NCBI GenBank assembly: GCA_012519925.1
Contig: JAAYPF010000087.1
Coordinates: forward strand, 1 to 64,000
Reading direction: 5' to 3'
Source of the DNA: Clostridiaceae bacterium
Lineage (GTDB): Bacteria; Bacillota; Clostridia; Acetivibrionales; Acetivibrionaceae
Length of the DNA: 64,000 nt
In this document: one piece after another, positions 1-64,000 of the stretch
Layout: the number at the start of each line of letters is the position of its first letter
Position numbering within the stretch: position 1 is the first letter of the stretch
Notes under the pieces: model-generated
What the model saw: only the letters and a program-made list of their open reading frames with translations
What the model was told of the DNA's origin: nothing
Database searches by the model: none
Position numbers and translations under genes: made by a program

Positions 1-121
1 CAATCCACTTGATACTATTATACTTATTATTCTTAAAAACTTTTTTACCCAATTTAGTTCCAGTCGGTCTTTTTGACCACCTGCAAACCCTTATTTTACG
101 GGCTTTTCTCCTTTTATTTAA

Positions 122-1657
122 CTACTCCCACTCAATTGTTGCAGGTGGTTTACTTGTTATATCATAAACAATCCTGTTTATATGCTTAACCTCGTTTACA
201 ATTCTATTTGATATCTTTTCTAATAAGTCATAGGGAATACGAGCCCAATCTGCTGTCATAAAATCTGTAGTAGTAACTGCTCGAAGTGCAAGGGTATAAT
301 CATAGGTTCTTTCATCCCCCATTACTCCGACACTTCTCATACCGGTAAGTACTGTAAAGTACTGGTTAATCTCCCTATCCAAACCTGCCTTTGCAATTTC
401 ATCACGGAATATGTGGTCTGTATCTCTCAATATTTCAAGCTTTTCTTTAGTTATATCTCCAATAATTCTTATAGCTAGACCTGGTCCTGGGAAGGGCTGT
501 CTCATAACTATATCATCGGGTATCCCAAGCTCTTTTCCAACTTTTCTCACTTCATCTTTAAAGAGATTTCTCAAAGGCTCTATTATTTCCTTAAAGTCCA
601 CATGGTCTGGAAGCCCCCCAACATTGTGATGACTTTTTATAACAGCAGCATTTCCTATACCACTCTCTATCACATCGGGATATATAGTTCCCTGAACGAG
701 GAAATCAACTGCTCCAATTTTTTTAGCTTCAACTTCAAACACTCTTATAAATTCTTCTCCAATAATCTTTCTCTTTGTCTCAGGATCTGTAACCCCGGCT
801 AATTTATCTAGAAATCTGTCTTCAACATTAACCCTTATAAGATTTATATCATACTGGTTTCTAAATACTTCTTCAACCTGGTCTCCCTCATATTTTCTTA
901 AAAGACCATGATTAACAAAAATACAGGTAAGTTGTTTTCCTATTGCTTTATGAATAAGGACTGCCGCAACAGAAGAATCCACACCGCCTGACAGTGCACA
1001 CAAAACCTTCTTATCTCCAACTTTTTCCCGGATTGCTTGTATTGAATGTTCTACAAAGGATGATATCTTCCAATCACCTGAACAGGAACAAATACCAAAA
1101 AGGAAATTATTTAAGATATCTCTTCCTCTTGGAGTATGAAGAACCTCAGGGTGGAACTGAACTCCATATAGCTTCTTCTCCACATTTTCCATTGCACCGA
1201 TAGGACAGTTTGCAGAATTAGCAGTTTTGACAAATCCTTCCGGCACCTTATCTACAAAATAAGTATGACTCATCCAGCAAGTTGACTCCTTGTCGATACC
1301 TTTAAACAAGCCACTTGTTACATCAAAACTAATATCTATTTTTCCATACTCACGGGAATCAGCCTTTTTAACCTCTCCGCCCAACATATAGGTCATAAGT
1401 TGCATTCCATAGCATATACCCAAAACCGGTATACCTAATGAAAATACCTCTTTATCACATATTGGTGCATTGGGATCTAGTACAGATGCAGGGCCTCCTG
1501 TAAAAATTATTCCTTTAGGCTTCATTGACTTTATTTTATCTATAGAAGAGTTATAAGGTATTACTTCACAATATACATTCGCTTCTCTAACTCTTCTTGC
1601 TATAAGCTGATTATACTGTCCTCCAAAATCAAGAACCAAAACTAATTCATTATTCAA
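122..1657 (-). CDS. guaA: GMP synthase (glutamine-hydrolysing)
   Basis: Converts XMP to GMP using glutamine and ATP, the last step of guanine nucleotide synthesis, in the cytoplasm. At 511 aa it has the full family length. The N-terminal class I glutamine amidotransferase domain shows the nucleophile Cys82 in GICYGMQ and the His169/Glu171 pair in FHPEV. The ATP pyrophosphatase domain starts with the PP-loop SGGVDS at 223-228, and the C-terminal dimerisation domain ends in the usual PPATIEWE. The start is a TTG, supported by AAGGAG 8 nt upstream. It is the last readable gene of a minus-strand run; the 145 bp upstream show no recognisable purine riboswitch. Confidence 0.97.
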
Positions 1658-1802
1658 AATAACAACTCCTTCAATAAATATGATGTCTAATTATATCTAA
1701 ATTTTCTGCCCAATGCAAAACAAAAATTATATAGATGTGCATATTCAAAAACGCACCAGATTATTTCAACAGCTGAATTTCTACGGCTAAGAGAAGGTTT
1801 AG

Positions 1803-2735
1803 TTACTTTAGTGCTTTACCATTGAGATAATCAAACTTCTTTCCTTGGTATCTTACCTCACCTTCCATTTTTTTCTCGATCAAGTCATGCAATTTCCACC
1901 AACTCATCCCCCAGTTACAAAACAGGCTTCGTTCCTCAGGGGCCCGACCAATAAGTCTTTGGATTACTATTGCCGGATCAAGATATTCCAAAAACGATAT
2001 CGCTCTTTCAATATATTCTTCATACGGGACAGGTACAATTTCCCCCTTTAAATATCTGTCACCCAATTCAGTACCTTTAAGGATATAAAGTGAATGGCAT
2101 TTTACCTGATTAACCCTAAGGGCTGATAATATCCGTGCTCCTTCAATGGTATCATCCATAGAATCCATAGGTAGATCCAAAATATAATGGGCACAGCATT
2201 CAAGTCCATAACTTCTTATAGATAATACTGCATCAATAAATTCCGCCAAAAGGTGACCTCGGTTTAATTCCTTCAAAGCATGATAATTGACTGTTTGAAG
2301 ACCAAGTTCAATCACAATATCCAACGATTTTGTTTGCTTTAATTTCCTTAAAAAATCCAAATAGTGCGAAGGTACACAATCAGGACGCGTTGATATATAA
2401 ATGGCCACAATCTTCTCTTGGCAAGCTTCCAAAATATACTTTCTGAAGGCCTCAAAGGAAAGATAGGTATTTGAATAGTTCTGGAAATACGCAATAAATT
2501 TTTCCGACTTATAGTTTTCACCTATATACTTTGAGTTTTTGCTAAGCTGCTCACTTACACTCATAAAACTAGGGAGATTCTCAAAACCCGCACCCTCTTC
2601 ACCACAAAAGCAGCATCCCTTTGAGCTCAATTTTCCATCTCTGTTAGGACAGGTGACGGGTAAATTCAAAGGAAGTTTATATACCTTTGTTCCATACTTA
2701 TTCTTTAAATATTGAGAAAATTTATTATATAGCAT
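1803..2735 (-). CDS. TIGR01212-family radical SAM protein (YhcC-like)
   Basis: A 310-aa radical SAM enzyme of the YhcC/TIGR01212 family, whose substrate is not firmly established. The iron-sulfur cluster cysteines are Cys29, Cys41 and Cys44, with the long first spacing (CPNRDG...CCFC) typical of this family rather than the classical CxxxCxxC. Elp3-like barrel motifs follow (ISTRPDC near 125, ELGLQT near 150). A ribosome site GGAAGG lies just before the ATG. It follows larC by 46 bp on the same strand, so it may be read from the same transcript. Confidence 0.88.
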   Translation of the reverse strand: MLYNKFSQYLKNKYGTKVYKLPLNLPVTCPNRDGKLSSKGCCFCGEEGAGFENLPSFMSVSEQLSKNSKYIGENYKSEKFIAYFQNYSNTYLSFEAFRKYILEACQEKIVAIYISTRPDCVPSHYLDFLRKLKQTKSLDIVIELGLQTVNYHALKELNRGHLLAEFIDAVLSIRSYGLECCAHYILDLPMDSMDDTIEGARILSALRVNQVKCHSLYILKGTELGDRYLKGEIVPVPYEEYIERAISFLEYLDPAIVIQRLIGRAPEERSLFCNWGMSWWKLHDLIEKKMEGEVRYQGKKFDYLNGKALK

Positions 2736-2781
2736 TTTTTCCTTCCAATCGTGTGTTTTACAAAATTTATGTTAAGATACA

Positions 2782-4125
2782 CTAAATTCCTTTCTCACAT
2801 ACAGCATTATAAACCTTCCATAGAGGTATATCTTTACTTCGGGAAATCTCCCTTAAATCCTCGTATTCCGGAGAATACTTTTTGAATTCCCCATATTTTG
2901 ATACCTTTACTCTTACTTCGCCATACTTTGTATTCACTTTAACCGTCTCTCTATCCATTTTATATCTTTGAGTGAGGGTCTTTCTTATCCCCAAAGTAGT
3001 AGTTTCTTTTAGGATTATATCCACAATAAATTGCTCTTTATCCTCATCGCATAATACGGTAAGTTCTATAGCAGGGCGATTTTTTTTCATATAAACGGGG
3101 GTATAATATACATCAAGTGCCCCGACTTCAAAAAGTTTATCCATAACAAAACCAAGTATTTCAGGATTCATATCATCAATATTGGTTTTTAGCACTACTA
3201 TTTCATCGGTATTACTAGTCTCCTTCATAGTTCCCATAATACATCTTAATGCATTTAAACGTCCGGTATCCCTTTTTCCCCCACCATATCCGACCTTAGT
3301 AATTTGCATTTTAGGTATGTTCCCAAAACTATGTGCAAGGCATTTTATTATACCCATACCGGTAGGGGTCACCAGCTCAGTATTTATATCCTCTACAATA
3401 TAGGGTATTTTGCCGTTTGTAAGCATTTCCATAACAGCAGGTACTGGCACGGGAAGTCTGCCATGCTGACATTCAATAAAACCTGTTCCGTCATGAAGCG
3501 GCGAAGAATATACTTTTTCTATTTCAAGTAAGTCGAGGCATATAGCAGTACCTACTATATCAACAATGGAATCCACTGCACCCACTTCATGGAAATGTAC
3601 CTCTTCCACCGCCATATTGTGTACTTTTGCCTCTGCAAATGCAATTTCACTAAATACTTTTTTACTGAATTCTTTTACCTTGTCACTTAAATCACTCGAA
3701 TCTATAAGCTCCTCGATATCCTTAAGATTTCTAGCATGGTTATGGGTATGACTATGGTCATCGTTATGGTGATGGTCATGATGACTATGGTGATGGTCAT
3801 GATGATTACTGTGTTGAAGTTCATCAATACAAGAGCTATTTTCATCAAAGTGTTGGTGTTCTTTTTGTCCATCCACATTTCCACAATCTAAATGTTCGTG
3901 GGCTTTATCATATTTAGCACAAATATCCTGTTCTAAAACAACCTTAAAATCCGTAACTGCAATTGAGTTTTTAACTATCTTCTTTATAATAAAATCATAT
4001 CCCGAAAGCTTTAACTTACCCAATTCCCTTCTAAAAACTTCCTCCTCAACCCCAAGATCCATAAGTGCACCAATAACCATATCGCCACTAATACCGGAAA
4101 AACAATCAAAATACAAGACTTTCAT
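2782..4125 (-). CDS. larC: Nickel-pincer cofactor biosynthesis protein LarC
   Basis: LarC is a CTP-dependent nickel insertase that completes the nickel-pincer nucleotide cofactor first characterised in lactate racemase. The family N-terminus LYFDCFSGISGDM is intact and the protein is one continuous frame, unlike the frameshifted larC1/larC2 of Lactobacillus plantarum. Residues about 76-130 form a very His-rich loop, plausibly a nickel reservoir (inference). I chose the ATG at 4125 because family homology begins there; a start 9 codons earlier would overlap the end of larB. It is preceded by larB, but larA and larE are not in this window. Confidence 0.93.
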   Translation of the reverse strand: MKVLYFDCFSGISGDMVIGALMDLGVEEEVFRRELGKLKLSGYDFIIKKIVKNSIAVTDFKVVLEQDICAKYDKAHEHLDCGNVDGQKEHQHFDENSSCIDELQHSNHHDHHHSHHDHHHNDDHSHTHNHARNLKDIEELIDSSDLSDKVKEFSKKVFSEIAFAEAKVHNMAVEEVHFHEVGAVDSIVDIVGTAICLDLLEIEKVYSSPLHDGTGFIECQHGRLPVPVPAVMEMLTNGKIPYIVEDINTELVTPTGMGIIKCLAHSFGNIPKMQITKVGYGGGKRDTGRLNALRCIMGTMKETSNTDEIVVLKTNIDDMNPEILGFVMDKLFEVGALDVYYTPVYMKKNRPAIELTVLCDEDKEQFIVDIILKETTTLGIRKTLTQRYKMDRETVKVNTKYGEVRVKVSKYGEFKKYSPEYEDLREISRSKDIPLWKVYNAVCEKGI

Positions 4126-4145
4126 ATTATAGCATCCAACCCTTT

Positions 4146-4892
4146 CTAGCATTTATTAATCATCGCTGCAAGGAAACCCGCTCCAAAGCCATTATCAATA
4201 TTCACTACTCCTATTCCTGTTGCACAACTGTTGAGCATGGTAAGTAATGCAGACAATCCTCCAAAATTTGCACCATAACCGACGCTTGTAGGAACAGCTA
4301 TTACTGGTTTGTCAACTAACCCACTGACAACGCTAGCAAGTGCCCCTTCCATCCCTGCAACTACAACAATTACATTGGCTTTCATAATTATGTCTGTTTT
4401 GGCAAACAATCTATGTATACCCGCAACTCCTACGTCGTAAACTCTTTCAACCCATTGCCCCATTGTTTCGCAGGTAATGGCAGCTTCCTCAGCTACAGGA
4501 ATATCAGAGGTTCCGGCTGTAACAACTGCAATCATCTTAGAGGATTTTTTTATATCTCTCTTTTTGATAACAACAATCCTTGCGTCCTCATAATAAACAG
4601 CATCCTCAGTTATCTGCCTTATACTTTCGAAAACCTCTGCTGACGCTCTAGTAGCCATTATATTATTATTCTTTTGCATCAACTTATCAACAATCATCTT
4701 GATTTGTTCATTGGTCTTGCCCTGACAGTATATAACCTCAGGATAACCATTTCGTATGTTTCTATGGTGATCCACCTTTGCAAAACCCAAATCTTCAAAA
4801 GGTAAGCCTTTAAGCTCATGCAAAGCTTCATCTACACTCAATTTACCGCTCTTCACATCCTCGAGCATATTTTTTAAAACATCCGAATTCAT
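4146..4892 (-). CDS. larB: Nickel-pincer cofactor biosynthesis protein LarB
   Basis: LarB carboxylates and hydrolyses nicotinic acid adenine dinucleotide, the first step toward the nickel-pincer cofactor. The 248-aa length fits the family. The C-terminal half is the AIR-carboxylase (PurE)-like fold, with VTAGTSDIPVAEEA near residue 124, VVAGMEGAL near 178 and PTSVGYGANFGG near 201. The N-terminal helical segment contains the family phrase HHRNIRNGYPEVIYC. It lies directly upstream of larC and 32 bp downstream of the DUF2520 gene, so the three probably form one transcript. Confidence 0.93.
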   Translation of the reverse strand: MNSDVLKNMLEDVKSGKLSVDEALHELKGLPFEDLGFAKVDHHRNIRNGYPEVIYCQGKTNEQIKMIVDKLMQKNNNIMATRASAEVFESIRQITEDAVYYEDARIVVIKKRDIKKSSKMIAVVTAGTSDIPVAEEAAITCETMGQWVERVYDVGVAGIHRLFAKTDIIMKANVIVVVAGMEGALASVVSGLVDKPVIAVPTSVGYGANFGGLSALLTMLNSCATGIGVVNIDNGFGAGFLAAMINKC

Positions 4893-4924
4893 GATCTATC
4901 ACCACTTTCAACTTTACTTGAACT

Positions 4925-5794
4925 CTATACTTCAAGCAAGTTAATTAATCTTTCAACATCCTCTTTACAAAGACTTCCCCTTTGTAATGCAATTTCAACC
5001 GTTTCTCTTCCAAGTAATCTATATACAGTTTCAAATTGAGGAACTTCCTTCTTGAGTGCATCAATATGCTTTGCTACAACTTTATAATCTCCTCTAGATA
5101 TAGGTCCTGTCAAAGCATTTTTATGCCCAAGCATCTCAATATTGTCTACGGTGTTTTGTAAAAGAGGTAAGAAAGCACTAGTTGCAGCATCCTCCTCCAT
5201 ACCAACTTTTATAAGCAACTGATGCATAATATGAAAAAGTGTAACGGTATAATTTGATATAATACATGCTGCCGCATGATATAAACTTTTTTGCTCTTTA
5301 TTTATTGGAATAACTCTTCCCTTAAGCTTGTCTGCTATCGTATCAACGAATTTTAATGCTTCAGCACAACCTTCAAAGCCAAAAAAACAATGAAACAGCT
5401 TTTGCCAGCCATTATCCCTGTCTGCAAAAGTCTGTATAGGATGGAAAGAACCTGTTAATGCTCCTAAGTCTTGCAAAGGCTTTAGTACCTCTGAAGTTAA
5501 AGCCCCACTTAAGTGTAGGAAAATTTTCTTTTCAATTACCTCTCTATCTATACAATACGCAATTTTTGAAGCAATACTATCGATAGCATTATCTGGTACT
5601 GACAAAAAAACAACCTCAGCATTTTGAACAGTTGCTTCAATACTGTTTTCCCTTTCAATATCAAGTTTATCACAAAGTAATTTACTTGATTGCTCATTTT
5701 TACTATAAACCCCACAAATACAAAATCCCGTCTTGTTAAGAGCGATAGCTAAAGCACTACCTAGCTTTCCTGCACCTATTATTCCTATATTCAT
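4925..5794 (-). CDS. Rossmann-fold/DUF2520 oxidoreductase (F420-dependent NADP reductase-like)
   Basis: A 289-aa protein with an N-terminal NAD(P)-binding GIIGAGKLGSALA at residues 4-16 and a C-terminal DUF2520 helical domain (SGALTSEVLKPL near 130, ASCIISNY-like CIISNYTVTLFH near 180). The layout resembles ketopantoate and 6-phosphogluconate dehydrogenase-type reductases. Some related proteins were shown to be alternative ketopantoate reductases (PanG), but no panB, panC or panD is nearby, so I do not assign that role. The start ATG has AGGAGGAG 8 nt upstream. It is the first gene of the probable DUF2520-larB-larC operon. Confidence 0.82.
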   Translation of the reverse strand: MNIGIIGAGKLGSALAIALNKTGFCICGVYSKNEQSSKLLCDKLDIERENSIEATVQNAEVVFLSVPDNAIDSIASKIAYCIDREVIEKKIFLHLSGALTSEVLKPLQDLGALTGSFHPIQTFADRDNGWQKLFHCFFGFEGCAEALKFVDTIADKLKGRVIPINKEQKSLYHAAACIISNYTVTLFHIMHQLLIKVGMEEDAATSAFLPLLQNTVDNIEMLGHKNALTGPISRGDYKVVAKHIDALKKEVPQFETVYRLLGRETVEIALQRGSLCKEDVERLINLLEV

Positions 5795-6241
5795 TTTAAA
5801 AACTCCTCCTAGTTAAGCTAAGCGAGCTAACATTTTTAATCATACCACAATTGAAAATTTATATACAACCTTCAATATGACCTTAGATAAGACCATATTT
5901 TGCAAATGCAACTTGGCACATGTATTGTTTATGCATCTTTCGAGCGAAGTGAAAGAGTCAAATACGGAGGGGCTCGATGCCCCATAGTTTTTATTTAATC
6001 ACCGAATTAATTAAAAAAACATCTGTCAAGTTACTAATGTATTTCACTTATTTTACAATATGTTTAAAAACATTGTCTAGCACTCTTTCTTCTGATATCA
6101 TAACTTATATATGTTTGGTGGTCTATAATAGTAGAAATAATAGTACGATATACTCTTAAATAAAGTCATTCTGAAAATTGTAAATTATTTTTTGTTATCA
6201 TCAAAAATACAAATATCTTTACATATTGAGGTTAAGCTACT
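5795..6241. other. Intergenic region between divergent genes; holds one dispersed hairpin element
   Basis: 447 bp, AT-rich, with no convincing gene. A segment at about 5929-6000 contains the hairpin GGGGCTCGATGCCCC followed by a T-rich run and matches elements near 14.4 kb and 52.3 kb (see the repeat entries). The rest presumably carries the promoters of the divergent DUF2520 gene and the large secreted protein, but no promoter is clear enough to call. Confidence 0.6.
5929..6000 (+). repeat. Dispersed intergenic element, copy B
   Basis: The stretch CTTTCGAGCGAAGTGAAAGA, then the hairpin GGGGCTCGATGCCCC, then ATAGTTTTT, aligns base for base over most of its length with the inverse strand of the element at 14341-14425. 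It is a small stem-loop with flanking AT-rich arms and contains no ORF. It may be a non-autonomous mobile remnant or a transcribed structure. Confidence 0.6.
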
Positions 6242-9211
6242 ATGAAAAAAATATTCGTTTTAGTCTTTATTGCATTATTTTCTATTATATTTTCAATTAA
6301 TACATTTGCCAGTAGTCAGTTAAAGCTTTTTTATGACAACAGGTTTTTTAACTTGAGCCAGGAAATAATTACTCAAGGCAATGAATACTTTATCAACGCA
6401 AAAGAACTTAATGCTGTCATTGGCACGAGTTGCAAAATAGATTTGGTCGAAAGAAGCCTTACCATAAAAATAGGGGATTTGACTACAGAACATGATATAA
6501 AAAGCTATGATTATACAATACTAGATGCTTCGTCTATTTCTCATAATTCTCCAGAACTAATCAACAAACAAGTATATCTTCCTTTCAATTTAGTGGCAGA
6601 ACTATATAGTGTTAACATTAAATATGACAAAAAAGCTAATATGCTTTATTTATTTCCTATAGACACTAGGATAGATACTTTTACCAATGCCAAACATAAC
6701 TATACTCTTTCTATTCCTGAAAATGTATATCTTGAACTTAATGGATCCTACGATAGTTTTGATTCTAGTTCAATATCAATAATTAGTGAAAATAGTTCTT
6801 TCTCAGCTTCCATTATTTGTGATTCTGTAAACAATACTACTATCAAAAACATGAGATTTTTATTGTCCGACTATATTTCTCCTAACGACTATATATTTGA
6901 TAGAATTGTGGAATACAAGCAGAGTTACTTTAGGTCACTTATGGATTCTTACAAGAATGAATTTCTTTTCGGAAATCTAGACAAAGATTTAAGTGAATCA
7001 AATATAAAAATTATACGTGACTATTCGGAGGAATTGTTTGGACAAAATTCAAACATTATTTTGTTTAACACCATAAGTTCAAATAAATTTACAAGTACAG
7101 AAGATACGAATTTATTCATTACAATACCCTCTTATGAAAATGAAACAATTTACTCTTTGACTTTTTCCATGGAAAAAGGGACACTAAATGACCAAAATAT
7201 CAATAATATAATTCAGATAATAAAAGGTCTAAATATAGCAAACCTCACTAAACAAGAAAATGTACCAGAAATACTTTTTGACCAAACTTCAATAGCAACT
7301 GCCAACATAGGTATTTACCCAAACTTGCAAACCGCTGAGAAGGAGTATACCGTTTTAGAAGATACTTTAAACTCTTTTAGAATAAAATACCCAGAAAGTT
7401 ATATACCTTATTTACAAAACAGCTTTATTGATAACCACAGCTACCGTAGTTTTAAAATTAACCATAACAGTTCCTTTTCTATCACAGTAGAACACTTAAC
7501 AGGAAAATCCGATAGAATTTCGAGTAAAATTGATTCCCTCAAATCCTTTTACCGCAATAAAATTACTGTTATAAATGAAAGAAACGAACATATTAACGGC
7601 AAAGAGTATACAATCTTAAATTATGAACTTGATAATACCTACACCAAGGAGTTTGTAACTAACTACTATATAATTAAGGGATTACGCCTTTACACAATAC
7701 AACTCAATTGTCTAATGCTAAAACCTACAGAAGATGTTATTAGTGAGTTTAAAAATATAGTAGCTTCTTTTGAATTTATAGAATCTCAAAACAAGAAAGA
7801 AATAATCAAACCTATCTCTTTTGTTAAATATACGAATGAACGAGATGGGTATTCAATATTCTATCCTGATGATTGGAGCTTTCAAGATAGTTCTCAGGAC
7901 ATTAACTATGACTTTATCGAAATTACCAATCCAAATTTTTCAGGTCCTTTGAGTATTTATATAAATGAATCGGAATACACCTCAAACCTTACTACTATAG
8001 AATTACTAAGATACACATCGGGCTATGATTCGAGCCTTGAAAAGTATTTTAAAAACTACAAAACACCTTATGCAAACAAAACTTATAAACTACTCAATAG
8101 CAATGTAACAACTAATGACGATATAACAATAATTTACAAACTGGTTAATTATATCGATGAAGGTGACCGATATAAAATGTGTTACTCCATCGATCTTATA
8201 AGAAACAAAAAAATCAATTCCCTCTTTATCTCTACTAGTGAATATTTATTTCAAGACGGTGTTTTAGCTGATAAAGATTTAAATTATATTTTGGAATACA
8301 TGACGAAAAGCTTCAGTATTGAAGAAACGCAAAGCAATCTCTTTGCTAGCAAAGAGAGGAACAATAAAATATTATTTATTGAAAACTTTTTCAAGAAAGC
8401 TTATGGAGACTCCACCACTGTCACCTTTGCGAAAAATTTAACTTCTGAAAAAGACGTTCTTGTTTATTTAAGCGGCACTGATAAAGCTGGAGCCTATAGA
8501 CTTAATTACGACTACAACAATAGAAAGCTCTATATCGTTGCCCGTGTTTTAAACGATGATATTGTGAAATATTCAGAGAAAAAAATGATGGATATGCTAA
8601 AAACGAAGTACGTTCATAGAATTTCAATAAATAGTGAGGATATGATTATAAATGTCAGATATTCAAATACGCCTGACTCTACCCCTGTAAACAGGTCATA
8701 TTATATTCTTGTTAATCCTTCAAGAAAAGGATACAGCATTGATTTTGTAGCAAAACTTAATGTTGAAGTTGTAAGAGACAGCTGCAAGACTTTTCTGGAA
8801 AACTATCTACTGACAGACGTTGAAATAAGTTTTCCAAAATACTACAACTACACAAATGAGAATTTGAATAAATATTATTTTGAGAAACGAATTATTCCGA
8901 TATTCGCAGAATTTGACGGACAGTCAGGGTATTTTTACCTAGAAATTGATCCCTTGACTAATTCTGTGAAAATACTGGAATATATATCAATGGTATCTTT
9001 AAAAGAAAAAATTGAAGAACACTATTTCTTAATTGACCCAAGCATAACTGTTCTAGATTTTCAAAATGTTAACTCCAATAATTTCTCTTTTAATGTATCA
9101 TTAAGCTCTGCAAAGAATACTCAGTCAAAGGAAGTATTATATATGTATTACGATCAGGAAGTGCTCTTCCTAGCTAAAGATCCTTATTTCTTAGGAATCT
9201 CTTCGCAGTGA
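6242..9211 (+). CDS. Large secreted protein with stalk-type domain and repeated PsbP/DcrB-like modules
   Basis: A 989-aa protein of unknown function. Residues 1-23 are a signal peptide ending TFAS. Residues about 27-135 resemble the copper amine oxidase N-terminal (stalk) domain common in clostridial surface proteins, with the usual YLPFNLVAELYSVNIKYD. At least two related modules follow, starting near 370 (FRIKYPESYIPYL) and near 535 (YSIFYPDDWSFQ), which resemble PsbP/DcrB-type domains. The C-terminal third (from about 700) is unrecognised. No membrane anchor or sortase motif is visible. The start has GAGG 10 nt upstream. Confidence 0.75.
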   Translation: MKKIFVLVFIALFSIIFSINTFASSQLKLFYDNRFFNLSQEIITQGNEYFINAKELNAVIGTSCKIDLVERSLTIKIGDLTTEHDIKSYDYTILDASSISHNSPELINKQVYLPFNLVAELYSVNIKYDKKANMLYLFPIDTRIDTFTNAKHNYTLSIPENVYLELNGSYDSFDSSSISIISENSSFSASIICDSVNNTTIKNMRFLLSDYISPNDYIFDRIVEYKQSYFRSLMDSYKNEFLFGNLDKDLSESNIKIIRDYSEELFGQNSNIILFNTISSNKFTSTEDTNLFITIPSYENETIYSLTFSMEKGTLNDQNINNIIQIIKGLNIANLTKQENVPEILFDQTSIATANIGIYPNLQTAEKEYTVLEDTLNSFRIKYPESYIPYLQNSFIDNHSYRSFKINHNSSFSITVEHLTGKSDRISSKIDSLKSFYRNKITVINERNEHINGKEYTILNYELDNTYTKEFVTNYYIIKGLRLYTIQLNCLMLKPTEDVISEFKNIVASFEFIESQNKKEIIKPISFVKYTNERDGYSIFYPDDWSFQDSSQDINYDFIEITNPNFSGPLSIYINESEYTSNLTTIELLRYTSGYDSSLEKYFKNYKTPYANKTYKLLNSNVTTNDDITIIYKLVNYIDEGDRYKMCYSIDLIRNKKINSLFISTSEYLFQDGVLADKDLNYILEYMTKSFSIEETQSNLFASKERNNKILFIENFFKKAYGDSTTVTFAKNLTSEKDVLVYLSGTDKAGAYRLNYDYNNRKLYIVARVLNDDIVKYSEKKMMDMLKTKYVHRISINSEDMIINVRYSNTPDSTPVNRSYYILVNPSRKGYSIDFVAKLNVEVVRDSCKTFLENYLLTDVEISFPKYYNYTNENLNKYYFEKRIIPIFAEFDGQSGYFYLEIDPLTNSVKILEYISMVSLKEKIEEHYFLIDPSITVLDFQNVNSNNFSFNVSLSSAKNTQSKEVLYMYYDQEVLFLAKDPYFLGISSQ

Positions 9212-9269
9212 TGTTTTGCAAAAAGGTCTTAATTGTAAAAGCCTTTAAATATGTAAAATTCTATATTAA

Positions 9270-9307
9270 AGCAGCTTCCCCCTCGTTTGAAAGAGGCGAA
9301 AGCTGCT
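9270..9307. terminator. Hairpin between convergent genes (probable terminator of prfB and/or the 989-aa gene)
   Basis: AGCAGCTT at 9270-9277 pairs exactly with AAGCTGCT at 9300-9307, and CCTC/GAGG can pair inside. It sits between the ends of two converging genes. There is only a short T-rich tail on the minus strand. Confidence 0.5.
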
Positions 9308-9390
9308 GTCCAATGGCATACTACATTTTCTACGATAAGGCAGACCAATCCTTCAACTAACCCACATAAAATAGAAAAGAGCCCTATAAA

Positions 9391-10501
9391 TTATGACGCT
9401 GAATTACAATGTATTAAATATGAGTTTATAAAACCATCTAAATCTCCATCCATAACATTATCTACGTTTATTTGCTCATAATTTGTTCTATGATCCTTAA
9501 CAAGAGTATATGGACAAAAAACGTATGACCTTATTTGACTTCCCCATGCAATCTCCATTTGAATACCCTTTAAGTCTTCTATCTTCTCCTTCTGTTCTCG
9601 TTCCTTAAGCTCAACAAGCTTTGATTTTAACATCCTCATTGCAGTATCCTTATTTTGGAACTGAGATCTCTCAGTCTGGCAAGCTACAACTACTCCCGTT
9701 GGAATATGAGTGATTCTTACAGCAGATTCTGTTTTGTTGATATGCTGCCCCCCCGCACCACTAGCGCGATAGGTATCAATTCTCAAATCTTCGGGACTTA
9801 TATTTATTTCCACATCATCACTGAGCTCTGGCATGACATCACAAGAAGCAAAAGATGTGTGTCTCCTACCTGAAGAATCAAAAGGAGAAATTCTTACAAG
9901 TCTGTGCACGCCTTTTTCAGACTTCAAGTATCCATAGGCATTCTCACCGATAACATTAATGGTAACACTTTTAATTCCCGCCTCATCACCATCGAGGATA
10001 TCCAAAATCTTAACAATAAAGCCTTTACTTTCAGACCAACGGGTAAACATCCTAAGGAGCATCTGAGCCCAATCCTGTGCTTCAGTTCCTCCAGCTCCAG
10101 CATGAAGCGTCAGTATTGCATTATTCTTATCATATGGACCTGTTAGCAAGGTTTCTAATCTCAATGCTTCAAAATCCATTTTAAACTTCTTAAAACTCTC
10201 CTCAACTTCAGAGAATACGCTATCATCATCCTCTTCCATTCCAAGCTCACATAATGTTCTAATATCTTCCCACTCTTGAGTAAGCCCGTTATATCTTTCA
10301 AGCTTCTCTTTCATAACTTTAATTTTTTGCAATATCTTTTGTGAATTCTCAACATCATTCCAAAAATCCGGTTCAGAAGCTTTCTGTTCTAGCTCTTCAA
10401 TATCGTTACTCACTCTAGCGATGTCAAAGAGAAGCCCCCATTTCCTTTAAAGCATTCCCAAATCCATCCACCTCTAATTTTATCTGTTCGAGTTCTAACA
10501 A
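9391..10501 (-). CDS. prfB: Peptide chain release factor 2 (programmed +1 frameshift)
   Basis: RF2 ends translation at UGA and UAA. The gene is read in two frames. A TTG start at 10501 (AAGGAG upstream) opens 25 codons that end at an in-frame TGA at 10424-10426. A +1 shift on CTT TGA C then continues for 344 residues, giving 369 aa, the normal family length. The second frame carries the RF2 codon-recognition tripeptide SPF (in SPFDSSGRR) and the catalytic GGQ loop (SGAGGQHINKT). The GTG that opens the long frame at 10413 has no ribosome site and would lose the conserved N-terminus. Confidence 0.96.
10423..10440 (-). promoter_or_regulatory. prfB programmed frameshift site
   Basis: On the minus strand the sequence reads TGGGGGCTTCTCTTTGAC. 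The slippery CTT and stop TGA followed by C match the classical RF2 autoregulatory site, and the TGA is codon 26 as in E. coli. GGGGG lies 5 nt before the CTT and can act as the internal Shine-Dalgarno stimulator. Low RF2 slows termination at the TGA and favours the shift. Confidence 0.95.
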
Positions 10502-10612
10502 CTTTACCAACTCCTTAAAAAATTTATTGTTCCTAATTGTATAAGAATATATTAATAAATAACTGGTCAATCACTATTTCAATAATATTTACATCTATCT
10601 AATCATAAATTC

Positions 10613-11284
10613 TTAACTTGAAGACTTATTATTCTTAATACTTTCTAATAAAGGTTTTAAAACTTCAACTGGAAGCCCTGCCTCTTGTATTTCTTTTGCA
10701 AGCCTAATATATTCAATACTGCTTTCCTTAACAATCCACTTTCGAATTTCATTATCGAAAACATCTAAGGTTTGTGTGATTTCTTCAGTCTTATCCGCCT
10801 CTTTTTGCTGATTTACCTCAATAAAATAAAGTTCTTTTTCTTTTTCATAAGTTTCAGGCGTATTATAATGATAAAAAAACGAGTCCCTTACTTTTGCATA
10901 TTTAGCAAGGATTTTAATAGTACCTACAAAAGGCATTCTTTCTCCCTTTGCGTACAACTCCAACATATCGGGAAATATTAATGCACCCACTTTAGCACTA
11001 ATATCCTCAGAAAGTTCCCTATAAGTAAAATTTCCTTTTATCAAATCAATATTATTTCCCACCGTTAGTGCATTTAAATCTCTGCAATTTGCTCTTCCTA
11101 AAATATAGTCGATAGAAACTCCAAAATAATCCGCAAGCTTTTTGAGTATTTCATAATCAGGTTCTCTTTTAGCAAGTTCATAAGATGCTACCGCCTGACG
11201 CGTAATGCCTAAATAGTCAGCTATATCTTTTTGAGATAACCGACTTTGTTCTCTAAGTTGTTTAAGCATCGACGCAAAAGACAT
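10613..11284 (-). CDS. XRE-family transcriptional regulator
   Basis: A 223-aa DNA-binding protein. Residues about 5-65 are a Cro/CI-type helix-turn-helix (LSQKDIADYLGITRQAVASYE, then the family phrase LKKLADYFGVSIDYILGR). The C-terminal 150 residues are unrecognised and may sense a ligand or partner. I chose the ATG at 11284, 8 nt after GGGG, over the GTG three codons upstream. It is divergent from the Spo0E-like gene, whose promoter contains a palindrome that is a good candidate operator for this regulator (inference). Confidence 0.85.
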   Translation of the reverse strand: MSFASMLKQLREQSRLSQKDIADYLGITRQAVASYELAKREPDYEILKKLADYFGVSIDYILGRANCRDLNALTVGNNIDLIKGNFTYRELSEDISAKVGALIFPDMLELYAKGERMPFVGTIKILAKYAKVRDSFFYHYNTPETYEKEKELYFIEVNQQKEADKTEEITQTLDVFDNEIRKWIVKESSIEYIRLAKEIQEAGLPVEVLKPLLESIKNNKSSS

Positions 11285-11374
11285 TTTTTCCACCCCAAAA
11301 ATTAATTTTAGTATATTTTACCTATAAATTTATAATAATGCAACAATTTGATTACATTTTTTTGTATTTTATTA

Positions 11375-11403
11375 TTGACAGCAACAAAATGTTGCTATAA
11401 AAT
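11375..11403 (+). promoter_or_regulatory. Promoter with embedded palindromic operator upstream of the spo0E-like gene
   Basis: A -35 TTGACA at 11375-11380 and a -10 TAAAAT at 11398-11403 are 17 nt apart. The perfect palindrome AGCAACAAAATGTTGCT (11380-11396) fills the spacer, the ideal place for repressor binding. A half-site, GCAACA, occurs about 40 bp upstream near 11340. The divergent XRE protein is the obvious candidate to bind here. Confidence 0.7.
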
Positions 11404-11541
11404 ATGTATGAAGTCAAAGGAAATGCTTTGCAAAATTATTTTATCATAGTGAAACGCTAATATACAAGTTTTTGTTATAAATAAATTAAAAACATGGCCA
11501 TGATTTATAAATAACTTTAGTTTTTAATGGAGGTCGGTGCC

Positions 11542-11694
11542 TTGAGCAGAATTGAAAATCTCAGAGAGAAGTTGTACGATGTTATGGATCATGGTGACGG
11601 CTGTGAAATATTAGCTACCAGCCAGGAGCTTGATACACTGATAGTTCTTTATATGAAGCTCCAATTGAGCACCAGAACAGAGTGTTACTTGTAA
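11542..11694 (+). CDS. Small Spo0E-like aspartyl-phosphate phosphatase
   Basis: A 50-aa protein. Spo0E-type proteins remove phosphate from Spo0A~P and delay sporulation. The family motif is clear as SQELDTLIVLYMK near residues 28-40, after the usual N-terminal helix IENLREKLYDVM. The start is TTG with GGAGG 8 nt upstream; an in-frame ATG five codons earlier has no ribosome site. The gene stands alone, with a promoter about 140 bp upstream and a strong terminator downstream. The Spo0A connection is family knowledge, not seen here. Confidence 0.85.
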   Translation: MSRIENLREKLYDVMDHGDGCEILATSQELDTLIVLYMKLQLSTRTECYL

Positions 11695-11715
11695 TTTTTA
11701 TTACAAGCTAAAAAA

Positions 11716-11727
11716 TGTAGCGCTACA
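11716..11727. other. Perfect 12-bp palindrome TGTAGCGCTACA
   Basis: It lies between the spo0E-like stop codon and the terminator. It is short and could be a small hairpin or a protein-binding site; no function is inferred. Confidence 0.3.
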
Positions 11728-11767
11728 ATTTATTAGTTATCCTGCACAATTTTATATATACATCTTG

Positions 11768-11801
11768 AATTCGTACTATAAATTATAGTACGAATTTTTT
11801 T
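11768..11801. terminator. Bidirectional terminator between the spo0E-like and HAD genes
   Basis: AATTCGTACTATAA pairs perfectly with TTATAGTACGAATT across a single base and is followed by TTTTTTT on the plus strand. The hairpin overlaps the last codons of the minus-strand HAD gene, so it probably stops transcription from both sides. Confidence 0.85.
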
Positions 11802-12616
11802 ATGGCTTTTGCAACTCCATCTTCGTCATTTGTAAGTGTAACAAAATCACAAATATCTTTAATCCAATCCTCTGAATTTCCCATTGCCACACTAAACCCA
11901 GCATATTTAAGCATTGGACAATCATTTTCATTATCGCCAATTGCAAGTATTTCTTCTTGATTAATAGAAAACATCTGGGAAATAATTTCCAAAGCCTTAC
12001 CCTTGCTAACACCTCTATTTAAAACTTCAAAATTATCATAATTTGAACTAACTATATCAATAGTTTCAACACCTTCAACAACATTTCTAACCTTAAGCAG
12101 ATCCTTTGAGTCTGATGACATTACAACAATTTTAGCAGGTTTTTGAAAACTCTTATCTATTATGTCTTTTACCGACTCGACCACCTTCACATCAATACGG
12201 AAATCACTTCTTAAATCCTTGCTGCTTATCATATAGTGCAAGGCTGCATAATCTAGCTTTTCAGCATACATAACATCATCTACATAAGTATGAAAGTAAA
12301 TATTATATTTATGTAGTATATCTATGACTTTGAAGCAATCTTCCTTAGAAAGCAGGTTAGAATAATACACTTTATCAGTTTTTACGTCTTTTATAACTGC
12401 ACCATTACAGACTACCATCGGTTCTTGCAAAGATAGCTGCTGGGCAAATATTTTTGCTCCGGAATAAATCCTACCGGAGCAAATTATGACCTTTATACCC
12501 TTTTCCATAGCTAATTTTATGTATTTTTGGTTTTCTTCCGAAATTTCTTTATTTGAATTAAGTAAAGTACCATCAAGATCTATGGCTAACATTTTATACA
12601 TTTTAATCTTCCTCAT
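11783..12616 (-). CDS. Cof-type HAD-IIB family hydrolase
   Basis: A 277-aa phosphatase of the Cof/YidA group, which acts on sugar phosphates, flavin or pyridoxal phosphates; the substrate here is unknown. Motif I is DLDGTLL with nucleophile Asp13 and Asp15. The type IIB cap follows (VCNGAVI near 90), and the last motif is AIGDNENDCPML near 230. Its start codon overlaps the aminotransferase stop as ATGA, so it is translationally coupled and is the last gene of the Lrp-aminotransferase-HAD operon. Confidence 0.9.
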   Translation of the reverse strand: MRKIKMYKMLAIDLDGTLLNSNKEISEENQKYIKLAMEKGIKVIICSGRIYSGAKIFAQQLSLQEPMVVCNGAVIKDVKTDKVYYSNLLSKEDCFKVIDILHKYNIYFHTYVDDVMYAEKLDYAALHYMISSKDLRSDFRIDVKVVESVKDIIDKSFQKPAKIVVMSSDSKDLLKVRNVVEGVETIDIVSSNYDNFEVLNRGVSKGKALEIISQMFSINQEEILAIGDNENDCPMLKYAGFSVAMGNSEDWIKDICDFVTLTNDEDGVAKAIKKFVL

Positions 12617-13779
12617 TTATTCCTTTCTACAAATCTATTTATCCTTTTTAGAGCTTCAACTATATTTTCCATTGAATTAGAATAACAGACTCTGACAAAC
12701 CCTTCTCCACTATCACCAAAAGCTACTCCCGGTACAACAGCTACTTTTTCTTGCATCAATAAGTTTTCACAAAATTCACTCGAGCTCATTTTAGTAGACT
12801 TTATGCAAGGGAACATGTAAAATGCACCAAAAGGTTCAAAACAATCAAGCCCTGCCTCTCTAAAGCCATCTAGCATAACTCTCCTTCTTCTGTTGTATTC
12901 CCGTCTCATAGCCTGTACATCTCCATCACCATTTCTAAGAGCTTCTATAGCTGCATATTGAGCCGTTGTAGGAGAGCACATAATAGCGTATTGGTGTATC
13001 TTGTACATTGCAGCAATTAAGTCGGGATGACCACATGCATATCCAAGTCTCCAACCTGTCATTGCATATGCTTTTGAAAATCCGCTTATATAAATGGTTT
13101 TGTCCTTCATTTCAGGATAACTTGCTATCGAAACATGGTCACCCTCATAGGTAAGTTCTGAGTATATTTCATCCGAAAGCACTATTATATCTTTTTCTCT
13201 TAATACCTCAACAATTTTATCTAGGTCTTCCTTTGTCATTATTGCCCCAGTTGGATTGTTCGGAAATGGTAATATAACTACTTTAGTTTTTGGCGTTATG
13301 GCCTCTTGCAAAAGCTCAGGTGTTAGTTTGAACTCATCTTCATCTCTTAGATTAATTATAACTGGCTTTGCACCTGTTAAAGTTATACAAGCTTTATAAG
13401 CTACAAAACTGGGCTCTGGAAGTATTACCTCATCTCCCGGTCCCACAAGTGCTCGTAGTGCAAGGTCAATTGCCTCACTTCCCCCAACCGTTGCAATAAC
13501 TTGGGTTTTAGCACAATAATCTAAGTCATATCTTCTCTTTAAATACTTACAAATTTCTTCACGCAGCTCCATAAAACCAGAATTCGGAGAATAGTGAGTA
13601 TGACCCTTTTCCAGAGAATATATACCAGCCTCCCTTACACGCCACGGTGTAACAAAATCCGGCTCTCCAATACTCAAAGATATAGCATCTTTCATCTCAT
13701 TTACCAAATCAAAAAATTTCCTAATTCCGGAAGGAGGCAAATCCCGAACTATCGGTAATAGCATATCCTTCATATTCAT
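12613..13779 (-). CDS. Class I/II PLP-dependent aminotransferase
   Basis: A 388-aa fold-type I aminotransferase of the aspartate/alanine aminotransferase-like group. Visible residues are NNPTG at 174-178, Asp203 in SDEIYS, the PLP lysine Lys236 in SGFSKAYAMTG, and the C-terminal Arg in GFVRVCYS. It overlaps the Lrp-type regulator by ATGA and the HAD gene by ATGA. The upstream T-box appears to read an alanine codon, which would make an alanine-forming transaminase a reasonable guess. Sequence alone does not fix the substrate. Confidence 0.9.
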   Translation of the reverse strand: MNMKDMLLPIVRDLPPSGIRKFFDLVNEMKDAISLSIGEPDFVTPWRVREAGIYSLEKGHTHYSPNSGFMELREEICKYLKRRYDLDYCAKTQVIATVGGSEAIDLALRALVGPGDEVILPEPSFVAYKACITLTGAKPVIINLRDEDEFKLTPELLQEAITPKTKVVILPFPNNPTGAIMTKEDLDKIVEVLREKDIIVLSDEIYSELTYEGDHVSIASYPEMKDKTIYISGFSKAYAMTGWRLGYACGHPDLIAAMYKIHQYAIMCSPTTAQYAAIEALRNGDGDVQAMRREYNRRRRVMLDGFREAGLDCFEPFGAFYMFPCIKSTKMSSSEFCENLLMQEKVAVVPGVAFGDSGEGFVRVCYSNSMENIVEALKRINRFVERNK

Positions 13780-14255
13780 AATACCACTGCCTCCCTATCA
13801 TCCTTATAATCCTCTTCAAATATAACTCCCTTATCCTTGTATTTTTTTAATACAAAGTGAGTGGACGTACTAAGTACCGAATCTAATGGAGAGAGTTTTT
13901 CAGCAACAAACAAAGCAACTTCTTTCATTGTTTTTCCTTCAACAATTACTGTCAAATCAAATCCACCAGACATTAAATAGCATGCTTTTACCTCTGGGAA
14001 CTTATAAATACGTTCTGCTACTTTATCAAACCCCTGCCCTCTCTGAGGAGTAACCTTTACTTCTATAAGAGCTATTACATTTTCTTTAGAAGTCTTTTCC
14101 CAGTTAATCATTGAGGTATACCCCAATATAACACCCTCGTCTTCGTATTTTTTTATAGCAGTTCTAACTTCTTCAACACTTCTGTTTAGCATAACAGCTA
14201 TATCTTCACACGTTGCTCTGCTATTCTTCTCTAAAATCTCTAAAATCTCTTCCAT
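13776..14255 (-). CDS. Lrp/AsnC-family transcriptional regulator
   Basis: A 159-aa feast/famine regulator. Residues 1-60 are the winged helix-turn-helix (TCEDIAVMLNRSVEEVRTAIKKYEDEGVI), and residues about 68-140 form the RAM/AsnC effector-binding ferredoxin fold (ALIEVKVTP, CYLMSGGFDLTVIVEG). Such proteins sense amino acids as oligomers. GAGGAGGG precedes the ATG. It leads the operon with the aminotransferase, coupled by a 4-nt overlap, so it probably controls the same amino acid's metabolism. Confidence 0.9.
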   Translation of the reverse strand: MEEILEILEKNSRATCEDIAVMLNRSVEEVRTAIKKYEDEGVILGYTSMINWEKTSKENVIALIEVKVTPQRGQGFDKVAERIYKFPEVKACYLMSGGFDLTVIVEGKTMKEVALFVAEKLSPLDSVLSTSTHFVLKKYKDKGVIFEEDYKDDREAVVL

Positions 14256-14344
14256 AATAAAAGCCCTCCTCGCTTAATTTATTATATATTCTATGCTTAA
14301 TATAGATTATATCCATTATCTCTCATCAGTATTTCTTAATATTT

Positions 14345-14425
14345 TTAAAGAAACAAAAGAAAAACTACGGGACCTCGAATCCCTTCGTTTTTGTTTCTTT
14401 CACTTCGTTCGAAAGAAATGAAATA
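14345..14425 (-). repeat. Dispersed intergenic element, copy A, with 12-bp perfect inverted ends
   Basis: AAAGAAACAAAA (14347-14358) and TTTTGTTTCTTT (14389-14400) are exact inverted repeats flanking the inner stem GGGACCTCGAATCCC. On the minus strand it aligns with the element near 5.93-6.0 kb, including the flanking TTTCGAACGAAGTGAAAGA. It lies between the T-box terminator and the lrp start, inside the likely leader transcript. Confidence 0.65.
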
Positions 14426-14726
14426 AAAAACTTCTTCCCCCTATGAAAGGGACGAAGAAGTGTTCGCGTTACCACCCTAATTAACACCATAACGGTGTTC
14501 TCTCAATTCAATATCAATTCAAGAACAATACACAAAACTTAAATTAATACTGACCCTTTGTAACGTAAGGAAACGTCATCCTCTATTATCGAACTGCTAA
14601 CTAAAGCAATTACCATTTCTCAAGGTGAGACTTCAGGGCTGCCTTCTACATTGTCCTTTGCCGACCTTTCACCTTATATCGGCTCTCTTTTGTAAAGTCA
14701 AATGTATACTCTTCCCTGTCATCGTC
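14425..14726 (-). promoter_or_regulatory. T-box riboswitch leader, probably alanine-specific
   Basis: Read on the minus strand, Stem I opens near 14726 with CAGGG (14718-14714) pairing CCCTG (14638-14634). The AGTA of the loop-E turn is at 14710-14707, and its partner GAA (14646-14644) precedes G then GCA (14642-14640), the likely specifier for Ala. The T-box AGGGTGGTAACGCG is at 14478-14465. Its TGGT pairs a tRNA ending in A73, consistent with tRNA-Ala and not tRNA-Gly. The terminator stem CTTCTTC...GAAGAAG ends in TTTTTT at 14430-14425. It should let transcription continue into lrp-aminotransferase-HAD when the tRNA is uncharged. Confidence 0.9.
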
Positions 14727-14913
14727 TTTAATATATTAAGTTATTTACACTATAGAAATACTGCTTAAACTATAAACAACAATTGCATAGTTTTTTATTA
14801 AAAACAATTATACTAAACAAAATAGCAAATTACAATATAATATTTTATTTTCTATTTGCTTTATAAATTGCAAGTTAAAGCGATAGTAAAATTGCATTAT
14901 GTAAATATCGTCA

Positions 14914-15468
14914 CTATTTTTCTTCGGATGAAGCTTTATTAGTAAGCCCTTCCATCAGCTCAGTAAGAATGTCTACAGACTCATCCTCAGAGACTTTATC
15001 TTCTGTGTTATTGTTATAGGCATTAGTCACTTCTTCCGCAGAATCATATATATTGTCAAGTTCTTGTTCATACTTTTTAAGAACTTTTATAACATCTTGC
15101 TTTAGGAATTTAATCTCTTGCTTAATATCTACTAACTTCTCTCTTTCCTTTTCAGTTAATTCGGAAAGTTTCTTTCTTTCTTCATGAGATTGATTCCTTG
15201 CTTCATCTATTATTGTTTCAGCTTTTTCTTGAGCTTTTATCAAAACATCGGCAATCTTTACCCTATCTTCCCCAACTTGATCTGTCTTTCTTGCGATGTC
15301 CTCATATTTGATGCGAAATTCTCTGCATTGGTTTTTTAAATCGGCTATTTCGTTTTCTTTCTCCTTAAGTTTATCATCAAATTCTCTGAGTATTTTTTCA
15401 ATATAAGAATTAACATCTGACTGCTTAAAACCAAAAAGAGACGTTCCAAATCTTTTTTCTCCAGCCAT
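14914..15468 (-). CDS. DivIVA-like coiled-coil protein
   Basis: A 184-aa cytoplasmic protein. The N-terminus KRFGTSLFGFKQSDVNSYIEKI resembles the DivIVA/GpsB lipid-binding head, and residues about 27-150 form a long charged coiled coil with few prolines. The C-terminus is acidic. DivIVA-type proteins mark curved membrane and poles in division or sporulation; the exact role here is not determined. The ATG at 15468 has AGGAGGA upstream, better than the start nine codons earlier. The upstream region carries a 45-bp motif shared with two other genes in this window. Confidence 0.7.
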   Translation of the reverse strand: MAGEKRFGTSLFGFKQSDVNSYIEKILREFDDKLKEKENEIADLKNQCREFRIKYEDIARKTDQVGEDRVKIADVLIKAQEKAETIIDEARNQSHEERKKLSELTEKEREKLVDIKQEIKFLKQDVIKVLKKYEQELDNIYDSAEEVTNAYNNNTEDKVSEDESVDILTELMEGLTNKASSEEK

Positions 15469-15639
15469 TTTGGATCCTCCTATTAATAAAAACATAGTTA
15501 TTAATTAATCTTGTTTACATTTAATATATTCAATACTACTTGCCAAATTCCTTCTTTCTTATAAAAAAAAGATACAAAATGTTTGTTTAAGGTATTTTTT
15601 AAAAAATATCATTAGTCAGTAAACATAGTGACAATCCTA

Positions 15640-15685
15640 TAAAATCAGCTTTTTTTGAAACACCCTTTGACCAGTTGTTTTTTTG
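15640..15685 (-). repeat. Shared upstream motif, copy 1 (DivIVA-like gene)
   Basis: On the minus strand it reads AACTGGTCAAAGGGTGTTTC then a short A-run and GCTGATTTTATAGG. The copy at 56124-56172 matches it closely across about 45 bp, and the one at 50882-50936 matches in the same order. It ends about 6 bp before a plausible -35 hexamer. Confidence 0.6.
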
Positions 15686-15711
15686 GAATAGCCCAAGGTA
15701 AAGAAAGCAAT

Positions 15712-15761
15712 AATAAAACTGCAATGCGGTTCTCTTATTTGTAACCGTAAGCAGTTTTATT
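15712..15761 (-). terminator. Terminator downstream of thioredoxin
   Basis: AATAAAACTGC pairs exactly with GCAGTTTTATT, with GGTT/AACC able to pair inside the loop. It lies 46 bp past the thioredoxin stop codon. Confidence 0.75.
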
Positions 15762-15806
15762 TCCCAAATTATTTATATTCTTTTAGATTAAATATATATA
15801 AAACCT

Positions 15807-16136
15807 TTATATATGTTTGTCGATTAAAGATGTTAACTCAGTTTTCGTTCTTGCTCCAATAACTTTCTCAACCACCTCGCCATCTTTAAATATCATAATT
15901 GTAGGAATACTCATCACTCTAAACTTAGCAGCAAGCTCGCCTTCATCATCTACGTTCAATTTTGATATTTTAGCTTTCCCTTCATATTCGTCTGCCAACT
16001 CATCCACTATTGGACCCACTGCTCTGCAAGGTCCACACCATGGAGCCCAAAAATCTACTAAAACTACCTTATCAGACTTCAACACTTCATCTTCAAAATT
16101 ATCCTTACTAATAATCATTACATTTTTATTAGCCAT
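15807..16136 (-). CDS. trx: Thioredoxin
   Basis: A 109-aa classical thioredoxin, a cytoplasmic disulfide reductase. The active site WCGPC has Cys34 and Cys37, and the cis-proline loop SIPT is present near residue 76. The length and the F-W-A-P-W lead-in are typical. AGGAGG precedes the ATG. The gene follows a CsoR/CstR-family repressor by 86 bp on the same strand, which may link it to thiol or persulfide stress. Confidence 0.96.
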   Translation of the reverse strand: MANKNVMIISKDNFEDEVLKSDKVVLVDFWAPWCGPCRAVGPIVDELADEYEGKAKISKLNVDDEGELAAKFRVMSIPTIMIFKDGEVVEKVIGARTKTELTSLIDKHI

Positions 16137-16222
16137 AATTAATCCTCCTACTCAGGTATTATTTTAATACATTTACATTAAACTATTTCTTTATATCTAC
16201 CCATATCCAGATTTAGAAAACA

Positions 16223-16519
16223 TTAATCTACAAATCTCAAAAATTTTTGTATTGTATCTAATAGTTCGTCTAAAGCAAGTTCCTCGCTACCATTCTTTAA
16301 AGCACTTTCCAGGCAAGTTTTGGAATATCTTTGAAGAATTATACCCCCAACCTTGTTTATCGCAGCTCTTGCAGCTGCCACCTGAGTGAGAATATCAACA
16401 CACTGCTTTTCCTCATCAATCATTCTTTGTATTCCTTTTATTTGCCCTTCGACTCTTTTTAACCTTTTAAGAATATCCTCTTTAGAATTTCTGCTCTCTT
16501 TATCCGATATATTTTCCAT
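16223..16519 (-). CDS. CsoR/CstR-family metal- or persulfide-sensing repressor
   Basis: A 98-aa all-helical DUF156 repressor. Cys40 and Cys69 lie at the family positions (29 residues apart), but the His normally four residues before the second Cys is Tyr65 (RYSKTC). CsoR needs this His for Cu(I), whereas CstR-type persulfide sensors use only the two cysteines. A persulfide or other thiol sensor is therefore more likely than a copper sensor (inference). A palindrome just upstream fits autoregulation. Thioredoxin follows. Confidence 0.85.
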   Translation of the reverse strand: MENISDKESRNSKEDILKRLKRVEGQIKGIQRMIDEEKQCVDILTQVAAARAAINKVGGIILQRYSKTCLESALKNGSEELALDELLDTIQKFLRFVD

Positions 16520-16531
16520 AATAATACCTCC

Positions 16532-16550
16532 TATACTCCGTATGGGTATA
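16532..16550. promoter_or_regulatory. Probable CsoR/CstR-type operator
   Basis: TATACTCCGTATGGGTATA is a near-palindrome with TATAC/GTATA arms and C/G-rich inner positions, the style of DUF156-repressor operators. It overlaps the ribosome-binding region of the repressor gene, consistent with autorepression. Confidence 0.65.
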
Positions 16551-16690
16551 AAATAATTATAACCGGTTTTTTGTTAAATTTCAATATTATTCTTCTTTAA
16601 AAGTATTTTCTCAGCAGAATCTAAAGGATACCCATGAAATTAGCACCTTCGGGCGAACTCTCAAAATGCAAATTCCTATACTATATACTA

Positions 16691-17092
16691 TCAAGTTATT
16701 TCCATAACATCTAAGGTTTTATGCAATCGTTCGAATAGTAATCCCGCAACGAACCACGCTGGAGCATAATCAATTCTTACGAGATTGTCAATGGCAAAAG
16801 GACCTGAGTAATACCAAGGATACACACCTAAAATATTAAACAAAATCAAACCACTTGTATATTCTATACCCCATATAATCACAACCCATAGCAGGCCTCT
16901 AATCATCCACCTCCAATTACATAATATATCATGAATGGGTTCTAGAAACACAGCACAACCATATATTAAGAACATCCATAGGTTTGTATACCCTTGTAGT
17001 GCCAGATTACCCGTTATCAACGAATGCATTCCTGTCCAAAATATTTCTATACTCCACCCTACAAATCCATAAATAATAAATCTTTTCATCAT
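16691..17092 (-). CDS. CmpB-like integral membrane protein (putative ABC-transporter type IV)
   Basis: A 133-aa membrane protein with about four hydrophobic segments (near 1-22, 37-55, 64-90 and 110-125). The phrases WSIEIFWTG, LWMFLIYG, LEPIH and DYAPAWFVAGLLFE match the PF06541 family, called 'putative ABC transporter permease' by annotation convention only; the function is unknown. The ATG has no good ribosome site, so translation may be weak or begin differently. It shares no clear operon with its neighbours. Confidence 0.75.
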   Translation of the reverse strand: MMKRFIIYGFVGWSIEIFWTGMHSLITGNLALQGYTNLWMFLIYGCAVFLEPIHDILCNWRWMIRGLLWVVIIWGIEYTSGLILFNILGVYPWYYSGPFAIDNLVRIDYAPAWFVAGLLFERLHKTLDVMEIT

Positions 17093-17734
17093 AGTCTTAT
17101 TTTAAACAAAATACAAAATTTTAGTATTACAATATTTTCATTTCATTTGAAATACTCACAATAAAACCTCTAGTATAAATGCCTTGATTTTGTAACTCAA
17201 TAATAAAATGTATAAATTTTATGCTTGTTGCCTACTATAGGTATTATATTTTTGAAACATCATAAACAAAACCGATTTCTCTTTATTTGATTTGATGAAT
17301 AAAAAGGAAACAAATAAATTTAGTATTTATTAGGTAAATGTGCATGAATCATCATAATATATAACAAGAAAATATGAATTTTATAATTTTTTTATAAAAA
17401 CTACTACCAAATATATAAATTTTGTGATATCATCTTTGATAAGAGTCTAGGTAATCTTATCCAAAATTTTTTATTAACGTTTTTTTGTACTAATTTACTC
17501 TATTTATTATTTATTATTTGGTTTTAGTATTATATTGAACTCAATTAGCATTTTGCTTTCTTTTAGCACATTTAAAGTAAGCTTATGCGATAAGTTTCAT
17601 ATGCTTTTTGGTAATTGAGATTTATGTAATAAAATATTTTGCATTTTTTTTAGTAAGAACGTAATAAAATATTTATGTTATTTATTATTAAAAAAAGGAT
17701 AATAATATAGCATATAATCAAATGGAGGGTGCCT
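17093..17734. other. Long AT-rich intergenic leader upstream of glucan phosphorylase
   Basis: 642 bp without a credible gene. A hairpin with arms TTTGATAAGA and TCTTATCCAAA (17435-17465), followed by a T-run, looks like an attenuator or terminator on the plus strand. Two near copies of GTAATAAAATATTT occur at about 17626 and 17659. No known riboswitch was recognised. Confidence 0.5.
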
Positions 17735-20302
17735 ATGTATCTATTTGGAAAGATTAGTGTAACAGCAGTAATACCGGAGGAATTGTCTAAATTAAAGGAC
17801 ATTGCCTATAATCTATGGTGGTCATGGAATTCGGATGCTATTGACTTATATAGAGAAATCGACCTTGCCTTATGGGAAAAGCTTGATAAAAATCCCGTTA
17901 GATTTTTGAAGGAAGTAAGTCAGGCAAAACTTGAAGATAAGGTTAATGATCCGGATTACATGGAAAGATATAGGAATATCGTAAAAAGCTATGATTCTTA
18001 TATGGAGGAAACCGACACTTGGTTTTCGAGAACTCATCCCGATAAGAAAGATCATATGGTCGCATACTTCTCCGCTGAGTATGGTCTTAACGAAGTTTTA
18101 CCTGTATACTCGGGCGGACTTGGTGTGTTGTCTGGAGATCATTGTAAATCTGCTAGCGACCTTGGTATACCGTTCACTGCCATCGGACTCTTCTATAAGC
18201 AGGGCTACTTTAGTCAGCATATAAACAGTGAAGGTTGGCAGGAAACCATATTTAACGATCTGAATATTTCTAATCTTCCGGTTAAACCTGCCCTAAACGA
18301 AAATGGAGAGCAAGTTCAAATAAGCGTAGAACTTCCCGGTAGAGTTGTACACGCTAAAGTTTGGCAAGTCAAAGTAGGGCGTGTTAATTTGTACTTAATT
18401 GACACTGATGTTGAGCAAAACAACCCTCATGACAGAGCTCTGACCGCGAGGTTATACGGAGGAAATCAGGAAACAAGAATTCAGCAGGAAATCTTCCTTG
18501 GTATAGGTGGAGCAAGAGTGCTTGATGCTTTAAAAATAAAAGCCACTGTGTTCCATATGAATGAAGGACACTCGTCCTTTTTGGGGCTTGAATTGATACG
18601 AAGACTTGTGCAAGATAAAAAACTGCCCTTTAACCATGCTAAGGAAGTTGTATCATCTTCCCTTATATTCACAACCCATACCCCTGTCCCTGCAGGAAAT
18701 GACGTATTTCCTCTTGAAATGATAGACAGATATTTTGGTAATTATTGGCCATCATTAGGTATAAGCCGACATGAATTTCTCGATCTCGGTCTTAAAATTG
18801 GTGACCATCAAAACTTTAATATGACTGTTCTTGCATTAACCCTTGCAGGACAGAAAAACGGAGTTAGTGAACTTCATGGTGCAGTATCTCGGAATATTTT
18901 CAAAAATGTATGGCCTGGTATTCCAGAGGACGAAGTGCCCATTGGTCACATTACAAACGGTATTCATACACTTACCTGGTTATCGCCAAGTATAAAATTC
19001 TTATACGACCAGTATCTTGATAAGAACTGGAAAGAAAACTTGTATGATGACAGAGTATGGGATGATGTTGATAAAATTCCCGACGAGGACCTTTGGAAAA
19101 CTCACTGTGTTCTAAAGACTAAAATGATTGGTTTTATAAGGGAAAAACTAAAACAGCAAAGAATCGCAAATGGTGAATCTATTGAAAGCATCAGACAAGT
19201 TGATTCTCTATTGGACTCAAACGCTCTAACAATAGGCTTTGCTAGAAGATTTGCCACCTATAAAAGAGCTAACCTGATATTCAGAGATTTAGCAAGAATT
19301 CAAAGATTGCTAAACGACCCGAATAAACCTATGCAAATAATTTTTGCCGGTAAAGCCCATCCTGCAGATGGTCCTGCCCATGAAATCATTAAGCATATTA
19401 ACGACATTGCAAAGCAGGAAGGATTTGTGGGAAAAGTTATACTTGTTGAGAATTATAATATGACCCTTGCAAGAAACATGGTTCAAGGAGTTGACATTTG
19501 GCTCAACAACCCTAGAAGACCTCTTGAAGCAAGCGGTACGAGCGGTCAAAAGGTGTGTATAAACGGTATTATAAACTTTAGTGTGTTAGATGGATGGTGG
19601 TGTGAAGGATACAACGGCAAAAACGGTTGGTCCATTGGTGATGACACCTTCTATGACAATGAACACTATCAAGATAATGCTGACAGTGAATCAATTTATA
19701 ATACACTTGAAAAGGAAATCCTGCCACTTTTCTTTGATAGAAATGAAAAGGGAGTTCCAGAAAAATGGGTAGCTATTATGAAAGAATCTATAAAAAGTAA
19801 TACAGGTTTGTTTAGCACTCATAGAATGGTTCAGGATTATACAAATAAGTACTATATAACTTCCATGGATAGAGTTAATAAAATTATATCTAGCAACTAC
19901 AAGTGCTCTATTGACCTATCAATTTGGAAGGCACAGGTTGAAAAATTCTGGCCTCAGGTTCAGATATTAGCAGACAAATCAGCTAATGAACTTAAGGAGA
20001 AGAACTTTATATCCGGTGAAAATATCAAAATAAACGCTGCCGTTTATCTCGGTGGTTTAGATCCTTCAAGTGTTAAAGTCCAAGTATACTATGGAGGAAT
20101 AGGAAAAAATAACAGCATTGAAAATCCTGAAGTAATAGACATGAGCCTTGAAGGAAAAGTTGATGAAGGCACTTATAATTATACTGCTAACGTTAAACTT
20201 TTCGAAGGCGGAGAATACGGCTATACCTTCAGATTATTACCACATCACCCTGATTTGCTTAATCCGTTTGATATGGCATTAATTAGGTGGATAGTTCAAT
20301 AG
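17735..20302 (+). CDS. glgP: Alpha-glucan phosphorylase
   Basis: An 855-aa cytoplasmic GT35 phosphorylase that releases glucose-1-phosphate from glycogen, maltodextrin or cellodextrin-like glucans. An N-terminal DUF3417 domain (LKDIAYNLWWSWN) marks the short, allosteric-site-free subgroup. The PLP lysine lies in EASGTSGQKV near residue 600, and the glucan channel residues HMNEGHSSF and THTPVPAGND are present. A C-terminal beta-sandwich ends in a conserved FRLLPHHPDL. I chose the ATG at 17735 with GGAGGG 5 nt upstream, as the GTG at 17729 overlaps that ribosome site. The gene is monocistronic. Confidence 0.93.
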   Translation: MYLFGKISVTAVIPEELSKLKDIAYNLWWSWNSDAIDLYREIDLALWEKLDKNPVRFLKEVSQAKLEDKVNDPDYMERYRNIVKSYDSYMEETDTWFSRTHPDKKDHMVAYFSAEYGLNEVLPVYSGGLGVLSGDHCKSASDLGIPFTAIGLFYKQGYFSQHINSEGWQETIFNDLNISNLPVKPALNENGEQVQISVELPGRVVHAKVWQVKVGRVNLYLIDTDVEQNNPHDRALTARLYGGNQETRIQQEIFLGIGGARVLDALKIKATVFHMNEGHSSFLGLELIRRLVQDKKLPFNHAKEVVSSSLIFTTHTPVPAGNDVFPLEMIDRYFGNYWPSLGISRHEFLDLGLKIGDHQNFNMTVLALTLAGQKNGVSELHGAVSRNIFKNVWPGIPEDEVPIGHITNGIHTLTWLSPSIKFLYDQYLDKNWKENLYDDRVWDDVDKIPDEDLWKTHCVLKTKMIGFIREKLKQQRIANGESIESIRQVDSLLDSNALTIGFARRFATYKRANLIFRDLARIQRLLNDPNKPMQIIFAGKAHPADGPAHEIIKHINDIAKQEGFVGKVILVENYNMTLARNMVQGVDIWLNNPRRPLEASGTSGQKVCINGIINFSVLDGWWCEGYNGKNGWSIGDDTFYDNEHYQDNADSESIYNTLEKEILPLFFDRNEKGVPEKWVAIMKESIKSNTGLFSTHRMVQDYTNKYYITSMDRVNKIISSNYKCSIDLSIWKAQVEKFWPQVQILADKSANELKEKNFISGENIKINAAVYLGGLDPSSVKVQVYYGGIGKNNSIENPEVIDMSLEGKVDEGTYNYTANVKLFEGGEYGYTFRLLPHHPDLLNPFDMALIRWIVQ

Positions 20303-20331
20303 TATTTAATTCTTCATAATTTTCTTAATTT

Positions 20332-20379
20332 AAAGAGTGTTGTCAAACTAGGAGTAACTAGAAGACAGCACTCTTTTTA
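20332..20379 (+). terminator. Terminator of glgP
   Basis: AAAGAGTGTTGTC pairs with GACAGCACTCTTT and is followed by a short T-run, 30 bp after the stop codon. Confidence 0.85.
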
Positions 20380-20460
20380 TATTTAGGTATAATATTCTGT
20401 CTTTTACAAAAAATATGAGTATCTAAAAAATTTCTATACAATCAAGCTAGGAGTCGTAAA

Positions 20461-22053
20461 GTGAAAAAATACGAAAAAAAAGCAATAAAATTGACAAATA
20501 AAAAAGGAGACAAAAAACAAAAAGCTGTTGATATAAAGAATAATCCTGTGCGTCCATCCGAAGCTCAAAACCGGATAGTCTTTACTACAATAGACGATAA
20601 TTTCGGATTCTTAACTAGTATATTAGGTGAAAGCATTGGATTAACTCAAACAAAATACGATATTTTTGAAGGCAATGCACAAGTGGGTATATCTTACATA
20701 CAAAATAACATTGACATGAATATGATTAGCAGCTATATAGTAAAGCCACTGATTAAATGCAAAGCCGACTTTCTAATTGATGCAAACCAACTACCGGTAA
20801 TACTACAATCAAAACTTATTCATGTACCTGACGTAACAAAAAGCAAAGAAATGAACCAGATTGTATCTGGTTTATTAACTGGTTATGCTATTGTTTTTTT
20901 AGAGGGTATAAGCGAAGCTCTTTTGGTGGGATGTAAAAAAGCTGATTTCAGAGCTGTTGAAGCTCCAAACAACGAAGTTACAGTTTTAGCTTCTATGGAT
21001 TCCTTCACTGAAGACCTTGAAACTAACTGCAGCATGGTTAGTAGAAGACTAGTAACTCCTGACCTTCACTTTGAAGAATATAAAGTTGGAAAACTATCTA
21101 ACACAAAAGTAATGCTACTTTGGTTTGATGGTATATCTAATCAAAAAGTTGTGGAAGAAATACAAAGACGTATATCGGATATTGATATTGACAATATTGA
21201 TGGTATAGGTGAGCTTGCTGAGCTCATTGTCGAAAAACCTTTATCCATATTCCCTAAATATAGACAAACTCAACGTCCTGACTTAGTAGCAAGAAAACTC
21301 ACCGAAGGCTACACTGCAATTTTATGCAGTAACAGCCCTTTTGCCCTTATAGCTCCGCTGTTTTTCGTAGATAACTTCAAAACAATGGATGATTACTCAG
21401 AAAACTTTTTTATATCATCTTTCTTGAGATTGGTTAGGGTTTTGGCTTTTTTGCTATCTGCCTTTTTATCTGCATTATACGTTTCTTTTGTAACATATAA
21501 TCAATCTATAATACCATCGACACTTGCTACAAATATTGCAACTGGCAGAGATGGAGTTCCTTTACCGACAATTGTCGAAGTACTTTTGCTTTCTTTGATT
21601 ATAAGCATTATACGTGAAGCTTCTCTACGGTTGCCAGGTTCAGTAGGCTATTTTATAGGTTCCTTAGCAGCAGTAGTTATAGGTCAGTCGGCTGTTACAG
21701 CAGGTTATGTAAGTGCTTCAGTCATTATAGTAATAGCCGTATCTGCCATTTCATCCTATGCAATTTCCACCACAACAATGGTATATCCTGCAAGACTTAT
21801 AAACTATTTTATGATTATAATGGCCGGCACCTTCGGAATATTCGGATTATTTAACGGCATAATTCTTATTAGCTTACATCTGGTATCAATACGTTCTTTT
21901 GGAATGCCCTACATGTATCCTCTTATTCCCTTTGATAAAGAAGCTGTAAAAGATTCAATTATACGTGCACCTCTAGCAAATATAAAAAAACGTCCAGGTA
22001 TATTAGTTCATAATAACCCTTACAGGACAGGTAATAGCTCAAAAAGCAAGTAG
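20461..22053 (+). CDS. GerA-family spore germination protein, A subunit
   Basis: A 530-aa inner-membrane subunit of a spore germinant receptor. A basic N-terminus precedes a large soluble domain (residues 40-320) with the family phrases GISEALLVG and FTEDLETNCSMV, followed by about five transmembrane segments from residue 320. The stretch SFLRLVRVLAFLLSAFLSALYVSF and RLPGSVGYFIG are characteristic. The start is GTG with AGGAG upstream. It forms a tricistronic A-B-C operon; the germinant cannot be read from sequence. Confidence 0.93.
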   Translation: MKKYEKKAIKLTNKKGDKKQKAVDIKNNPVRPSEAQNRIVFTTIDDNFGFLTSILGESIGLTQTKYDIFEGNAQVGISYIQNNIDMNMISSYIVKPLIKCKADFLIDANQLPVILQSKLIHVPDVTKSKEMNQIVSGLLTGYAIVFLEGISEALLVGCKKADFRAVEAPNNEVTVLASMDSFTEDLETNCSMVSRRLVTPDLHFEEYKVGKLSNTKVMLLWFDGISNQKVVEEIQRRISDIDIDNIDGIGELAELIVEKPLSIFPKYRQTQRPDLVARKLTEGYTAILCSNSPFALIAPLFFVDNFKTMDDYSENFFISSFLRLVRVLAFLLSAFLSALYVSFVTYNQSIIPSTLATNIATGRDGVPLPTIVEVLLLSLIISIIREASLRLPGSVGYFIGSLAAVVIGQSAVTAGYVSASVIIVIAVSAISSYAISTTTMVYPARLINYFMIIMAGTFGIFGLFNGIILISLHLVSIRSFGMPYMYPLIPFDKEAVKDSIIRAPLANIKKRPGILVHNNPYRTGNSSKSK

Positions 22054-22069
22054 AAAGGAGAAACATATT

Positions 22070-23173
22070 ATGCCGCAAAATGCAAAGCTTACAAGGGAAC
22101 AAATTTTTTTCTTCTGCTTTCTAGGCATTATAGGTAATATTGTTTACACTCATACCTGGATGGACAATGATACAAATAGATCAGCATGGGTTGTCGCTTT
22201 TTTCGGTATTTTGCTGGTTTTTCCTTTTGCCTTGTGGCTTCTTTATTTAGGCAAATTTAACCCTAATGGTACTATTTTTGACACTATCGAAAAGGGCACA
22301 AGTAAATGCCTCACTTGTATAATATGTTTTATCTTTATCTTGTTGAATATAAGTATTGGAGCAACACAATTAAATATGTTCACAGAAATGTTAAGGGTGT
22401 TTGTTTTGCAAAACACACCACCTTCAGTAATAATAGCCACAATGATTATTATAGCATTCATTGTTGTAAACAGTGATATAACTATTATAGGCCGACTTGT
22501 TGAATTTCTTTCGGTTATAGCTTTATTCAATTATTTTTCTAGTTTTGTTTTTGCTTTTCCTAAAATGATTAATATAAAATATATATTTCCTATTTTCGAT
22601 ACTTCTCTTTTAGGAGTAATAAAAGGAATTGCCTTCACTACTGGCACAACATCGGAGCTATTACTTTTTCTTATGGTGATTGTTTCAAATATCCCAGATC
22701 CCTTCAAACACCGAAAATGGGTAACAACTGGTATCTTTTCAGCAGCTGTGGTATTCTCTGTTGCCATTTTGATAATTGTTGCTATGATGAGCCCTGAATT
22801 GGCAAAACGTATATCCTTTGGTGGAGTAAATGCTGCAAGACTAATAATTTTAGGTAACTCTATTACAGGTCTCGAAATATTTGTTATTGGAACATATCAA
22901 TTTATCGCTCTTGGAAAAATAATAATTTCCATGTATTGCTGTTGGATATCCTTTAAAAGAATATTTGGCGAAAGAAAAACTCGTTTTCAATTGGCGATAT
23001 CTGCTTTATTAATTGCAATATCCACTATATTAATAAATTCCTATAATAACTCATATTTTATTGCAGTCTTTTTAGGACGTTTTATTATTTTACCCTTTTC
23101 GGTAATTGTACTAATTCTCGCATCTATTAGCATAAAAAAAATGGAAAAGAAAAAGGGATGTGCTTTAAAATGA
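22070..23173 (+). CDS. GerB-family germination permease subunit
   Basis: A 367-aa polytopic membrane protein of the APC-like spore germination permease family, thought to bind the germinant. About ten hydrophobic segments are spread across the chain. The stretch LTREQIFFFCFLGIIGNIVY at the N-terminus and the closing SIKKMEKKK fit the family. AAAGGAG lies before the ATG, 16 bp after the A-subunit stop. Its stop overlaps the C-subunit start as ATGA. Confidence 0.9.
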   Translation: MPQNAKLTREQIFFFCFLGIIGNIVYTHTWMDNDTNRSAWVVAFFGILLVFPFALWLLYLGKFNPNGTIFDTIEKGTSKCLTCIICFIFILLNISIGATQLNMFTEMLRVFVLQNTPPSVIIATMIIIAFIVVNSDITIIGRLVEFLSVIALFNYFSSFVFAFPKMINIKYIFPIFDTSLLGVIKGIAFTTGTTSELLLFLMVIVSNIPDPFKHRKWVTTGIFSAAVVFSVAILIIVAMMSPELAKRISFGGVNAARLIILGNSITGLEIFVIGTYQFIALGKIIISMYCCWISFKRIFGERKTRFQLAISALLIAISTILINSYNNSYFIAVFLGRFIILPFSVIVLILASISIKKMEKKKGCALK

Positions 23174-24501
23174 GTAACAAAAACCTTATGACAATACTAT
23201 ATAATTTTTCAAAAAAGGCTTTTTTCTTAAAGATAGGTTTCAAAAAACATCGTCTTTCCCTTTGCCATAAAAGCTCTACTAATTTGATAGTAGCTTTAAC
23301 TGTGTCAGTATTATTGTTTACCACATTAACGAGCTGCTGGGATTATGTTGAATATGAAGACCTCGCTCAAATTGTTGCCATCGGAATAGATTATGATAAA
23401 GATACAGGTAATTATATTATGACCTTGCAGTTCATACCTACAGCAACTTCTTCCGGAAGCAGTGGAAACGAGCAAAAATCAGATGTAAAAGGTCTTGTCC
23501 ATTCAGCTACCGACACCACTCTCTTTGGAGCTTTATCAAAACTTCAGGAGATTGTGGATAAGAACTTTTTTTATGGGTATTTTAAAGTGTTAATAATAGG
23601 CGAAGATGCTGCCAAAGATATTCTTATTCCGATGATGGACCTTCATGATCGAACACCAGTAATCCGAAGCTCATCCCATATTATATTTACACCCGGTAAA
23701 GCCGAGAATATACTGAGCACTATCGATTCTTCTCATTCGGAAATTGCCGGAAACACTCTGGCTAATTTGTTAGAAACAGTTTCAGCAACTGGCCTCTCCT
23801 TTTCTGTTACAATACAAAAATTTATTGAAATGCTCTCTATAAGCGGTATTGAAGCTTTCGGACCAAGTGCTCATACCACTATTGAGTATGTAGATGTTAA
23901 AGGGGGAACAATAAACGATATACGGGCAAACGAGCAAAAAGAAGGTAAATTGATGGTTTCTGGATTAGCGGCCTTTAAAGGTGGAAGCTTGGTAGGTTGG
24001 CTAAATGATAAAGAAAGTATGGGGTTAGGATGGATTACAGGAAAAAAAATTAAAAGCTATAAATTTACCAAAACTAGGGATAGTGGAAAAAGTGATGAGG
24101 CCTATTTTAGAATAAGTAGCTCAAAAAGTAAACTAAAAATTAAACTTGTCAACGGTATGCCTCAAGTAGATTTAAACATAAAAATTAGATGCTCATTAAG
24201 AAAATATTATATAGAAAACAGTTCAGGATTTATTGACAACAAAGCATTATATGAGCTCAAGGGCCACTTGTCAAAAGCAATAAAATCTGATGTTGAAGCA
24301 GCACTAAAAAAGGCACAAAAGGACTTAAAATCAGATATCTTCGGTTTCGGGTTTGAATTTTACAGAAAGTATACAAATCTGTGGAAAGAAAAGTTCGAAA
24401 AGGAGTGGGATGAAGTTTTCCCCAATATACCCGTAAACATAAATATAGATATAAAAATTCCAAATACCGGTACAAATATTAGAGGCATTTCAGTTAAATA
24501 A
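23170..24501 (+). CDS. Ger(x)C-family germination lipoprotein
   Basis: A 443-aa lipoprotein subunit of the receptor. The lipobox LTSC places lipidated Cys56 after a hydrophobic stretch at 38-55. The extended 37-residue basic N-terminus before it is unusual and could mean a later internal start. The body shows the family phrases VAIGIDYDKDTGNYIMTLQF and IGEDAAKDIL. I chose the ATG at 23170 because it overlaps the B-subunit stop by ATGA; the ATG at 23158 directly abuts the ribosome site. Confidence 0.88.
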   Translation: MSNKNLMTILYNFSKKAFFLKIGFKKHRLSLCHKSSTNLIVALTVSVLLFTTLTSCWDYVEYEDLAQIVAIGIDYDKDTGNYIMTLQFIPTATSSGSSGNEQKSDVKGLVHSATDTTLFGALSKLQEIVDKNFFYGYFKVLIIGEDAAKDILIPMMDLHDRTPVIRSSSHIIFTPGKAENILSTIDSSHSEIAGNTLANLLETVSATGLSFSVTIQKFIEMLSISGIEAFGPSAHTTIEYVDVKGGTINDIRANEQKEGKLMVSGLAAFKGGSLVGWLNDKESMGLGWITGKKIKSYKFTKTRDSGKSDEAYFRISSSKSKLKIKLVNGMPQVDLNIKIRCSLRKYYIENSSGFIDNKALYELKGHLSKAIKSDVEAALKKAQKDLKSDIFGFGFEFYRKYTNLWKEKFEKEWDEVFPNIPVNINIDIKIPNTGTNIRGISVK

Positions 24502-24537
24502 TAAAAATATAAAATTACCTTATGGAGGCAAATAGAA

Positions 24538-25710
24538 ATGGAAAACACACACAATTTTATTATTCCAAGAACAAATCTAATTGGAGTAGGGGCAATCAAG
24601 GATCTCCCGAATGAATTATTAAACTGGAAACTTAGCAAAGCACTAATTGTATCGGATATCAATATAATCGAACTTGGATACGTAGAAAATATTGAAAAAA
24701 TCCTAAAAAGTCTTTTTATATCTTATGATATTTTCGATGGAATAAAACATCCTAATCCTACTGTATCTTTTGTAGAAGATGGTTTGTCTTATTTCAACAA
24801 AGGCATAAACCTATTGAAACGTGATTATGAACTTATAATATCGGTAGGGGGAGGAACAAATCATGATTGTGCAAAAGCAATCGCTACAGTAGCCGCTAAC
24901 GGAGGCTCCATAATTGACTATGAAGGCTATAACAGAGTTCCTAAGCAAGCTTTGCCTCAAATCGCAATAAATACAACTGCAAGTTCAGGAGCAGAATTAA
25001 CTATGACTTCAATAATAACAGATGAAAGCAGAAAAGTTAAAATGGTAATTACCTCTCCAATGACTACGCCATATATATCTGTAAACGACCCTATATTTAT
25101 GATGAGTATGCCAAAAGAAATTACAGCAAGCTCAGGAATTGATGTGGTTTCCCATTCCATAGAAGCTCTTTTAGCAACTGAAGCATCTCCAATAACTGAT
25201 GCTTTAGCTCTTAATGCTTTGAATATTTCTTTTAATTACCTTGAAAGAGCCTACGAAAATGGAAATGATCTTGAAGCAAGAGAACAAATGATGTATGCGG
25301 GGGCAATGGCTGCTATGGCTTTTAACTCAGCCGGATTAGGCTATGTTCATGCAATTGCTCATCAACTCGGAGGCTTTTATAGTCAAAATCATGGCGAATA
25401 TAATGCGGTTCTACTTCCCTATGTTTTTGAATTTAATGCAACCTCTGTTCCTGAAGATAGAATAAGGAAAATAGCCGGTGCGTTAGGTATAGAATACAAA
25501 AGTAAATCTCATGCCGTTGACAAAATAACTAGCTCTATAAACACTCTTCGCAAAAACTTAGAGATCCCAAGCGAACTAAAAGAAATGGGACTTCAAAAAG
25601 AAGATATTGGAATAATTGCTGAGAATTCATTAAAGGATATATGTTGTTTTACAAACCCAAGACAAGGTAATGTTGAAGATATTTCTAATATATTAAATTC
25701 TGCCTTGTAA
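24538..25710 (+). CDS. Iron-containing alcohol dehydrogenase
   Basis: A 390-aa group III alcohol dehydrogenase, reducing aldehydes or ketones with NAD(P)H. It shows GGGTNHDCAKA (104-114) for the dinucleotide, and iron ligands Asp202 and His206 (DVVSH), His271 (HAIAHQLGG) and His285 (NHGEYNA). This is the 1,3-propanediol/butanol dehydrogenase-like group; the substrate is not determined. GGAGG lies before the ATG. It follows the germination operon by 36 bp and could be cotranscribed with it, though a functional link is not obvious. Confidence 0.9.
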   Translation: MENTHNFIIPRTNLIGVGAIKDLPNELLNWKLSKALIVSDINIIELGYVENIEKILKSLFISYDIFDGIKHPNPTVSFVEDGLSYFNKGINLLKRDYELIISVGGGTNHDCAKAIATVAANGGSIIDYEGYNRVPKQALPQIAINTTASSGAELTMTSIITDESRKVKMVITSPMTTPYISVNDPIFMMSMPKEITASSGIDVVSHSIEALLATEASPITDALALNALNISFNYLERAYENGNDLEAREQMMYAGAMAAMAFNSAGLGYVHAIAHQLGGFYSQNHGEYNAVLLPYVFEFNATSVPEDRIRKIAGALGIEYKSKSHAVDKITSSINTLRKNLEIPSELKEMGLQKEDIGIIAENSLKDICCFTNPRQGNVEDISNILNSAL

Positions 25711-25743
25711 AATAACACAAGTTAAATAGTCCTAAAACCAGCT

Positions 25744-26922
25744 CTATTTCTCAATCTTGCCATATACTCCTCCTCCACCAGCCTCAATAGATAACTTCCC
25801 TTGTCTTGAACGAATTATTTTCTCTGCTGTCTCTTCCTTGACAACTTTAGCTAATTCAGAAAAATCAGCTTCATGTATAATTTTCATTTCGCTTCCGAAA
25901 TGGTTTATCAATTTGTCTATAGTTTTCGGTCCAATCCCTGGAAGAAATTCTAAGGGTATCTGATATTTATACGGTGCCCTCCATTCCATCTTCGGTTCAT
26001 TCCTGTCCTTGATAATATCTAGCCTGTCTTTTACTCCTACAACTACTCTATGTCTGTCGGAAACCGGGCACTTTCGTATAGGAGGCAGCCCCTCAATAAC
26101 TCTATCGCATACAAGACAATAAGTTCTATGGTATTTTCCCAACTTAGGATCAAGTCCATAGTTTGCCTGTATCCCCCTACCATCAATCCCTATAAGTGCT
26201 TTGATTACTTCATTATAACTAGAGTCTGCCATTTTAAAAATATTGTACTCCCGTCCCATCTTTATTAGGGAATGGGCATCGGAATTACTTATAAATGCCT
26301 TTCCATCAAGCTCACTAAGCTGACTTGCCATCATAGAATCAGCACTCAGCCCCAATTCTATAGCAGGAATTTTGTCAAAAGAATCTCGTCTAAAAACTTC
26401 CAGCAAACTGTCACAACAATTCCCGTAGAAGCTCTTGTGGGGAGTAAAGACATGCGCTGGTATAAGAATCCCTCCATGACTGTCTACAAGGTCAAATAAC
26501 TCCTGACCTGTAAGTCTGCTCATGGAAGAACATAGATGTATATTTTTAATATGCTTGCTCATATCTCCAGAAAAATCTTTAATTTGTCTCAGTGTTGGAA
26601 AAAAGCACAGAGAATGTGCACTACATCCTTTTTTCTCGTGGGTTTCTATCTCTGCTCCCAGTAATAGTGTTTGCCCCCTTCTATACTCCATTCCACCCCC
26701 TTTCTTTTCACAAAGTTCGCCCTTATCAATAAGTTTCTCTATATCCTCAAGCACATACGGCGATATTGCATCGACAACCCCTATTATATCTATACCTTTT
26801 CTATAAAAAGAATCAAAGGCTATATTTTCAAAAGTAAGATCCTTTGAAGTTGCCCTTTTAATTTCATTTCCATTAGAAGATCTTCCTATGTGTACATGGA
26901 GGTCAACAAAATAATTTCTCAT
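25744..26922 (-). CDS. Endonuclease Q-like protein (TIGR00375)
   Basis: A 392-aa protein of the EndoQ family, known in Thermococcales and some Bacillota to nick DNA 5' of deaminated bases. An N-terminal PHP metal-dependent domain starts with DLHVHIGRSSNG and includes NSDAH near 213. A zinc-finger region is visible as CLVCDRV near 270 and KCPVSDRHR near 287. A C-terminal helix-hairpin-helix reads LEFLPGIGPKTIDKLI. The role in deamination repair is inferred from family. The ribosome site is weak. It converges on the alcohol dehydrogenase gene. Confidence 0.85.
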   Translation of the reverse strand: MRNYFVDLHVHIGRSSNGNEIKRATSKDLTFENIAFDSFYRKGIDIIGVVDAISPYVLEDIEKLIDKGELCEKKGGGMEYRRGQTLLLGAEIETHEKKGCSAHSLCFFPTLRQIKDFSGDMSKHIKNIHLCSSMSRLTGQELFDLVDSHGGILIPAHVFTPHKSFYGNCCDSLLEVFRRDSFDKIPAIELGLSADSMMASQLSELDGKAFISNSDAHSLIKMGREYNIFKMADSSYNEVIKALIGIDGRGIQANYGLDPKLGKYHRTYCLVCDRVIEGLPPIRKCPVSDRHRVVVGVKDRLDIIKDRNEPKMEWRAPYKYQIPLEFLPGIGPKTIDKLINHFGSEMKIIHEADFSELAKVVKEETAEKIIRSRQGKLSIEAGGGGVYGKIEK

Positions 26923-26996
26923 TTTATTATCAATCAGCTCCTAAATATTCAATGAATCACTTATATATTGTCCTTTACTATTTATAACTATTCTAA

Positions 26997-27122
26997 TACA
27001 GTTTTCTCTATAATTCTATTGAAAATGTTACGCATGGAAGGGGTAATCATACCGTAGAACTCATTGCTACAGCTGATAATGGCACTTTGGACAATATCAT
27101 AGGTTATTTACAGATTAACTAA
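26997..27122 (+). pseudogene. Possible remnant of a secreted protein's C-terminus
   Basis: A 41-codon open stretch without a start ends at TAA. It encodes NVTHGRGNHTVELIATADNG and LDNIIGYLQIN. This composition resembles the last strands of a beta-sandwich domain, such as a carbohydrate-binding module, and is unlike random AT-rich intergenic DNA. It lies in the 323-bp gap 26923-27245, which otherwise holds only a terminator. Identification is tentative. Confidence 0.35.
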
Positions 27123-27186
27123 AAAACTTACAGTTAAACTAAGACCCTTTAACTCTTATATTTAAATACTGATATTTTTTCAGGCA

Positions 27187-27217
27187 AAATCCCGGTGTAA
27201 ACTTGCACACCGGGATT
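27187..27217 (-). terminator. Terminator of the CoA-activase module
   Basis: AAATCCCGGTGT pairs exactly with ACACCGGGATTT around a short loop, 28 bp past the activase stop codon on the minus strand. Confidence 0.85.
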
Positions 27218-27245
27218 TCTGTATTCGCTAACCTTAAATATTGTC

Positions 27246-28229
27246 TTATCCAACAATCTCCTTATCCTTCTTGACAACTGACGACCACTTTCCACATCGG
27301 TCACCCCAACGGGCAAGGACTTCGTTATTTGAAGTAATTTCAATTACTTCACACAAGTTAGAACAATCATTACATTCTATACTTCTTGCTTTATATTCAT
27401 TTTCCGCAGCTCCAAAACCATAAAAATTCGACCCTTGAGAACTCTTTTCTATCTTTTCCTTTGCAATGAGAGCAGCACCGTATGCACCCATCACATCATA
27501 GTATTTCGGAATTATAATTTTTTTACCTAGAGCTCTTTCAAACGCTGCAACAATTCCAACATTAGCTGCCACTCCACCTTGAAATACAATTGTATCTTCG
27601 AGGTCTTTCCCCTTTGCAAGGTTATTTATATAATTCCTTACTAAAGCTTCACACAGACCGTTTATTATATCTTCTGTGCTATGTCCTGTCTGCTGTTTAT
27701 GAATCATATCTGATTCTGCGAATACAGCACATCTTCCAGCTATCCTTACAGGGGAATTTGACTTTAGTGCATAAGCACCAAAATCTTCAATTGCAATTTC
27801 AAGTCTTGCTGCCTGTCTGTCCAAAAACGAACCAGTACCGGCAGCACAAACAGTATTCATTGCAAAATCATATACTACTCCGTTTTTAAGTATTATTATC
27901 TTTGAATCCTGTCCCCCAATTTCAAGAATTGTCTTTACATCGGGAACAAGCATCTGAGCTGCAACGGCATGAGTGGTGATTTCATTTTTTACTATATCAG
28001 CTCCAATAATAACACTCGCAAGCTGCCTCCCGCTTCCTGTCGTACCAACTCCTCTAATCACCGTATTTTGTCCAAACTTACTTGAGAGCATTTTCATGCC
28101 TGTTCTTAAAGCATTTATAGGCTGACCACTAGTTCTTAAATAGAGCTTGTCAACAACTTCGCTTTCCCCATTTATAACTACTAAATTAGTACTGACCGAA
28201 CCCACATCAACTCCTAAATAAAGCGACAT
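27246..28229 (-). CDS. BcrAD/BadFG-type acyl-CoA dehydratase activase homologue
   Basis: A 327-aa ASKHA-fold ATPase of the activator family that feeds ATP-driven electrons to 2-hydroxyacyl-CoA dehydratases and related reductases. ATP-binding phosphate loops are visible as LGVDVGSVSTN and EIGGQDSK. Two cysteines that hold the shared [4Fe-4S] cluster occur in NTVCAAGTGSF and GRCAVFAESD. Extra C-terminal cysteines occur in ECNDCSNLCE. The start is uncertain: 28229 gives the family N-terminus, with TTG options at 28244 and 28238. No dehydratase alpha/beta pair is in the window. Confidence 0.85.
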   Translation of the reverse strand: MSLYLGVDVGSVSTNLVVINGESEVVDKLYLRTSGQPINALRTGMKMLSSKFGQNTVIRGVGTTGSGRQLASVIIGADIVKNEITTHAVAAQMLVPDVKTILEIGGQDSKIIILKNGVVYDFAMNTVCAAGTGSFLDRQAARLEIAIEDFGAYALKSNSPVRIAGRCAVFAESDMIHKQQTGHSTEDIINGLCEALVRNYINNLAKGKDLEDTIVFQGGVAANVGIVAAFERALGKKIIIPKYYDVMGAYGAALIAKEKIEKSSQGSNFYGFGAAENEYKARSIECNDCSNLCEVIEITSNNEVLARWGDRCGKWSSVVKKDKEIVG

Positions 28230-29322
28230 TTTTCCCAACTTCAAATCTCTCCCTTCTTTTATTAAGTAAGTCTACGAACGCCTCTATCCTTGTCATATAG
28301 CCTGCTTCTCCTGTCATTTCATCAATTATCAAAGTAAGGATGGATATATCATAATCCCTTTCGATAGAAGGCAATATACTTTGGGCAACAATTTCGGGCA
28401 TACAAGTGAGCGGATATATCTGAACAACACCATCAAAACCATTTTTAGCATATAACACAGTATTTCCTAAGGTCTCTTGGGCGTGACCTCCTATCATTCT
28501 GCCTAGATATGGTTCAGCAGCTTGTCTGTATCGAAGGTCTTTTTTAGTTGGCAGAATATTTTTCAACATATGTTCAATTATCCATCCACTTACGGTTACA
28601 GCTCTATCCACTTCAACACCCATATTGCCAAGTATAAAATCTATATGAAAGTTCGCGAAGGGATCTATAGTTGTGTAAATTTCGCCAACAATTCCGACTT
28701 TCAAAGGAATAAGCTCCTTATCTATTTCAATTTCCATAAGCTGCTTTTTTGTTTCACTCAAAAGTTGCAGAATCTCACGAGAACCATTTACCTTCCTGAC
28801 TTTATTAAGCATAGTCTTGTAAACCTTGTCTGTAGAGCCTTTTATTAGCTCTCTAGGTCTTATTTTATAGGTCAGCTTCTCAATTTCATCAACTCTTTTC
28901 GAAACAATTGTAGTGTTTTTTATAACCTTCAGAATCTTGTAAACATTAAACCCACCTGCAAGTTTCTTAATTCTTTCGAGAAACTCTTTCATATTACCAT
29001 TAGGTCCATCAAGTGTAATGACCTCCATGTTGTAACTAGCATCGGCAAGTATCTCTTTACTCATCTCACAATAATATCCGAATCTACAAGGCCCTCTCCC
29101 ACCAGTTATAAGAATAGTGTCTGCACCCAATTCATGTGCTTGTATATAGTTACCTAAATTAATTTTTAAGGGAAGACAAACCATTTCCGGTGCATGCTTA
29201 GTACCAATTTCTAAGGTTTTCTTATTATTGTAAGGCGGTATTATACATTCTACACCGATATCGTCTAGTAAAGCTTTAGCTGAAATGAAAGTATTACCCA
29301 TATGCGGAAATGTTATTTTCAC
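28207..29322 (-). CDS. DUF2229-type acyl-CoA dehydratase activase-associated protein
   Basis: A 371-aa protein homologous to the 2-hydroxyacyl-CoA dehydratase-like portion found in very large fused CoA-activases of clostridia. The phrases GADTILITGGRGPCRFGYYCE and IYPLTCMPEIVAQSILPSI carry conserved cysteines likely to bind iron-sulfur, and LIIDEMTGEAGYMTRIEAF is shared with the next gene. GTG start with GGAGG. It overlaps its neighbours by a few codons on both sides, implying tight coupling. Substrate unknown. Confidence 0.78.
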   Translation of the reverse strand: MKITFPHMGNTFISAKALLDDIGVECIIPPYNNKKTLEIGTKHAPEMVCLPLKINLGNYIQAHELGADTILITGGRGPCRFGYYCEMSKEILADASYNMEVITLDGPNGNMKEFLERIKKLAGGFNVYKILKVIKNTTIVSKRVDEIEKLTYKIRPRELIKGSTDKVYKTMLNKVRKVNGSREILQLLSETKKQLMEIEIDKELIPLKVGIVGEIYTTIDPFANFHIDFILGNMGVEVDRAVTVSGWIIEHMLKNILPTKKDLRYRQAAEPYLGRMIGGHAQETLGNTVLYAKNGFDGVVQIYPLTCMPEIVAQSILPSIERDYDISILTLIIDEMTGEAGYMTRIEAFVDLLNKRRERFEVGKNVALFRS

Positions 29323-30286
29323 CTTTTTTCCTCCATCTTATCATGTCTATAAATGCTTCAATTCTTGTATCCATTCCTGCTTCACCGGAATGTTCATCAA
29401 TAGTTAGAACTATAAATGGAAGCTCCTTTTTTCTTCTAACCCTTCTTTCGATCAAATCACTTACAAATGAATCTATACCGCAGCCAAAACTCATTAAATA
29501 AATTATCCCATCTATATCTTTTTTGTCTAAAAAATGCATAGTGCTGCCAATAGCTCTAGTTCCGTAATTCCAAAACATTTTTTTTGATAAGTTTTTCACC
29601 TTTTCTTTTATAACTTTACTGCTCACCATATCAATGGTTAATATGTTTACACCATTATTCTTAAGCTTATTTACCATATCCATATTTACATAATTGTCAT
29701 ATACATTATAGCTATGTCCTATTAGTGCAATATTAAGTCTTGGCTCATCAATTTTCTTTATCAACCGCAGCTTTTTACTTAAAATATCCTCTGGTAGTAC
29801 ACCTTTCTTAACTTCGCTTCTGTATTCTGTGAAACTTTCAATGGCTTTCCGATATGCCTTTCGAATCTTCCTTCTCTCGTTGGTAAAATAACCTCCAACT
29901 TCAAAGGCTGAAATGAGGGGGTTACTTCCATTTTTCCACAAATCGACATCCACATCGATAATTTCAGGTAACCCTGTAATGGTATTTCTGATCATATCGG
30001 GAAGGCCTCCAAATTTCGGACAGATGTATTCTCCTCTTGAAACACTCGTAAACCTAGGAATTAATAAAAAATCCACTTTATCTTTAAGCTCGATGACATG
30101 CCCATAAAATACTTTTATAGGAAGACATGCTTCATCAACACAGGACTTTGAACCCTCGTCAATTGTCTTTTTTGTGGTATTTCGTGAAACCACAATCTCT
30201 GCTCCTAATTCCTCAAAAAAGGTATTCCACAGAGGAAAATAGTTATAATAGAATAGTGCTCTGGGTATTCCAACTTTTTTTGACAT
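29294..30286 (-). CDS. DUF2229-type acyl-CoA dehydratase activase-associated protein, first gene of module
   Basis: A 330-aa paralogue of the downstream gene. It begins with the DUF2229-style KVGIPRALFYYNYFPLWNTFF and has CVDEACLPIKVFYGH, GCGIDSF and LTIDEHSGEAGMDTRIEAF. The last phrase repeats in the neighbour, so the two probably form a heterodimer or relay (inference). I chose the ATG at 30286 with GAGG 8 nt upstream instead of GTG at 30295. It heads a three-gene, overlapping operon. Confidence 0.78.
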   Translation of the reverse strand: MSKKVGIPRALFYYNYFPLWNTFFEELGAEIVVSRNTTKKTIDEGSKSCVDEACLPIKVFYGHVIELKDKVDFLLIPRFTSVSRGEYICPKFGGLPDMIRNTITGLPEIIDVDVDLWKNGSNPLISAFEVGGYFTNERRKIRKAYRKAIESFTEYRSEVKKGVLPEDILSKKLRLIKKIDEPRLNIALIGHSYNVYDNYVNMDMVNKLKNNGVNILTIDMVSSKVIKEKVKNLSKKMFWNYGTRAIGSTMHFLDKKDIDGIIYLMSFGCGIDSFVSDLIERRVRRKKELPFIVLTIDEHSGEAGMDTRIEAFIDMIRWRKKGENNISAYG

Positions 30287-30480
30287 ATAAAACACCTCAA
30301 AAGGTATTATTGACTTATATGCAAAGGATTATACTCTCCATTATCAATCAAAAACTCTTTACTTCTTATCTTACATTAGTTTTTAGGTCAAATAACTTCA
30401 TTACAGTGATCTGGTTTGACTCAGTCTAAACTAGATATAGATGCATGTAATTCTATTTACAATGTTTAAGGAGTGATACT

Positions 30481-30738
30481 ATGAAAAAACTAATACTTTT
30501 TAGAAAAAGTAGATGTTTAAAGATTGAAAAAAACCGATGGAACAGTTATAGTGGTCATTTTGAAAATTTTGAATTATGGGGGGTTTCGAATGGGTTAACT
30601 TGTCAATTAAAATGGGTTGAAGACGGAAGTATTATTAAGCTAGGTGATTGTGATAAATTTCCATTCATAATAGAATATGATGAAATGGGACAGATATTAA
30701 TAAAAACAAAGGAAAAATATATAATTTATAAAGAATAA
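30481..30738 (+). CDS. Small orphan protein of unknown function
   Basis: An 85-aa protein with no signal peptide or membrane segment. It is aromatic and charged, with a likely all-beta pattern (FELWGVSNGLTCQLKWVEDG). AAGGAGTG is placed 6 nt before the ATG, so translation is credible. It is isolated between the activase module and a stretch of hairpins, on the opposite strand to both neighbours. I do not recognise it. Confidence 0.55.
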   Translation: MKKLILFRKSRCLKIEKNRWNSYSGHFENFELWGVSNGLTCQLKWVEDGSIIKLGDCDKFPFIIEYDEMGQILIKTKEKYIIYKE

Positions 30739-30757
30739 GCGTAATGACTAAATACCG

Positions 30758-30915
30758 ATTGCGTTTTTCCAGAAGGATAGTAATGAACAAAAGGGGCTAC
30801 GCCCCGTTTAAACCCCGCATGGTACACTTTTACATTTCTTTCGAAAGCCTTGCGTCTTCTGCAACTCAAGGTTTTATTCTTTTAGAAAATCAATACACTT
30901 TCTTAGAAAAATGAA
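30758..30915 (+). repeat. Dispersed intergenic element, copy D
   Basis: GGGGCTACGCCCC forms a hairpin like copy B. The following stretch to AATCAATACACTTTCTTAGA resembles 40855-40980 over about 110 bp, though with many substitutions. There is no ORF. Confidence 0.45.
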
Positions 30916-30922
30916 AAAGGAA

Positions 30923-30955
30923 AAGCTAAGGAACTAAATGCCACTTAGCTTTTCT
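30923..30955. terminator. Hairpin downstream of lepB (distal)
   Basis: AAAAGCTAAG pairs with CTTAGCTTTT; the A/T ends make it terminator-like from either side. Confidence 0.55.
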
Positions 30956-30960
30956 TCTAA

Positions 30961-30996
30961 TGCTCGGGTCAAGTGATTTCTCATTTGACCCGAGCA
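30961..30996. terminator. Strong hairpin downstream of lepB (proximal)
   Basis: TGCTCGGGTCAA pairs perfectly with TTGACCCGAGCA, 87 bp after the lepB stop codon on the minus strand. There is no strong T-run directly after it. Confidence 0.6.
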
Positions 30997-31082
30997 TGTT
31001 TGTTCTTTAATTAGGGCTGTTTTTGCTGTCTTATTGTTATGGCTTTTTATCAAAGCTTTATTATCTTAAAAATCATTTAAGC

Positions 31083-31640
31083 TTACCATAGCCATTTAAA
31101 CCTTGGGAAATATTCAAAGGCAACTTTGCCTAAGAGCTTACTTTTGTGCACGTAATTTGTTGTGAACCAACGCCTTGAGTCACTTGAGTTGTTTCTGTTA
31201 TCACCCATCACAAAATAACTGTCTTCTGGGACAATATAAGGACCCAAATCTTCTTTGTCCATCTCTTCTTTTATATAAGGCTCGTCTAGTTTGACATTAT
31301 CAATATATACCTCACCATTCCTAATTTCAACCGTTTCACCGGGCAAACCTATTACTCTTTTTACATAATTTAATTTCTCGTCATCAGGATACTTAAAAAC
31401 TAGTATATCCCCTCTCTTCGGATCTGTAAAAAGATAATGAAGCCTACTGGCAAAAACTCTATCCCCGGTCATAATTGTATTTTCCATTGAACCTGTAGGT
31501 ATATGAGCATTTAAAATTACGAACTTAGTCAAAAACAAAGCAATTAGTAATGACGATACTAGATATTTTATCCAGCTTATTACTTCTTTCATGTCAATTT
31601 TACTTTTGCTTTCATTGCCTATAGAATCATTATTTTCCAT
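31083..31640 (-). CDS. lepB: Signal peptidase I
   Basis: A 185-aa type I signal peptidase that cleaves secretory signal peptides outside the membrane. It has one N-terminal transmembrane segment (about 22-44), the nucleophile Ser51 in PTGSM and the general base Lys94 in YVKRVIGLPG. The motifs GDRV, RGDILVF and GDNRNNSSDSRRW are intact. AGGAG precedes the ATG by 8 nt. It is preceded by a hairpin that ends the aldolase gene and appears monocistronic. Confidence 0.95.
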   Translation of the reverse strand: MENNDSIGNESKSKIDMKEVISWIKYLVSSLLIALFLTKFVILNAHIPTGSMENTIMTGDRVFASRLHYLFTDPKRGDILVFKYPDDEKLNYVKRVIGLPGETVEIRNGEVYIDNVKLDEPYIKEEMDKEDLGPYIVPEDSYFVMGDNRNNSSDSRRWFTTNYVHKSKLLGKVAFEYFPRFKWLW

Positions 31641-31698
31641 AACACAGACTCCTATCTATATCGCAGCTGCGACTAAAGTAGTTAAAAGCATGATACAG

Positions 31699-31727
31699 CA
31701 AAAGGTGAGGTATCCCCCCACCTTTTT
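31699..31727 (-). terminator. Terminator of fba
   Basis: AAAAGGTG and CACCTTTT form a short stem just past the aldolase stop codon. Confidence 0.65.
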
Positions 31728-31746
31728 GTTGTATTATAAAATAATA

Positions 31747-32676
31747 TTAAGCCTTGCCGTCACAACCTAATACATTGATAAGTTTGTGCTTAACAATTTC
31801 TTTAATAGCTGTTCTAGCTGGTCCAAGGTATTGTCTTGGGTCAAAGTGTGAAGGATTTTCAGCAAAATACTTTCTGATACTTCCTGTTAATGCAAGTCTT
31901 AAGTCTGAATCGATATTTATCTTACAAACTGCCATTTTAGCTGCTTGTCTCAACATTTCTTCAGGCACACCCTTTGCACCTGGCATGTTACCACCGAATT
32001 TGTTGATCATTTCAACATATTCAGGCATAACTGATGATGCACCGTGCAACACAATTGGAAATCCTGGAAGTCTCTTTTGAATTTCTTCCAATATATCAAA
32101 TCTCAATTTTGCTTCACCTTTAAATTTGAAAGCTCCATGGCTTGTACCTATTGCTATTGCCAAAGAGTCAACCCCTGTCCTTTGAACGAACTCTTCCACC
32201 TGATCAGGATCTGTAAAAGCTGCATCTTCTTCAGAAACATTAACTGCATCTTCTATTCCTGCAAGTCTACCAAGCTCACCTTCAACAGTAACACCCTTAT
32301 CATGTGCGTAATCAACAACCTGCTTTGTCAATTTGATATTGTCTTCGAAAGAATGGTGTGAACCATCTATCATAACTGATGTAAATCCACCATCTATACA
32401 TGATTTACAAAGCTCGAATGTATCACCATGGTCAAGGTGAACACATATTGGAAGACCTGTTTCTATTATAGCTGCTTCTATAAGCTTCATTAAGTATGTA
32501 TGATTTGCATACTTTCTAGCACCTGCTGAAACTTGAAGAATTAATGGAGCATTAACTTCCTTTGCAGCTTCAGTTATTCCCTGAACTATTTCCATGTTGT
32601 TAACATTAAATGCACCAATAGCGTATCCGCCTTCATAAGCTTTCTTGAACATTTCTTTACTTGTTACTAATGGCAT
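31747..32676 (-). CDS. fba: Class II fructose-1,6-bisphosphate aldolase
   Basis: A 309-aa zinc-dependent aldolase splitting fructose-1,6-bisphosphate in glycolysis. The zinc His region HLDHGD near 82, GASSVMPEY and the C-terminal KINIDSDLRLA are conserved. I chose the ATG at 32676 (AAGGAG upstream; typical MPLVTSKEMF start), three codons after the GTG. It is divergent from the phosphofructokinase gene, so two consecutive glycolytic steps share a 339-bp intergenic region. Confidence 0.96.
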   Translation of the reverse strand: MPLVTSKEMFKKAYEGGYAIGAFNVNNMEIVQGITEAAKEVNAPLILQVSAGARKYANHTYLMKLIEAAIIETGLPICVHLDHGDTFELCKSCIDGGFTSVMIDGSHHSFEDNIKLTKQVVDYAHDKGVTVEGELGRLAGIEDAVNVSEEDAAFTDPDQVEEFVQRTGVDSLAIAIGTSHGAFKFKGEAKLRFDILEEIQKRLPGFPIVLHGASSVMPEYVEMINKFGGNMPGAKGVPEEMLRQAAKMAVCKINIDSDLRLALTGSIRKYFAENPSHFDPRQYLGPARTAIKEIVKHKLINVLGCDGKA

Positions 32677-33015
32677 TTTTTCCACTCCTTATATTGAATT
32701 TAGTTGTAATAACCACTTGTTAAGAAATAATTGAAATATTGCTATGGAAATCCCTTTGCCCTTTGAATATATGGCTTTATGAAAACAAGTCCAAAGTTTT
32801 ATTTTCAACATTTCTAAGTTTTTATCATAATAATTCTATCAGATTCAGATTGAAAATCAAGGTGTTATTAAAAATTAATTGATAATATTTTGTCAAGGAT
32901 AATTGCATTTTAAACATAATTATGTTATATTTTTAGTTGATTTTGTTAAACATATAGGCAATATATATGTTGATATAATTGATAACATATTTATATATTT
33001 CAAGGAGGTTATGTT
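32677..33015. other. Divergent promoter region between fba and the phosphofructokinase gene
   Basis: 339 bp, AT-rich. A -10-like TATAAT at 32974-32979 sits 36 bp before the phosphofructokinase start, without a convincing -35. No riboswitch or operator stands out. Confidence 0.45.
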
Positions 33016-34257
33016 ATGAGCCGTTTAGAAGGTGCATGTATGTTCGGTCAATCTGGCGGACCAACATCTGTTATTAATGCTAGTGCTGCTGGAGTTATTC
33101 AGGAGGCATTGAAGCAAGAATGTATTACAGCTGTTTATGGAGCAGCACACGGAATTAAAGGAGTTTTAGATGAAAACTTCTATGACATGAGTCAGGAAGA
33201 TCCCTATGAGTTGGATTTATTGAAAACTACACCTTCATCAGCTTTGGGTTCAGTAAGATACAAGCTTAAAAATGCTGATGATGATGAGACAGATTATAAG
33301 AGACTTTTAGAGGTATTCCAAAAATACAACATCCGTTATTTCTTCTATAATGGTGGAAATGACTCTATGGACACTTGTAACAAAATAAGTAAGTATATGC
33401 AGAAAGTTGGTTACGAATGTAGAGTAATGGGTGTTCCTAAGACTATTGACAATGATTTATGGGGAACAGACCACTGCCCAGGTTACGGTAGTGCTGCTAA
33501 ATACATAGCAACTTCATTTATGGAAGTTTACCACGACGCTAGGGTTTATAATACTGGAATGGTAACAGTACTTGAAGTTATGGGTAGAAATGCTGGCTGG
33601 CTTACAGCTGCTTCAGCTTTAGCTGCTTACAAAGGAAATGGTCCTGATTTAATTTATCTGCCTGAAGTTCCTTTCAGCATTGAAAAGTTCCTTGATGATA
33701 CAGAGAATGTATACAACAAAACTGGTAAAGTTATTGTTGCTATTTCTGAAGGTTGTAAAGACGAACAAGGCAAATATATTGCTGAAATGGGTTCAAGTCT
33801 TGCAAAGGATTCCTTCGGTCATTCCCAGCTTGGCGGTGCTGCATCAATACTTGCAAACATTGCAAAAGACAGACTTGGAACTAAAGTAAGAGGAATAGAA
33901 TTCAGCTTACTTCAAAGATGTGCAGCTCACATTGGTTCATTAACAGACGTTAACGAAGCTTACATGGCAGGTCAAATGGCTGTTAGACACGCTGTTGAAG
34001 GTAAAACTGATTACATGGTAGCATTTGAGAGAGCTGCTGGTTCTGAATATAAATGTACTACTAAACTTATAAACCTAACAGATGTTGCTAATACAGAAAA
34101 AACCGTTCCAAAAGAATGGATTAATAAAGACGGAAATGGCTTAACACAAGACTTCATTAATTATGCACTTCCATTAATTCAAGGTGAATCAAGACCTGTA
34201 TTAGAAGATGGACTTCCTAGGTTTGCTAAGTTGAAAAAAGTTCTAGCTAGGAAATAA
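33016..34257 (+). CDS. pfp: Diphosphate-dependent 6-phosphofructokinase
   Basis: A 413-aa phosphofructokinase phosphorylating fructose-6-phosphate. The phosphodonor region reads GGNDS (113-117) with Asp where ATP enzymes carry Gly, and PKTIDND (141-147) with the Lys diagnostic of diphosphate use. MGRNAGWL and the substrate-binding PEVPF are present. Diphosphate-dependent enzymes are reversible and spare ATP, typical of cellulolytic clostridia. AAGGAGG precedes the ATG. It faces fba across a shared promoter region. Confidence 0.93.
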   Translation: MSRLEGACMFGQSGGPTSVINASAAGVIQEALKQECITAVYGAAHGIKGVLDENFYDMSQEDPYELDLLKTTPSSALGSVRYKLKNADDDETDYKRLLEVFQKYNIRYFFYNGGNDSMDTCNKISKYMQKVGYECRVMGVPKTIDNDLWGTDHCPGYGSAAKYIATSFMEVYHDARVYNTGMVTVLEVMGRNAGWLTAASALAAYKGNGPDLIYLPEVPFSIEKFLDDTENVYNKTGKVIVAISEGCKDEQGKYIAEMGSSLAKDSFGHSQLGGAASILANIAKDRLGTKVRGIEFSLLQRCAAHIGSLTDVNEAYMAGQMAVRHAVEGKTDYMVAFERAAGSEYKCTTKLINLTDVANTEKTVPKEWINKDGNGLTQDFINYALPLIQGESRPVLEDGLPRFAKLKKVLARK

Positions 34258-34297
34258 TTGATTTAGAGATAACAAAACTTATATTTTAATATTACCT

Positions 34298-34340
34298 AAA
34301 TAAGATAGCTATGGGAATTGTCCCATAGCTTATCTTATTT
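34298..34340 (+). terminator. Terminator of the phosphofructokinase gene
   Basis: The arm AAATAAGATAGCTATGGGA pairs with TCCCATAGCT.TATCTTATTT, with one bulge and a T-rich end. Confidence 0.85.
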
Positions 34341-34344
34341 CTAG

Positions 34345-34519
34345 CAAGTTATAGTAATGCTTAGATAAACAATTTGTGGTAAAGGAATATATAACATTCG
34401 GAGCACCAAATGTTATAGTACTGAAATCTTGAGGCTATGCCACGTTATATAATTCCTCTAAAAAGTTTGTTTTTTTGAAAACTTCTTTTGCCACACACAA
34501 GTTATATCAATGCTTAAAA
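34345..34519. repeat. Direct repeat enclosing an inverted repeat
   Basis: CAAGTTATAGTAATGCTTAGA at 34345 recurs near-identically as CAAGTTATATCAATGCTTA at 34498. Between them AGGAATATATAAC (34384-34396) is nearly inverted as GTTATATAATTCCT. The layout resembles the scar of a small non-autonomous element, but no ORF or target duplication is certain. Confidence 0.45.
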
Positions 34520-34644
34520 GTAGAATTCAGGATTCAAAATATTTGACCAAGCTTTAAGCAATTGGCATTTTTAAAAGCCTTCAAATCAAGTTTAGTGTGA
34601 AATTTATTTTCATGCGTTTACCGTGGCTATAATCTCACTTTTAG

Positions 34645-34673
34645 TTGACAAATGTTCTGATAAAAACTATACT
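34645..34673 (+). promoter_or_regulatory. Sigma-A-type promoter of pflBA
   Basis: TTGACA and TATACT are separated by exactly 17 nt, about 45 bp upstream of the riboswitch. Confidence 0.85.
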
Positions 34674-34719
34674 AAATATAAAGGGTAATGAAAAATCTCT
34701 AATAAAATTTTATTTGTTT

Positions 34720-34819
34720 ATATGGATCATATAACTGGCGGAAGTGGATTTACCACAGGGAGTATGATTCTTAATTTTATCGACCGCCTGGGTAGCTAAG
34801 TATACTCAGGCGGTTTTTT
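34720..34819 (+). promoter_or_regulatory. ZTP (pfl-motif) riboswitch with terminator
   Basis: The conserved blocks of the pfl RNA appear in order: ACTGGCG, AGTGG...CCAC followed by AGGGAGT, then CGACCGCCTGGGTA after a short linker. The last block is also the 5' arm of a terminator, ACCGCCTG (34783-34790) with CAGGCGGT (34807-34814) and TTTTT. Binding of ZMP/ZTP, which signals 10-formyltetrahydrofolate shortage, should prevent termination and raise formate production by pflB. Control of pfl genes is a known use of this class. Confidence 0.92.
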
Positions 34820-34899
34820 ATTTAGTCATATTTGTTTTTATTAGGCTAAATATAGAATAGTAAACCTTGAAAATTCCTTGCCAAAGGAGGTTTTAAAAT

Positions 34900-37134
34900 A
34901 TGCAACAAAACGCTTGGAATGGATTTGTGTCTGGAAAATGGGAAGACAGCATAGATGTAAGGGATTTTATTGTGAGCAATTACACCCCTTATGAAGGTAC
35001 TGAAGAATTTCTTGTAGAGTCAAGTATCAAAACAAAAAAATTGTGGAGCAAGTGCAAGAAGCTGCTTAGTGATGAACGTCTTAAAGACGGCGTTTTAAAT
35101 GTTGATACAAAAACTGTATCAAGTATTACAAGCCATGCACCCGGTTATATAGATGAAAAATACGAGGTTATAAAAGGCCTTCAGACAGATAAACCTCTTA
35201 AAAGAGCCCTTATTCCCTATGGTGGAATCAGAATGGTCAAACAGGCTTGTGAAAAATACGGGTATACTCTTTCTCCAAAAATTGAAAATATATTTGAAAA
35301 CTACCGTAAAACCCATAATGATGGAGTTTTTAGTGCTTATACACCAGAAATGCGAAGGGCCAGAAAGTCTGGTGTCATTACAGGTCTCCCCGATGCCTAT
35401 GGACGTGGAAGAATTATCGGAGATTACAGGCGTGTTGCACTTTATGGTGTAAACAGACTTATTGAAGAGAAGAAAAAAGATTTAAACACTCTTCTAATTA
35501 AGCCAATGAATGAAGAAAACATTCGGTTAAGAGAGGAAGTAAATGAACAAATCAAGTCTTTGAAGAAGCTTGTTAAAATGGGTGAAACTTATGGGTTTGA
35601 CCTATCAATGCCAGCACGAAATGCATTAGAAGCCGTACAGTGGACTTATCTAGCATTCCTTGGTGCAATGAAGGAAACAAATGGTGCAGCTAATTCTCTC
35701 GGAAGAGTATGTAGTTTTCTTGACATTTACATTGAAAGAGACCTAAAATCCGGTTTAATTTCAGAAGTGGATGCTCAGGAATTAATTGATCAATTTACAA
35801 TCAAACTTAGATTTATTCGCCATTTGAGAACACCTGACTATAATGAGCTATTTGCCGGCGACCCAGTTTGGATTACCGAATCGATAGGTGGGATATGCGA
35901 GGACGGAAGACCTATGGTGACCAAAACCTCCTTCCGACTACTTCAAACACTATTCAATTTAGGTCCTTCTCCAGAGCCTAATATAACCATACTATGGTCG
36001 CAAAAGCTACCCCTTGGCTTTAAAAGATTTTGTGCAAAAGTTTCTATGGTTACAAGTGCTATACAATATGAAAATGACGATCTTATGAGTCAACACTTTA
36101 ACGATGATTACGGAATATCTTGCTGTGTATCGGCAATGCGTATTGGAAAAGATATGCAATACTTTGGTGCCCGCTGTAACTTGCCAAAGCTTCTGCTGCT
36201 TGCATTAAACGGCGGTAAAGACGAAATATCAGGTGAACAAGTTGCTCCTGAGTTTGAACCTTATACCGATGAATACCTCGATTACAATAAAGTGATGAAC
36301 CGATTCAAACAAATGCAAAAGTGGCTGACAAGTCTATATGTCAATACAATGAACATAATTCACTATATGCACGATAAATATGCCTATGAAAGACTTATGA
36401 TGGCTCTACACGACACTGAGGTAAATAGGCTTATGGCCTTTGGTATAGCAGGTTTATCTGTTTTAGCCGATTCTTTTAGTGCTATGAAATATACCTATGT
36501 AAAAGCAATCCGGGATGAAAGAGGTCTGATTACCGACTTTGAAATAAAGGGGGATTATCCCCAATTCGGTAACGACGATGATAGAGTTGACAGCATTGCT
36601 TCAACCATTGTTAAAGACTTTTATAACGACTTAAAAGAACATGAAACTTATAGAAATGCCATTCACACCCTTTCGATACTTACTATTACATCAAATGTTG
36701 TGTATGGCAAAAAAACCGGCTCAACTCCTGATGGAAGAAAAAAGGGCGAGCCTTTCGCACCAGGAGCTAATCCAATGCATGGCAGGGATAAGATGGGAGC
36801 ATTAGCCGCTCTTAACTCTTTAGCAAAAATCCCCTATCAATACTGTCAGGATGGAGTTTCTCTCACACTAACTCTTGTTCCTCGCTCCCTTGGCAGAGAA
36901 ATAAATGCTCGATTGAATAACCTTGTTGCTTTATTAGATGGCTATTTTATTCAAGGTGGGCACCATGTAAATATAAATGTGTTTGAAAGAACTGTGTTAG
37001 AAAAAGCAATGGAAGACCCTTATAACTATCCACAACTGACTATAAGGGTTTCGGGATACGCCGTTAATTTCATTAGACTTACACGCCAACAGCAGCTTGA
37101 GGTTATTGCTCGAACCTTCCACAATGCAATGTAA
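34900..37134 (+). CDS. pflB: Formate C-acetyltransferase (pyruvate formate-lyase)
   Basis: A 744-aa glycyl-radical enzyme converting pyruvate and CoA to acetyl-CoA and formate anaerobically. The active-site pair ISCCVSAM carries adjacent cysteines, and the radical glycine is Gly719 in RVSGYAVNF, 25 residues from the C-terminus. Length is typical. AAAGGAGG precedes the ATG. It is followed by its activase after 12 bp. Control by the ZTP riboswitch upstream ties it to one-carbon supply. Confidence 0.97.
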
Positions 37135-37146
37135 AGGTTGATTAAC

Positions 37147-37884
37147 ATGACTATAAAAGGCAGAATACATTCATTTGAATCCTTTGGTACAGTTGACGGT
37201 CCTGGAATAAGATTTGTAATATTTATGCAGGGCTGTCCTTTTCGTTGCCTTTATTGTCACAATCCCGATACCCGGAGTAATGAATGCGGTAATTTGTATT
37301 CCGTTGAAGAAGTATCTGATAAAATTAACAGGTATGTTCCCTATTTTAAAAGTTCTGGCGGAGGTATTACTGTGTCCGGTGGAGAGCCGCTTGTTCAAGT
37401 TGAGTTTGTTACAGAGCTATTCAAGAAATGTAAGGCGGAAGGAATTCACACAGCTGTCGATACCAATGGTTTTATAGACAGCAATTCCTCTGGTGTTAAT
37501 GCACTATTGGATTATACTGATCTTGTGCTTCTTGATATAAAGCATATAGATGACGAAAAACACAAATCTTTGACAGGATTGACTAACGAAAAGGTTCTTA
37601 AATTTGCAAAGCATTTGAGCGAAAGAAAAATTCCTGTATGGATAAGATATGTGGTTGTACCCGGACTTACTGACTTCGAACCGGATGTAAAAAAACTTGG
37701 TAAATTCATTGAAGACCTTTCAAATATCGAAAATATCGAACTTCTGCCCTTTCACAAAATCGGGGAATACAAGTGGAAGGAACTTAAGCTTGATTATAAG
37801 CTCTATGATACACCTCCTGCCGATGAAAAGGATATTGAAAAGGTTCGTAAAATACTCTTTTCTGGTAAGTTGAACTTCGACTAA
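37147..37884 (+). CDS. pflA: Pyruvate formate-lyase activating enzyme
   Basis: A 245-aa radical SAM enzyme that installs the glycyl radical on PflB. Cluster cysteines are Cys30, Cys34 and Cys37 (GCPFRCLYCHNPD), followed by the family phrase SGGGITVSGGEPL. The ATG at 37147 is 10 nt after AAAGG and matches the family start, better than the TTG at 37138. It forms a two-gene operon with pflB. Confidence 0.95.
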   Translation: MTIKGRIHSFESFGTVDGPGIRFVIFMQGCPFRCLYCHNPDTRSNECGNLYSVEEVSDKINRYVPYFKSSGGGITVSGGEPLVQVEFVTELFKKCKAEGIHTAVDTNGFIDSNSSGVNALLDYTDLVLLDIKHIDDEKHKSLTGLTNEKVLKFAKHLSERKIPVWIRYVVVPGLTDFEPDVKKLGKFIEDLSNIENIELLPFHKIGEYKWKELKLDYKLYDTPPADEKDIEKVRKILFSGKLNFD

Positions 37885-37982
37885 ATAAAAACAGGTGTTT
37901 TAAGTATCCACGACCTTAGCATAAAATCTTTACTGAACGCGATAATTATTATAAGAGTAGTTTTATGTAAGTTAACAGGTAT

Positions 37983-38336
37983 TTATATAACTTTTACTTT
38001 GCTTCTACACCTCTCATCGATCTTGTTATATAACTTATACCACCTTTGAACTCCATTTTCCAATTTGAAGTAATGGGCTATATATGGAGCCAAAAGAGCT
38101 AAAATCAATAAGCTTACCAACAGGATTACTGGTTTTTCAAAAGACACAGCAAATAGGATAGTAACAATAAAAAACAGTGCAAAAGCAAGAGTGACCATCA
38201 GATGTATCAGCCTTTCATGCTGGAGATACTGTATCTGGGTTTTATGATAATCCTTCAACCACTCCCAATCTAAATCTTCCACTTTATTTAATGTTTCTAA
38301 AATAAATTGTTCATGCTTTTTTAAATAATCCTCCAT
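37983..38336 (-). CDS. Small two-helix membrane protein paired with the RsgI-like gene
   Basis: A 117-aa protein with an N-terminal acidic/aromatic helix region and two transmembrane segments (about 46-65 and 70-88), then a basic tail. AGAGG precedes the ATG at 38336. It starts 40 bp after the stop of the SigI-C/RsgI hybrid, on the same strand, so it is probably cotranscribed. I do not recognise the family. Confidence 0.6.
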   Translation of the reverse strand: MEDYLKKHEQFILETLNKVEDLDWEWLKDYHKTQIQYLQHERLIHLMVTLAFALFFIVTILFAVSFEKPVILLVSLLILALLAPYIAHYFKLENGVQRWYKLYNKIDERCRSKVKVI

Positions 38337-38376
38337 ATACCTCAACCTCTATGTTTACTATATTTGCTTGTCTTTT

Positions 38377-39672
38377 TTATATTTCTCCTTCGCAAATCCA
38401 TTCTTCTACCTCAACAAGCCTAGCTTCACATATTAAATCATGTATGGAACTTTTCCTGACCTCTCCAATATTTAATACTATAGATTCTTGTTTGGATTTT
38501 TCGAAAATATACTGTCTTCCTATAGATAAGTTGTTCATACTAGCAGACTTTACAGTATCTTCAGGTACAGAAATCACAACAGGTATAATGACTTCATCAC
38601 CTGTTACCCGTAATTTAATATGATTTAAAAGCTCTCCAAATTTTTCTTCTTCATCACCTTTTTTATCCACATAAGGATTTAACGCTAGGGAAACAAGGAC
38701 CAAATTTTCTTTATCCTCATATACAAAACCTCTGTCGTGAGCAAATCCAAAAACCTCTTCAATAGCTTCATCTATCGGCATTTCCCTCAAATCATTATCC
38801 ATAAGAAGTATATCTGCATCTCTATTTAATGTATTTATGCCTACAACTATGTTATTTCTGTTAACAAACAACTCGAGACTAGGATTTATATCAATAACAA
38901 CAACAGCATAGCTTTTGTCGACGGGAGGCATCTCCATAAAGTAAAGCAAGCTTCTTAATAAAATTATACCAAAAATAATAATACTTGTAAAAGCAACAAC
39001 TTTTCTCATTATATATTGATGATTTTCTTTTTTTTCCCAAACCGCAAAACTAATCTGTTGTCCTAAAATCATTCCTTTTTTCTTTTTTACTAAAACAAAG
39101 CTGCAATCACTGGTCATCACAATCGCACCGTCTTGTGCTAATTCTACAATAGTACCAATATTATGGTTTTGATCTGTTTTTGCATATGTATTATCGATAT
39201 AAGCCTTCAAGCATTTAAGATCACTTTTGATAAATAGACATAATGCAATTATAAACCTACGGTTCTTTTCTAGTGTACCTCGATATATATTTACTACTTC
39301 CAATACTTCTTGAATTGGCAGAGTCTTTTTCTTTTCAATCTTTTCTAGCAACCATTCATCTTCCACAATACCTTTAGCAGTCTTTATGCACGCAAACATT
39401 GAACCTTCATTCTTTGGGCTGTAGGACAATAGCTTACGAAAAGATATTCTATAACGCTTAAGCTCTTTGCTCAAAGCTTGGATATCTTTTTTTAGTTTTA
39501 TAGTATTAAACTCATCGTTGTCCTCTAATTCTGTATATGATTCTTCAAAATCATAGTTCTGTTCTTTTTCTAAACATGTAAACAAACTATCTTTTATTAG
39601 CTCTTCTTGCTTTTGTCTTCTATCAGCATAACGAATTTTGAAATCCAAAGGTTCATCCCTCCATTCGTACAA
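38377..39672 (-). CDS. SigI C-terminal domain fused to RsgI-type anti-sigma factor
   Basis: A 431-aa protein. Residues about 60-160 match the C-terminal DNA-binding domain of sigma-I (ELKRYRISFRKLLSYSPK, then LPIQEVLEVV and the helix TLEKNRRFIIA). Residues 170-215 are an RsgI_N anti-sigma domain (GTIVELAQDGAIVMTSDCSF), 223-245 a transmembrane helix, and 253-340 the RsgI periplasmic domain with the Asn-Pro self-cleavage site DINPS (261-265). No sugar-sensing domain follows, and no SigI region 2 is encoded upstream. TTG start with AAGG; start uncertain. Function is probably regulatory (inference). Confidence 0.8.
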   Translation of the reverse strand: MYEWRDEPLDFKIRYADRRQKQEELIKDSLFTCLEKEQNYDFEESYTELEDNDEFNTIKLKKDIQALSKELKRYRISFRKLLSYSPKNEGSMFACIKTAKGIVEDEWLLEKIEKKKTLPIQEVLEVVNIYRGTLEKNRRFIIALCLFIKSDLKCLKAYIDNTYAKTDQNHNIGTIVELAQDGAIVMTSDCSFVLVKKKKGMILGQQISFAVWEKKENHQYIMRKVVAFTSIIIFGIILLRSLLYFMEMPPVDKSYAVVVIDINPSLELFVNRNNIVVGINTLNRDADILLMDNDLREMPIDEAIEEVFGFAHDRGFVYEDKENLVLVSLALNPYVDKKGDEEEKFGELLNHIKLRVTGDEVIIPVVISVPEDTVKSASMNNLSIGRQYIFEKSKQESIVLNIGEVRKSSIHDLICEARLVEVEEWICEGEI

Positions 39673-40089
39673 AAAGACCTTAGAGCTTCTTCATAATTAA
39701 CTTTGTTAGGCTATTTATCAAATGCCTATACTGTATTTGAATTATAAAGACATAAAATTTTTGAAAGGATAAGAGTCTAATCTTTATTAGTTCTTTAGAA
39801 TGTTTTAAATATTTTGAATCTCTTAAGATATATCGGATAATTTGATATTTATATAAACATAAATAAGCAATAGGTATATCACATTTTTAGAAAGGTGATT
39901 CGACTTTTCTTATTTCGCAAGAAACAGAGGAACGAAAACAGTGTATCTCTTTGTAGAAAATATAGGGTAGCCAAACAACCTGCCTGAGCACCCTACTAAA
40001 ACCAAAAAATGAAAATCCTCTTTCCACCCCCCAGTATAGGGATTTACAAAAATAGGATTTTCATTAATTTCTATACTGTAAAAAAAGTA
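39673..40089. other. Intergenic region upstream of the SigI-C/RsgI hybrid
   Basis: 417 bp with frequent stops in every minus-strand frame, so no SigI region 2 is hidden here. A segment at 39893-40052 belongs to the dispersed element family. A TATAAT-like hexamer lies near 39741 on the minus strand but has no good -35. Confidence 0.5.
39893..40052 (+). repeat. Dispersed intergenic element, copy E
   Basis: The stretch from GGTAGCCAAAC to TTTCCACCCC aligns with 52311-52380 near the shared block GAGCACCCT. GCAAGAAACAGAGGAACGAA is close to a stretch at about 40814. There is no ORF. Confidence 0.5.
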
Positions 40090-40638
40090 TTACTTAACTC
40101 TGATTAATTCCGTTGAAGTAGAATCTGCCATATTTATTAATCTTGCATTATCATCACTATCTTTCGAGAGCAAAAATAAGAAATCCATATACTCTGCTTT
40201 ATTTAAAGTATCGCTCTTATCTTCACCTTCTGATTGAAATGTCTCATAGTGAAGCTTTAAAGAAAACAAATTATAATATCCTCCTGTGTATGTGTCATAC
40301 TTACCGAGATAATCTTGTAAACTTATTTTCGTTTCAGCTAAAGCATTTGCACTAGAGTGAATCTCTGCTGGACCTTTATAATAATTATCCGATTCATTAC
40401 TCTTATCTAAAAAATAAGCGTAGTGACCATCAGTACTAATCTCGATTGCTAAACCACTTTCCGCTTCCCATCTTCCAAAAATTTTGTCATTGGAGTCTTT
40501 TAACGGATTATTCATAGAATTAGGATCAACAGTCACAATCGGCATTGTCGGATTAGGTTCGGACTGTTTATTCTCACAAGCAGTAAAAGATAGCAACATT
40601 ATTAATGCAAAAACACTTGATATTACCCTTTTCTTCAT
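40090..40638 (-). CDS. Putative lipoprotein of unknown function
   Basis: A 182-aa secreted lipoprotein. The signal peptide ends in LSFTAC, giving a lipidated Cys21, followed by a Pro/Asn-rich linker to about residue 52. The rest (GRWEAESGLAIEIS, then GPAEIHSSA) looks like a small beta-rich domain of the lipocalin-like or DUF-type scaffold, not assigned. The ATG at 40638 has GGAGG 8 nt upstream, better than the start five codons earlier. Monocistronic. Confidence 0.7.
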   Translation of the reverse strand: MKKRVISSVFALIMLLSFTACENKQSEPNPTMPIVTVDPNSMNNPLKDSNDKIFGRWEAESGLAIEISTDGHYAYFLDKSNESDNYYKGPAEIHSSANALAETKISLQDYLGKYDTYTGGYYNLFSLKLHYETFQSEGEDKSDTLNKAEYMDFLFLLSKDSDDNARLINMADSTSTELIRVK

Positions 40639-41022
40639 CAAACTAACCTCCATAAAATTTATATAATATATTCTACCACAATGCTACTACTTTTTGAAAG
40701 TCCCTATAGGACAAACTTTCGACAAAATTTATATTTATAGACAGCTATCCGCTAAAATTCTTTGTTATTAATAGCTTTAGCCCTAACGAAAAACAACCAA
40801 AGGCAACATTAAGCAAGAAACAGAGAAACAATATTTTGCTTAGCAAAAATCGCTCTCCGCTTCGTCTACATTTTCTAAGGCTTTTCGCAATGTACTTTCC
40901 ATAATATGCACTTGCACTATTTGTGAGTTTTTCTTTTCTATGAAAGTTATGATAAAATCAATGCACTTTCTAAAATAACTCTTGACTTTAATTAGCTTAT
41001 CTAGAAAACAAATCAGGTTTGA
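40639..41022. other. Intergenic region between the Tad operon end and the lipoprotein gene
   Basis: 384 bp without a gene. About 40790-40985 resembles dispersed element copies D and E. No Flp-type pilin gene is hidden here. Confidence 0.5.
40790..40985 (+). repeat. Dispersed intergenic element, copy F
   Basis: AGCAAGAAACAGAGAAACAA matches copy E, and the tail ATAAAATCAATGCACTTTCT matches the tail of copy D. It links these copies into one degenerate family. No ORF. Confidence 0.45.
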
Positions 41023-41526
41023 TTAATTAGCTTGTCCTAGCACAAATCTGCTCTTTCTCTCGATATCAAAGTCAGTAAACGTAGGAACATTCTCTGCTAC
41101 ATAGACTAAATGTTTTGTTTTAAACTTGTATTGTGTTAATACCAAAACCTCACAAATTTCAGGTCTATCTTCCTTTATACTCAAATTCACAATAAAATCG
41201 CTATATCTACCATCGTTGGATTTAAAATAAAGTATAGCTGTCTTTTCTCCCAAAATATCTGTTGAAGTATATCCTTCAATGCTCAAGTTTAAGCTGCTCT
41301 TAAAAGAATTACTGAAAGAATCTATAAACTTTTCTAAATCAATTTCTGGTTCAAGGTTTTTCGCCGCATCATCCTTAGAAGAGGTCATGATTGCCAGCTT
41401 TCCACAGTTATTTATGGTCGAATCTAACCTTGCCTTTTCTGAGACAAGTTGAAAACATTCAACTAAAGGACCAAGTAATGCTGTCGAGGCGACTACCAAC
41501 AAAATAGCATATGCAATACCTTTCAT
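41023..41526 (-). CDS. Tad-locus pseudopilin-like protein (distal gene)
   Basis: A 167-aa protein with one N-terminal hydrophobic helix (about 4-24) and an extracytoplasmic mixed domain. The N-terminus MKGIAYAILLVVASTALL is like TadE/TadG-type minor subunits, but the Glu5 of classical prepilins is missing. AAAGGTG precedes the ATG. It is the last gene of the Tad-type operon, 10 bp after its neighbour. Confidence 0.55.
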   Translation of the reverse strand: MKGIAYAILLVVASTALLGPLVECFQLVSEKARLDSTINNCGKLAIMTSSKDDAAKNLEPEIDLEKFIDSFSNSFKSSLNLSIEGYTSTDILGEKTAILYFKSNDGRYSDFIVNLSIKEDRPEICEVLVLTQYKFKTKHLVYVAENVPTFTDFDIERKSRFVLGQAN

Positions 41527-41536
41527 ATAATCACCT

Positions 41537-41986
41537 TTATTCCAAGTCTTTGTAGTATCTTATACCTGTTACCGGAAGCCGAAATGAAACTTCATAATCA
41601 ATCTGCCGCTCAGATCCTGCCAGTTCAAATCTGAAGGGATATGCTGCCCGTATTTCGACATAAAAAGTCTCACCCCTCTGTAGATATGGTTTTAACGAAA
41701 TGTCTAAGTCCTTATAGTATTCATAGGAATATTCTCCTTCTTGATCCGAGCTTATTTCTATCTTATCAGGACATTTATTAAAAACAGGCTTATTTTTTAA
41801 ATTGTCCAATATAAACACCTTTTCATCCTGAGGCAAGTAATTATAGTTTGCCGCTATAGATGCTAAATTTTGAGTCTCATAAGCCAAAGTCATATACCAT
41901 GGAAAAAACAGAACAAAGTTTGTAAATACAATAAAGGCTGCGACTACCAGTATAGATATTAATATAACTTTAGCAAATCCCGCCAT
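41537..41986 (-). CDS. Tad-locus pseudopilin-like protein
   Basis: A 149-aa protein with an N-terminal hydrophobic helix (about 5-30) and a soluble beta-rich remainder (KIEISSDQEGEYSYEYYKDL). The start MAGFAKVILISILVVAAF resembles the neighbour's layout: M-x-G, then a hydrophobic run. AGGAGAG precedes the ATG. Its position after TadC suggests a TadE/TadF-like component; sequence identity to those families is weak by eye. Confidence 0.55.
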   Translation of the reverse strand: MAGFAKVILISILVVAAFIVFTNFVLFFPWYMTLAYETQNLASIAANYNYLPQDEKVFILDNLKNKPVFNKCPDKIEISSDQEGEYSYEYYKDLDISLKPYLQRGETFYVEIRAAYPFRFELAGSERQIDYEVSFRLPVTGIRYYKDLE

Positions 41987-42037
41987 CTAGACTTCTCTCC
42001 TTTTTCGTATTTCTCGCCCACATACTTCTTACAAGAG

Positions 42038-42922
42038 TTAACCAAACAACTTTATGGCACCTATAAACTGGAAGTAGTAATACACTCCAATATATATGAA
42101 TAAAACTGCTATCAATATAAACTGAGTTCTTTCGTTACTTGCTTTTCTGTGGCTCAACTCTTCTTCTAATGCCACAACTCTAAGGTCATACAACTCGTTT
42201 TTAAGATATGCCATTTGCGAAGTATTGTCATACCCCTTAAGTCGGGCCTCCATAATATCACAGAATTTGATTATATATCTAAGAGGCACTCTTTTTTTAA
42301 GTTGTTTTAAAGCATATTCTTCCCCATACTCTATATTATCAAGAAGCACTCCTAATTCATCTGCCATATCTGGATTGGCATTAGGCAAAAAATCTTTTAT
42401 TACATCGGCAAGATAAATATTTATTGATCTTGAATATTGGTAATACACCATACTGTAAAATGCCGGAAAATCCTTCAGGATATTTTTGTTTTTTGACTCA
42501 ACTTTCTTTTCCAATTCATCAATTGGGTATAGCCATCCTAATACAACAAAAATCAAGCATACATAACCGAGTATCACCATTATTCTCATTATAACTAACG
42601 AGCATATAAGACCTGCTAAAGAGAATAAAATTTGATTAAATCTTATCTCTTCAGGAGTAATTTTTAAGTCAAGTCTGCTTACTAAAAAACTCAACTGTTC
42701 ACGTTTAATTTCACTAAGAAAAAGTTTATTGGACACCTTCCTCAAAACAATATCTCTAAAATACAAATATTTTTCCATTTTCATCTGTTTCTTTGTAATG
42801 ATTAAAAACTCCCTCGAGCGCTTTTTTCTCTTCGCTGACATAGGCTTAAAGGCTGGATAAATCAATATACTTACCAGATATGTTATTGCACAAAGACTTA
42901 ATAGTTTCGCAAACATAACCAT
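42038..42922 (-). CDS. TadC-like inner-membrane platform protein
   Basis: A 294-aa integral membrane protein with hydrophobic segments near 5-25, 95-130 and 270-290 and a soluble middle, the layout of T2SSF-type platform proteins. The pattern ILKDFPAFYSMVYYQYSRSINIYLADV is typical. GGAGGGG lies 8 nt before the ATG. Its start overlaps the TadB-like stop by one base, so the pair is coupled. Confidence 0.75.
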   Translation of the reverse strand: MVMFAKLLSLCAITYLVSILIYPAFKPMSAKRKKRSREFLIITKKQMKMEKYLYFRDIVLRKVSNKLFLSEIKREQLSFLVSRLDLKITPEEIRFNQILFSLAGLICSLVIMRIMVILGYVCLIFVVLGWLYPIDELEKKVESKNKNILKDFPAFYSMVYYQYSRSINIYLADVIKDFLPNANPDMADELGVLLDNIEYGEEYALKQLKKRVPLRYIIKFCDIMEARLKGYDNTSQMAYLKNELYDLRVVALEEELSHRKASNERTQFILIAVLFIYIGVYYYFQFIGAIKLFG

Positions 42923-43893
42923 TAATTATCCCCTCCAAACTTGCCTATATCACCCTGAAGAGCCTGGCACCTTGCAAATCCGAGACATATTGAAACAATA
43001 GCAGCAGTATTTATAAACCTTCCGATGTCATTATTCATAAGAAAACTTCTAAGTTCTTTAATTGTCATACTGTACATAATAAATATAAGTATCAGACAGG
43101 TCTTTAATAAAAAATCAAAATTCATTTTTTTAAAGATTCTGTTTTTCCTATTATTAATTTCTCTTAATGCAGCATTTTCATCTACAATATCTAAAAATAC
43201 ATCTGCCATTCCTTTTCTCTCGTTGTATTCAAATATAACAGCCTTTTTAGCAAAGCTATCAAATTTGGGGCCTAGTTGCTTATTAAGAACTTCCATAGCT
43301 CTCTTGAATGAATAACCGTGGTTTTCATAGTTTTCTACAAATTGTACAAAATAAGGGCGAATACTTTTATGGAGATACTCTTCCGATTCCAACACCTTTT
43401 TTACTGCGACCAAAACGCCTTCTCTTGCTAAAGGACACAATATATCTTCAGCATCCATTATGTATTCCATCTTCGCCGACTTTGTCTGCCTTGACTTCAT
43501 AGTAAAAAAGGTAATAAATCCAACAAGTATTGATACTGAAACAAAAGCCGAAAGTGTAATATTCTTCAGAAACATAACTACTAACAGCACCATTATTGCG
43601 AAAAGTATGCATATAAACGAGTTAAAGCCTTCAAGGGTAAGTGGCAAATTAAAATCGAAAATAAGGCTTTCCACTATATTATTGTACTTAGTTATAAGAC
43701 TCTCCTTTTGCTTAACTATCTTGCTTTTGCACACTCTTTTAACATAAGCCCGTGTGTTGCGGCTTGCAAGTCCTTCAACAACACCTATAAAAGCGTATTT
43801 TATATAGCTTGACATCTGTAGATCTAATATAATATTCAAAGTAAGTAAAGTTACAAAACCAAAACCTATACTAAACAGTAAATTTAAACCCAT
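42922..43893 (-). CDS. TadB-like inner-membrane platform protein
   Basis: A 323-aa integral membrane protein with hydrophobic segments at the N-terminus, near 100-125 and in the last 70 residues. The domain AEDILCPLAREGVLVAVKKVLESEEYLHKS and FDSFAKKAVIFEYNERKGMADVFLDIVDENA fit the T2SSF fold. I preferred the ATG at 43893 with GAGGAGG upstream over the ATG at 43917, which has no ribosome site. It overlaps the TadA end by 23 nt. Confidence 0.75.
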   Translation of the reverse strand: MGLNLLFSIGFGFVTLLTLNIILDLQMSSYIKYAFIGVVEGLASRNTRAYVKRVCKSKIVKQKESLITKYNNIVESLIFDFNLPLTLEGFNSFICILFAIMVLLVVMFLKNITLSAFVSVSILVGFITFFTMKSRQTKSAKMEYIMDAEDILCPLAREGVLVAVKKVLESEEYLHKSIRPYFVQFVENYENHGYSFKRAMEVLNKQLGPKFDSFAKKAVIFEYNERKGMADVFLDIVDENAALREINNRKNRIFKKMNFDFLLKTCLILIFIMYSMTIKELRSFLMNNDIGRFINTAAIVSICLGFARCQALQGDIGKFGGDN

Positions 43894-45328
43894 CGGTATT
43901 GTAAACCTCCTCTTCATTAGGGTCTACTGGACGCGTAAGAAATTCAAACTTGCTACGCTTAATACCAGACTTAAGCATCTTTTGCTGCAGTGCTTCAGAA
44001 ATACATCCTACTCTTTTATGCCTGCCTATAATGCTTTTTACCTTTCCTGTTTGTGGGTCGTCTTCTACATCTATACACTCAAATTCATATAATTGATTAA
44101 CAATGGGTGAAAGCCCCTCAGAACCAATAATTTCAGAAATAGAAGTCACTTTACGGGTTCCATCGGCTAGTTTTTCCTGGAAAACCACAAATTTAACTGC
44201 CGAGCAGATATTCCTAAGAGCCAGTTCTGCCGGTTCATCCGATTGAATCAGATAAGCAGTTAAGAATCTGTATATAGCCTCTTTATCCCCCTCAGCATGC
44301 AGTGTAGTAAAAAAGTAATGTCCCGTTTGAGCAGCACGAAGAGCAGTTGCGAATTCCCCCGGGGATCTCAACTCTCCCGGACCTATCCAATGGGGAGACT
44401 GTCTCATTGCATTTATCAATAGATTCTCCATGGTTGCAGGACTACTGTCATCGTCATCAGGAACCGATTCATATTGCAAGACATCATTTATTACCCTTTC
44501 GTTTGGATCATTATTTTTATATCTTAACAATCTAAGTTCGGAAGGGTTCTCTATTGTTATAATCCTACACAAAGGATCAATCTGCTTTATCAACACTTCG
44601 TTTAAAGTAGTCTTACCACTTCCTGTGGGTCCCACTGTCATCCATGACATATCTGCTCTTGGAATTAACGACAGTAATTTAAACATGTTTATGGAAAAAG
44701 ACTTGTCCCTTATCATCTTATCTGGAGACATAGTGCCCTTTTTAAATTTCCTTATTACAAAGGCAGGGTTTCCATAGGGTGAAATATCTGCATGAGTTGC
44801 ATTTACCCTGTAACCTTCAATAGTACGGGCATTAACCATAGGTGTTCTAGGTGTCATTCTTACCTTTGATACACCAATCAGTTTAGCAATAATTCTCTCC
44901 ATATGCTCTTTATCGGTAAAACATTTGTCCCACTGTTCACTTTTACCGTATTTCTCTACAAATATTTGGTAGGGACCATTTGCTCTTATCTCATCAATCT
45001 CAGCATCTTCCATTGCGTCTGTAATAGGACCGTAATGAGTTATTTCATCTATAAGTGCATTTCTTAAATCACCTAGATTTTCATAACCCTCAACATCGGG
45101 CTTCTGCGTTTCAACATAATCAATAATATATCTTTCAGTCATTTCCCTTTTCTTTTTTGGATCGTCAATTCTCCTGTAAAAATTTGAAGCAACCTTGCTT
45201 ATATACTGCTGACATTGTTTTAAAGATTCTTCAAAAGTCATCATTGTTAATTTATTTTGAGCATTTTCCACCTTGTGTATATATCTTGCTTTCTTTTGAA
45301 GTTCGCTAATACCACTCCTTGTGAGCAT
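43871..45328 (-). CDS. TadA/CpaF-type secretion ATPase
   Basis: A 485-aa hexameric ATPase of the TadA/VirB11/CpaF group that powers pilus or secretion assembly at the membrane. The Walker A GPTGSGKTT is intact at 233-241. The N-terminal helical bundle and the ATPase phrases EIDEIRANGPYQIFVEK and IGPGELRSPGEFATALRAAQTGH are typical, with TTLHAEGDKEA as the downstream His-box. I chose the ATG at 45328, 10 nt after GGGGG, over the GTG at 45346. Confidence 0.92.
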   Translation of the reverse strand: MLTRSGISELQKKARYIHKVENAQNKLTMMTFEESLKQCQQYISKVASNFYRRIDDPKKKREMTERYIIDYVETQKPDVEGYENLGDLRNALIDEITHYGPITDAMEDAEIDEIRANGPYQIFVEKYGKSEQWDKCFTDKEHMERIIAKLIGVSKVRMTPRTPMVNARTIEGYRVNATHADISPYGNPAFVIRKFKKGTMSPDKMIRDKSFSINMFKLLSLIPRADMSWMTVGPTGSGKTTLNEVLIKQIDPLCRIITIENPSELRLLRYKNNDPNERVINDVLQYESVPDDDDSSPATMENLLINAMRQSPHWIGPGELRSPGEFATALRAAQTGHYFFTTLHAEGDKEAIYRFLTAYLIQSDEPAELALRNICSAVKFVVFQEKLADGTRKVTSISEIIGSEGLSPIVNQLYEFECIDVEDDPQTGKVKSIIGRHKRVGCISEALQQKMLKSGIKRSKFEFLTRPVDPNEEEVYNTDGFKFTV

Positions 45329-45360
45329 AGTACAATCCCCCTGCACGAAGTTTTATTAAT

Positions 45361-46191
45361 TCATCTAACCATAAGGTCAACCAATCGTTCCATCGACCTC
45401 TGATATCTTTTGTCTAATAAAATACTATCTACAGAGTAAACACGACCATCAAGTGCATAGTTTATAACTGATGGAACATAGGGTATTTCAGCAATATACT
45501 TCATACCCATTTCAGTTATAATCTGCTTGTCATACTCAAAGCCCTGTACATTATTAAGTATTACGTTTGCAATTTTTGACGAGCTAATACCGATAGAACC
45601 TATAAAGCTCAAAAATCTTTGGGTATTCTGAGGACAATCAATTCTTTCACTCCATACACTAAACCCAACATTACAATGCTTTATAGCACTCACACAGAAC
45701 TCTAAAGGTGGGTTGTTTGGAACATCTATCAATATCAAATCAAACATTTCCTTTACAGTATCTATTATTCTTTCAATATCCTCAAACTGGAAATCCAAGT
45801 ATTCTTCTATGAGATCCATAGGACTTGGAGTTAGTAGATAAAGATTCTTATACTTTGTGTCACTGATTTCTTCCCGAAAGTCTATTTTATCGCTTCTTAA
45901 AAGCTTTATAAGTCCTCTTCCTTTTGGCATGGCTTCACAATCTAAAAGTTTGTATATGTTTGGATAAAAGACTTTGAAATCCAATACACATACATTCCAG
46001 GCTCTTTTAGCTATTGCAGCTGCAAGATTTGTTATTAATATTGAGGTATCTGCTGCTTCTCCTGAAGGAAAAAAAGCTATTACATTATCAATAATCTTAT
46101 TTGTTTCAATTTCGCTATATATCTTGTCTCTAGGAGAAAGTTTTTCGAGTATTTCCTTGACGTTCACTCGTTCTTGTCGCTGTTGATCCAT
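45361..46191 (-). CDS. Second TadZ/CpaE-like protein with degenerate P-loop
   Basis: A 276-aa MinD/ParA-fold protein (NVCVLDFKVFYPNIYKLLD, LILIDVPNNPPLEF, VILNNVQGF are typical strands). The Walker A position reads SGEAADTS (43-50), with Asp48 where the catalytic Lys should be, so ATP hydrolysis is doubtful. TadZ proteins place the Tad machine at the cell pole. AGGAGG precedes the ATG; the start overlaps the CpaB-like end by 28 nt. Confidence 0.78.
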   Translation of the reverse strand: MDQQRQERVNVKEILEKLSPRDKIYSEIETNKIIDNVIAFFPSGEAADTSILITNLAAAIAKRAWNVCVLDFKVFYPNIYKLLDCEAMPKGRGLIKLLRSDKIDFREEISDTKYKNLYLLTPSPMDLIEEYLDFQFEDIERIIDTVKEMFDLILIDVPNNPPLEFCVSAIKHCNVGFSVWSERIDCPQNTQRFLSFIGSIGISSSKIANVILNNVQGFEYDKQIITEMGMKYIAEIPYVPSVINYALDGRVYSVDSILLDKRYQRSMERLVDLMVR

Positions 46192-47054
46192 TTTTCTACC
46201 TCCTTTTCGACGGTAGGCAACTGTTCTATAAGATTTGTATTGTCCATTCTGCTGAGTATAGTAAAGGTAAAATCGCCATTCAAATTTAGTTTAGTATACC
46301 TATCCACCTGCTCGGGGGTAGCTTCAAAAACTAATGATTTAGCCATTATATTCTGTGTAAACTCTTTACTTTCCATAACTTTCTGCTTTTCTGATTCCCC
46401 GAGACTCATTATCTCCTTTTGATATTCATAAATAGATTGTCCTTTTGAATTCAACATATCCTTTATAAGAATTTGATCAAAGAGAATTTCAGTTCTATAT
46501 CTCCTATTGGCTGTTGATGCTATGTTGTCATATGGACTCTGACCTAAATCGGGCTCGAAGGATGCTTTAGCTTCTTCAAAAGTAACCCTGACTCTAACGA
46601 AATCCCCTGGACTAAGTATTTCTCCACCACACTTATCATAGTCATAAGGAATGGTTAGAGCTTCCGATTCTTTAGGCAACTCATATAACCATTCATGCCT
46701 TAAAGCTACGTCATCAGTTAATTGATCAAAATATAACGGTGTATCATATCTTAAAAAGTAAGCAGAGTATTTGTATAAAATCTCCTCAACTTTATCATAT
46801 GTGACCATTCCATCTCTAAAATCAGTTTTGAGTATTTTACCTTTTTTAATTAAGTTTTCTGTAATAAGCTTTTTTGCCGGAATTCCTTCACTAGGCTTTA
46901 TAACAACTATCTCAACAAATTCTTTGGCATCACTGTTAACACTATTTAAATATGAAAAAGATACAATTACAACAATTACGCTTACAACAACTGCAAATAT
47001 TTTCTTTGGCAGATTACTACCCGGTTTTATGTTCTTAAGACTATTTATATCCAT
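46164..47054 (-). CDS. CpaB/RcpC-like protein
   Basis: A 296-aa protein with one N-terminal transmembrane helix (about 17-38) and an extracytoplasmic SAF-like domain (VVIKPSEGIPAKKLITENLIKKG, then the long second half with SPGDFVRVRVTFEEA). CpaB/RcpC proteins help pilus assembly outside the membrane in Tad systems. The ATG at 47054 with GAGGAGG 5 nt upstream is better than the start seven codons earlier. Confidence 0.78.
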   Translation of the reverse strand: MDINSLKNIKPGSNLPKKIFAVVVSVIVVIVSFSYLNSVNSDAKEFVEIVVIKPSEGIPAKKLITENLIKKGKILKTDFRDGMVTYDKVEEILYKYSAYFLRYDTPLYFDQLTDDVALRHEWLYELPKESEALTIPYDYDKCGGEILSPGDFVRVRVTFEEAKASFEPDLGQSPYDNIASTANRRYRTEILFDQILIKDMLNSKGQSIYEYQKEIMSLGESEKQKVMESKEFTQNIMAKSLVFEATPEQVDRYTKLNLNGDFTFTILSRMDNTNLIEQLPTVEKEVEKWINSDKNE

Positions 47055-47120
47055 AAATACCTCCTCTAATTCCATGATGTCTTTGAATTTTAGGTTTTTC
47101 TATAGATAATTTGTAAGAGC

Positions 47121-48461
47121 TTAATCTAGATTTTTTAATATATTAAAATAGAAATTTTTATAAGAATTGTTGGTGTTGCTCAATCTGCCTCCACTTTCCG
47201 TCTGCAGATCAAACTCCATAGAATAGGGAACAAAGCCAGCATTTTGGTATTCTACTTCAAACCTTCCACTTAGGGCGTTTAGTATTTCACTAGTAAACTC
47301 AGGTGTAATCTTTTTGCCCTGATACCTATTGTTTTCATTGTATTTTGAGACTATTACCTTACTCTTTGTTGTAAAAAGCAAAGTGTCCTTTGATAGACTT
47401 CCTTCTATAGCCTTAACGGTATTTATAATTGAATACAAACTGTTATTTACACAAAGCCCAATACTGTCAATTTGAGCAATTATATCAGGTAGCTCTTTAA
47501 CTACTTCGAGAGGAAGATCAATTAAAACTATATTATATTTTTGTTTAAGAAGACTAATAAGACTTAATACTCTTTTATATTGCATTGCCTCTGAAATTCT
47601 TTCTTTACATGAAACAGAATATCCTAAAGTTATAATGGATAAATTTCTATTTATTTTACACGAATTCACATCGTAAGATTCAGGATTCATAAGACATCTT
47701 ATAAGAGAATAAGCCAATTCAGAGTTTAGTTCTACTTCATCACCGAATTTTGAAAAAAATAGATTTATACCTCTATAAACCGTATCCATATCTACAACCA
47801 TTACAGAAAATCCCTTGTCGCTTGCAACAGAAGCAATGTTAGCGACAGTACTTGTTACTCCAGATCCTCTATGTCCAGTAATTGCTATTATCTTTTTCAA
47901 ATTATTCGAGACGAATATTGGGTTTTCAGCATCCTGCTTTTTTGTACCTAAAGACTTACTATCATGAGATTCCTCATTCCTCCTCAATCCTGACTTTATC
48001 TTTGAAAATATTGATCTTGACTTTTTTAATACCACCGTATCTTCTATCAATTGATTGGAGTCATTATTTACTTCATTGTCACTGTTATCTGAAATGCAAA
48101 AATCAATAAGCATTGCTACTGGAATTTTTATCTGATCTGTCAAACAAACACTAAACCTTAAATCATTTTCAACAACCTGAATAAAAATCTTCTCAAGCTC
48201 AGCATCTTTTGTCAGAAACTTGAATTTTGTTCCTTGGTTTAGCAACTTCTTAAAACCTTCTAATAAGTCTTTAAAATTTTGATAATCATCAATAACACCT
48301 TGATCGGTAAGAAGTACTAAATCATATTCAATATAGTTCTTTGATATATATTCAAAAGCCTTTGATATTGATGTTTCAAACCTGACTACATCAATACCGT
48401 TCTTCTCTAAAGCCTGTTTTATGGTCTCAGAGTTAACGCCGCCTATCAGATAGAGTTTCAT
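47121..48461 (-). CDS. TadZ/CpaE-like protein with N-terminal receiver-like domain and degenerate P-loop
   Basis: A 446-aa protein. Residues 1-120 resemble an atypical receiver domain (MKLYLIGGVNSETIKQAL, then DLVLLTDQG), a linker follows, and residues 190-446 are a MinD/ParA-like fold. The Walker A reads GHRGSGVTST (196-205), with Val202 in place of the catalytic Lys. The switch strand VVDMDTVYRGINLFF is kept. GGGGG precedes the ATG at 48461 by 6 nt. TadZ/CpaE proteins act as polar localisation factors. Confidence 0.82.
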   Translation of the reverse strand: MKLYLIGGVNSETIKQALEKNGIDVVRFETSISKAFEYISKNYIEYDLVLLTDQGVIDDYQNFKDLLEGFKKLLNQGTKFKFLTKDAELEKIFIQVVENDLRFSVCLTDQIKIPVAMLIDFCISDNSDNEVNNDSNQLIEDTVVLKKSRSIFSKIKSGLRRNEESHDSKSLGTKKQDAENPIFVSNNLKKIIAITGHRGSGVTSTVANIASVASDKGFSVMVVDMDTVYRGINLFFSKFGDEVELNSELAYSLIRCLMNPESYDVNSCKINRNLSIITLGYSVSCKERISEAMQYKRVLSLISLLKQKYNIVLIDLPLEVVKELPDIIAQIDSIGLCVNNSLYSIINTVKAIEGSLSKDTLLFTTKSKVIVSKYNENNRYQGKKITPEFTSEILNALSGRFEVEYQNAGFVPYSMEFDLQTESGGRLSNTNNSYKNFYFNILKNLD

Positions 48462-48600
48462 AGACAACCCCCGTTATACTATTCTTCATAAAAAAGTCTC
48501 AAGCTTGAAAATAATCTATTCCCACAAAGCCTTCTACTCACTTTCTTAAGAAGATTCCTGCTGATATATAGCTTAGGTTGGAATTTTACATAAAGAACCC

Positions 48601-49248
48601 TTATACCATAGCATTCTCTAATTTATTAATATAGTCGTGTAATGCAATATTGTTTTCCCTTAAAATATTGCATATCTCTATTCCATATTCATAGCTTTTA
48701 CCTAAATCAGCTTTTCTTATTACCTTTCCTTTAAAACTACACCTCTGTTTTTTATTGAAATTTATGCTGATATAGACTCTACTATCCACCTCAAAATTAC
48801 TAGAGCAATCAACCCTAAGTCCTTCAAAACTCAAATCTCTTACCACAACCGCCTTTCCATTTTCATCAGCCTCATTCTTAATCATTCCTGAGAGACTCAC
48901 AAAATAGCGGCTACGCTTTCTCATATTACCACGCTTCTTTATTTCATTTAAGGTTAAAACTATTTCAACTGGTGAACAGTATTTGATAAAAAGAATCTCT
49001 CCATCTGCCCAAAAGACTTCATTTGATTTCACAAAACTTAATACAATCTTGTCATTCACACGGAATCTGTCCCGATCTATAATATCATCTATAGATATTT
49101 TTATTTGTTCATCAGATACACTTTCGACGGTAGCCTCAAAATGTTCGTCATATTCAAAATGCTTCAATTTGACTATATTATCCTTGTTCAACAATCTTTC
49201 AATATTTGTTCTTCCAAAAAAAGAATCAAAAAAAGACTTTGCTGACAT
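48601..49248 (-). CDS. PilZ-domain protein (c-di-GMP effector), first gene of the Tad operon
   Basis: A 215-aa protein of the YcgR-like layout. Residues 20-100 are an N-terminal PilZN-like beta domain, and residues 105-210 a PilZ domain. The c-di-GMP motifs are present: RKRSR (110-114) as RxxxR, and DLSFEG (138-143) as (D/N)xSxxG. AAAGGAG lies 8 nt before the ATG. Its position at the head of the Tad-type operon suggests c-di-GMP control of that machine (inference). Confidence 0.87.
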   Translation of the reverse strand: MSAKSFFDSFFGRTNIERLLNKDNIVKLKHFEYDEHFEATVESVSDEQIKISIDDIIDRDRFRVNDKIVLSFVKSNEVFWADGEILFIKYCSPVEIVLTLNEIKKRGNMRKRSRYFVSLSGMIKNEADENGKAVVVRDLSFEGLRVDCSSNFEVDSRVYISINFNKKQRCSFKGKVIRKADLGKSYEYGIEICNILRENNIALHDYINKLENAMV

Positions 49249-49465
49249 ATTTAGTACTCCTTTCGCATTAAAAGATTTCTATAAGCAATAGCTTTTTTAC
49301 CGATAAACTTGGAAAAATGCCATAACAATGGATAATGACATTAACTAATGATTTTATCGTCAAATTAAACAAAATAAATAATAGTAAATAGAAATTTATA
49401 CAAAAAAATATTAAATATAAGTATCCTAAGACTTTTATAAAGCAACCTTATTATAGACATTTATT

Positions 49466-49491
49466 AAGGGATTGGCCTTAGCCAATCCCTT
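49466..49491 (-). terminator. Terminator of the stalk-domain protein gene
   Basis: AAGGGATTGGC pairs perfectly with GCCAATCCCTT around CTTA, about 20 bp past the stop codon; the plus strand has a T-run after it. Confidence 0.8.
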
Positions 49492-49511
49492 AAGTTTTTT
49501 TAATCCGTTAA

Positions 49512-50636
49512 TTAGTTTGTTATTTTAACTTCCTTTAAATCTCCATCCCATGCAACCTTTAGACCAAGATTTTCACTTACAAATCTCAGAGGTAATACTG
49601 TTCTGCCCTCTATAATTTCGGGTACTACATCAAGCCTTTTCAGTTTACCTCCAACTATTGCAGCATCCTTACCAATCCACAACTCAACTATCTGTTCTCC
49701 AAAAGAAATTGTTACTTTTTCTTCTTTACCATTCCAGTCAACTTTAGCACCAAAGGTCTCAGAAACATATCTTATGGGCAATAATGTTCTACCATCCTTT
49801 ATTATAGGTGCAAGGTCCATTTCATTCTTCACATCATTAATATAGTAGTATTTTACTCCGATATAAAAGCGTTGAACAATTTGTTGTGTAGAATTTGGTA
49901 CTTCCTCATTTTCTTCGATAATTTCTTGGCTATTGTCTGGATTAGAATCCAAATCTCCACTAGTATTTTTAGGCACATTACCGTCGGTTACTTTTGGTGT
50001 CGGAACTATTTTTGAAGTTGGACCACTAGATGTAGTTGGTGACGGTGTTACTAATTGAGTTGTTGTTGGAGTTATGAATTTTGATGGTGTTGATGTTATT
50101 GATGGTGTTGATGTTATTGATGGTTTCGGTGCTGATGTTGGCGTTGATGTTGGTGTTAGTTTCGGCGTCGATGTTGGTGTTGATGTTGGTTTCGGTGTTG
50201 ATGTTGATTTCGGCGTTGTTGGTGTTGATGTTGGTTTCGGCGTTGATGTTGGTTTCGACGTTGGTGTTTGTGTTGGTTTCGGTGTTGATGTTGGTTTCGA
50301 CGTTGGTGTTTGTGTTGATTTCGGTGTTGATGTTGGTTTCGACGTTGGTGTTTGTGTTGGTTTCGGTGTTGATGTTGGTTTCGATAGTGTTCTTAATACT
50401 TCTCCTGTTGGTGTCGGTGTACTATAACTTGGTCGTGCTGTTGTTGTCATTGGTTCTAATATCTCTCTATTTGATCCTGAGTCCTCTTCTAATATATCCC
50501 ACCTATTTCTTAAAACTTCTCTTTCGGCATAAGAATTGCTTGCATACAACAAAGATGAACCATTAGGTAAACAAATCAAACCTCCAAGAATTAAACTAGC
50601 TGTTAAAACATAACACCAAAGTTTTGATTTACGCAT
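49512..50636 (-). CDS. Secreted protein with Thr/Pro-rich linker and stalk-type (copper amine oxidase N-terminal-like) domains
   Basis: A 374-aa secreted protein. Residues 1-33 are a signal peptide ending near LYASNSYA. A long low-complexity linker of Thr, Pro, Ser and Lys (about 80-225) is built partly from a 14-residue unit ending TPTSKPTSTPK repeated in tandem. Residues 250-374 carry two stalk-type repeats, with DGRTLLPIRYVSETFGAKVDW and its partner EGRTVLPLRFVSENLGLKVAW. Such linkers often carry sugars, and the stalk domains bind cell wall or extracellular material in clostridia (family inference). GGGG before ATG. Confidence 0.82.
   Translation of the reverse strand: MRKSKLWCYVLTASLILGGLICLPNGSSLLYASNSYAEREVLRNRWDILEEDSGSNREILEPMTTTARPSYSTPTPTGEVLRTLSKPTSTPKPTQTPTSKPTSTPKSTQTPTSKPTSTPKPTQTPTSKPTSTPKPTSTPTTPKSTSTPKPTSTPTSTPKLTPTSTPTSAPKPSITSTPSITSTPSKFITPTTTQLVTPSPTTSSGPTSKIVPTPKVTDGNVPKNTSGDLDSNPDNSQEIIEENEEVPNSTQQIVQRFYIGVKYYYINDVKNEMDLAPIIKDGRTLLPIRYVSETFGAKVDWNGKEEKVTISFGEQIVELWIGKDAAIVGGKLKRLDVVPEIIEGRTVLPLRFVSENLGLKVAWDGDLKEVKITN
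50242..50390 (-). repeat. 42-bp coding tandem repeat (three near-identical units)
   Basis: The linker-coding DNA repeats a 42-bp unit encoding 14 residues of the type PTQTPTSKPTSTPK three times, with the middle copy starting STQ instead of PTQ. The units are almost identical at DNA level, consistent with recent expansion by slippage. Confidence 0.8.
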
Positions 50637-50999
50637 AGCCTCACCCCTTATAATTTATTGTATTATAAAAATTATATTCTCATTCCATATTTTCAATCCT
50701 ATAGTATCATAAAAGAGTTATATTTTCAAAATGTTTATCAACTCTATATGGGTTCTATTAATACTATATCAACTTTATATGAACAAAGCACAAAAACTAT
50801 ATAACATCAATTTTACTTGTATTTAGGACATTTTAGTTGGACATACACTCTATAATCTGTTATTATTACTTTGGGTGATTTTAAAAACAACTAGTCAAAC
50901 AACTTTTTAAAATTATTGATTTGACAGGATTTGAAACCAAAATGTTGTATAGGTTGTTTTTTGAAATGGTCTTATTTTATTAAAAGGAGATAGCTGGTT
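50637..50999. other. Intergenic region upstream of the parvulin gene
   Basis: 363 bp. It holds the promoter region of the stalk-domain gene on the left and, at 50882-50982, the shared upstream motif and a possible promoter TTGACA (50921-50926) with TTGTAT at 18 nt. No gene was found. Confidence 0.55.
50882..50936 (+). repeat. Shared upstream motif, copy 3 (parvulin gene)
   Basis: AAAAACAACTAGTCAAAC then an A/T run and TTGATTTGACAGGATTTG align in order with the DivIVA-side copy. A second partial block, GGTTGTTTTTTGAAATGG at 50952-50969, resembles the GGGTGTTTTGAAATAG part of the clpE copy. Confidence 0.55.
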
Positions 51000-51749
51000 A
51001 TGGAAAATAAAGTTCTTGCAAAAATAGGTGATAGAGAAATTAGTACACAGGATATACAGTTTTTTTTAAGAAATGTTGAACCTAAAGTGGCTTCTCAATA
51101 TACTAGTCCTGAAGGAATCAAACAACTATTAGCTCAATTGTCAGAACAAGAGCTGTTTTATTTAGATGCACTAGAAAAAGGTCTTGACAAGGAAACTGAG
51201 TTTACTAAGGAAGTTGAAAGAGTTAAAGCTAATTTGCTAAAACAATATGCTTTAAGCAAATTCTTAAATTCGGTTACAGTAAATGAAGTAGAAATGAAAA
51301 AGTTTTATAATGAAAATAAGGAAATGTTCGTTGAGCCTGAATCGGTTAAAGCTAGTCATATTTTAGTTCAAGATGAAGATACCGCAAATAAAATAATTTC
51401 TGAATTGGATGAGGGCAAGAAATTTGAAGATGCTGCTAATGAATACTCCATTTGCCCATCGAAAGACAAAGGTGGCGACTTAGGCTTTTTCTCTAAAGGA
51501 AGAATGGTTCCTGAGTTTGAAGCTGCTGCTTTTGGGCTAGAAAAAGGTGAAACCACTAAAACACCTGTTAAATCACAATTTGGTTACCACATTATAAAGC
51601 TGACAGGAAAAAGAGATGCAATGGACTTGACTTTTGCTGAAGCTGAAGAAAAGGTTAAGTCTGCACTTATGAATAAAAAACAACAAGAAGAGTATTACAA
51701 AGCAGTAGATAAACTTAGAGAAAAATACGAAGTTAAGTTTTTTATATAA
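51000..51749 (+). CDS. Parvulin-type peptidyl-prolyl isomerase
   Basis: A 249-aa PpiC/rotamase protein of the PrsA/SurA group that speeds prolyl isomerisation during folding. An N-terminal SurA-like helical region (about 1-100) leads into the parvulin domain (about 110-205) with KASHILVQDEDTA, CPSKDKGGDLGFFSKGRMVPEFE and SQFGYHIIKL. There is no signal peptide or lipobox, so it is cytoplasmic, unlike PrsA. AAAGGAGA precedes the ATG. The upstream region shares a motif with the clpE-like and DivIVA-like genes. Confidence 0.9.
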   Translation: MENKVLAKIGDREISTQDIQFFLRNVEPKVASQYTSPEGIKQLLAQLSEQELFYLDALEKGLDKETEFTKEVERVKANLLKQYALSKFLNSVTVNEVEMKKFYNENKEMFVEPESVKASHILVQDEDTANKIISELDEGKKFEDAANEYSICPSKDKGGDLGFFSKGRMVPEFEAAAFGLEKGETTKTPVKSQFGYHIIKLTGKRDAMDLTFAEAEEKVKSALMNKKQQEEYYKAVDKLREKYEVKFFI

Positions 51750-51905
51750 GATAATAAAAATTCGGAACCTTTATTTGCATAAGTTTGTCAATATTGGTTA
51801 ATACTTAGAATAAAGAATTAATTTATTTTTGAGTATATTCCTCCTTCAAATTTCGGAGTTAAATCAAAAATCGGTTAATTCCTAATTACTAAGGAGGTAT
51901 GGTCA

Positions 51906-52127
51906 ATGGCAGATAAAACACTAATGTGCAAAAATTGTGGTGCTGAATTTTTATTTACGGAAGGTGAACAAAACTTTTTTAAGGAAAAAGGCTTCCAAAA
52001 CGAACCCCAAAGATGCTTAAGCTGCAGAACAATGGTTAAAAACCAAAGAAAAAGCTCAAGTGCATTTTCTAAAAACAAAGGCTTTTCAAACCGGTTTGGT
52101 AGCAGTATCGGACTTAATAGGTGGTAA
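51906..52127 (+). CDS. Small zinc-ribbon protein
   Basis: A 73-aa protein with a probable zinc knuckle: CKNC at 8-11 and CLSC at 37-40. The segment between, FLFTEGEQNFFKEKGFQNEPQRC, fits the small PF13451-type 'probable zinc-ribbon' family. The C-terminal 30 residues are basic and Ser/Phe-rich. Function unknown; RNA or DNA binding is plausible (inference). AAGGAGG lies 8 nt before the ATG. It follows the parvulin by 156 bp. Confidence 0.85.
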   Translation: MADKTLMCKNCGAEFLFTEGEQNFFKEKGFQNEPQRCLSCRTMVKNQRKSSSAFSKNKGFSNRFGSSIGLNRW

Positions 52128-52192
52128 ATAATAAGACCTTCTATACTGAGCTTAAACAAAGGTATTAGCCCTTTTGTAAATGTTTAAAAATT

Positions 52193-52224
52193 AGACCAGC
52201 AAGCTTATAGGTGCTTGTTGGTCT
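52193..52224 (+). terminator. Terminator of the zinc-ribbon gene
   Basis: AGACCAGCAAGC pairs with GCTTGTTGGTCT (one G.T), followed by TATTATTAT. Confidence 0.65.
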
Positions 52225-52239
52225 TATTATTATGCTCCT

Positions 52240-52380
52240 TGGAGTGAAATGAAAGGTGCAAAAACGAAGGGGCTAGATGCTTCGCAACCTAGGAAATCAT
52301 AGGCGAGCAGTGTAGCGTAGCGAAACGACCAACCCGAGCACCCTCCCTAAACCGGGAAATGGGAATGCACTCTCCAACCC
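52240..52380 (+). repeat. Dispersed intergenic element, copy C
   Basis: GTGAAATGAAAGGTGCAAAA then ACGAAGGGGCTAGATGC aligns with copies A and B, and the second half CCCGAGCACCCT aligns with copy E at 39966-40035. This copy joins both halves and is the most complete. No ORF. Confidence 0.55.
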
Positions 52381-52385
52381 TTATG

Positions 52386-53411
52386 TTAATTTTGGTTAAG
52401 GCTTGCTACATTCTTTATTACTATAGTCCTTGTCCCGTCAATATTACTGATAATTTCAAATTTATCTCTATCTCCATATAGCTTATAGTCCATCACAATC
52501 TCAATATTGTCGTTTGTTTTAAGTCTTATCTTGTTGAGTTTTCTTTCTACCCACTCCCTATCAACTTCAAACTTCTCGTGATTAAGACCTTTTTCACGCA
52601 AATTATTTACAAACTCGTCACGAAGTTCTTCTTTTTTAGCAAATACCTTGTTAGAAAAATGCTCTAGTTCTATTTCATCTTCTTGACGAATAGCATTATT
52701 AACAAAGTCCCTAACTTCCTCTGCAAACAGCTCTCCTTCCTTCACCTTACTGCGTACCCAATTTTCAGTTTCTCTCTTAAGTATTTTTGTACAGGTTTTA
52801 CTGTCAAGTATAAGCTCCGCACCTAAAAAAGTCTGAAGAAAAAACTGAGCAATAGGTTCTTCTGCACCTTTAGATATCTGGTTATCAAGAATAACAAGTT
52901 CGTGGTCATTATGCATTATAGGTGAAATTACAAAAGCACATTTCTGAATCCTTTGATTAACCCCTGGTAAACTTATATCCTGCTTTTTGATATAGATTTT
53001 GAACTTACTGTCCACCACTTCAATATCATGAATAAAGGATACAGTATAATCCATTTTTAAAATAGCCACCACAGGTACATTGTCATCCTCATAAAGACAT
53101 ACTATTAAATCCGTAGAGGATATACTGCTGTTTGTCTTTATTGCTTTAAAAAGCTGTCTTGCAATGTCCTTTGAGCCTTCTAGAAAATATTCATTGTCTG
53201 ATAAAATCCTATAAGAAACTTCTTTTACTATATTAAGACCGTCCTTAAATCTTGCCTTTCTTGATTCATCATCATTAATAGATTTTGTAATATGCTTTTC
53301 CAGAAACATTTCAATATCTTCATTTATATCCAATTCAAACTCATTTAGTAAAGGCTCGTCTGCTTCTTTATCAAGCACATGAATAACAGCCTTTTTCACC
53401 TCAATTGCCAA
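52386..53411 (-). CDS. Nucleoid-associated protein (NdpA/YejK family)
   Basis: A 341-aa cytoplasmic protein of the PF04245 37-kDa nucleoid-associated family. The N-terminus MAIEVKKAVIHVLDKEADEPLLNEFEL, the phrase VVAILKMDYT, and ICIL-like strands are typical. Its role in Gram-positives is unclear; some homologues are next to phage-defence or nuclease genes, but none is here. The start is TTG with GGGAGGGG 7 nt upstream. Monocistronic. Confidence 0.82.
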   Translation of the reverse strand: MAIEVKKAVIHVLDKEADEPLLNEFELDINEDIEMFLEKHITKSINDDESRKARFKDGLNIVKEVSYRILSDNEYFLEGSKDIARQLFKAIKTNSSISSTDLIVCLYEDDNVPVVAILKMDYTVSFIHDIEVVDSKFKIYIKKQDISLPGVNQRIQKCAFVISPIMHNDHELVILDNQISKGAEEPIAQFFLQTFLGAELILDSKTCTKILKRETENWVRSKVKEGELFAEEVRDFVNNAIRQEDEIELEHFSNKVFAKKEELRDEFVNNLREKGLNHEKFEVDREWVERKLNKIRLKTNDNIEIVMDYKLYGDRDKFEIISNIDGTRTIVIKNVASLNQN

Positions 53412-53504
53412 GTATTAACCCCTCCCTAGACAAAAAATTCGGGGCATTTGGTCCCTCATTTCTTCACTTTATAAATCTTTCATTATGAAGGCTTATTAGC
53501 TTCA

Positions 53505-53535
53505 TACATAAGAATTTTTTGTTATTTCAAAACAC
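53505..53535 (-). repeat. Shared upstream motif, partial copy 4 (nucleoid-associated gene)
   Basis: On the minus strand GGGTGTTTTGAAATAACA matches the middle of the clpE copy (GGGTGTTTTGAAATAG), 100 bp before the gene start. The AACTAGTCAAA part is missing. Confidence 0.4.
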
Positions 53536-53626
53536 CCATCGCCTTCTAACATAGAAATTGACCAATTAACTTAGACAATTCAAATAAAGTAATTAGTCAA
53601 TCTCCACTTCAAAAATCCAGGATAAC

Positions 53627-55966
53627 TTATTTAAATATCAACACCCCATCACTATCTACATCAATTACGATAGTACATCCTTCTTTGTATTCCCCTCTTA
53701 AATAACGATCGGTCAATTCATCTTCAATGTATTTCTGAATCGTCCTTCTAAGTGGTCTTGCTCCATATTTCTGATCATATCCTAACTTCAGAATATAATC
53801 CTGAACAGCATCGCTCATCTCAATCTTTATTCCCTTATGTTCAACCTCTTCGATAACTTCCTGAAGCATAAGATTGACAATCTGCTTTAATTCATCCCTC
53901 TCGAGTTCATTAAATACAATTATCTCATCTAGACGGTTTAAAAACTCAGGTCTGAATATTTCCTTTAATACCTCTTTTACTTTATTCTCTAGAGCTATAA
54001 AACTGTCATTGGCAAAACCTATACCATGTGCCTTAAGGCTAGTACCGGCGTTTGAAGTCATAATTATTACTGTGTTTTCAAAACTAACCGTCCTTCCATG
54101 GCTGTCAGTCACTCTACCATCCTCAAGTATCTGTAAAAGCATATTGAACACATCGGGGTGGGCTTTTTCTATTTCATCCATAAGAATAACCGAATAGGGT
54201 TTACGTCTAACTTTTTCTGTTAATTGCCCTCCATCATCATAACCCACGTAACCCGGAGGTGCTCCGATCATTTTTGAAACGGTATGCTTCTCCATATACT
54301 CGGACATATCCAATCTTATCAGTGCCTCTTCACTTTCAAAGAGCTCAACAGCAAGAGCTTTGACTAATTCAGTTTTCCCGACTCCTGTTGGACCTACAAA
54401 GATGAAGGAAGTAGGCCTCTTTTTCTTCTTAAAGTCCGCTCTGTTACGTCTTATTGCCTTTGCAACACTTGTAACAGCTTGTTGCTGACCTATAATTCTA
54501 TTGTGCAGCCTTTCTTCAAGATTAAGTAGTTTTTTCGCTTCAAGCTCTGTAAGCTTTTGAACAGGTATTTTCGTCCAAGCTTCAATTACTTGTGCCACAT
54601 CATCTATTGTTATTTCCAGCTCTTTGTTTTTGCATTCCAATTCATTTATCTGCTCAATAAGCTTGCATTCCCGTACCTTAAGATCTGCAGCTTTTTGGTA
54701 TTCAGAAATAGAGTCGGCAGAAATTGCACTTTCCTTTTCTTCCTGAACCTTTTTAAGTTCTTCCTTAAGTGCATCAAATTCTATGAGGCTCACATTATTA
54801 ATGTTTGCTCTTGAACCCGCTTCGTCAAGAACATCTATAGCCTTATCCGGAAGAAAACGATCCGTTATATATCTCTCAGCCATAATAACTGCTGCACGGA
54901 TTACATCATCAGGTATTTTTACCCTGTGATAGGTTTCATAGTAGTCTTTAATACCGCTTAAAATCTCTATTGACTCTTCAACAGAAGGTTCGTCAACCAT
55001 AACAGGTTGAAATCTTCTTTCAAGAGCCGAATCCTTTTCTATGTGTTTACGGTATTCATTTAGTGTAGTGGCACCAATAACCTGTATTTCCCCTTTTGCC
55101 AATGCAGGTTTTAGTATGTTACCCGCATTCATAGCTCCTTCTGCTTCACCTGCACCCATGATATTGTGAAGCTCATCTATTACAAGAATAATGTTGCCAA
55201 GACTCTTTGTTTCTTCAATTATACCCTTCATTCGGCTTTCAAACTGACCCCTAAACTGTGTACCTGCAACTATACTAGTCAGATCAAGAAGGTATACCTC
55301 AGTATTGAAAAGCTTTGCTGGGACTTTCTTCTCAGAAATTCTCACTGCTAAACCTTCGGCTATAGCTGTCTTACCTACTCCCGGCTCACCTATCAAAACT
55401 GGGTTGTTTTTATTTCTCCGGTTCAGAACCTGGATTATTCTGTCTATTTCGTTCTGACGTCCTATAACCCTGTCAATTTTACCTTCTTTAGCCTTATCAT
55501 TAAGGTTTGAACCGTAGGTATCAAGATACTTTTTCTTTTTTGGCGGCTTCTTTTCTTGCGTTTTTGTTCTTGTATTATTTTTGCCTTCCTTATCTTCCTT
55601 TGCGGAACCATCCTCCGTAGTTTCTTTATGTTCGTCATTTTTACTTCCAGAGGGCTCATTACTCTTAAATAAAGTCTTGTTAAAAAGATTAAGGAAAGGA
55701 TTGGAATTGTTATTCCCTCCCGGGTCTGAAACCATACCGCCTAAATTATTTATATCAATATCCTCAAAAAGACTTCCCATCTGCTTATTTAAGTCTTCCA
55801 TTTCTTCATCAGAAATACCTGTCTGTTCAATAATCTGGTTTATCGGCTGAATACCCTGTTTTCTAGCACAGGAAAAACATAAACCTTCCTGATTTTGTTT
55901 GCCGTCTACAATTTTTGTTATAAACACTACTGCTATATTTTCCTTACATATTGAGCACATCATCAT
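53627..55966 (-). CDS. ClpE/ClpC-type Clp protease ATPase with N-terminal zinc finger
   Basis: A 779-aa AAA+ unfoldase that feeds proteins to ClpP or refolds them. A four-cysteine zinc finger (Cys4, Cys7, Cys30, Cys33) precedes a low-complexity linker, marking the ClpE group. AAA1 has Walker [10 protein letters not shown] and AAA2 GPTGVGKTE, with a UVR-like middle coiled coil ([19 protein letters not shown]). No N-terminal Clp_N repeats are seen, as in ClpE. I chose the first of three tandem ATGs, at 55966, 9 nt after GGAG. Promoter TTGACT-17-TATAGG lies upstream. Confidence 0.88.
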
Positions 55967-56080
55967 TATTATCATCTCCAATCACAAGAGCAGCTACAGT
56001 TCTAAGGCATACCAAAGAATAAGTTCCTACGTTAGTGTAAAGAAAAATTTGGTAAAATTCATTTACTATTTATACAAATT

Positions 56081-56109
56081 CCTATACTCTTAAAAAATTA
56101 ACAAGTCAA
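56081..56109 (-). promoter_or_regulatory. Probable promoter of the clpE-like gene
   Basis: On the minus strand TTGACT (56109-56104) and TATAGG (56086-56081) have a 17-nt spacer, 115 bp before the start codon. Confidence 0.6.
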
Positions 56110-56123
56110 TAGATGTAATTATA

Positions 56124-56172
56124 ACCCAATAAAATCAACTATTTCAAAACACCCTTTGACTAGTTATTATCT
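56124..56172 (-). repeat. Shared upstream motif, copy 2 (clpE-like gene)
   Basis: Minus strand: AACTAGTCAAAGGGTGTTTT then GAAATAGTTGATTTTATTGGG. It matches the DivIVA-side copy at most positions and starts 15 bp upstream of the -35 box. It includes one CtsR-like heptad AGTCAAA but not the tandem pair. Confidence 0.6.
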
Positions 56173-56294
56173 AGAAATCACCTTATTACTACAATATGCT
56201 TATTATATTGTTATATTTCTCTTTGTTACTTAAAACAAACTAATATTTATAATTATTGTTATACATCAAGTATATCATACAATATTTTTTTGGT

Positions 56295-59126
56295 CTAACC
56301 ATCCTTAAGAATTTTTTTAAGGAACTGACCGGTGTAGGATTCCTTAACTTTTACAATTTCTTCAGGAGTCCCCTGAGCAACAATATTGCCTCCATTATTA
56401 CCACCTTCTAGACCTAAGTCAATTATATAGTCCGAAACTTTTATCACGTCAAGGTTATGTTCAATAACCACAACTGTATTTCCCGCGTCAACCAACCTTT
56501 GAAGTATATTAATAAGTCTGTGGACATCGGCAATATGAAGACCGGTAGTTGGTTCATCAAGTATATACATAGTCTTTCCCGTACTTCTCTTTGATAATTC
56601 TGTAGCAAGTTTAACCCGCTGTGCCTCTCCTCCCGATAAGGTGGTTGAAGGCTGACCCACCTTTATATAACCAAGACCTACGTCATTTAGAGTCTCGAGC
56701 TTTTTGTGTATTTTAGGTATGTTCTTGAAAAACTCAACAGCCTCTTCAATCGTCATATCTAAGACGTCAGCGATATTTTTACCTTTATATCTGACCTCCA
56801 AGGTCTCCCTATTATATCTTTTACCCTTACATACTTCACACGGAACATAAACATCAGGTAAAAAATGCATTTCTATTTTAATTATACCATCACCGCTACA
56901 CGCTTCACAACGTCCTCCTTTAATGTTAAAGCTGAACCTGCCAGCTTTATAACCTCTCGTCTTAGCTTCTGTAGTATTTGAGAAAACCTCTCTAATCAAA
57001 TCGAATACTCCGGTATAAGTTGCAGGATTAGACCTAGGTGTGCGTCCTATAGGTGACTGATCTATATCAATAACCTTGTCCAAGTGCTCTAAGCCTTTTA
57101 TTGCTGTATGCTCTCCAGGCTTTTGCTTTGCACGGTTCAACTCATTTGCCAATCTTTTGTACAATATTTCGTTTACAAGACTACTTTTACCTGACCCTGA
57201 AACACCGGTCACAGAAGTAAAAACTCCCAAGGGTATTTTTACATTTATATTTTTTAAATTGTTCTCCTTAGCTCCCAAAACCTCAATCCACTTTCCGTTA
57301 GGCTTGCGGCGCTTCTTTGGTATTTCTACTTTCTTTCTTCCACTTAAGTATTGCCCAGTTATTGAGTTGGGGCTTTTCTTAATTTCCTCCACTGTACCCT
57401 TTGCAATAATCTCGCCACCATGAACACCTGCACCAGGACCTAAATCTATAATATAGTCCGAGGCATTCATAGTATCTTCATCATGTTCAACTACTATGAG
57501 CGTATTTCCCAAATCCCTCAATTTTCTCAAGGTTTTAAGAAGCCTTTCATTATCTTTTTGGTGAAGCCCAATGCTAGGTTCATCTAGAATGTATAAAACC
57601 CCTATGAGCCCAGAGCCAATCTGAGTGGCAAGCCTGATCCTCTGAGCTTCCCCACCGGAAAGCGTACCGGCCGCTCTTGACAGTGTCAGATATTCAAGAC
57701 CCACATCCACCAAAAAACCCAGCCTTTCTTTAATCTCTTTGAGAATCTGGCGTGCTATAAGCCTGTCCCTCTCAGAAAGCTCCACATTGTCAAAAAATTC
57801 CTTTGTCTCTCCTACCGAAACAGAACATATTTCATTTATATTGCGTTTACCCACTGTAACTGCAAGAGATTCTTTTTTAAGCCTTGCACCTTTACACTCA
57901 GGACAAAGGTCATTGCTCATAAATCCTTCGTAGTATTGCTTCGCACTTTCCGAATGTGTTTCTTTATATCTTCTCTCTAAACTATTTACAATGCCTTCAA
58001 AGGAAGTCATAAATGAACCGCTACCGTAATCTTTCTCATATTCCACCTTGATTTTTTCGCCCTTTGTTCCATAAAGAATTATATCTACTATTTTGGACGG
58101 AAGCTTCTCCACCGGTGTATCAACACTAAATTTATAGTGTTTTGCCAAGGCATTTATATACATTCTTGCATATCCATCGCCATTTGCAACATTCCAACCA
58201 TTAGCGTGTACAGCTCCTTCAGCTAAGGATTTTGACTTGTCGGGTATAACCATGTCAGGGTCAATTTTCAGTAATGATCCGAGCCCCCCACAGGTAGGGC
58301 ATGCCCCAAAAGGGTTGTTAAAGGAAAACATCCTTGGTGTAAGTTCGTCAATGCTTATACCACAATCACTACAGGCAAAATTCTGGCTGAATAGAAGCTC
58401 TTCCTTGCCTACAACATCAACAATAAGTAAACCATTACTCAATTTGAGTACTGTTTCTAAAGAATCGGTAAGCCTCTTTCTAATATCAGCTCTTACAATT
58501 AACCTGTCAACAACAATTTCAATGTTGTGCTTTTTGTTTTTATCAAGATTTATTTCATCAGTAATCTCGTAGATCTCTCCATCCACACGGATTCTAACAT
58601 AGCCGCTTTTTTTTATATCCTCTAGCAGCTTGTTATATTCACCTTTCCTACCTCTTACCACAGGTGCTAAAAGCTGTATCTTTGTGCCTTCCTCCATATC
58701 CATTATGCTGTCTGCCATCTGGTCTACAGTCTGTTGGGCTATTTCCTTTCCACAGATATGACAATGCGGTACACCAATTCTTGCATATAAAAGCCTGAGA
58801 TAATCATATATTTCAGTTACTGTACCTACAGTAGACCGGGGATTTCTGCTGGTTGTCTTCTGGTCTATAGATATGGCAGGAGATAACCCCTCTATATAAT
58901 CTACCTCCGGCTTCTCCATCTGCCCTAAAAACATTCTCGCATAAGAAGAAAGGGATTCCATATAACGCCTCTGTCCTTCAGCATAAATAGTGTCAAAGGC
59001 AAGGGAAGACTTTCCGGAACCGCTAAGACCTGTAATAACCACAAGTTGATCTCTAGGTATTTCAATATCAACATTTTTCAAATTGTGCTCTCTCGCACCT
59101 TTTATAATAATTTTGTCTTTCACCAT
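56295..59126 (-). CDS. uvrA: Excinuclease ABC subunit UvrA
   Basis: A 943-aa damage-recognition ATPase of nucleotide excision repair. Two ABC modules are visible: Walker [13 protein letters not shown] with signature [11 protein letters not shown], and [13 protein letters not shown] with [12 protein letters not shown]. Zinc modules show CSDCG...CPTCGG and CEACSGDG...CEVCKGKR. I chose the ATG at 59126 ([16 protein letters not shown] is the family start); its ribosome site GAGAGTG is modest. It follows uvrB by 152 bp on the same strand. Confidence 0.97.
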
Positions 59127-59278
59127 AAATAACACTCTCATTTCCAATCAATATACAACTCTATTAATTACGGCACCGGTCATTGCTACCTTGATTAATA
59201 TTCCGATGCGGTATATATTATATCAAATACAAAGAAAAAATCAAAACATCAGTTCGCCGGAAATATTCTGTATATAAG

Positions 59279-61261
59279 TTAAAGGTCAAACTTTTTTTTG
59301 AGCTCAGTAACCTTATCCCTTAAATCAGCAGCCCTCTCAAACTGCAAATCTGCTGCTGCATTTTTCATCTCTTTTGTCAATCTTTCAATAAGTTCTCGTG
59401 CCTCACTAGCACTTAAGGTATCTTTATCATTATACACAGCATAGTCTACACTTTCCTCGGCAGCTTTTGTAGCTTCAATAACATCCCTTACACCTTTTTT
59501 TATACTCTGAGGTGTAATTCCGTGTTCTTCATTATATTCAATCTGAAGCTTTCTTCTCCTATTGGTCTCGCTGATGGCTTTCTTCATGGACTCGGTAATG
59601 GTATCGGCATACATTATTACTTTACCTTCAACATTTCTAGCGGCTCTACCAACGGTCTGAATTAGAGAAGTTTCCGATCTTAAGAATCCTTCCTTATCGG
59701 CATCAAGTATAGCTACCAAAGAAACTTCAGGTAAATCAAGACCTTCTCTTAAGAGGTTTATACCAACTAAAACATCAAAGACACCAAGCCTCAAATCTCT
59801 AATAATCTCCATTCTTTCAATAGTTTGAATATCCGAGTGGAGATACTTGACTTTAAAATCTAGTTCCTTAAGGTAGTCGGTAAGGTCTTCCGACATTTTC
59901 TTTGTCAATGTAGTAACCAAAACTCGTTCATTTTTCTTTATTCTTTCATTTATTTCGCCAATTAAATCGTCAATTTGTCCCTTAACTGGCTTTACGATTA
60001 TTTCAGGGTCAATTAGCCCTGTAGGTCTTATTATCTGCTCAACCACCTGTTGTGAGTTAGCCTTTTCATATGCAGCAGGCGTTGCACTGACAAAAATTAT
60101 CTGATTTATCCTCTCTTCAAACTCACTAAATTTTAAAGGTCTGTTGTCAAAAGCCGAAGGCAATCTAAAGCCGTAATCCACCAACGACTGCTTTCTAGAT
60201 CTGTCTCCGTTATACATCGCTCCGACTTGGGGAACAGTAACATGGGATTCATCTATCATCATCAGGAAATCATCGGGGAAATAATCAATTAGTGTGTAAG
60301 GAGCACTCCCTGGCTTTCTGCCGCTTATGTGTCTTGAATAATTCTCAATTCCCTGACAAAAACCTACTTCCTGTAACATTTCAAGATCATACATGGTTCT
60401 TTGTTCAAGCCTTTGTGCTTCAAGCAGCTTTCCGTCTGCCTTGAGTTCTTTCAATCTTTCTTGAAGTTCTTGTTCTATATTTACAATTGCCTTTTCCATT
60501 TTTGCCCTTGTGGTTGCATAGTGGGAAGCAGGAAATACTGCAGCATGGGACATGGTACCCAATATTTCACCAGTAAGGTAATTAATTTCAGTTATTCGGT
60601 CTATTTCATCACCAAAAAACTCCACACGAATTACCTCTTCCGATGAATAGGAAGGAAATATGTCCAGCACATCTCCTCTTACACGAAACCTCCCTCGTTT
60701 AAAGTCTATTTCGTTTCTTTCATACTGTATGTCAACAAGCTTTCGGATAATTTCGTCCCTGTCCCTTTGCATACCCTTTCTCAACGACAGCATAAGGTCG
60801 GTATAGTCCTCCGGATCACCTAGACCATAAATACATGAAACACTAGCCACAATAATTACGTCTTTTCTTTCAAATAGGGCAGCAGTAGCTGAGTGCCTTA
60901 ATTTGTCTATCTCATCATTTATGGAAGAGTCTTTTTCTATATATGTGTCTGTAGATGCAATATACGCTTCCGGCTGATAATAGTCGTAATAACTTACAAA
61001 GTACTCTACCAAATTATTCGGAAAGAACTCTTTAAACTCACTGCAAAGCTGTGCAGCAAGTGTTTTATTGTGTGCAATTATAAGGGTTGGCTTTTGCACC
61101 CTTTCAATTACATTAGCCATGGTAAAGGTTTTACCCGAACCGGTGACACCTAAAAGTGTTTGTCCTTTTAGTCCTCGGTTAATGCCTTCACACAATTTAT
61201 CAATAGCCTTAGGCTGGTCACCGCAAGGCTTGTATTCTGATACAATCTTAAACTCCGGCAT
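59279..61261 (-). CDS. uvrB: Excinuclease ABC subunit UvrB
   Basis: A 660-aa helicase-like subunit that verifies damage and loads UvrC. Walker A is GVTGSGKTF near 40, the beta-hairpin tip [11 protein letters not shown] near 95, DESHV marks the DExx box, and QTVGRAARN motif VI. A C-terminal UVR domain ([27 protein letters not shown]) is complete. GGGAGAG precedes the ATG. The upstream promoter overlaps an SOS-type palindrome. Confidence 0.97.
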
Positions 61262-61585
61262 AATTACTTCTCTCCCAAAATTTTAATTAGATATATTATA
61301 CCACACTGAATTACATGTTCAAACATATGTTTGGGAAATTTTAAACTGAAACTATATTATCGTGATTCCATGCCACTTTAGAGATAGACCTCCCCCTCAG
61401 CCAAAGCTCTTTTTTACAGCATATATAGGAATAATTTCACAAACTAAGCATATATACTTTTTACTAATTTTGTATTATTTTCCATGATTATATGGCATAA
61501 TTTTATGCTTCACAAACTAAAGTATCCTTGAATTCTACTATAGTCGTAATGTATAATATACTTATAATAAAAAGGAGGTAAAAAT
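61262..61585. other. Divergent promoter region between uvrB and the conserved membrane protein
   Basis: 324 bp holding the SOS-controlled uvrB promoter (61295-61333) and a promoter for the rightward gene: TTGAAT (61528-61533), 18-nt spacer, TATAAT (61552-61557). No gene. Confidence 0.65.
61295..61333 (-). promoter_or_regulatory. uvrB promoter with LexA-type SOS box
   Basis: On the minus strand TTGAAC (61322-61317) and TATAAT (61300-61295) have a 16-nt spacer. The 14-bp perfect palindrome CAAACATATGTTTG (61320-61333) overlaps the -35 and matches the Gram-positive LexA box CGAACATATGTTCG except for one position per half. SOS control of uvrBA is usual. Confidence 0.82.
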
Positions 61586-63190
61586 TTGAAAACTTTAAAA
61601 AATATTATTTTTTCTGCCATAATAACTTTTTTGTTGGCATTTATTTTAAACTACATATGGCTACCAGCATGGAATATTCGGTCTATTGGAACATGGTTAT
61701 TTGTAATTATAATTCTACTTATCTTTGCTAAAACATCCTCGGTTCTTAATACATTTTGGTCTATTAATCCTTTTAAAAATAAAAAGCTTCCTAAAACATC
61801 AATGGTGACTTTCGGAATTATCACTGTACTTGTCATCCTTTTAGCAGTAGCAGGACTTTTTAGCAGTAGATTAGTTAAATCAAAAGAATATGCCTCTCTT
61901 CTAGAACAAAACATTGTAGATGGTGATATAGAGGATTACAAAGCTACTATTGATAATGTACCCTTGCTCGATAAAAACAGTTCCTTATTATTAGCTAATA
62001 GGAAGTTGGGAACTTTAATAGACGTTGTTTCTCAGTTTAAAATTGATGATAGTGAACAAATAACAGTTAAGGGTAAACCTATAAGGGTATCTATTTTAGA
62101 ATATGATGGCTTTTTTAAATGGATAAATAACAAAGATTCTGGTTGCCCAGGTTTTATCAAAGTAGATATGACAACACAGGATGCTGACTTAGTACGGGTG
62201 GAAGGAGGCATAAAGTACTCACCGAGCGAATATTTCAGAAGGGACTTAAAAAGATATTTACGAAAAAACTTCCCTACACTAATGTTTGAACAATCAACAT
62301 TAGAACTTGACGAGAACGAACATCCCTATTGGATAGCACCAATAGTCAGCTACAAAATAGGCTTATTTGGAGGTAGGGACATTATTGGAGTGGTGATAGT
62401 AGACGCAGTAACAGGTGTGGTACAAAAATATAATGTTGGCGAAATTCCTGACTGGTTAGACAATGTATTTAGTTCCTCATTAATTATGAATCAATATGAT
62501 GATTATGGTAAATTGCAAAATGGATTTTGGAATTCCATAATTGGACAGAGGGGTGTAAAAGTTACCACAGACGGTTATAACTACATTCCTCAAGGCAATG
62601 ACAATTATATTTATACAGGAGTTACATCTGCTGGTAAGGACGAATCAAATATCGGCTTTATTGTAGCAAACAAAAGAACAAAGGAAGTTGTTTATTATCC
62701 TCAGTCTGGTGCAGAAGAATATTCCGCTATGAGCAGTGCCGAAGGTATGGTCCAGGATTTAGGCTACCAATCAACTTTCCCTCTGCTCCTTAAAATCGAA
62801 GGTCAACCAACATATATGGTAGCTCTAAAAGACGCTGCAGGCCTTGTAAAAATGTACGCTATGATAAATGTAGAGAAATACCAGATAGTCGCAATTGGAG
62901 ACACTATAAAAACCAGTCAAAATAAATATCGAGAACTGCTAAAGAACAGCGGTGTAGAGGTTTTTGAATCTGAAAAATTCCTTGTAAAAGGTAAAATAGA
63001 AGCTATTAAGGAGGCTACTAAACAGGGAACAACCTATTATTATATAAAACTTGAGAATAATAAAAAGTACTTTTCTTTAAGCATCGTTGATAATGAAGAA
63101 ATAATTCTTTTACAGGTTGGAGATTATGTGGAATTAAACAGTGAAATTGATGAAGGCAAGACTATTTTACCTGCAATTTTGGTTAAATAA
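61586..63190 (+). CDS. Conserved membrane-anchored protein of unknown function
   Basis: A 534-aa protein with three N-terminal transmembrane segments (about 5-28, 34-50 and 70-95) and a large extracytoplasmic part. The phrases VKGKPIRVSILEYDGFFKWINNKDSGCPGFIKVDM and GIKYSPSEYFRRDLKRYLR recur in a widespread Firmicutes family without known function, often annotated loosely as CvpA-like; I do not accept that name. The C-terminus (from about 465) looks like a small OB-like domain. TTG start with AAAGGAGG 7 nt upstream. Confidence 0.72.
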   Translation: MKTLKNIIFSAIITFLLAFILNYIWLPAWNIRSIGTWLFVIIILLIFAKTSSVLNTFWSINPFKNKKLPKTSMVTFGIITVLVILLAVAGLFSSRLVKSKEYASLLEQNIVDGDIEDYKATIDNVPLLDKNSSLLLANRKLGTLIDVVSQFKIDDSEQITVKGKPIRVSILEYDGFFKWINNKDSGCPGFIKVDMTTQDADLVRVEGGIKYSPSEYFRRDLKRYLRKNFPTLMFEQSTLELDENEHPYWIAPIVSYKIGLFGGRDIIGVVIVDAVTGVVQKYNVGEIPDWLDNVFSSSLIMNQYDDYGKLQNGFWNSIIGQRGVKVTTDGYNYIPQGNDNYIYTGVTSAGKDESNIGFIVANKRTKEVVYYPQSGAEEYSAMSSAEGMVQDLGYQSTFPLLLKIEGQPTYMVALKDAAGLVKMYAMINVEKYQIVAIGDTIKTSQNKYRELLKNSGVEVFESEKFLVKGKIEAIKEATKQGTTYYYIKLENNKKYFSLSIVDNEEIILLQVGDYVELNSEIDEGKTILPAILVK

Positions 63191-63205
63191 AACACAAATA
63201 TTTAA

Positions 63206-63246
63206 TAGAGTGGATATCCTGAGCCTTTTTCATGGGTATCCCTCTA
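63206..63246 (+). terminator. Hairpin after the conserved membrane protein gene
   Basis: TAGAG/CTCTA and GGATA/TATCC pair in order to form an imperfect stem just past the stop codon; no strong T-run follows. Confidence 0.45.
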
Positions 63247-63320
63247 ATTGATATTAAAAGAGAAATAGTAGACAAGTTGGAGCCAGCGGATTTAGATAAA
63301 AACTGAAGCAAATACCAAAT

Positions 63321-64000
63321 TTATTGATTGGGGACAGGAAGTTTGATCTGTTCCAAATCAAACCCCGATGGGTTTTGAAAGACTCTAAGTTCAAACTCCT
63401 TTGCAACAGCTAAAATATGATCAAATATATCCGATTGTGCTCGTTCAAAGTTTACCCAGTTAGTATCATTGGTAAATGCGTAAATCTCCAACGGCAATCC
63501 ATGCTCGCCCGGTGCAAGTTGCCTAACCATTTGAATCATATTACTGTGAATTTTAGGATGGTTTTTTATATAGTTTTCTATATAAATCCTAAAGGTTCCT
63601 ATATTTGTAAGATTCCTTCTGTTAACAGGGTTGTTTGAATTGATTTTATTCTTTGCGTTATATTGTTCAATCTCTTTCTCTTTACTTTTTATATACTCTT
63701 TCAGAAAGTTAATTTTTTTATACTTTTCTATCATTTCTTCTGTACAAAACTTTATACTTTTTACATCAATGTATATAGAACGTTTAATTCGCCGCCCTCC
63801 AGCTTCCGACATACCCCTCCAGTTTTTGAAGGAATTGGACATAAGAGAATATGCCGGAACAGTCACATAGGTCATATCAAAATTCCGTACCTTTACTGTT
63901 GTCAACGTTATATCTATAACGGTTCCATCTGCACCATAATTGGCCATTTCAATCCAATCACCAATTCGAAGCATGTCATTTGAAGTCAGCTGTATTCCTG
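63321..64000 (-). CDS. MscS-family mechanosensitive channel, C-terminal part (gene cut by the window end)
   Basis: At least 226 aa of a small-conductance mechanosensitive channel, probably the YbdG-like subgroup. The frame stays open to the window edge, so the membrane domain lies outside. The beta domain reads SNDMLRIGDWIEMANYGADG and VRNFDMTYVTVPAYSLMSNSFKNW. The cytoplasmic part has a YbdG-type insertion with a charged helix (KYKKINFLKEYIKSKEKEIE). The Met codon at 63974 is internal, because GIQLTSND upstream of it continues the family sequence. Confidence 0.85.
   Translation of the reverse strand, partial: GIQLTSNDMLRIGDWIEMANYGADGTVIDITLTTVKVRNFDMTYVTVPAYSLMSNSFKNWRGMSEAGGRRIKRSIYIDVKSIKFCTEEMIEKYKKINFLKEYIKSKEKEIEQYNAKNKINSNNPVNRRNLTNIGTFRIYIENYIKNHPKIHSNMIQMVRQLAPGEHGLPLEIYAFTNDTNWVNFERAQSDIFDHILAVAKEFELRVFQNPSGFDLEQIKLPVPNQ

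Follow-up and report, generated by a model that had tools for sequence, protein, structure and literature searches.

The window analysed here, a stretch of 64,000 nucleotides, encodes on its minus strand a protein in which the C-terminal domain of a sigma-I factor (SigI_C) runs directly into an RsgI anti-sigma factor. The fusion is conserved in a second species, lacks sigma region 2 and the key DNA contact of sigma-I, and has no sigma-I-type promoter pattern within the 900 bp upstream. On balance we think it probable that the protein is a single-chain pseudo-sigma/anti-sigma receptor that caps itself and does not act as a sigma factor. Sigma-I/RsgI pairs serve plant polysaccharide sensing and the tuning of the cellulosome in these bacteria.

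A sigma-I domain and an RsgI in one open reading frame

The locus comprises the following features.

38377..39672, minus strand: SigI_C-RsgI fusion open reading frame, 431 aa, TTG start (domain matches; a single frame also in the related genome G002)
39678..39681, minus strand: AAGG, a putative and weak ribosome-binding-like sequence that precedes the TTG by 5 nt
39505..39630, minus strand: residues 15-56, end of the former region 2 and SigI inter-domain linker (NF006173 match from profile position 98; alignment to sigI of the relative G001)
39190..39504, minus strand: residues 57-161, SigI C-terminal domain (profile, PDB and Foldseek matches; dN/dS)
39409..39411, minus strand: Asn88, in place of the essential minor-groove histidine, SigI6 H171 (alignment)
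39163..39189, minus strand: residues 162-170, the joint, from which the stop of the former sigI and the ribosome site and start codon of rsgI have disappeared (comparison with G001)
39037..39162, minus strand: residues 171-212, RsgI_N, the SigI_C-binding domain of canonical systems (profile, PDB and Foldseek matches)
38926..39000, minus strand: residues 225-249, transmembrane helix that lacks the XAA motif found in C. thermocellum RsgIs (hydropathy and motif scan)
38500..38910, minus strand: residues 255-391, RsgI_M extracytoplasmic self-cleavage domain (profile and PDB matches)
38878..38892, minus strand: residues 261-265, DINPS, the N-P self-cleavage motif, intact (sequence)

An earlier note on this DNA had proposed, from the sequence alone, that a SigI C-terminal domain at residues 60-160 shares a chain with RsgI_N, a transmembrane helix and the DINPS motif, and that region 2 is absent. 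The architecture is borne out by profile and PDB matches, and the SigI segment is real, beginning earlier than proposed, at about residue 15: the NCBIfam SigI model NF006173 aligns fusion residues 15-165 with profile positions 98-248 of 251 (E 8.6e-33), and TIGR02895 matches as well (E 3.3e-24). The start of the match at profile position 98, with no convincing remnant upstream, agrees with the absence of region 2. The fusion falls below the curated whole-protein SigI cut-offs, as expected for a protein without the N-terminal half. Among known structures, the cytoplasmic parts match SigI1C (6ivu_B, E 3.6e-16), SigI6 (8i24), SigI1 (8i23) and RsgI1, and the outer part resembles several RsgI periplasmic domains.

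The protein is thus a sigma-I homologue by its SigI_C domain, with no region 2, the part that binds the polymerase core and the -10 element, and carries its membrane anti-sigma factor in the same chain. Its RsgI part has the features that define an RsgI, namely RsgI_N (PF12791, residues 171-209, E 8.5e-11) and RsgI_M (PF23750, residues 255-391, E 2.8e-21), both above gathering thresholds, one membrane helix and an N-P self-cleavage motif; with DINPS retained, self-cleavage of the fusion may still occur. No separate cognate sigI gene adjoins this RsgI part.

Elsewhere in the window, positions 49512-50636 encode a secreted protein. It contains a long Pro/Thr/Ser/Lys repeat, and its C-terminal part resembles, by eye, copper-amine-oxidase N domains; an antisense reading frame at 50081-50566 looks like a shadow of this gene.

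Comparison with related genomes

That the fusion is a genuine gene is supported by comparison of the window's genome (G000) with G002, of the same genus, and with G001. G002 carries the same fusion (413 aa, 53% identical), which starts at the same position, close to where region 2 used to end, while G001 retains separate, overlapping sigI (254 aa) and rsgI (560 aa) genes. All three loci lie in a matching neighbourhood of genes for pyruvate-formate-lyase activase and small membrane proteins. The Shine-Dalgarno run of the G001 rsgI gene (GGAGGGAGGGG) and its ATG are absent from both fusions; at the RsgI boundary G000 offers no start codon, and the one candidate in G002, a GTG immediately ahead of the conserved Gly, has no ribosome site. 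Without these rsgI signals, one chain would be made. The shared architecture and truncation point, together with the loss of these rsgI signals, rule out a sequencing error that removed an in-frame region 2, the circumstance that the earlier note had named as fatal to its reading.

A stretch of the G000 upstream DNA that by eye suggested region 2 in another frame did not hold up. A profile scan that tolerates frameshifts, run over the 400 bp upstream in all frames, gave no convincing region-2 remnant in G000 or G002: the intact G001 sigI scores 149 bits, as against 15 for G000 and 10 for G002, and 2 of 40 shuffles of the G000 DNA and 29 of 40 of the G002 DNA score as high. A small membrane protein (37983-38345) that adjoins the fusion and is kept in G000, G001 and G002 was considered as a partner and is treated as unrelated, since 13 genomes of the order have homologues and the one in G013 lies beside no sigI locus found there.

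Between G000 and G002, dN/dS is ~0.27 over the whole fusion and 0.08 over SigI_C, compared with 0.21 for SigI_C between G002 and G001, all rough values because dS is near saturation.

Loss of the DNA contact and of the promoter pattern

H171 of SigI6 reaches into the A-tract minor groove in the open complex, and the H171N substitution abolishes activity in vivo (PMC10575876). It is exactly this position that is Asn in both the G000 and the G002 fusions, and the next residue is Glu or Asp in place of Arg/Lys. Among the minor-groove contacts K170, H171, R172 and S174, the G000 fusion keeps the lysine and has Asn for H171 and Glu for R172. Across 87 SigI-domain proteins of the order, the histidine is present in 67 of 68 unfused SigI and in none of 19 SigI-RsgI_N fusions, a tally of related sequences that represents only three independent origins. 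The other conserved SigI_C positions are mostly retained (32 of 44 cells in the clade that holds the window protein, class B below), so that the fold is maintained.

The upstream DNA tells a similar story. With the pattern C-N5-AAA-N12-15-CGWA, relaxed from a published consensus (PMC4711584) and sought within 300 bp upstream, sigma-I-type sites precede 31 of 67 unfused genes and 0 of 18 fused genes (Fisher p 1.6e-4; ~3% expected from shuffling); here too the sequences counted are related and the independent origins number three. No such pattern lies within 900 bp upstream in either G000 or G002; in G001, where sigI is unfused, one occurs at -304. For the window's fusion taken singly, the lack of a recognizable autoregulatory sigma-I promoter is a weak test, the pattern being present in only 31 of 67 unfused genes. 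Judged by its upstream sequence, the fusion has apparently left the sigma-I circuit.

A predicted cis cap, and other readings

RsgI inhibits sigma-I by covering the face of SigI_C that also binds the flap tip of RNA polymerase (PMC10575876). AlphaFold2 predicts residues 52-217 of the fusion with pLDDT 96.1 and pTM 0.90, the latter, for two domains, indicating confident mutual placement of SigI_C and RsgI_N; Foldseek pairs the model halves with 6ivu_B (SigI_C, TM-score 0.83 on target) and 6ivs_A (RsgI_N, 0.75). The earlier note's description of the protein as possibly self-inhibited fits this predicted packing, though the prediction may recall the trans complex. From this model confidence and the known SigI1C-RsgI1N complex we infer a cap in cis.

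The following course of events would account for these observations. Two neighbouring genes, sigI and rsgI, which G001 still keeps apart, would have fused in an ancestor of G000 and G002. Region 2, the histidine that contacts DNA and the C-terminal extracellular modules would have been lost, as would the stop codon of sigI and both the ribosome site and the start codon of rsgI. SigI_C would now most likely serve only as the built-in ligand of RsgI_N, packed against it in cis. An RsgI_N permanently occupied by its own sigma remnant would release no sigma factor, nor easily capture other sigma-I factors, and the fusion would be transcriptionally silent.

Might RsgI_N still capture other sigma-I factors in trans, with the fused SigI_C acting as a tunable competitive lid, so that the protein is an anti-sigma buffer? 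RsgI_N is the best-conserved cytoplasmic part (64-71% identity), the window's genome holds several other sigI-rsgI pairs, and RsgI_N-SigI_C binding is a known inhibitory contact. Covalent linkage, which makes the local concentration of the partner very high, should nonetheless let it win over partners in trans, and SigI_C remains under purifying selection; we consider this reading unlikely, if worth some weight. Less probable again is that the gene is a relic in decay, or an artefact of assembly, and has no function. It has indeed lost the promoter pattern, region 2 and the modules of the ectodomain, and SigI_C of the fusions evolves faster than that of G001, as judged by tree branch lengths, but some 410 codons have stayed open in two species at the divergence, dN/dS and common truncation point given above.

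We see a marginally smaller chance that SigI_C, set free by proteolysis upon a signal, binds the beta flap tip without DNA contacts and lowers sigma-I transcription. The overlap of its faces for the flap tip and for RsgI (PMC10575876) and its conservation despite the lost DNA contact would suit such a role; the known destruction of the freed RsgI fragment by ClpXP, on the other hand, would probably also consume the linked SigI_C. Least probable of all is the earlier note's own proposal of a membrane-tethered DNA-binding factor freed by proteolysis, or a decoy competing at SigI promoters, for although C. thermocellum RseP cuts RsgI in its membrane helix to free a cytoplasmic piece and the SigI_C fold is retained, both fusions have Asn for the essential His and an acidic residue for the basic one after it, which leaves the proposal unsupported, and the G000 helix has no XAA motif (that of G002 has CAA).

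Recurrent fusions across the order

The fusion in the window has counterparts. A search for the same architecture, which the earlier note had suggested, finds it in G002 and in fusions of two further kinds, for a total of 19 SigI-RsgI_N fusions in the order, none with the histidine. In a SigI tree built without the motif columns and with clades judged by SH-aLRT, these fall into three separately arisen clades: class A (15 rows, SH-aLRT 98), class B (the window protein and its G002 counterpart, grouped with the unfused G001 SigI, SH-aLRT 99) and class C (2 rows, SH-aLRT 100). Within the order, classes A and C are found in families f1 and f5. An Arg of region 2, present in 68 of 68 in the comparison set, is found in 0 of 15 class A fusions and is kept in class C.

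Class A is also represented in the window's own genome (L004, positions 1165-2775 of contig C116), as well as in G001 (L026) and G002 (L030). These three proteins have a full-length sigma-I-like part with degenerate DNA contacts, followed by RsgI_N, a membrane helix, a Pro-rich linker and an Ig-like module that is weakly ChitinaseA_N-like; they have no RsgI_M. G028, G029 and G030 carry several class A fusions per genome (L119-L126, L131), some of them adjacent (L119, L120, L123). The AlphaFold2 model of one class A protein reaches pTM 0.71, the linker that follows its sigma2-like domain being of low confidence. The class C loci are L127 and L128 in G004 and L130 in G007; in G004 class C lies within an identical, inverted duplication of 4.5 kb that also encodes an RHS-like protein, and the G007 copy also adjoins an RHS-like protein.

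At many loci (for example L019, L038 and L040-L044) sigI and rsgI stand in the same frame with a single stop between them, so that fusion by stop loss is one mutation away. Outside the order, no SigI-RsgI_N fusion was found among 391 genomes sampled across the class (E<=1e-28), and one was found among 398 genomes across the phylum. This last, in G759 (L145, 2292-4427), is full-length and keeps the His, from which it follows that fusion need not kill the sigma half. It joins SigI and RsgI in a single 711-aa frame, one single-base indel away from a GTGA overlap, and is known from one genome; family relatives have a stop between sigI and rsgI, and the fusion may be recent or an error. Two scans of genome contigs returned no named relative apart from one Bacillales pair of separate genes.

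Relation to known systems

The canonical SigI/RsgI systems of Acetivibrio (Clostridium) thermocellum (SigI1/RsgI1, 6IVU) have the same SigI_C, RsgI_N, membrane helix and RsgI_M with N-P motif, distributed over two proteins, with a sigma factor that has region 2 and the His and an RsgI that usually bears a sensor module. The window's fusion, in contrast, is one chain in which region 2 and the sensor module are absent and the His is Asn. The orphan RsgI9 of C. thermocellum likewise has no neighbouring sigI of its own; it is reported to carry a predicted disordered insert of ~100 residues between its beta-barrel domain and membrane helix, and no SigI domain in front (PMC12203970).

Sigma and membrane anti-sigma factors do share one polypeptide in IutY of Pseudomonas putida (ECF243) and in the ECF48, ECF52 and ECF53 groups (PMC8999054). 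These contain ECF sigma halves, functional in IutY and expected to be so in the others, that are freed by proteolysis. The fusion described here belongs to sigma-I and, by its sequence, appears to have no such competent half, since region 2 is missing and H171 is replaced. The ECF52 protein SCO4117, with its Pro-rich region and carbohydrate-binding ectodomain (PMC8999054), is laid out much like the class A proteins, most of which end in a Pro-rich linker and an Ig-like module. Class A in turn resembles the window fusion in that SigI_C leads straight into RsgI_N and a membrane helix and that the His is gone, and differs from it in its separate origin, in its lack of RsgI_M and in a sigma2-like fold kept with changed conserved residues. 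The passages found in the sigma-I papers searched deal with pairs or with the orphan RsgI9, and mention no sigma-I/RsgI fusion. The view that no system of this design had been described therefore holds for sigma-I within those passages; it does not extend to sigma factors at large, given the ECF fusions.

Implications

The sigma-I/RsgI pair has been merged into one chain, with the DNA contact lost, in at least three separate lineages. As a tentative but serious possibility, single-chain SigI-RsgI_N pseudo-sigma receptors may form a recurrent class in cellulolytic clostridia, in which sigma domains without DNA binding act as cis caps or switches of a membrane receptor, that is, as non-DNA signalling domains. 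When sigI and rsgI genes are counted in these genomes, the totals may include proteins unable to work as sigma factors. The finding suggests that a sigma domain can stay under selection for a purpose other than the initiation of transcription, for example to shield a receptor against cross-talk among numerous sigma-I paralogues.

Follow-up and report, generated by a model that had tools for sequence, protein, structure and literature searches.

We predict that two MinD-fold proteins encoded in one operon, here called P1 and P2, serve a Tad-type pilus machine as cytoplasmic landmarks or scaffolds, with P1 as a nucleotide-binding TadZ and P2 as a pseudo-ATPase that would be a structural partner of P1, of the TadA-TadB-TadC platform, or of both. 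From sequence, structural models, and analogy with a described TadZ, we give this reading a probability of roughly 0.55. The genes lie in the window (the whole stretch of 64,000 nucleotides that was analyzed), and both open reading frames were confirmed. The operon and its surroundings contain the following features:

41023..41526, minus strand: small membrane-anchored protein 2, TadF-like by position, in 37/45 neighborhoods
41537..41986, minus strand: small membrane-anchored protein 1, TadE-like by position, in 37/45 neighborhoods
41987..42037, no strand: 51-base gap without a gene; both same-genus genomes have a Flp-like pilin gene at this place
42038..42922, minus strand: TadC-like membrane platform protein, assigned from its position and the operon order; no curated family cut-off reached
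42922..43917, minus strand: TadB-like membrane platform protein, assigned from its position and the operon order; no curated family cut-off reached
43871..45331, minus strand: TadA/CpaF-type assembly ATPase (T2SSE, PF00437, E 1.8e-26) with an intact P-loop, GPTGSGKTT
45361..46191, minus strand: P2, MinD-fold protein of 276 aa, probable pseudo-ATPase; loop FPSGEAADTS, Glu45, Asp48, Lys73
46164..47075, minus strand: CpaB/RcpC-like protein, encoded between P1 and P2 and sharing the last 28 bases of its gene with the start of P2
47121..48461, minus strand: P1, TadZ-type protein of 446 aa; residues 1-123 a receiver-like domain, 127-186 a linker modeled with low confidence, 187-446 a MinD/ParA-fold domain whose loop is GHRGSGVTS
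48601..49248, minus strand: PilZ-domain protein (PF07238, E 2.1e-12), directly upstream of P1, likewise in both same-genus genomes

The operon has a conserved order: P1-CpaB-P2-TadA-TadB-TadC-(Flp)-two small membrane proteins. CpaB is next to P2 in 45/45 neighborhoods, P1 is present in 44/45 (the contig of locus L094 begins inside CpaB), and TadA is present in 43/45. At locus L092 an unrelated ORF follows P2, and there is no TadA on the remaining 3 kb of the contig. Normally only the CpaB-like gene separates P1 from P2, with one extra ORF in three loci. The CpaB/RcpC-like protein matches RcpC (E 2.5e-4) and CpaB (TIGR03177, E 3e-4), both under the curated cut-offs, and the P-loop Lys of TadA occurs in all 43 aligned rows from the same operon. 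The Flp major pilin gene of a Tad pilus operon is missing from the operon in the window, and there is no Flp-like match in the window genome at E ≤ 0.01; such a match is present somewhere in 17 of the 18 operon-bearing genomes.

P1 has the architecture of TadZ/CpaE proteins, a receiver-like domain followed by a MinD/ParA-fold domain (seen in the DSSP elements and in the alignment to PDB 3fkq), and its gene is in a locus with tadA, tadB, tadC, and cpaB, where TadB and TadC are assigned by position. We take 3fkq to be the TadZ of Eubacterium rectale; the entry title says two-domain protein from E. rectale. The AF2 model of P1 (mean pLDDT 78.8) aligns with 3fkq in the VIA fold comparison with a Z score of 21.1 over 320 residues, and the alignment includes both domains (model range 1..446). 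An overall rmsd of 19.7 fits a difference in how the domains are arranged, and P1 differs from the E. rectale protein in sequence, with 14% identity over the structural alignment. The match came from fold comparison only. PDB sequence searches, by single sequence and by profile, did not list 3fkq, nor was it among the best 60 of 369 rows. Neither P1 nor P2 attains any curated Pfam or NCBIfam cut-off. Pfam TadZ_N (PF16968) has no match at E ≤ 1 in P1 and none in the window genome; it is a narrow model, with 0/249 genomes of the phylum above its cut-off. We dropped it as a route to classical TadZ proteins, as it gave four weak sub-cut-off matches in 3/249 genomes.

The P-loop lysines of MinD/ParA ATPases are absent from P1 in all 44 aligned rows (the window and 43 loci). 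The loop region reads ITGHRGSGVTST, with no Lys in the loop, and the P-loop Lys position (202) holds V in 25 rows, L in 15, A in 2, and I in 2. The signature-lysine position is H in 39 rows, C in 3, D in 1, and R in 1. Other site residues are kept: two later loop glycines (42/44 and 44/44), the Thr/Ser (44/44), the base-site Asn375 (43/44), and Asp224, Asp226, and Asp315 (44/44 each), so that the catalytic and Walker-type aspartates are present. Arg198 (42/44), Lys/Arg350 (41/44), and Lys366 (44/44) are candidate compensating residues, picked from the sequence, whose charges may stand in for the lysine. GKT or GKS is retained in each of the five other MinD/ParA-type proteins of the window genome among the matches listed at E ≤ 1: ParA, MinD, Mrp, a protein resembling tyrosine kinases, and the CpaE from a second Tad locus.

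The TadZ of E. rectale (Xu et al. 2012, cited by both PMC10482377 and PMC11300603) has ATPase activity despite the loss of both lysines, a lysine of an adjacent helix compensating, according to PMC10482377. P1 resembles this protein in its two-domain architecture and in having neither P-loop lysine in its MinD-fold domain, the lysine state of the E. rectale protein being that given in PMC10482377. Because of this report, and by analogy, the lysine gap of P1 has a precedent and does not imply nucleotide loss. A step from lysine loss alone to ATP loss is not supported, given the same report, and P1 keeps the other site residues. We predict that P1 is the TadZ of the operon, with a receiver-like domain that may be involved in positioning and a MinD-fold domain that, like the E. 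rectale protein, probably still binds nucleotide although the classical lysine is absent. According to PMC13189830, TadZ proteins with Walker A deviations have little or no ATPase activity left but keep their polar localization.

P2 is the unusual member of the two, a probable pseudo-ATPase with a charge-inverted site, judging by its sequence. Its loop region reads FFPSGEAADTSIL, without Lys in the loop, and residues 44-50 contain no Lys in any of the 45 aligned rows (the window and 44 loci). The earlier observation that both proteins lack the P-loop lysine is borne out, and its description of Asp for Lys in P2 is off by one: hhalign of the P2 profile against the CpaE and MinD of the window genome pairs Asp48 with the final Gly of the loop and Thr49 with the Lys. 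The lysine-equivalent position is Asn in 34/45 rows. The lysine is not the sole change, as the phosphate loop is replaced wholesale and the loop glycines are gone. Residues 45 and 48 are each acidic in 45/45 rows, and the catalytic-Asp position (residue 73) is K in 41, D in 3, and N in 1, so P2 has neither the phosphate-binding loop nor the catalytic Asp of a MinD/ParA ATPase. Asp71 is present in 45/45. Because the two acidic positions, Lys73, and Asp71 are so conserved, P2 is under constraint and shows no decay.

The fold of P2 is that of MinD/ParA/BY-kinase proteins (top VIA row, Z 18.9), and its model has a mean pLDDT of 68.0 and is weak at the N-terminus and in the C-terminal third. In the rows listed the MinD-fold match begins between residues 25 and 36; since this early start and the length of 276 aa leave no space for it, P2 lacks an N-terminal receiver-like domain. 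The initial annotation had the rest of the fold kept in both proteins, and this stands for the fold comparisons of both; it does not stand for the catalytic Asp of P2, which is Lys73, or for the weakly modeled ends. 3fkq is not among the best 50 rows listed for the P2 fold search, an absence from that listing which is no evidence that the match is lacking. A relationship of P2 to BY-kinases was considered and set aside: the kinase domains of Wzc, Etk, and CapB are the top Foldseek rows, but the VIA scores of ParA and MinD are within 1, a tie.

In the tree, P1 and P2 do not come out as sister groups, so the term paralogues used for them earlier applies at the level of the superfamily and not to any closer kinship. 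One MinD-like protein of other Bacillota groups with P2, with support of 94/90, which is not starred. We compared P2 with nine Bacillota MinD-like proteins found with the G286 query (L112-L119 and L121). Six of the nine share with P2 a DFK stretch after strand 2, and a CpaF-like P-loop is nearby in 6/10 of the loci L112-L121. Unlike P2, eight of the nine keep GKT, and L118 has Ser for Lys. The idea of Lys73 as a compensating lysine in P2 is weakened by these apparent cousins, since 6/9 carry the same K while keeping a P-loop Lys; the remaining three carry S or N. As it is also present in apparent cousins that retain the P-loop Lys, Lys73 is no response to lysine loss.

Within the order, 18 of 58 genomes have P1, and those same 18 have P2. 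This co-occurrence and the fixed loss of lysine in both agree with the earlier suggestion of a structural pair, and lysine loss by itself is no proof of ATP loss. Because the absence of lysine is a fixed family trait in both proteins, a structural role for P2 is likely on sequence grounds. P2, the second MinD-fold protein, without a receiver domain and with its phosphate loop replaced and its site charge-inverted, would most likely be a pseudo-ATPase and a fixed structural partner of P1, of the TadA-TadB-TadC platform, or of both.

A tentative alternative is an obligate P1-P2 heterodimer in place of ATP-driven dimerization, in which Arg198 of P1 would pair with the acidic residue 45 (or 48) of P2 and the dimer would be locked without nucleotide turnover. 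In MinD/ParA dimers the loop segment in question faces the partner. The obligate pairing and synteny of the two genes fit this, as do the conserved charges of opposite sign that the alignment places at one loop position (Arg in 42/44 for P1, Asp/Glu in 45/45 for P2), but the two P1 exceptions (Ser in L078, Gly in L093) accompany a P2 that is acidic at 45 and 48, and two extra P1 copies away from P2 (L040 and L043), in genomes with one P2 each, retain Arg198. Covariation of Arg198 with residues 45/48 was checked by eye in this small sequence set and was not upheld, the two P1 exceptions having no matching P2 change. We regard as somewhat doubtful the version in which a constitutive asymmetric P1-P2 dimer stands in place of ATP-switched dimerization, where the acidic loop of P2 would dock on the Arg loop of P1 to give a permanent landmark for the pilus and perhaps for the T7SS in relatives.

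That both proteins are still real ATPases, with residues from elsewhere substituting for the lysine, is unlikely. It would follow the precedent reported for E. rectale TadZ in PMC10482377, and it could draw on the retained aspartates, base-site Asn, and invariant Lys366 of P1 and on Lys73 inside the site of P2. However, P2 has no loop glycines and has two acids where the phosphates would lie, and any nucleotide still bound would go unhydrolyzed, because Lys73 takes the place of the catalytic Asp. Very improbable is a reading of the genes as decaying remnants. The pilin gene present in both congeners is missing here, and the window genome has no full-length match to the T7SSg ATPase, yet all ORFs of the operon are open and full length, P2 shares 86% and 85% identity with its two homologues from the same genus, and lysine loss is common to all 44 rows of P1 and all 45 of P2. 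Since all rows share the lysine loss while both congeners retain the pilin gene, the lysine loss is older than the pilin loss.

The operon differs from the E. rectale TadZ system by encoding P2 as a further MinD-fold protein, with a CpaB gene separating it from P1. The second Tad locus of the window genome (contig C31, L104) is similar in having a receiver-like plus MinD-fold CpaE/TadZ adjoining CpaB and a CpaF-type ATPase; it differs in that its CpaE keeps the full KGGVGKTT, there is one MinD-like gene, and there are three Flp-like pilin ORFs (named by sequence).

A survey of T7SSg (PMC11217815) describes a Tad pilus locus beside T7SSg genes, and Acetivibrio and Paenibacillus relatives carry this same operon. 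In many of the neighborhoods there are YukD-like, DUF5050, FtsK/EssC-type ATPase, and WXG100 genes, whereas none of these is adjacent in the window, whose operon also differs in having no Flp pilin gene. A full-length TsgC match is absent from the window genome, and PF10824 is a poor family query for WXG100 and tells little about T7SS in this genome. The available text of PMC11217815 mentions neither two TadZ-like proteins nor lysine loss, and it poses without an answer the question of a functional link between the pilus machine and the T7SSg. In the Acetivibrio and Paenibacillus relatives, P1 and P2 beside T7SSg genes would offer two deletable genes to probe such a pilus-secretion link.

By title or abstract opening, we found no report in the open-licence literature of a single operon that encodes two TadZ-like proteins. 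The usual description of MinD/ParA proteins is that of positional switches driven by ATP. If our reading is true, a lysine-less TadZ together with a probable pseudo-ATPase with inverted charges would show how such a switch can turn into a fixed scaffold.

The window encodes a minus-strand operon in the order P1 (the larger MinD-like protein, 446 aa), CpaB-like, P2 (the smaller one, 276 aa), TadA/CpaF, TadB-like, TadC-like and two small membrane-anchored proteins. The family match is strong for TadA/CpaF and weak for the CpaB-like protein, and the last four genes are named from operon order only. The CpaB-like gene and P2 overlap by 28 bases.

48601-49248, PilZ-domain gene, directly upstream of P1
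47121-48461, minus strand, P1
46164-47075, minus strand, CpaB-like protein
45361-46191, minus strand, P2
43871-45331, minus strand, TadA/CpaF ATPase
42922-43917, minus strand, TadB-like protein
42038-42922, minus strand, TadC-like protein
41537-41986, minus strand, small membrane-anchored protein
41023-41526, minus strand, small membrane-anchored protein

A PilZ-domain gene also adjoins P1 upstream in both same-genus genomes (L102, L103), and no counterpart of the window's gene was matched in 44 other neighbourhoods. It is possible that this gene provides a c-di-GMP input. The protein at 49512-50636 combines a repeat linker rich in Thr and Pro with a domain resembling the copper-amine-oxidase N-terminal domain (PF07833, E 8.2e-35). 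Downstream of the operon (38377-39672) is a predicted protein that presumably resembles an RsgI-type anti-sigma factor; a similar one follows the operon in genome G002.

P1 is present in 18 of 58 genomes of the order, and P2 in the same 18. A scan with one genome per species identified 44 loci, in Acetivibrio, Herbivorax, Pseudobacteroides, Anaerobacterium, Alkaliphilus, many Paenibacillus, and several metagenome bins. In all 45 neighbourhoods (these loci and the window), CpaB lies next to P2; P1 was found in 44, along with TadA (43), TadB (42), TadC (39), and the two small proteins (37 each). Three loci (L054, L058, L059) carry an extra ORF of 258-365 aa between P1 and CpaB, L060 and L062 have other genes where the small proteins would be, TadA is broken into three ORFs in L067, and L066 stops at P2. 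In L092 (7465-11796), P1-CpaB-P2 is followed by two unrelated ORFs, with a 401-aa surface-type ORF in TadA's place and no TadA on the remaining 3 kb of the contig; this may be a rearrangement or a TadA-free copy. The remaining gene absences are mostly at contig ends. The P2 profile has matches at E <= 1e-10 in 6 of 398 phylum genomes, four of them strong (E below 1e-100, window included).

Some P1 homologues have a Ser/Thr protein kinase domain in place of the receiver-like domain. One is the operon's own P1 in L077 (7366-9081; Pkinase E 1.3e-49), and two, recognized by sequence, are extra copies in genomes G004 and G005 (L040, L043). A prepilin-peptidase-like ORF, named by eye, lies beside the G004 copy.

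The initial annotation had described P1 as lacking the P-loop lysine, and this reading holds. The loop is GHRGSGVTS, and the lysine position (Val202) is V in 25, L in 15, A in 2, and I in 2 of the 44 aligned rows (window and 43 loci), with Lys in none; L094 is outside this count because its contig starts within CpaB. All 20 P1 ORFs from the order search, which overlap with this set, are also lysine-less. The two later loop glycines are kept in 42/44 and 44/44, and residue 198, just after the signature lysine position, is Arg in 42/44. The site residues Asp224, Asp226, and Asp315 are retained in 44/44 and Asn375 in 43/44. Given these residues and the candidate charges Arg198, Lys/Arg350, and Lys366, nucleotide binding by P1 is plausible from its sequence. 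As controls, TadA of the operon retains the P-loop Lys in 43/43, and five other MinD/ParA-type proteins of the window's genome (matches at E <= 1), including the CpaE on contig C31, retain GKT or GKS.

The P1 model (mean pLDDT 78.8) matches MinD/ParA chains. Over both domains it aligns with 3fkq (Z 21.1, 320 residues aligned, rmsd 19.7), an E. rectale entry whose title describes a two-domain protein and which we take to be E. rectale TadZ. P1 is most likely the operon's TadZ. The E. rectale TadZ structure paper is cited in PMC11300603 and PMC10482377, consistent with 3fkq being TadZ. According to PMC10482377, E. rectale TadZ has ATPase activity despite the loss of both lysines, and a helix lysine compensates.

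The P2 model (mean pLDDT 68.0, with low confidence at the N-terminus and in some stretches past residue 182) lacks a receiver domain and has a MinD/ParA/BY-kinase fold, with Z 18 to 18.9 in the top rows. Its loop, PSGEAADTS, lacks the lysine in 45/45 (window and 44 loci), as do the 18/18 P2 ORFs of the order search, which overlap with this set. The initial annotation was correct on this loss but had put Asp48 in the place of the lysine. In the hhalign alignment with CpaE of the same genome, S-G-E-A-A-D-T-S is opposite t-k-g-g-v-g-k-t, which places Glu45 and Asp48 at glycines of the loop and Thr49 at the lysine position. The alignment of the P2 profile with MinD begins at Ala47 and is in the same register. 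Position 49 is Thr in the window and Asn in 34/45, and positions 45 and 48 are each acidic in 45/45. The catalytic-Asp position is Lys73 in the window (K 41, D 3, N 1, n=45), and Asp71, which precedes it, occurs in 45/45. With acids on the loop glycines and Lys at the catalytic position, the P2 site is charge-inverted, beyond mere lysine loss, and P2 is most likely a pseudo-ATPase.

BLASTP aligns P1 and P2 at 21% over 128 columns (E 0.007), and their profiles match at E 3.5e-6 and E 1.4e-7, about equal to P1-MinD (E 1.7e-7). In a 33-row tree, P1 forms one clade (100/100) and P2 one clade (100/99), with no sister relationship between the two. P2 groups with a MinD-like protein of another Bacillota genome (94/90), in a tree with weak deep branches and several long rows. 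Among this protein and its relatives (L112-L119 and L121, n=9; L116 read by eye; L120, L122 and L123, which could not be read reliably, and the more distant L124-L131 left out), GKT is found in 8/9, and the catalytic-Asp position is K in six and S or N in three. If the grouping is right, the catalytic Asp was lost before the lysine in P2's line. In L118 (genome G331) of this group, Ser replaces the P-loop Lys (VRGGSGSTLL), apparently through an independent loss. A CpaF-like P-loop, by motif only, is nearby in 6 of the 10 loci L112-L121.

It had also been suggested that the two proteins form a heterodimer replacing ATP-driven dimerisation. Glu45 of P2 is opposite Arg198 of P1 in the P1-P2 profile alignments, so the same loop position bears opposite conserved charges, and MinD-type dimers have this loop at their interface. 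However, the two P1 exceptions to Arg198 have no matching change in P2, and Arg198 is kept in the extra P1 copies of L040 and L043, which adjoin no P2. We consider a P1-P2 heterodimer rather unlikely.

Downstream of the operon, many loci carry genes for a YukD-like and a DUF5050 protein, for a 1,300-aa FtsK/EssC-type ATPase, and for WXG100 proteins; the ATPase cluster occurs in 33/45 neighbourhoods. This fits the T7SSg locus with a full adjoining Tad set described in PMC11217815. A strong match to the ATPase (E below 1e-200) was found in 13/18 operon genomes versus 3/40 others of the order (G036, G037, G043). The ATPase is divided over two ORFs in G012, interrupted by one stop in G026, and on a contig other than the operon's in G001. 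The window's genome is among five operon genomes without a strong match, two of which are only 83% complete.

Both same-genus genomes have an Flp-like pilin gene between tadC and the next gene, where the window has only 51 bases (41987-42037), within which AAGGAG precedes the next gene. An Flp-like gene directly follows TadC in at least 28 of the 39 neighbourhoods having TadC (strict pattern search). The window's genome has no Flp-like pilin match at E <= 0.01; among the order's 18 genomes with the operon, 17 have one. The absence in the window could be real loss or assembly loss. A second, canonical Tad locus is on contig C31 (L104, 3565-11351), with three Flp-like pilin ORFs and TadE-like genes (both named by eye), CpaB, CpaE, and CpaF. 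Its CpaE retains KGGVGKTT.

Both a TadZ without the lysine and the Tad-T7SSg neighbourhood have been published before. The open-licence literature searched yielded no Tad operon with a fixed pair of lysine-less MinD-fold proteins of which one has an inverted site. Based on synteny and constraint, P2 may be a fixed partner in a scaffold that would position the TadA-B-C machine.
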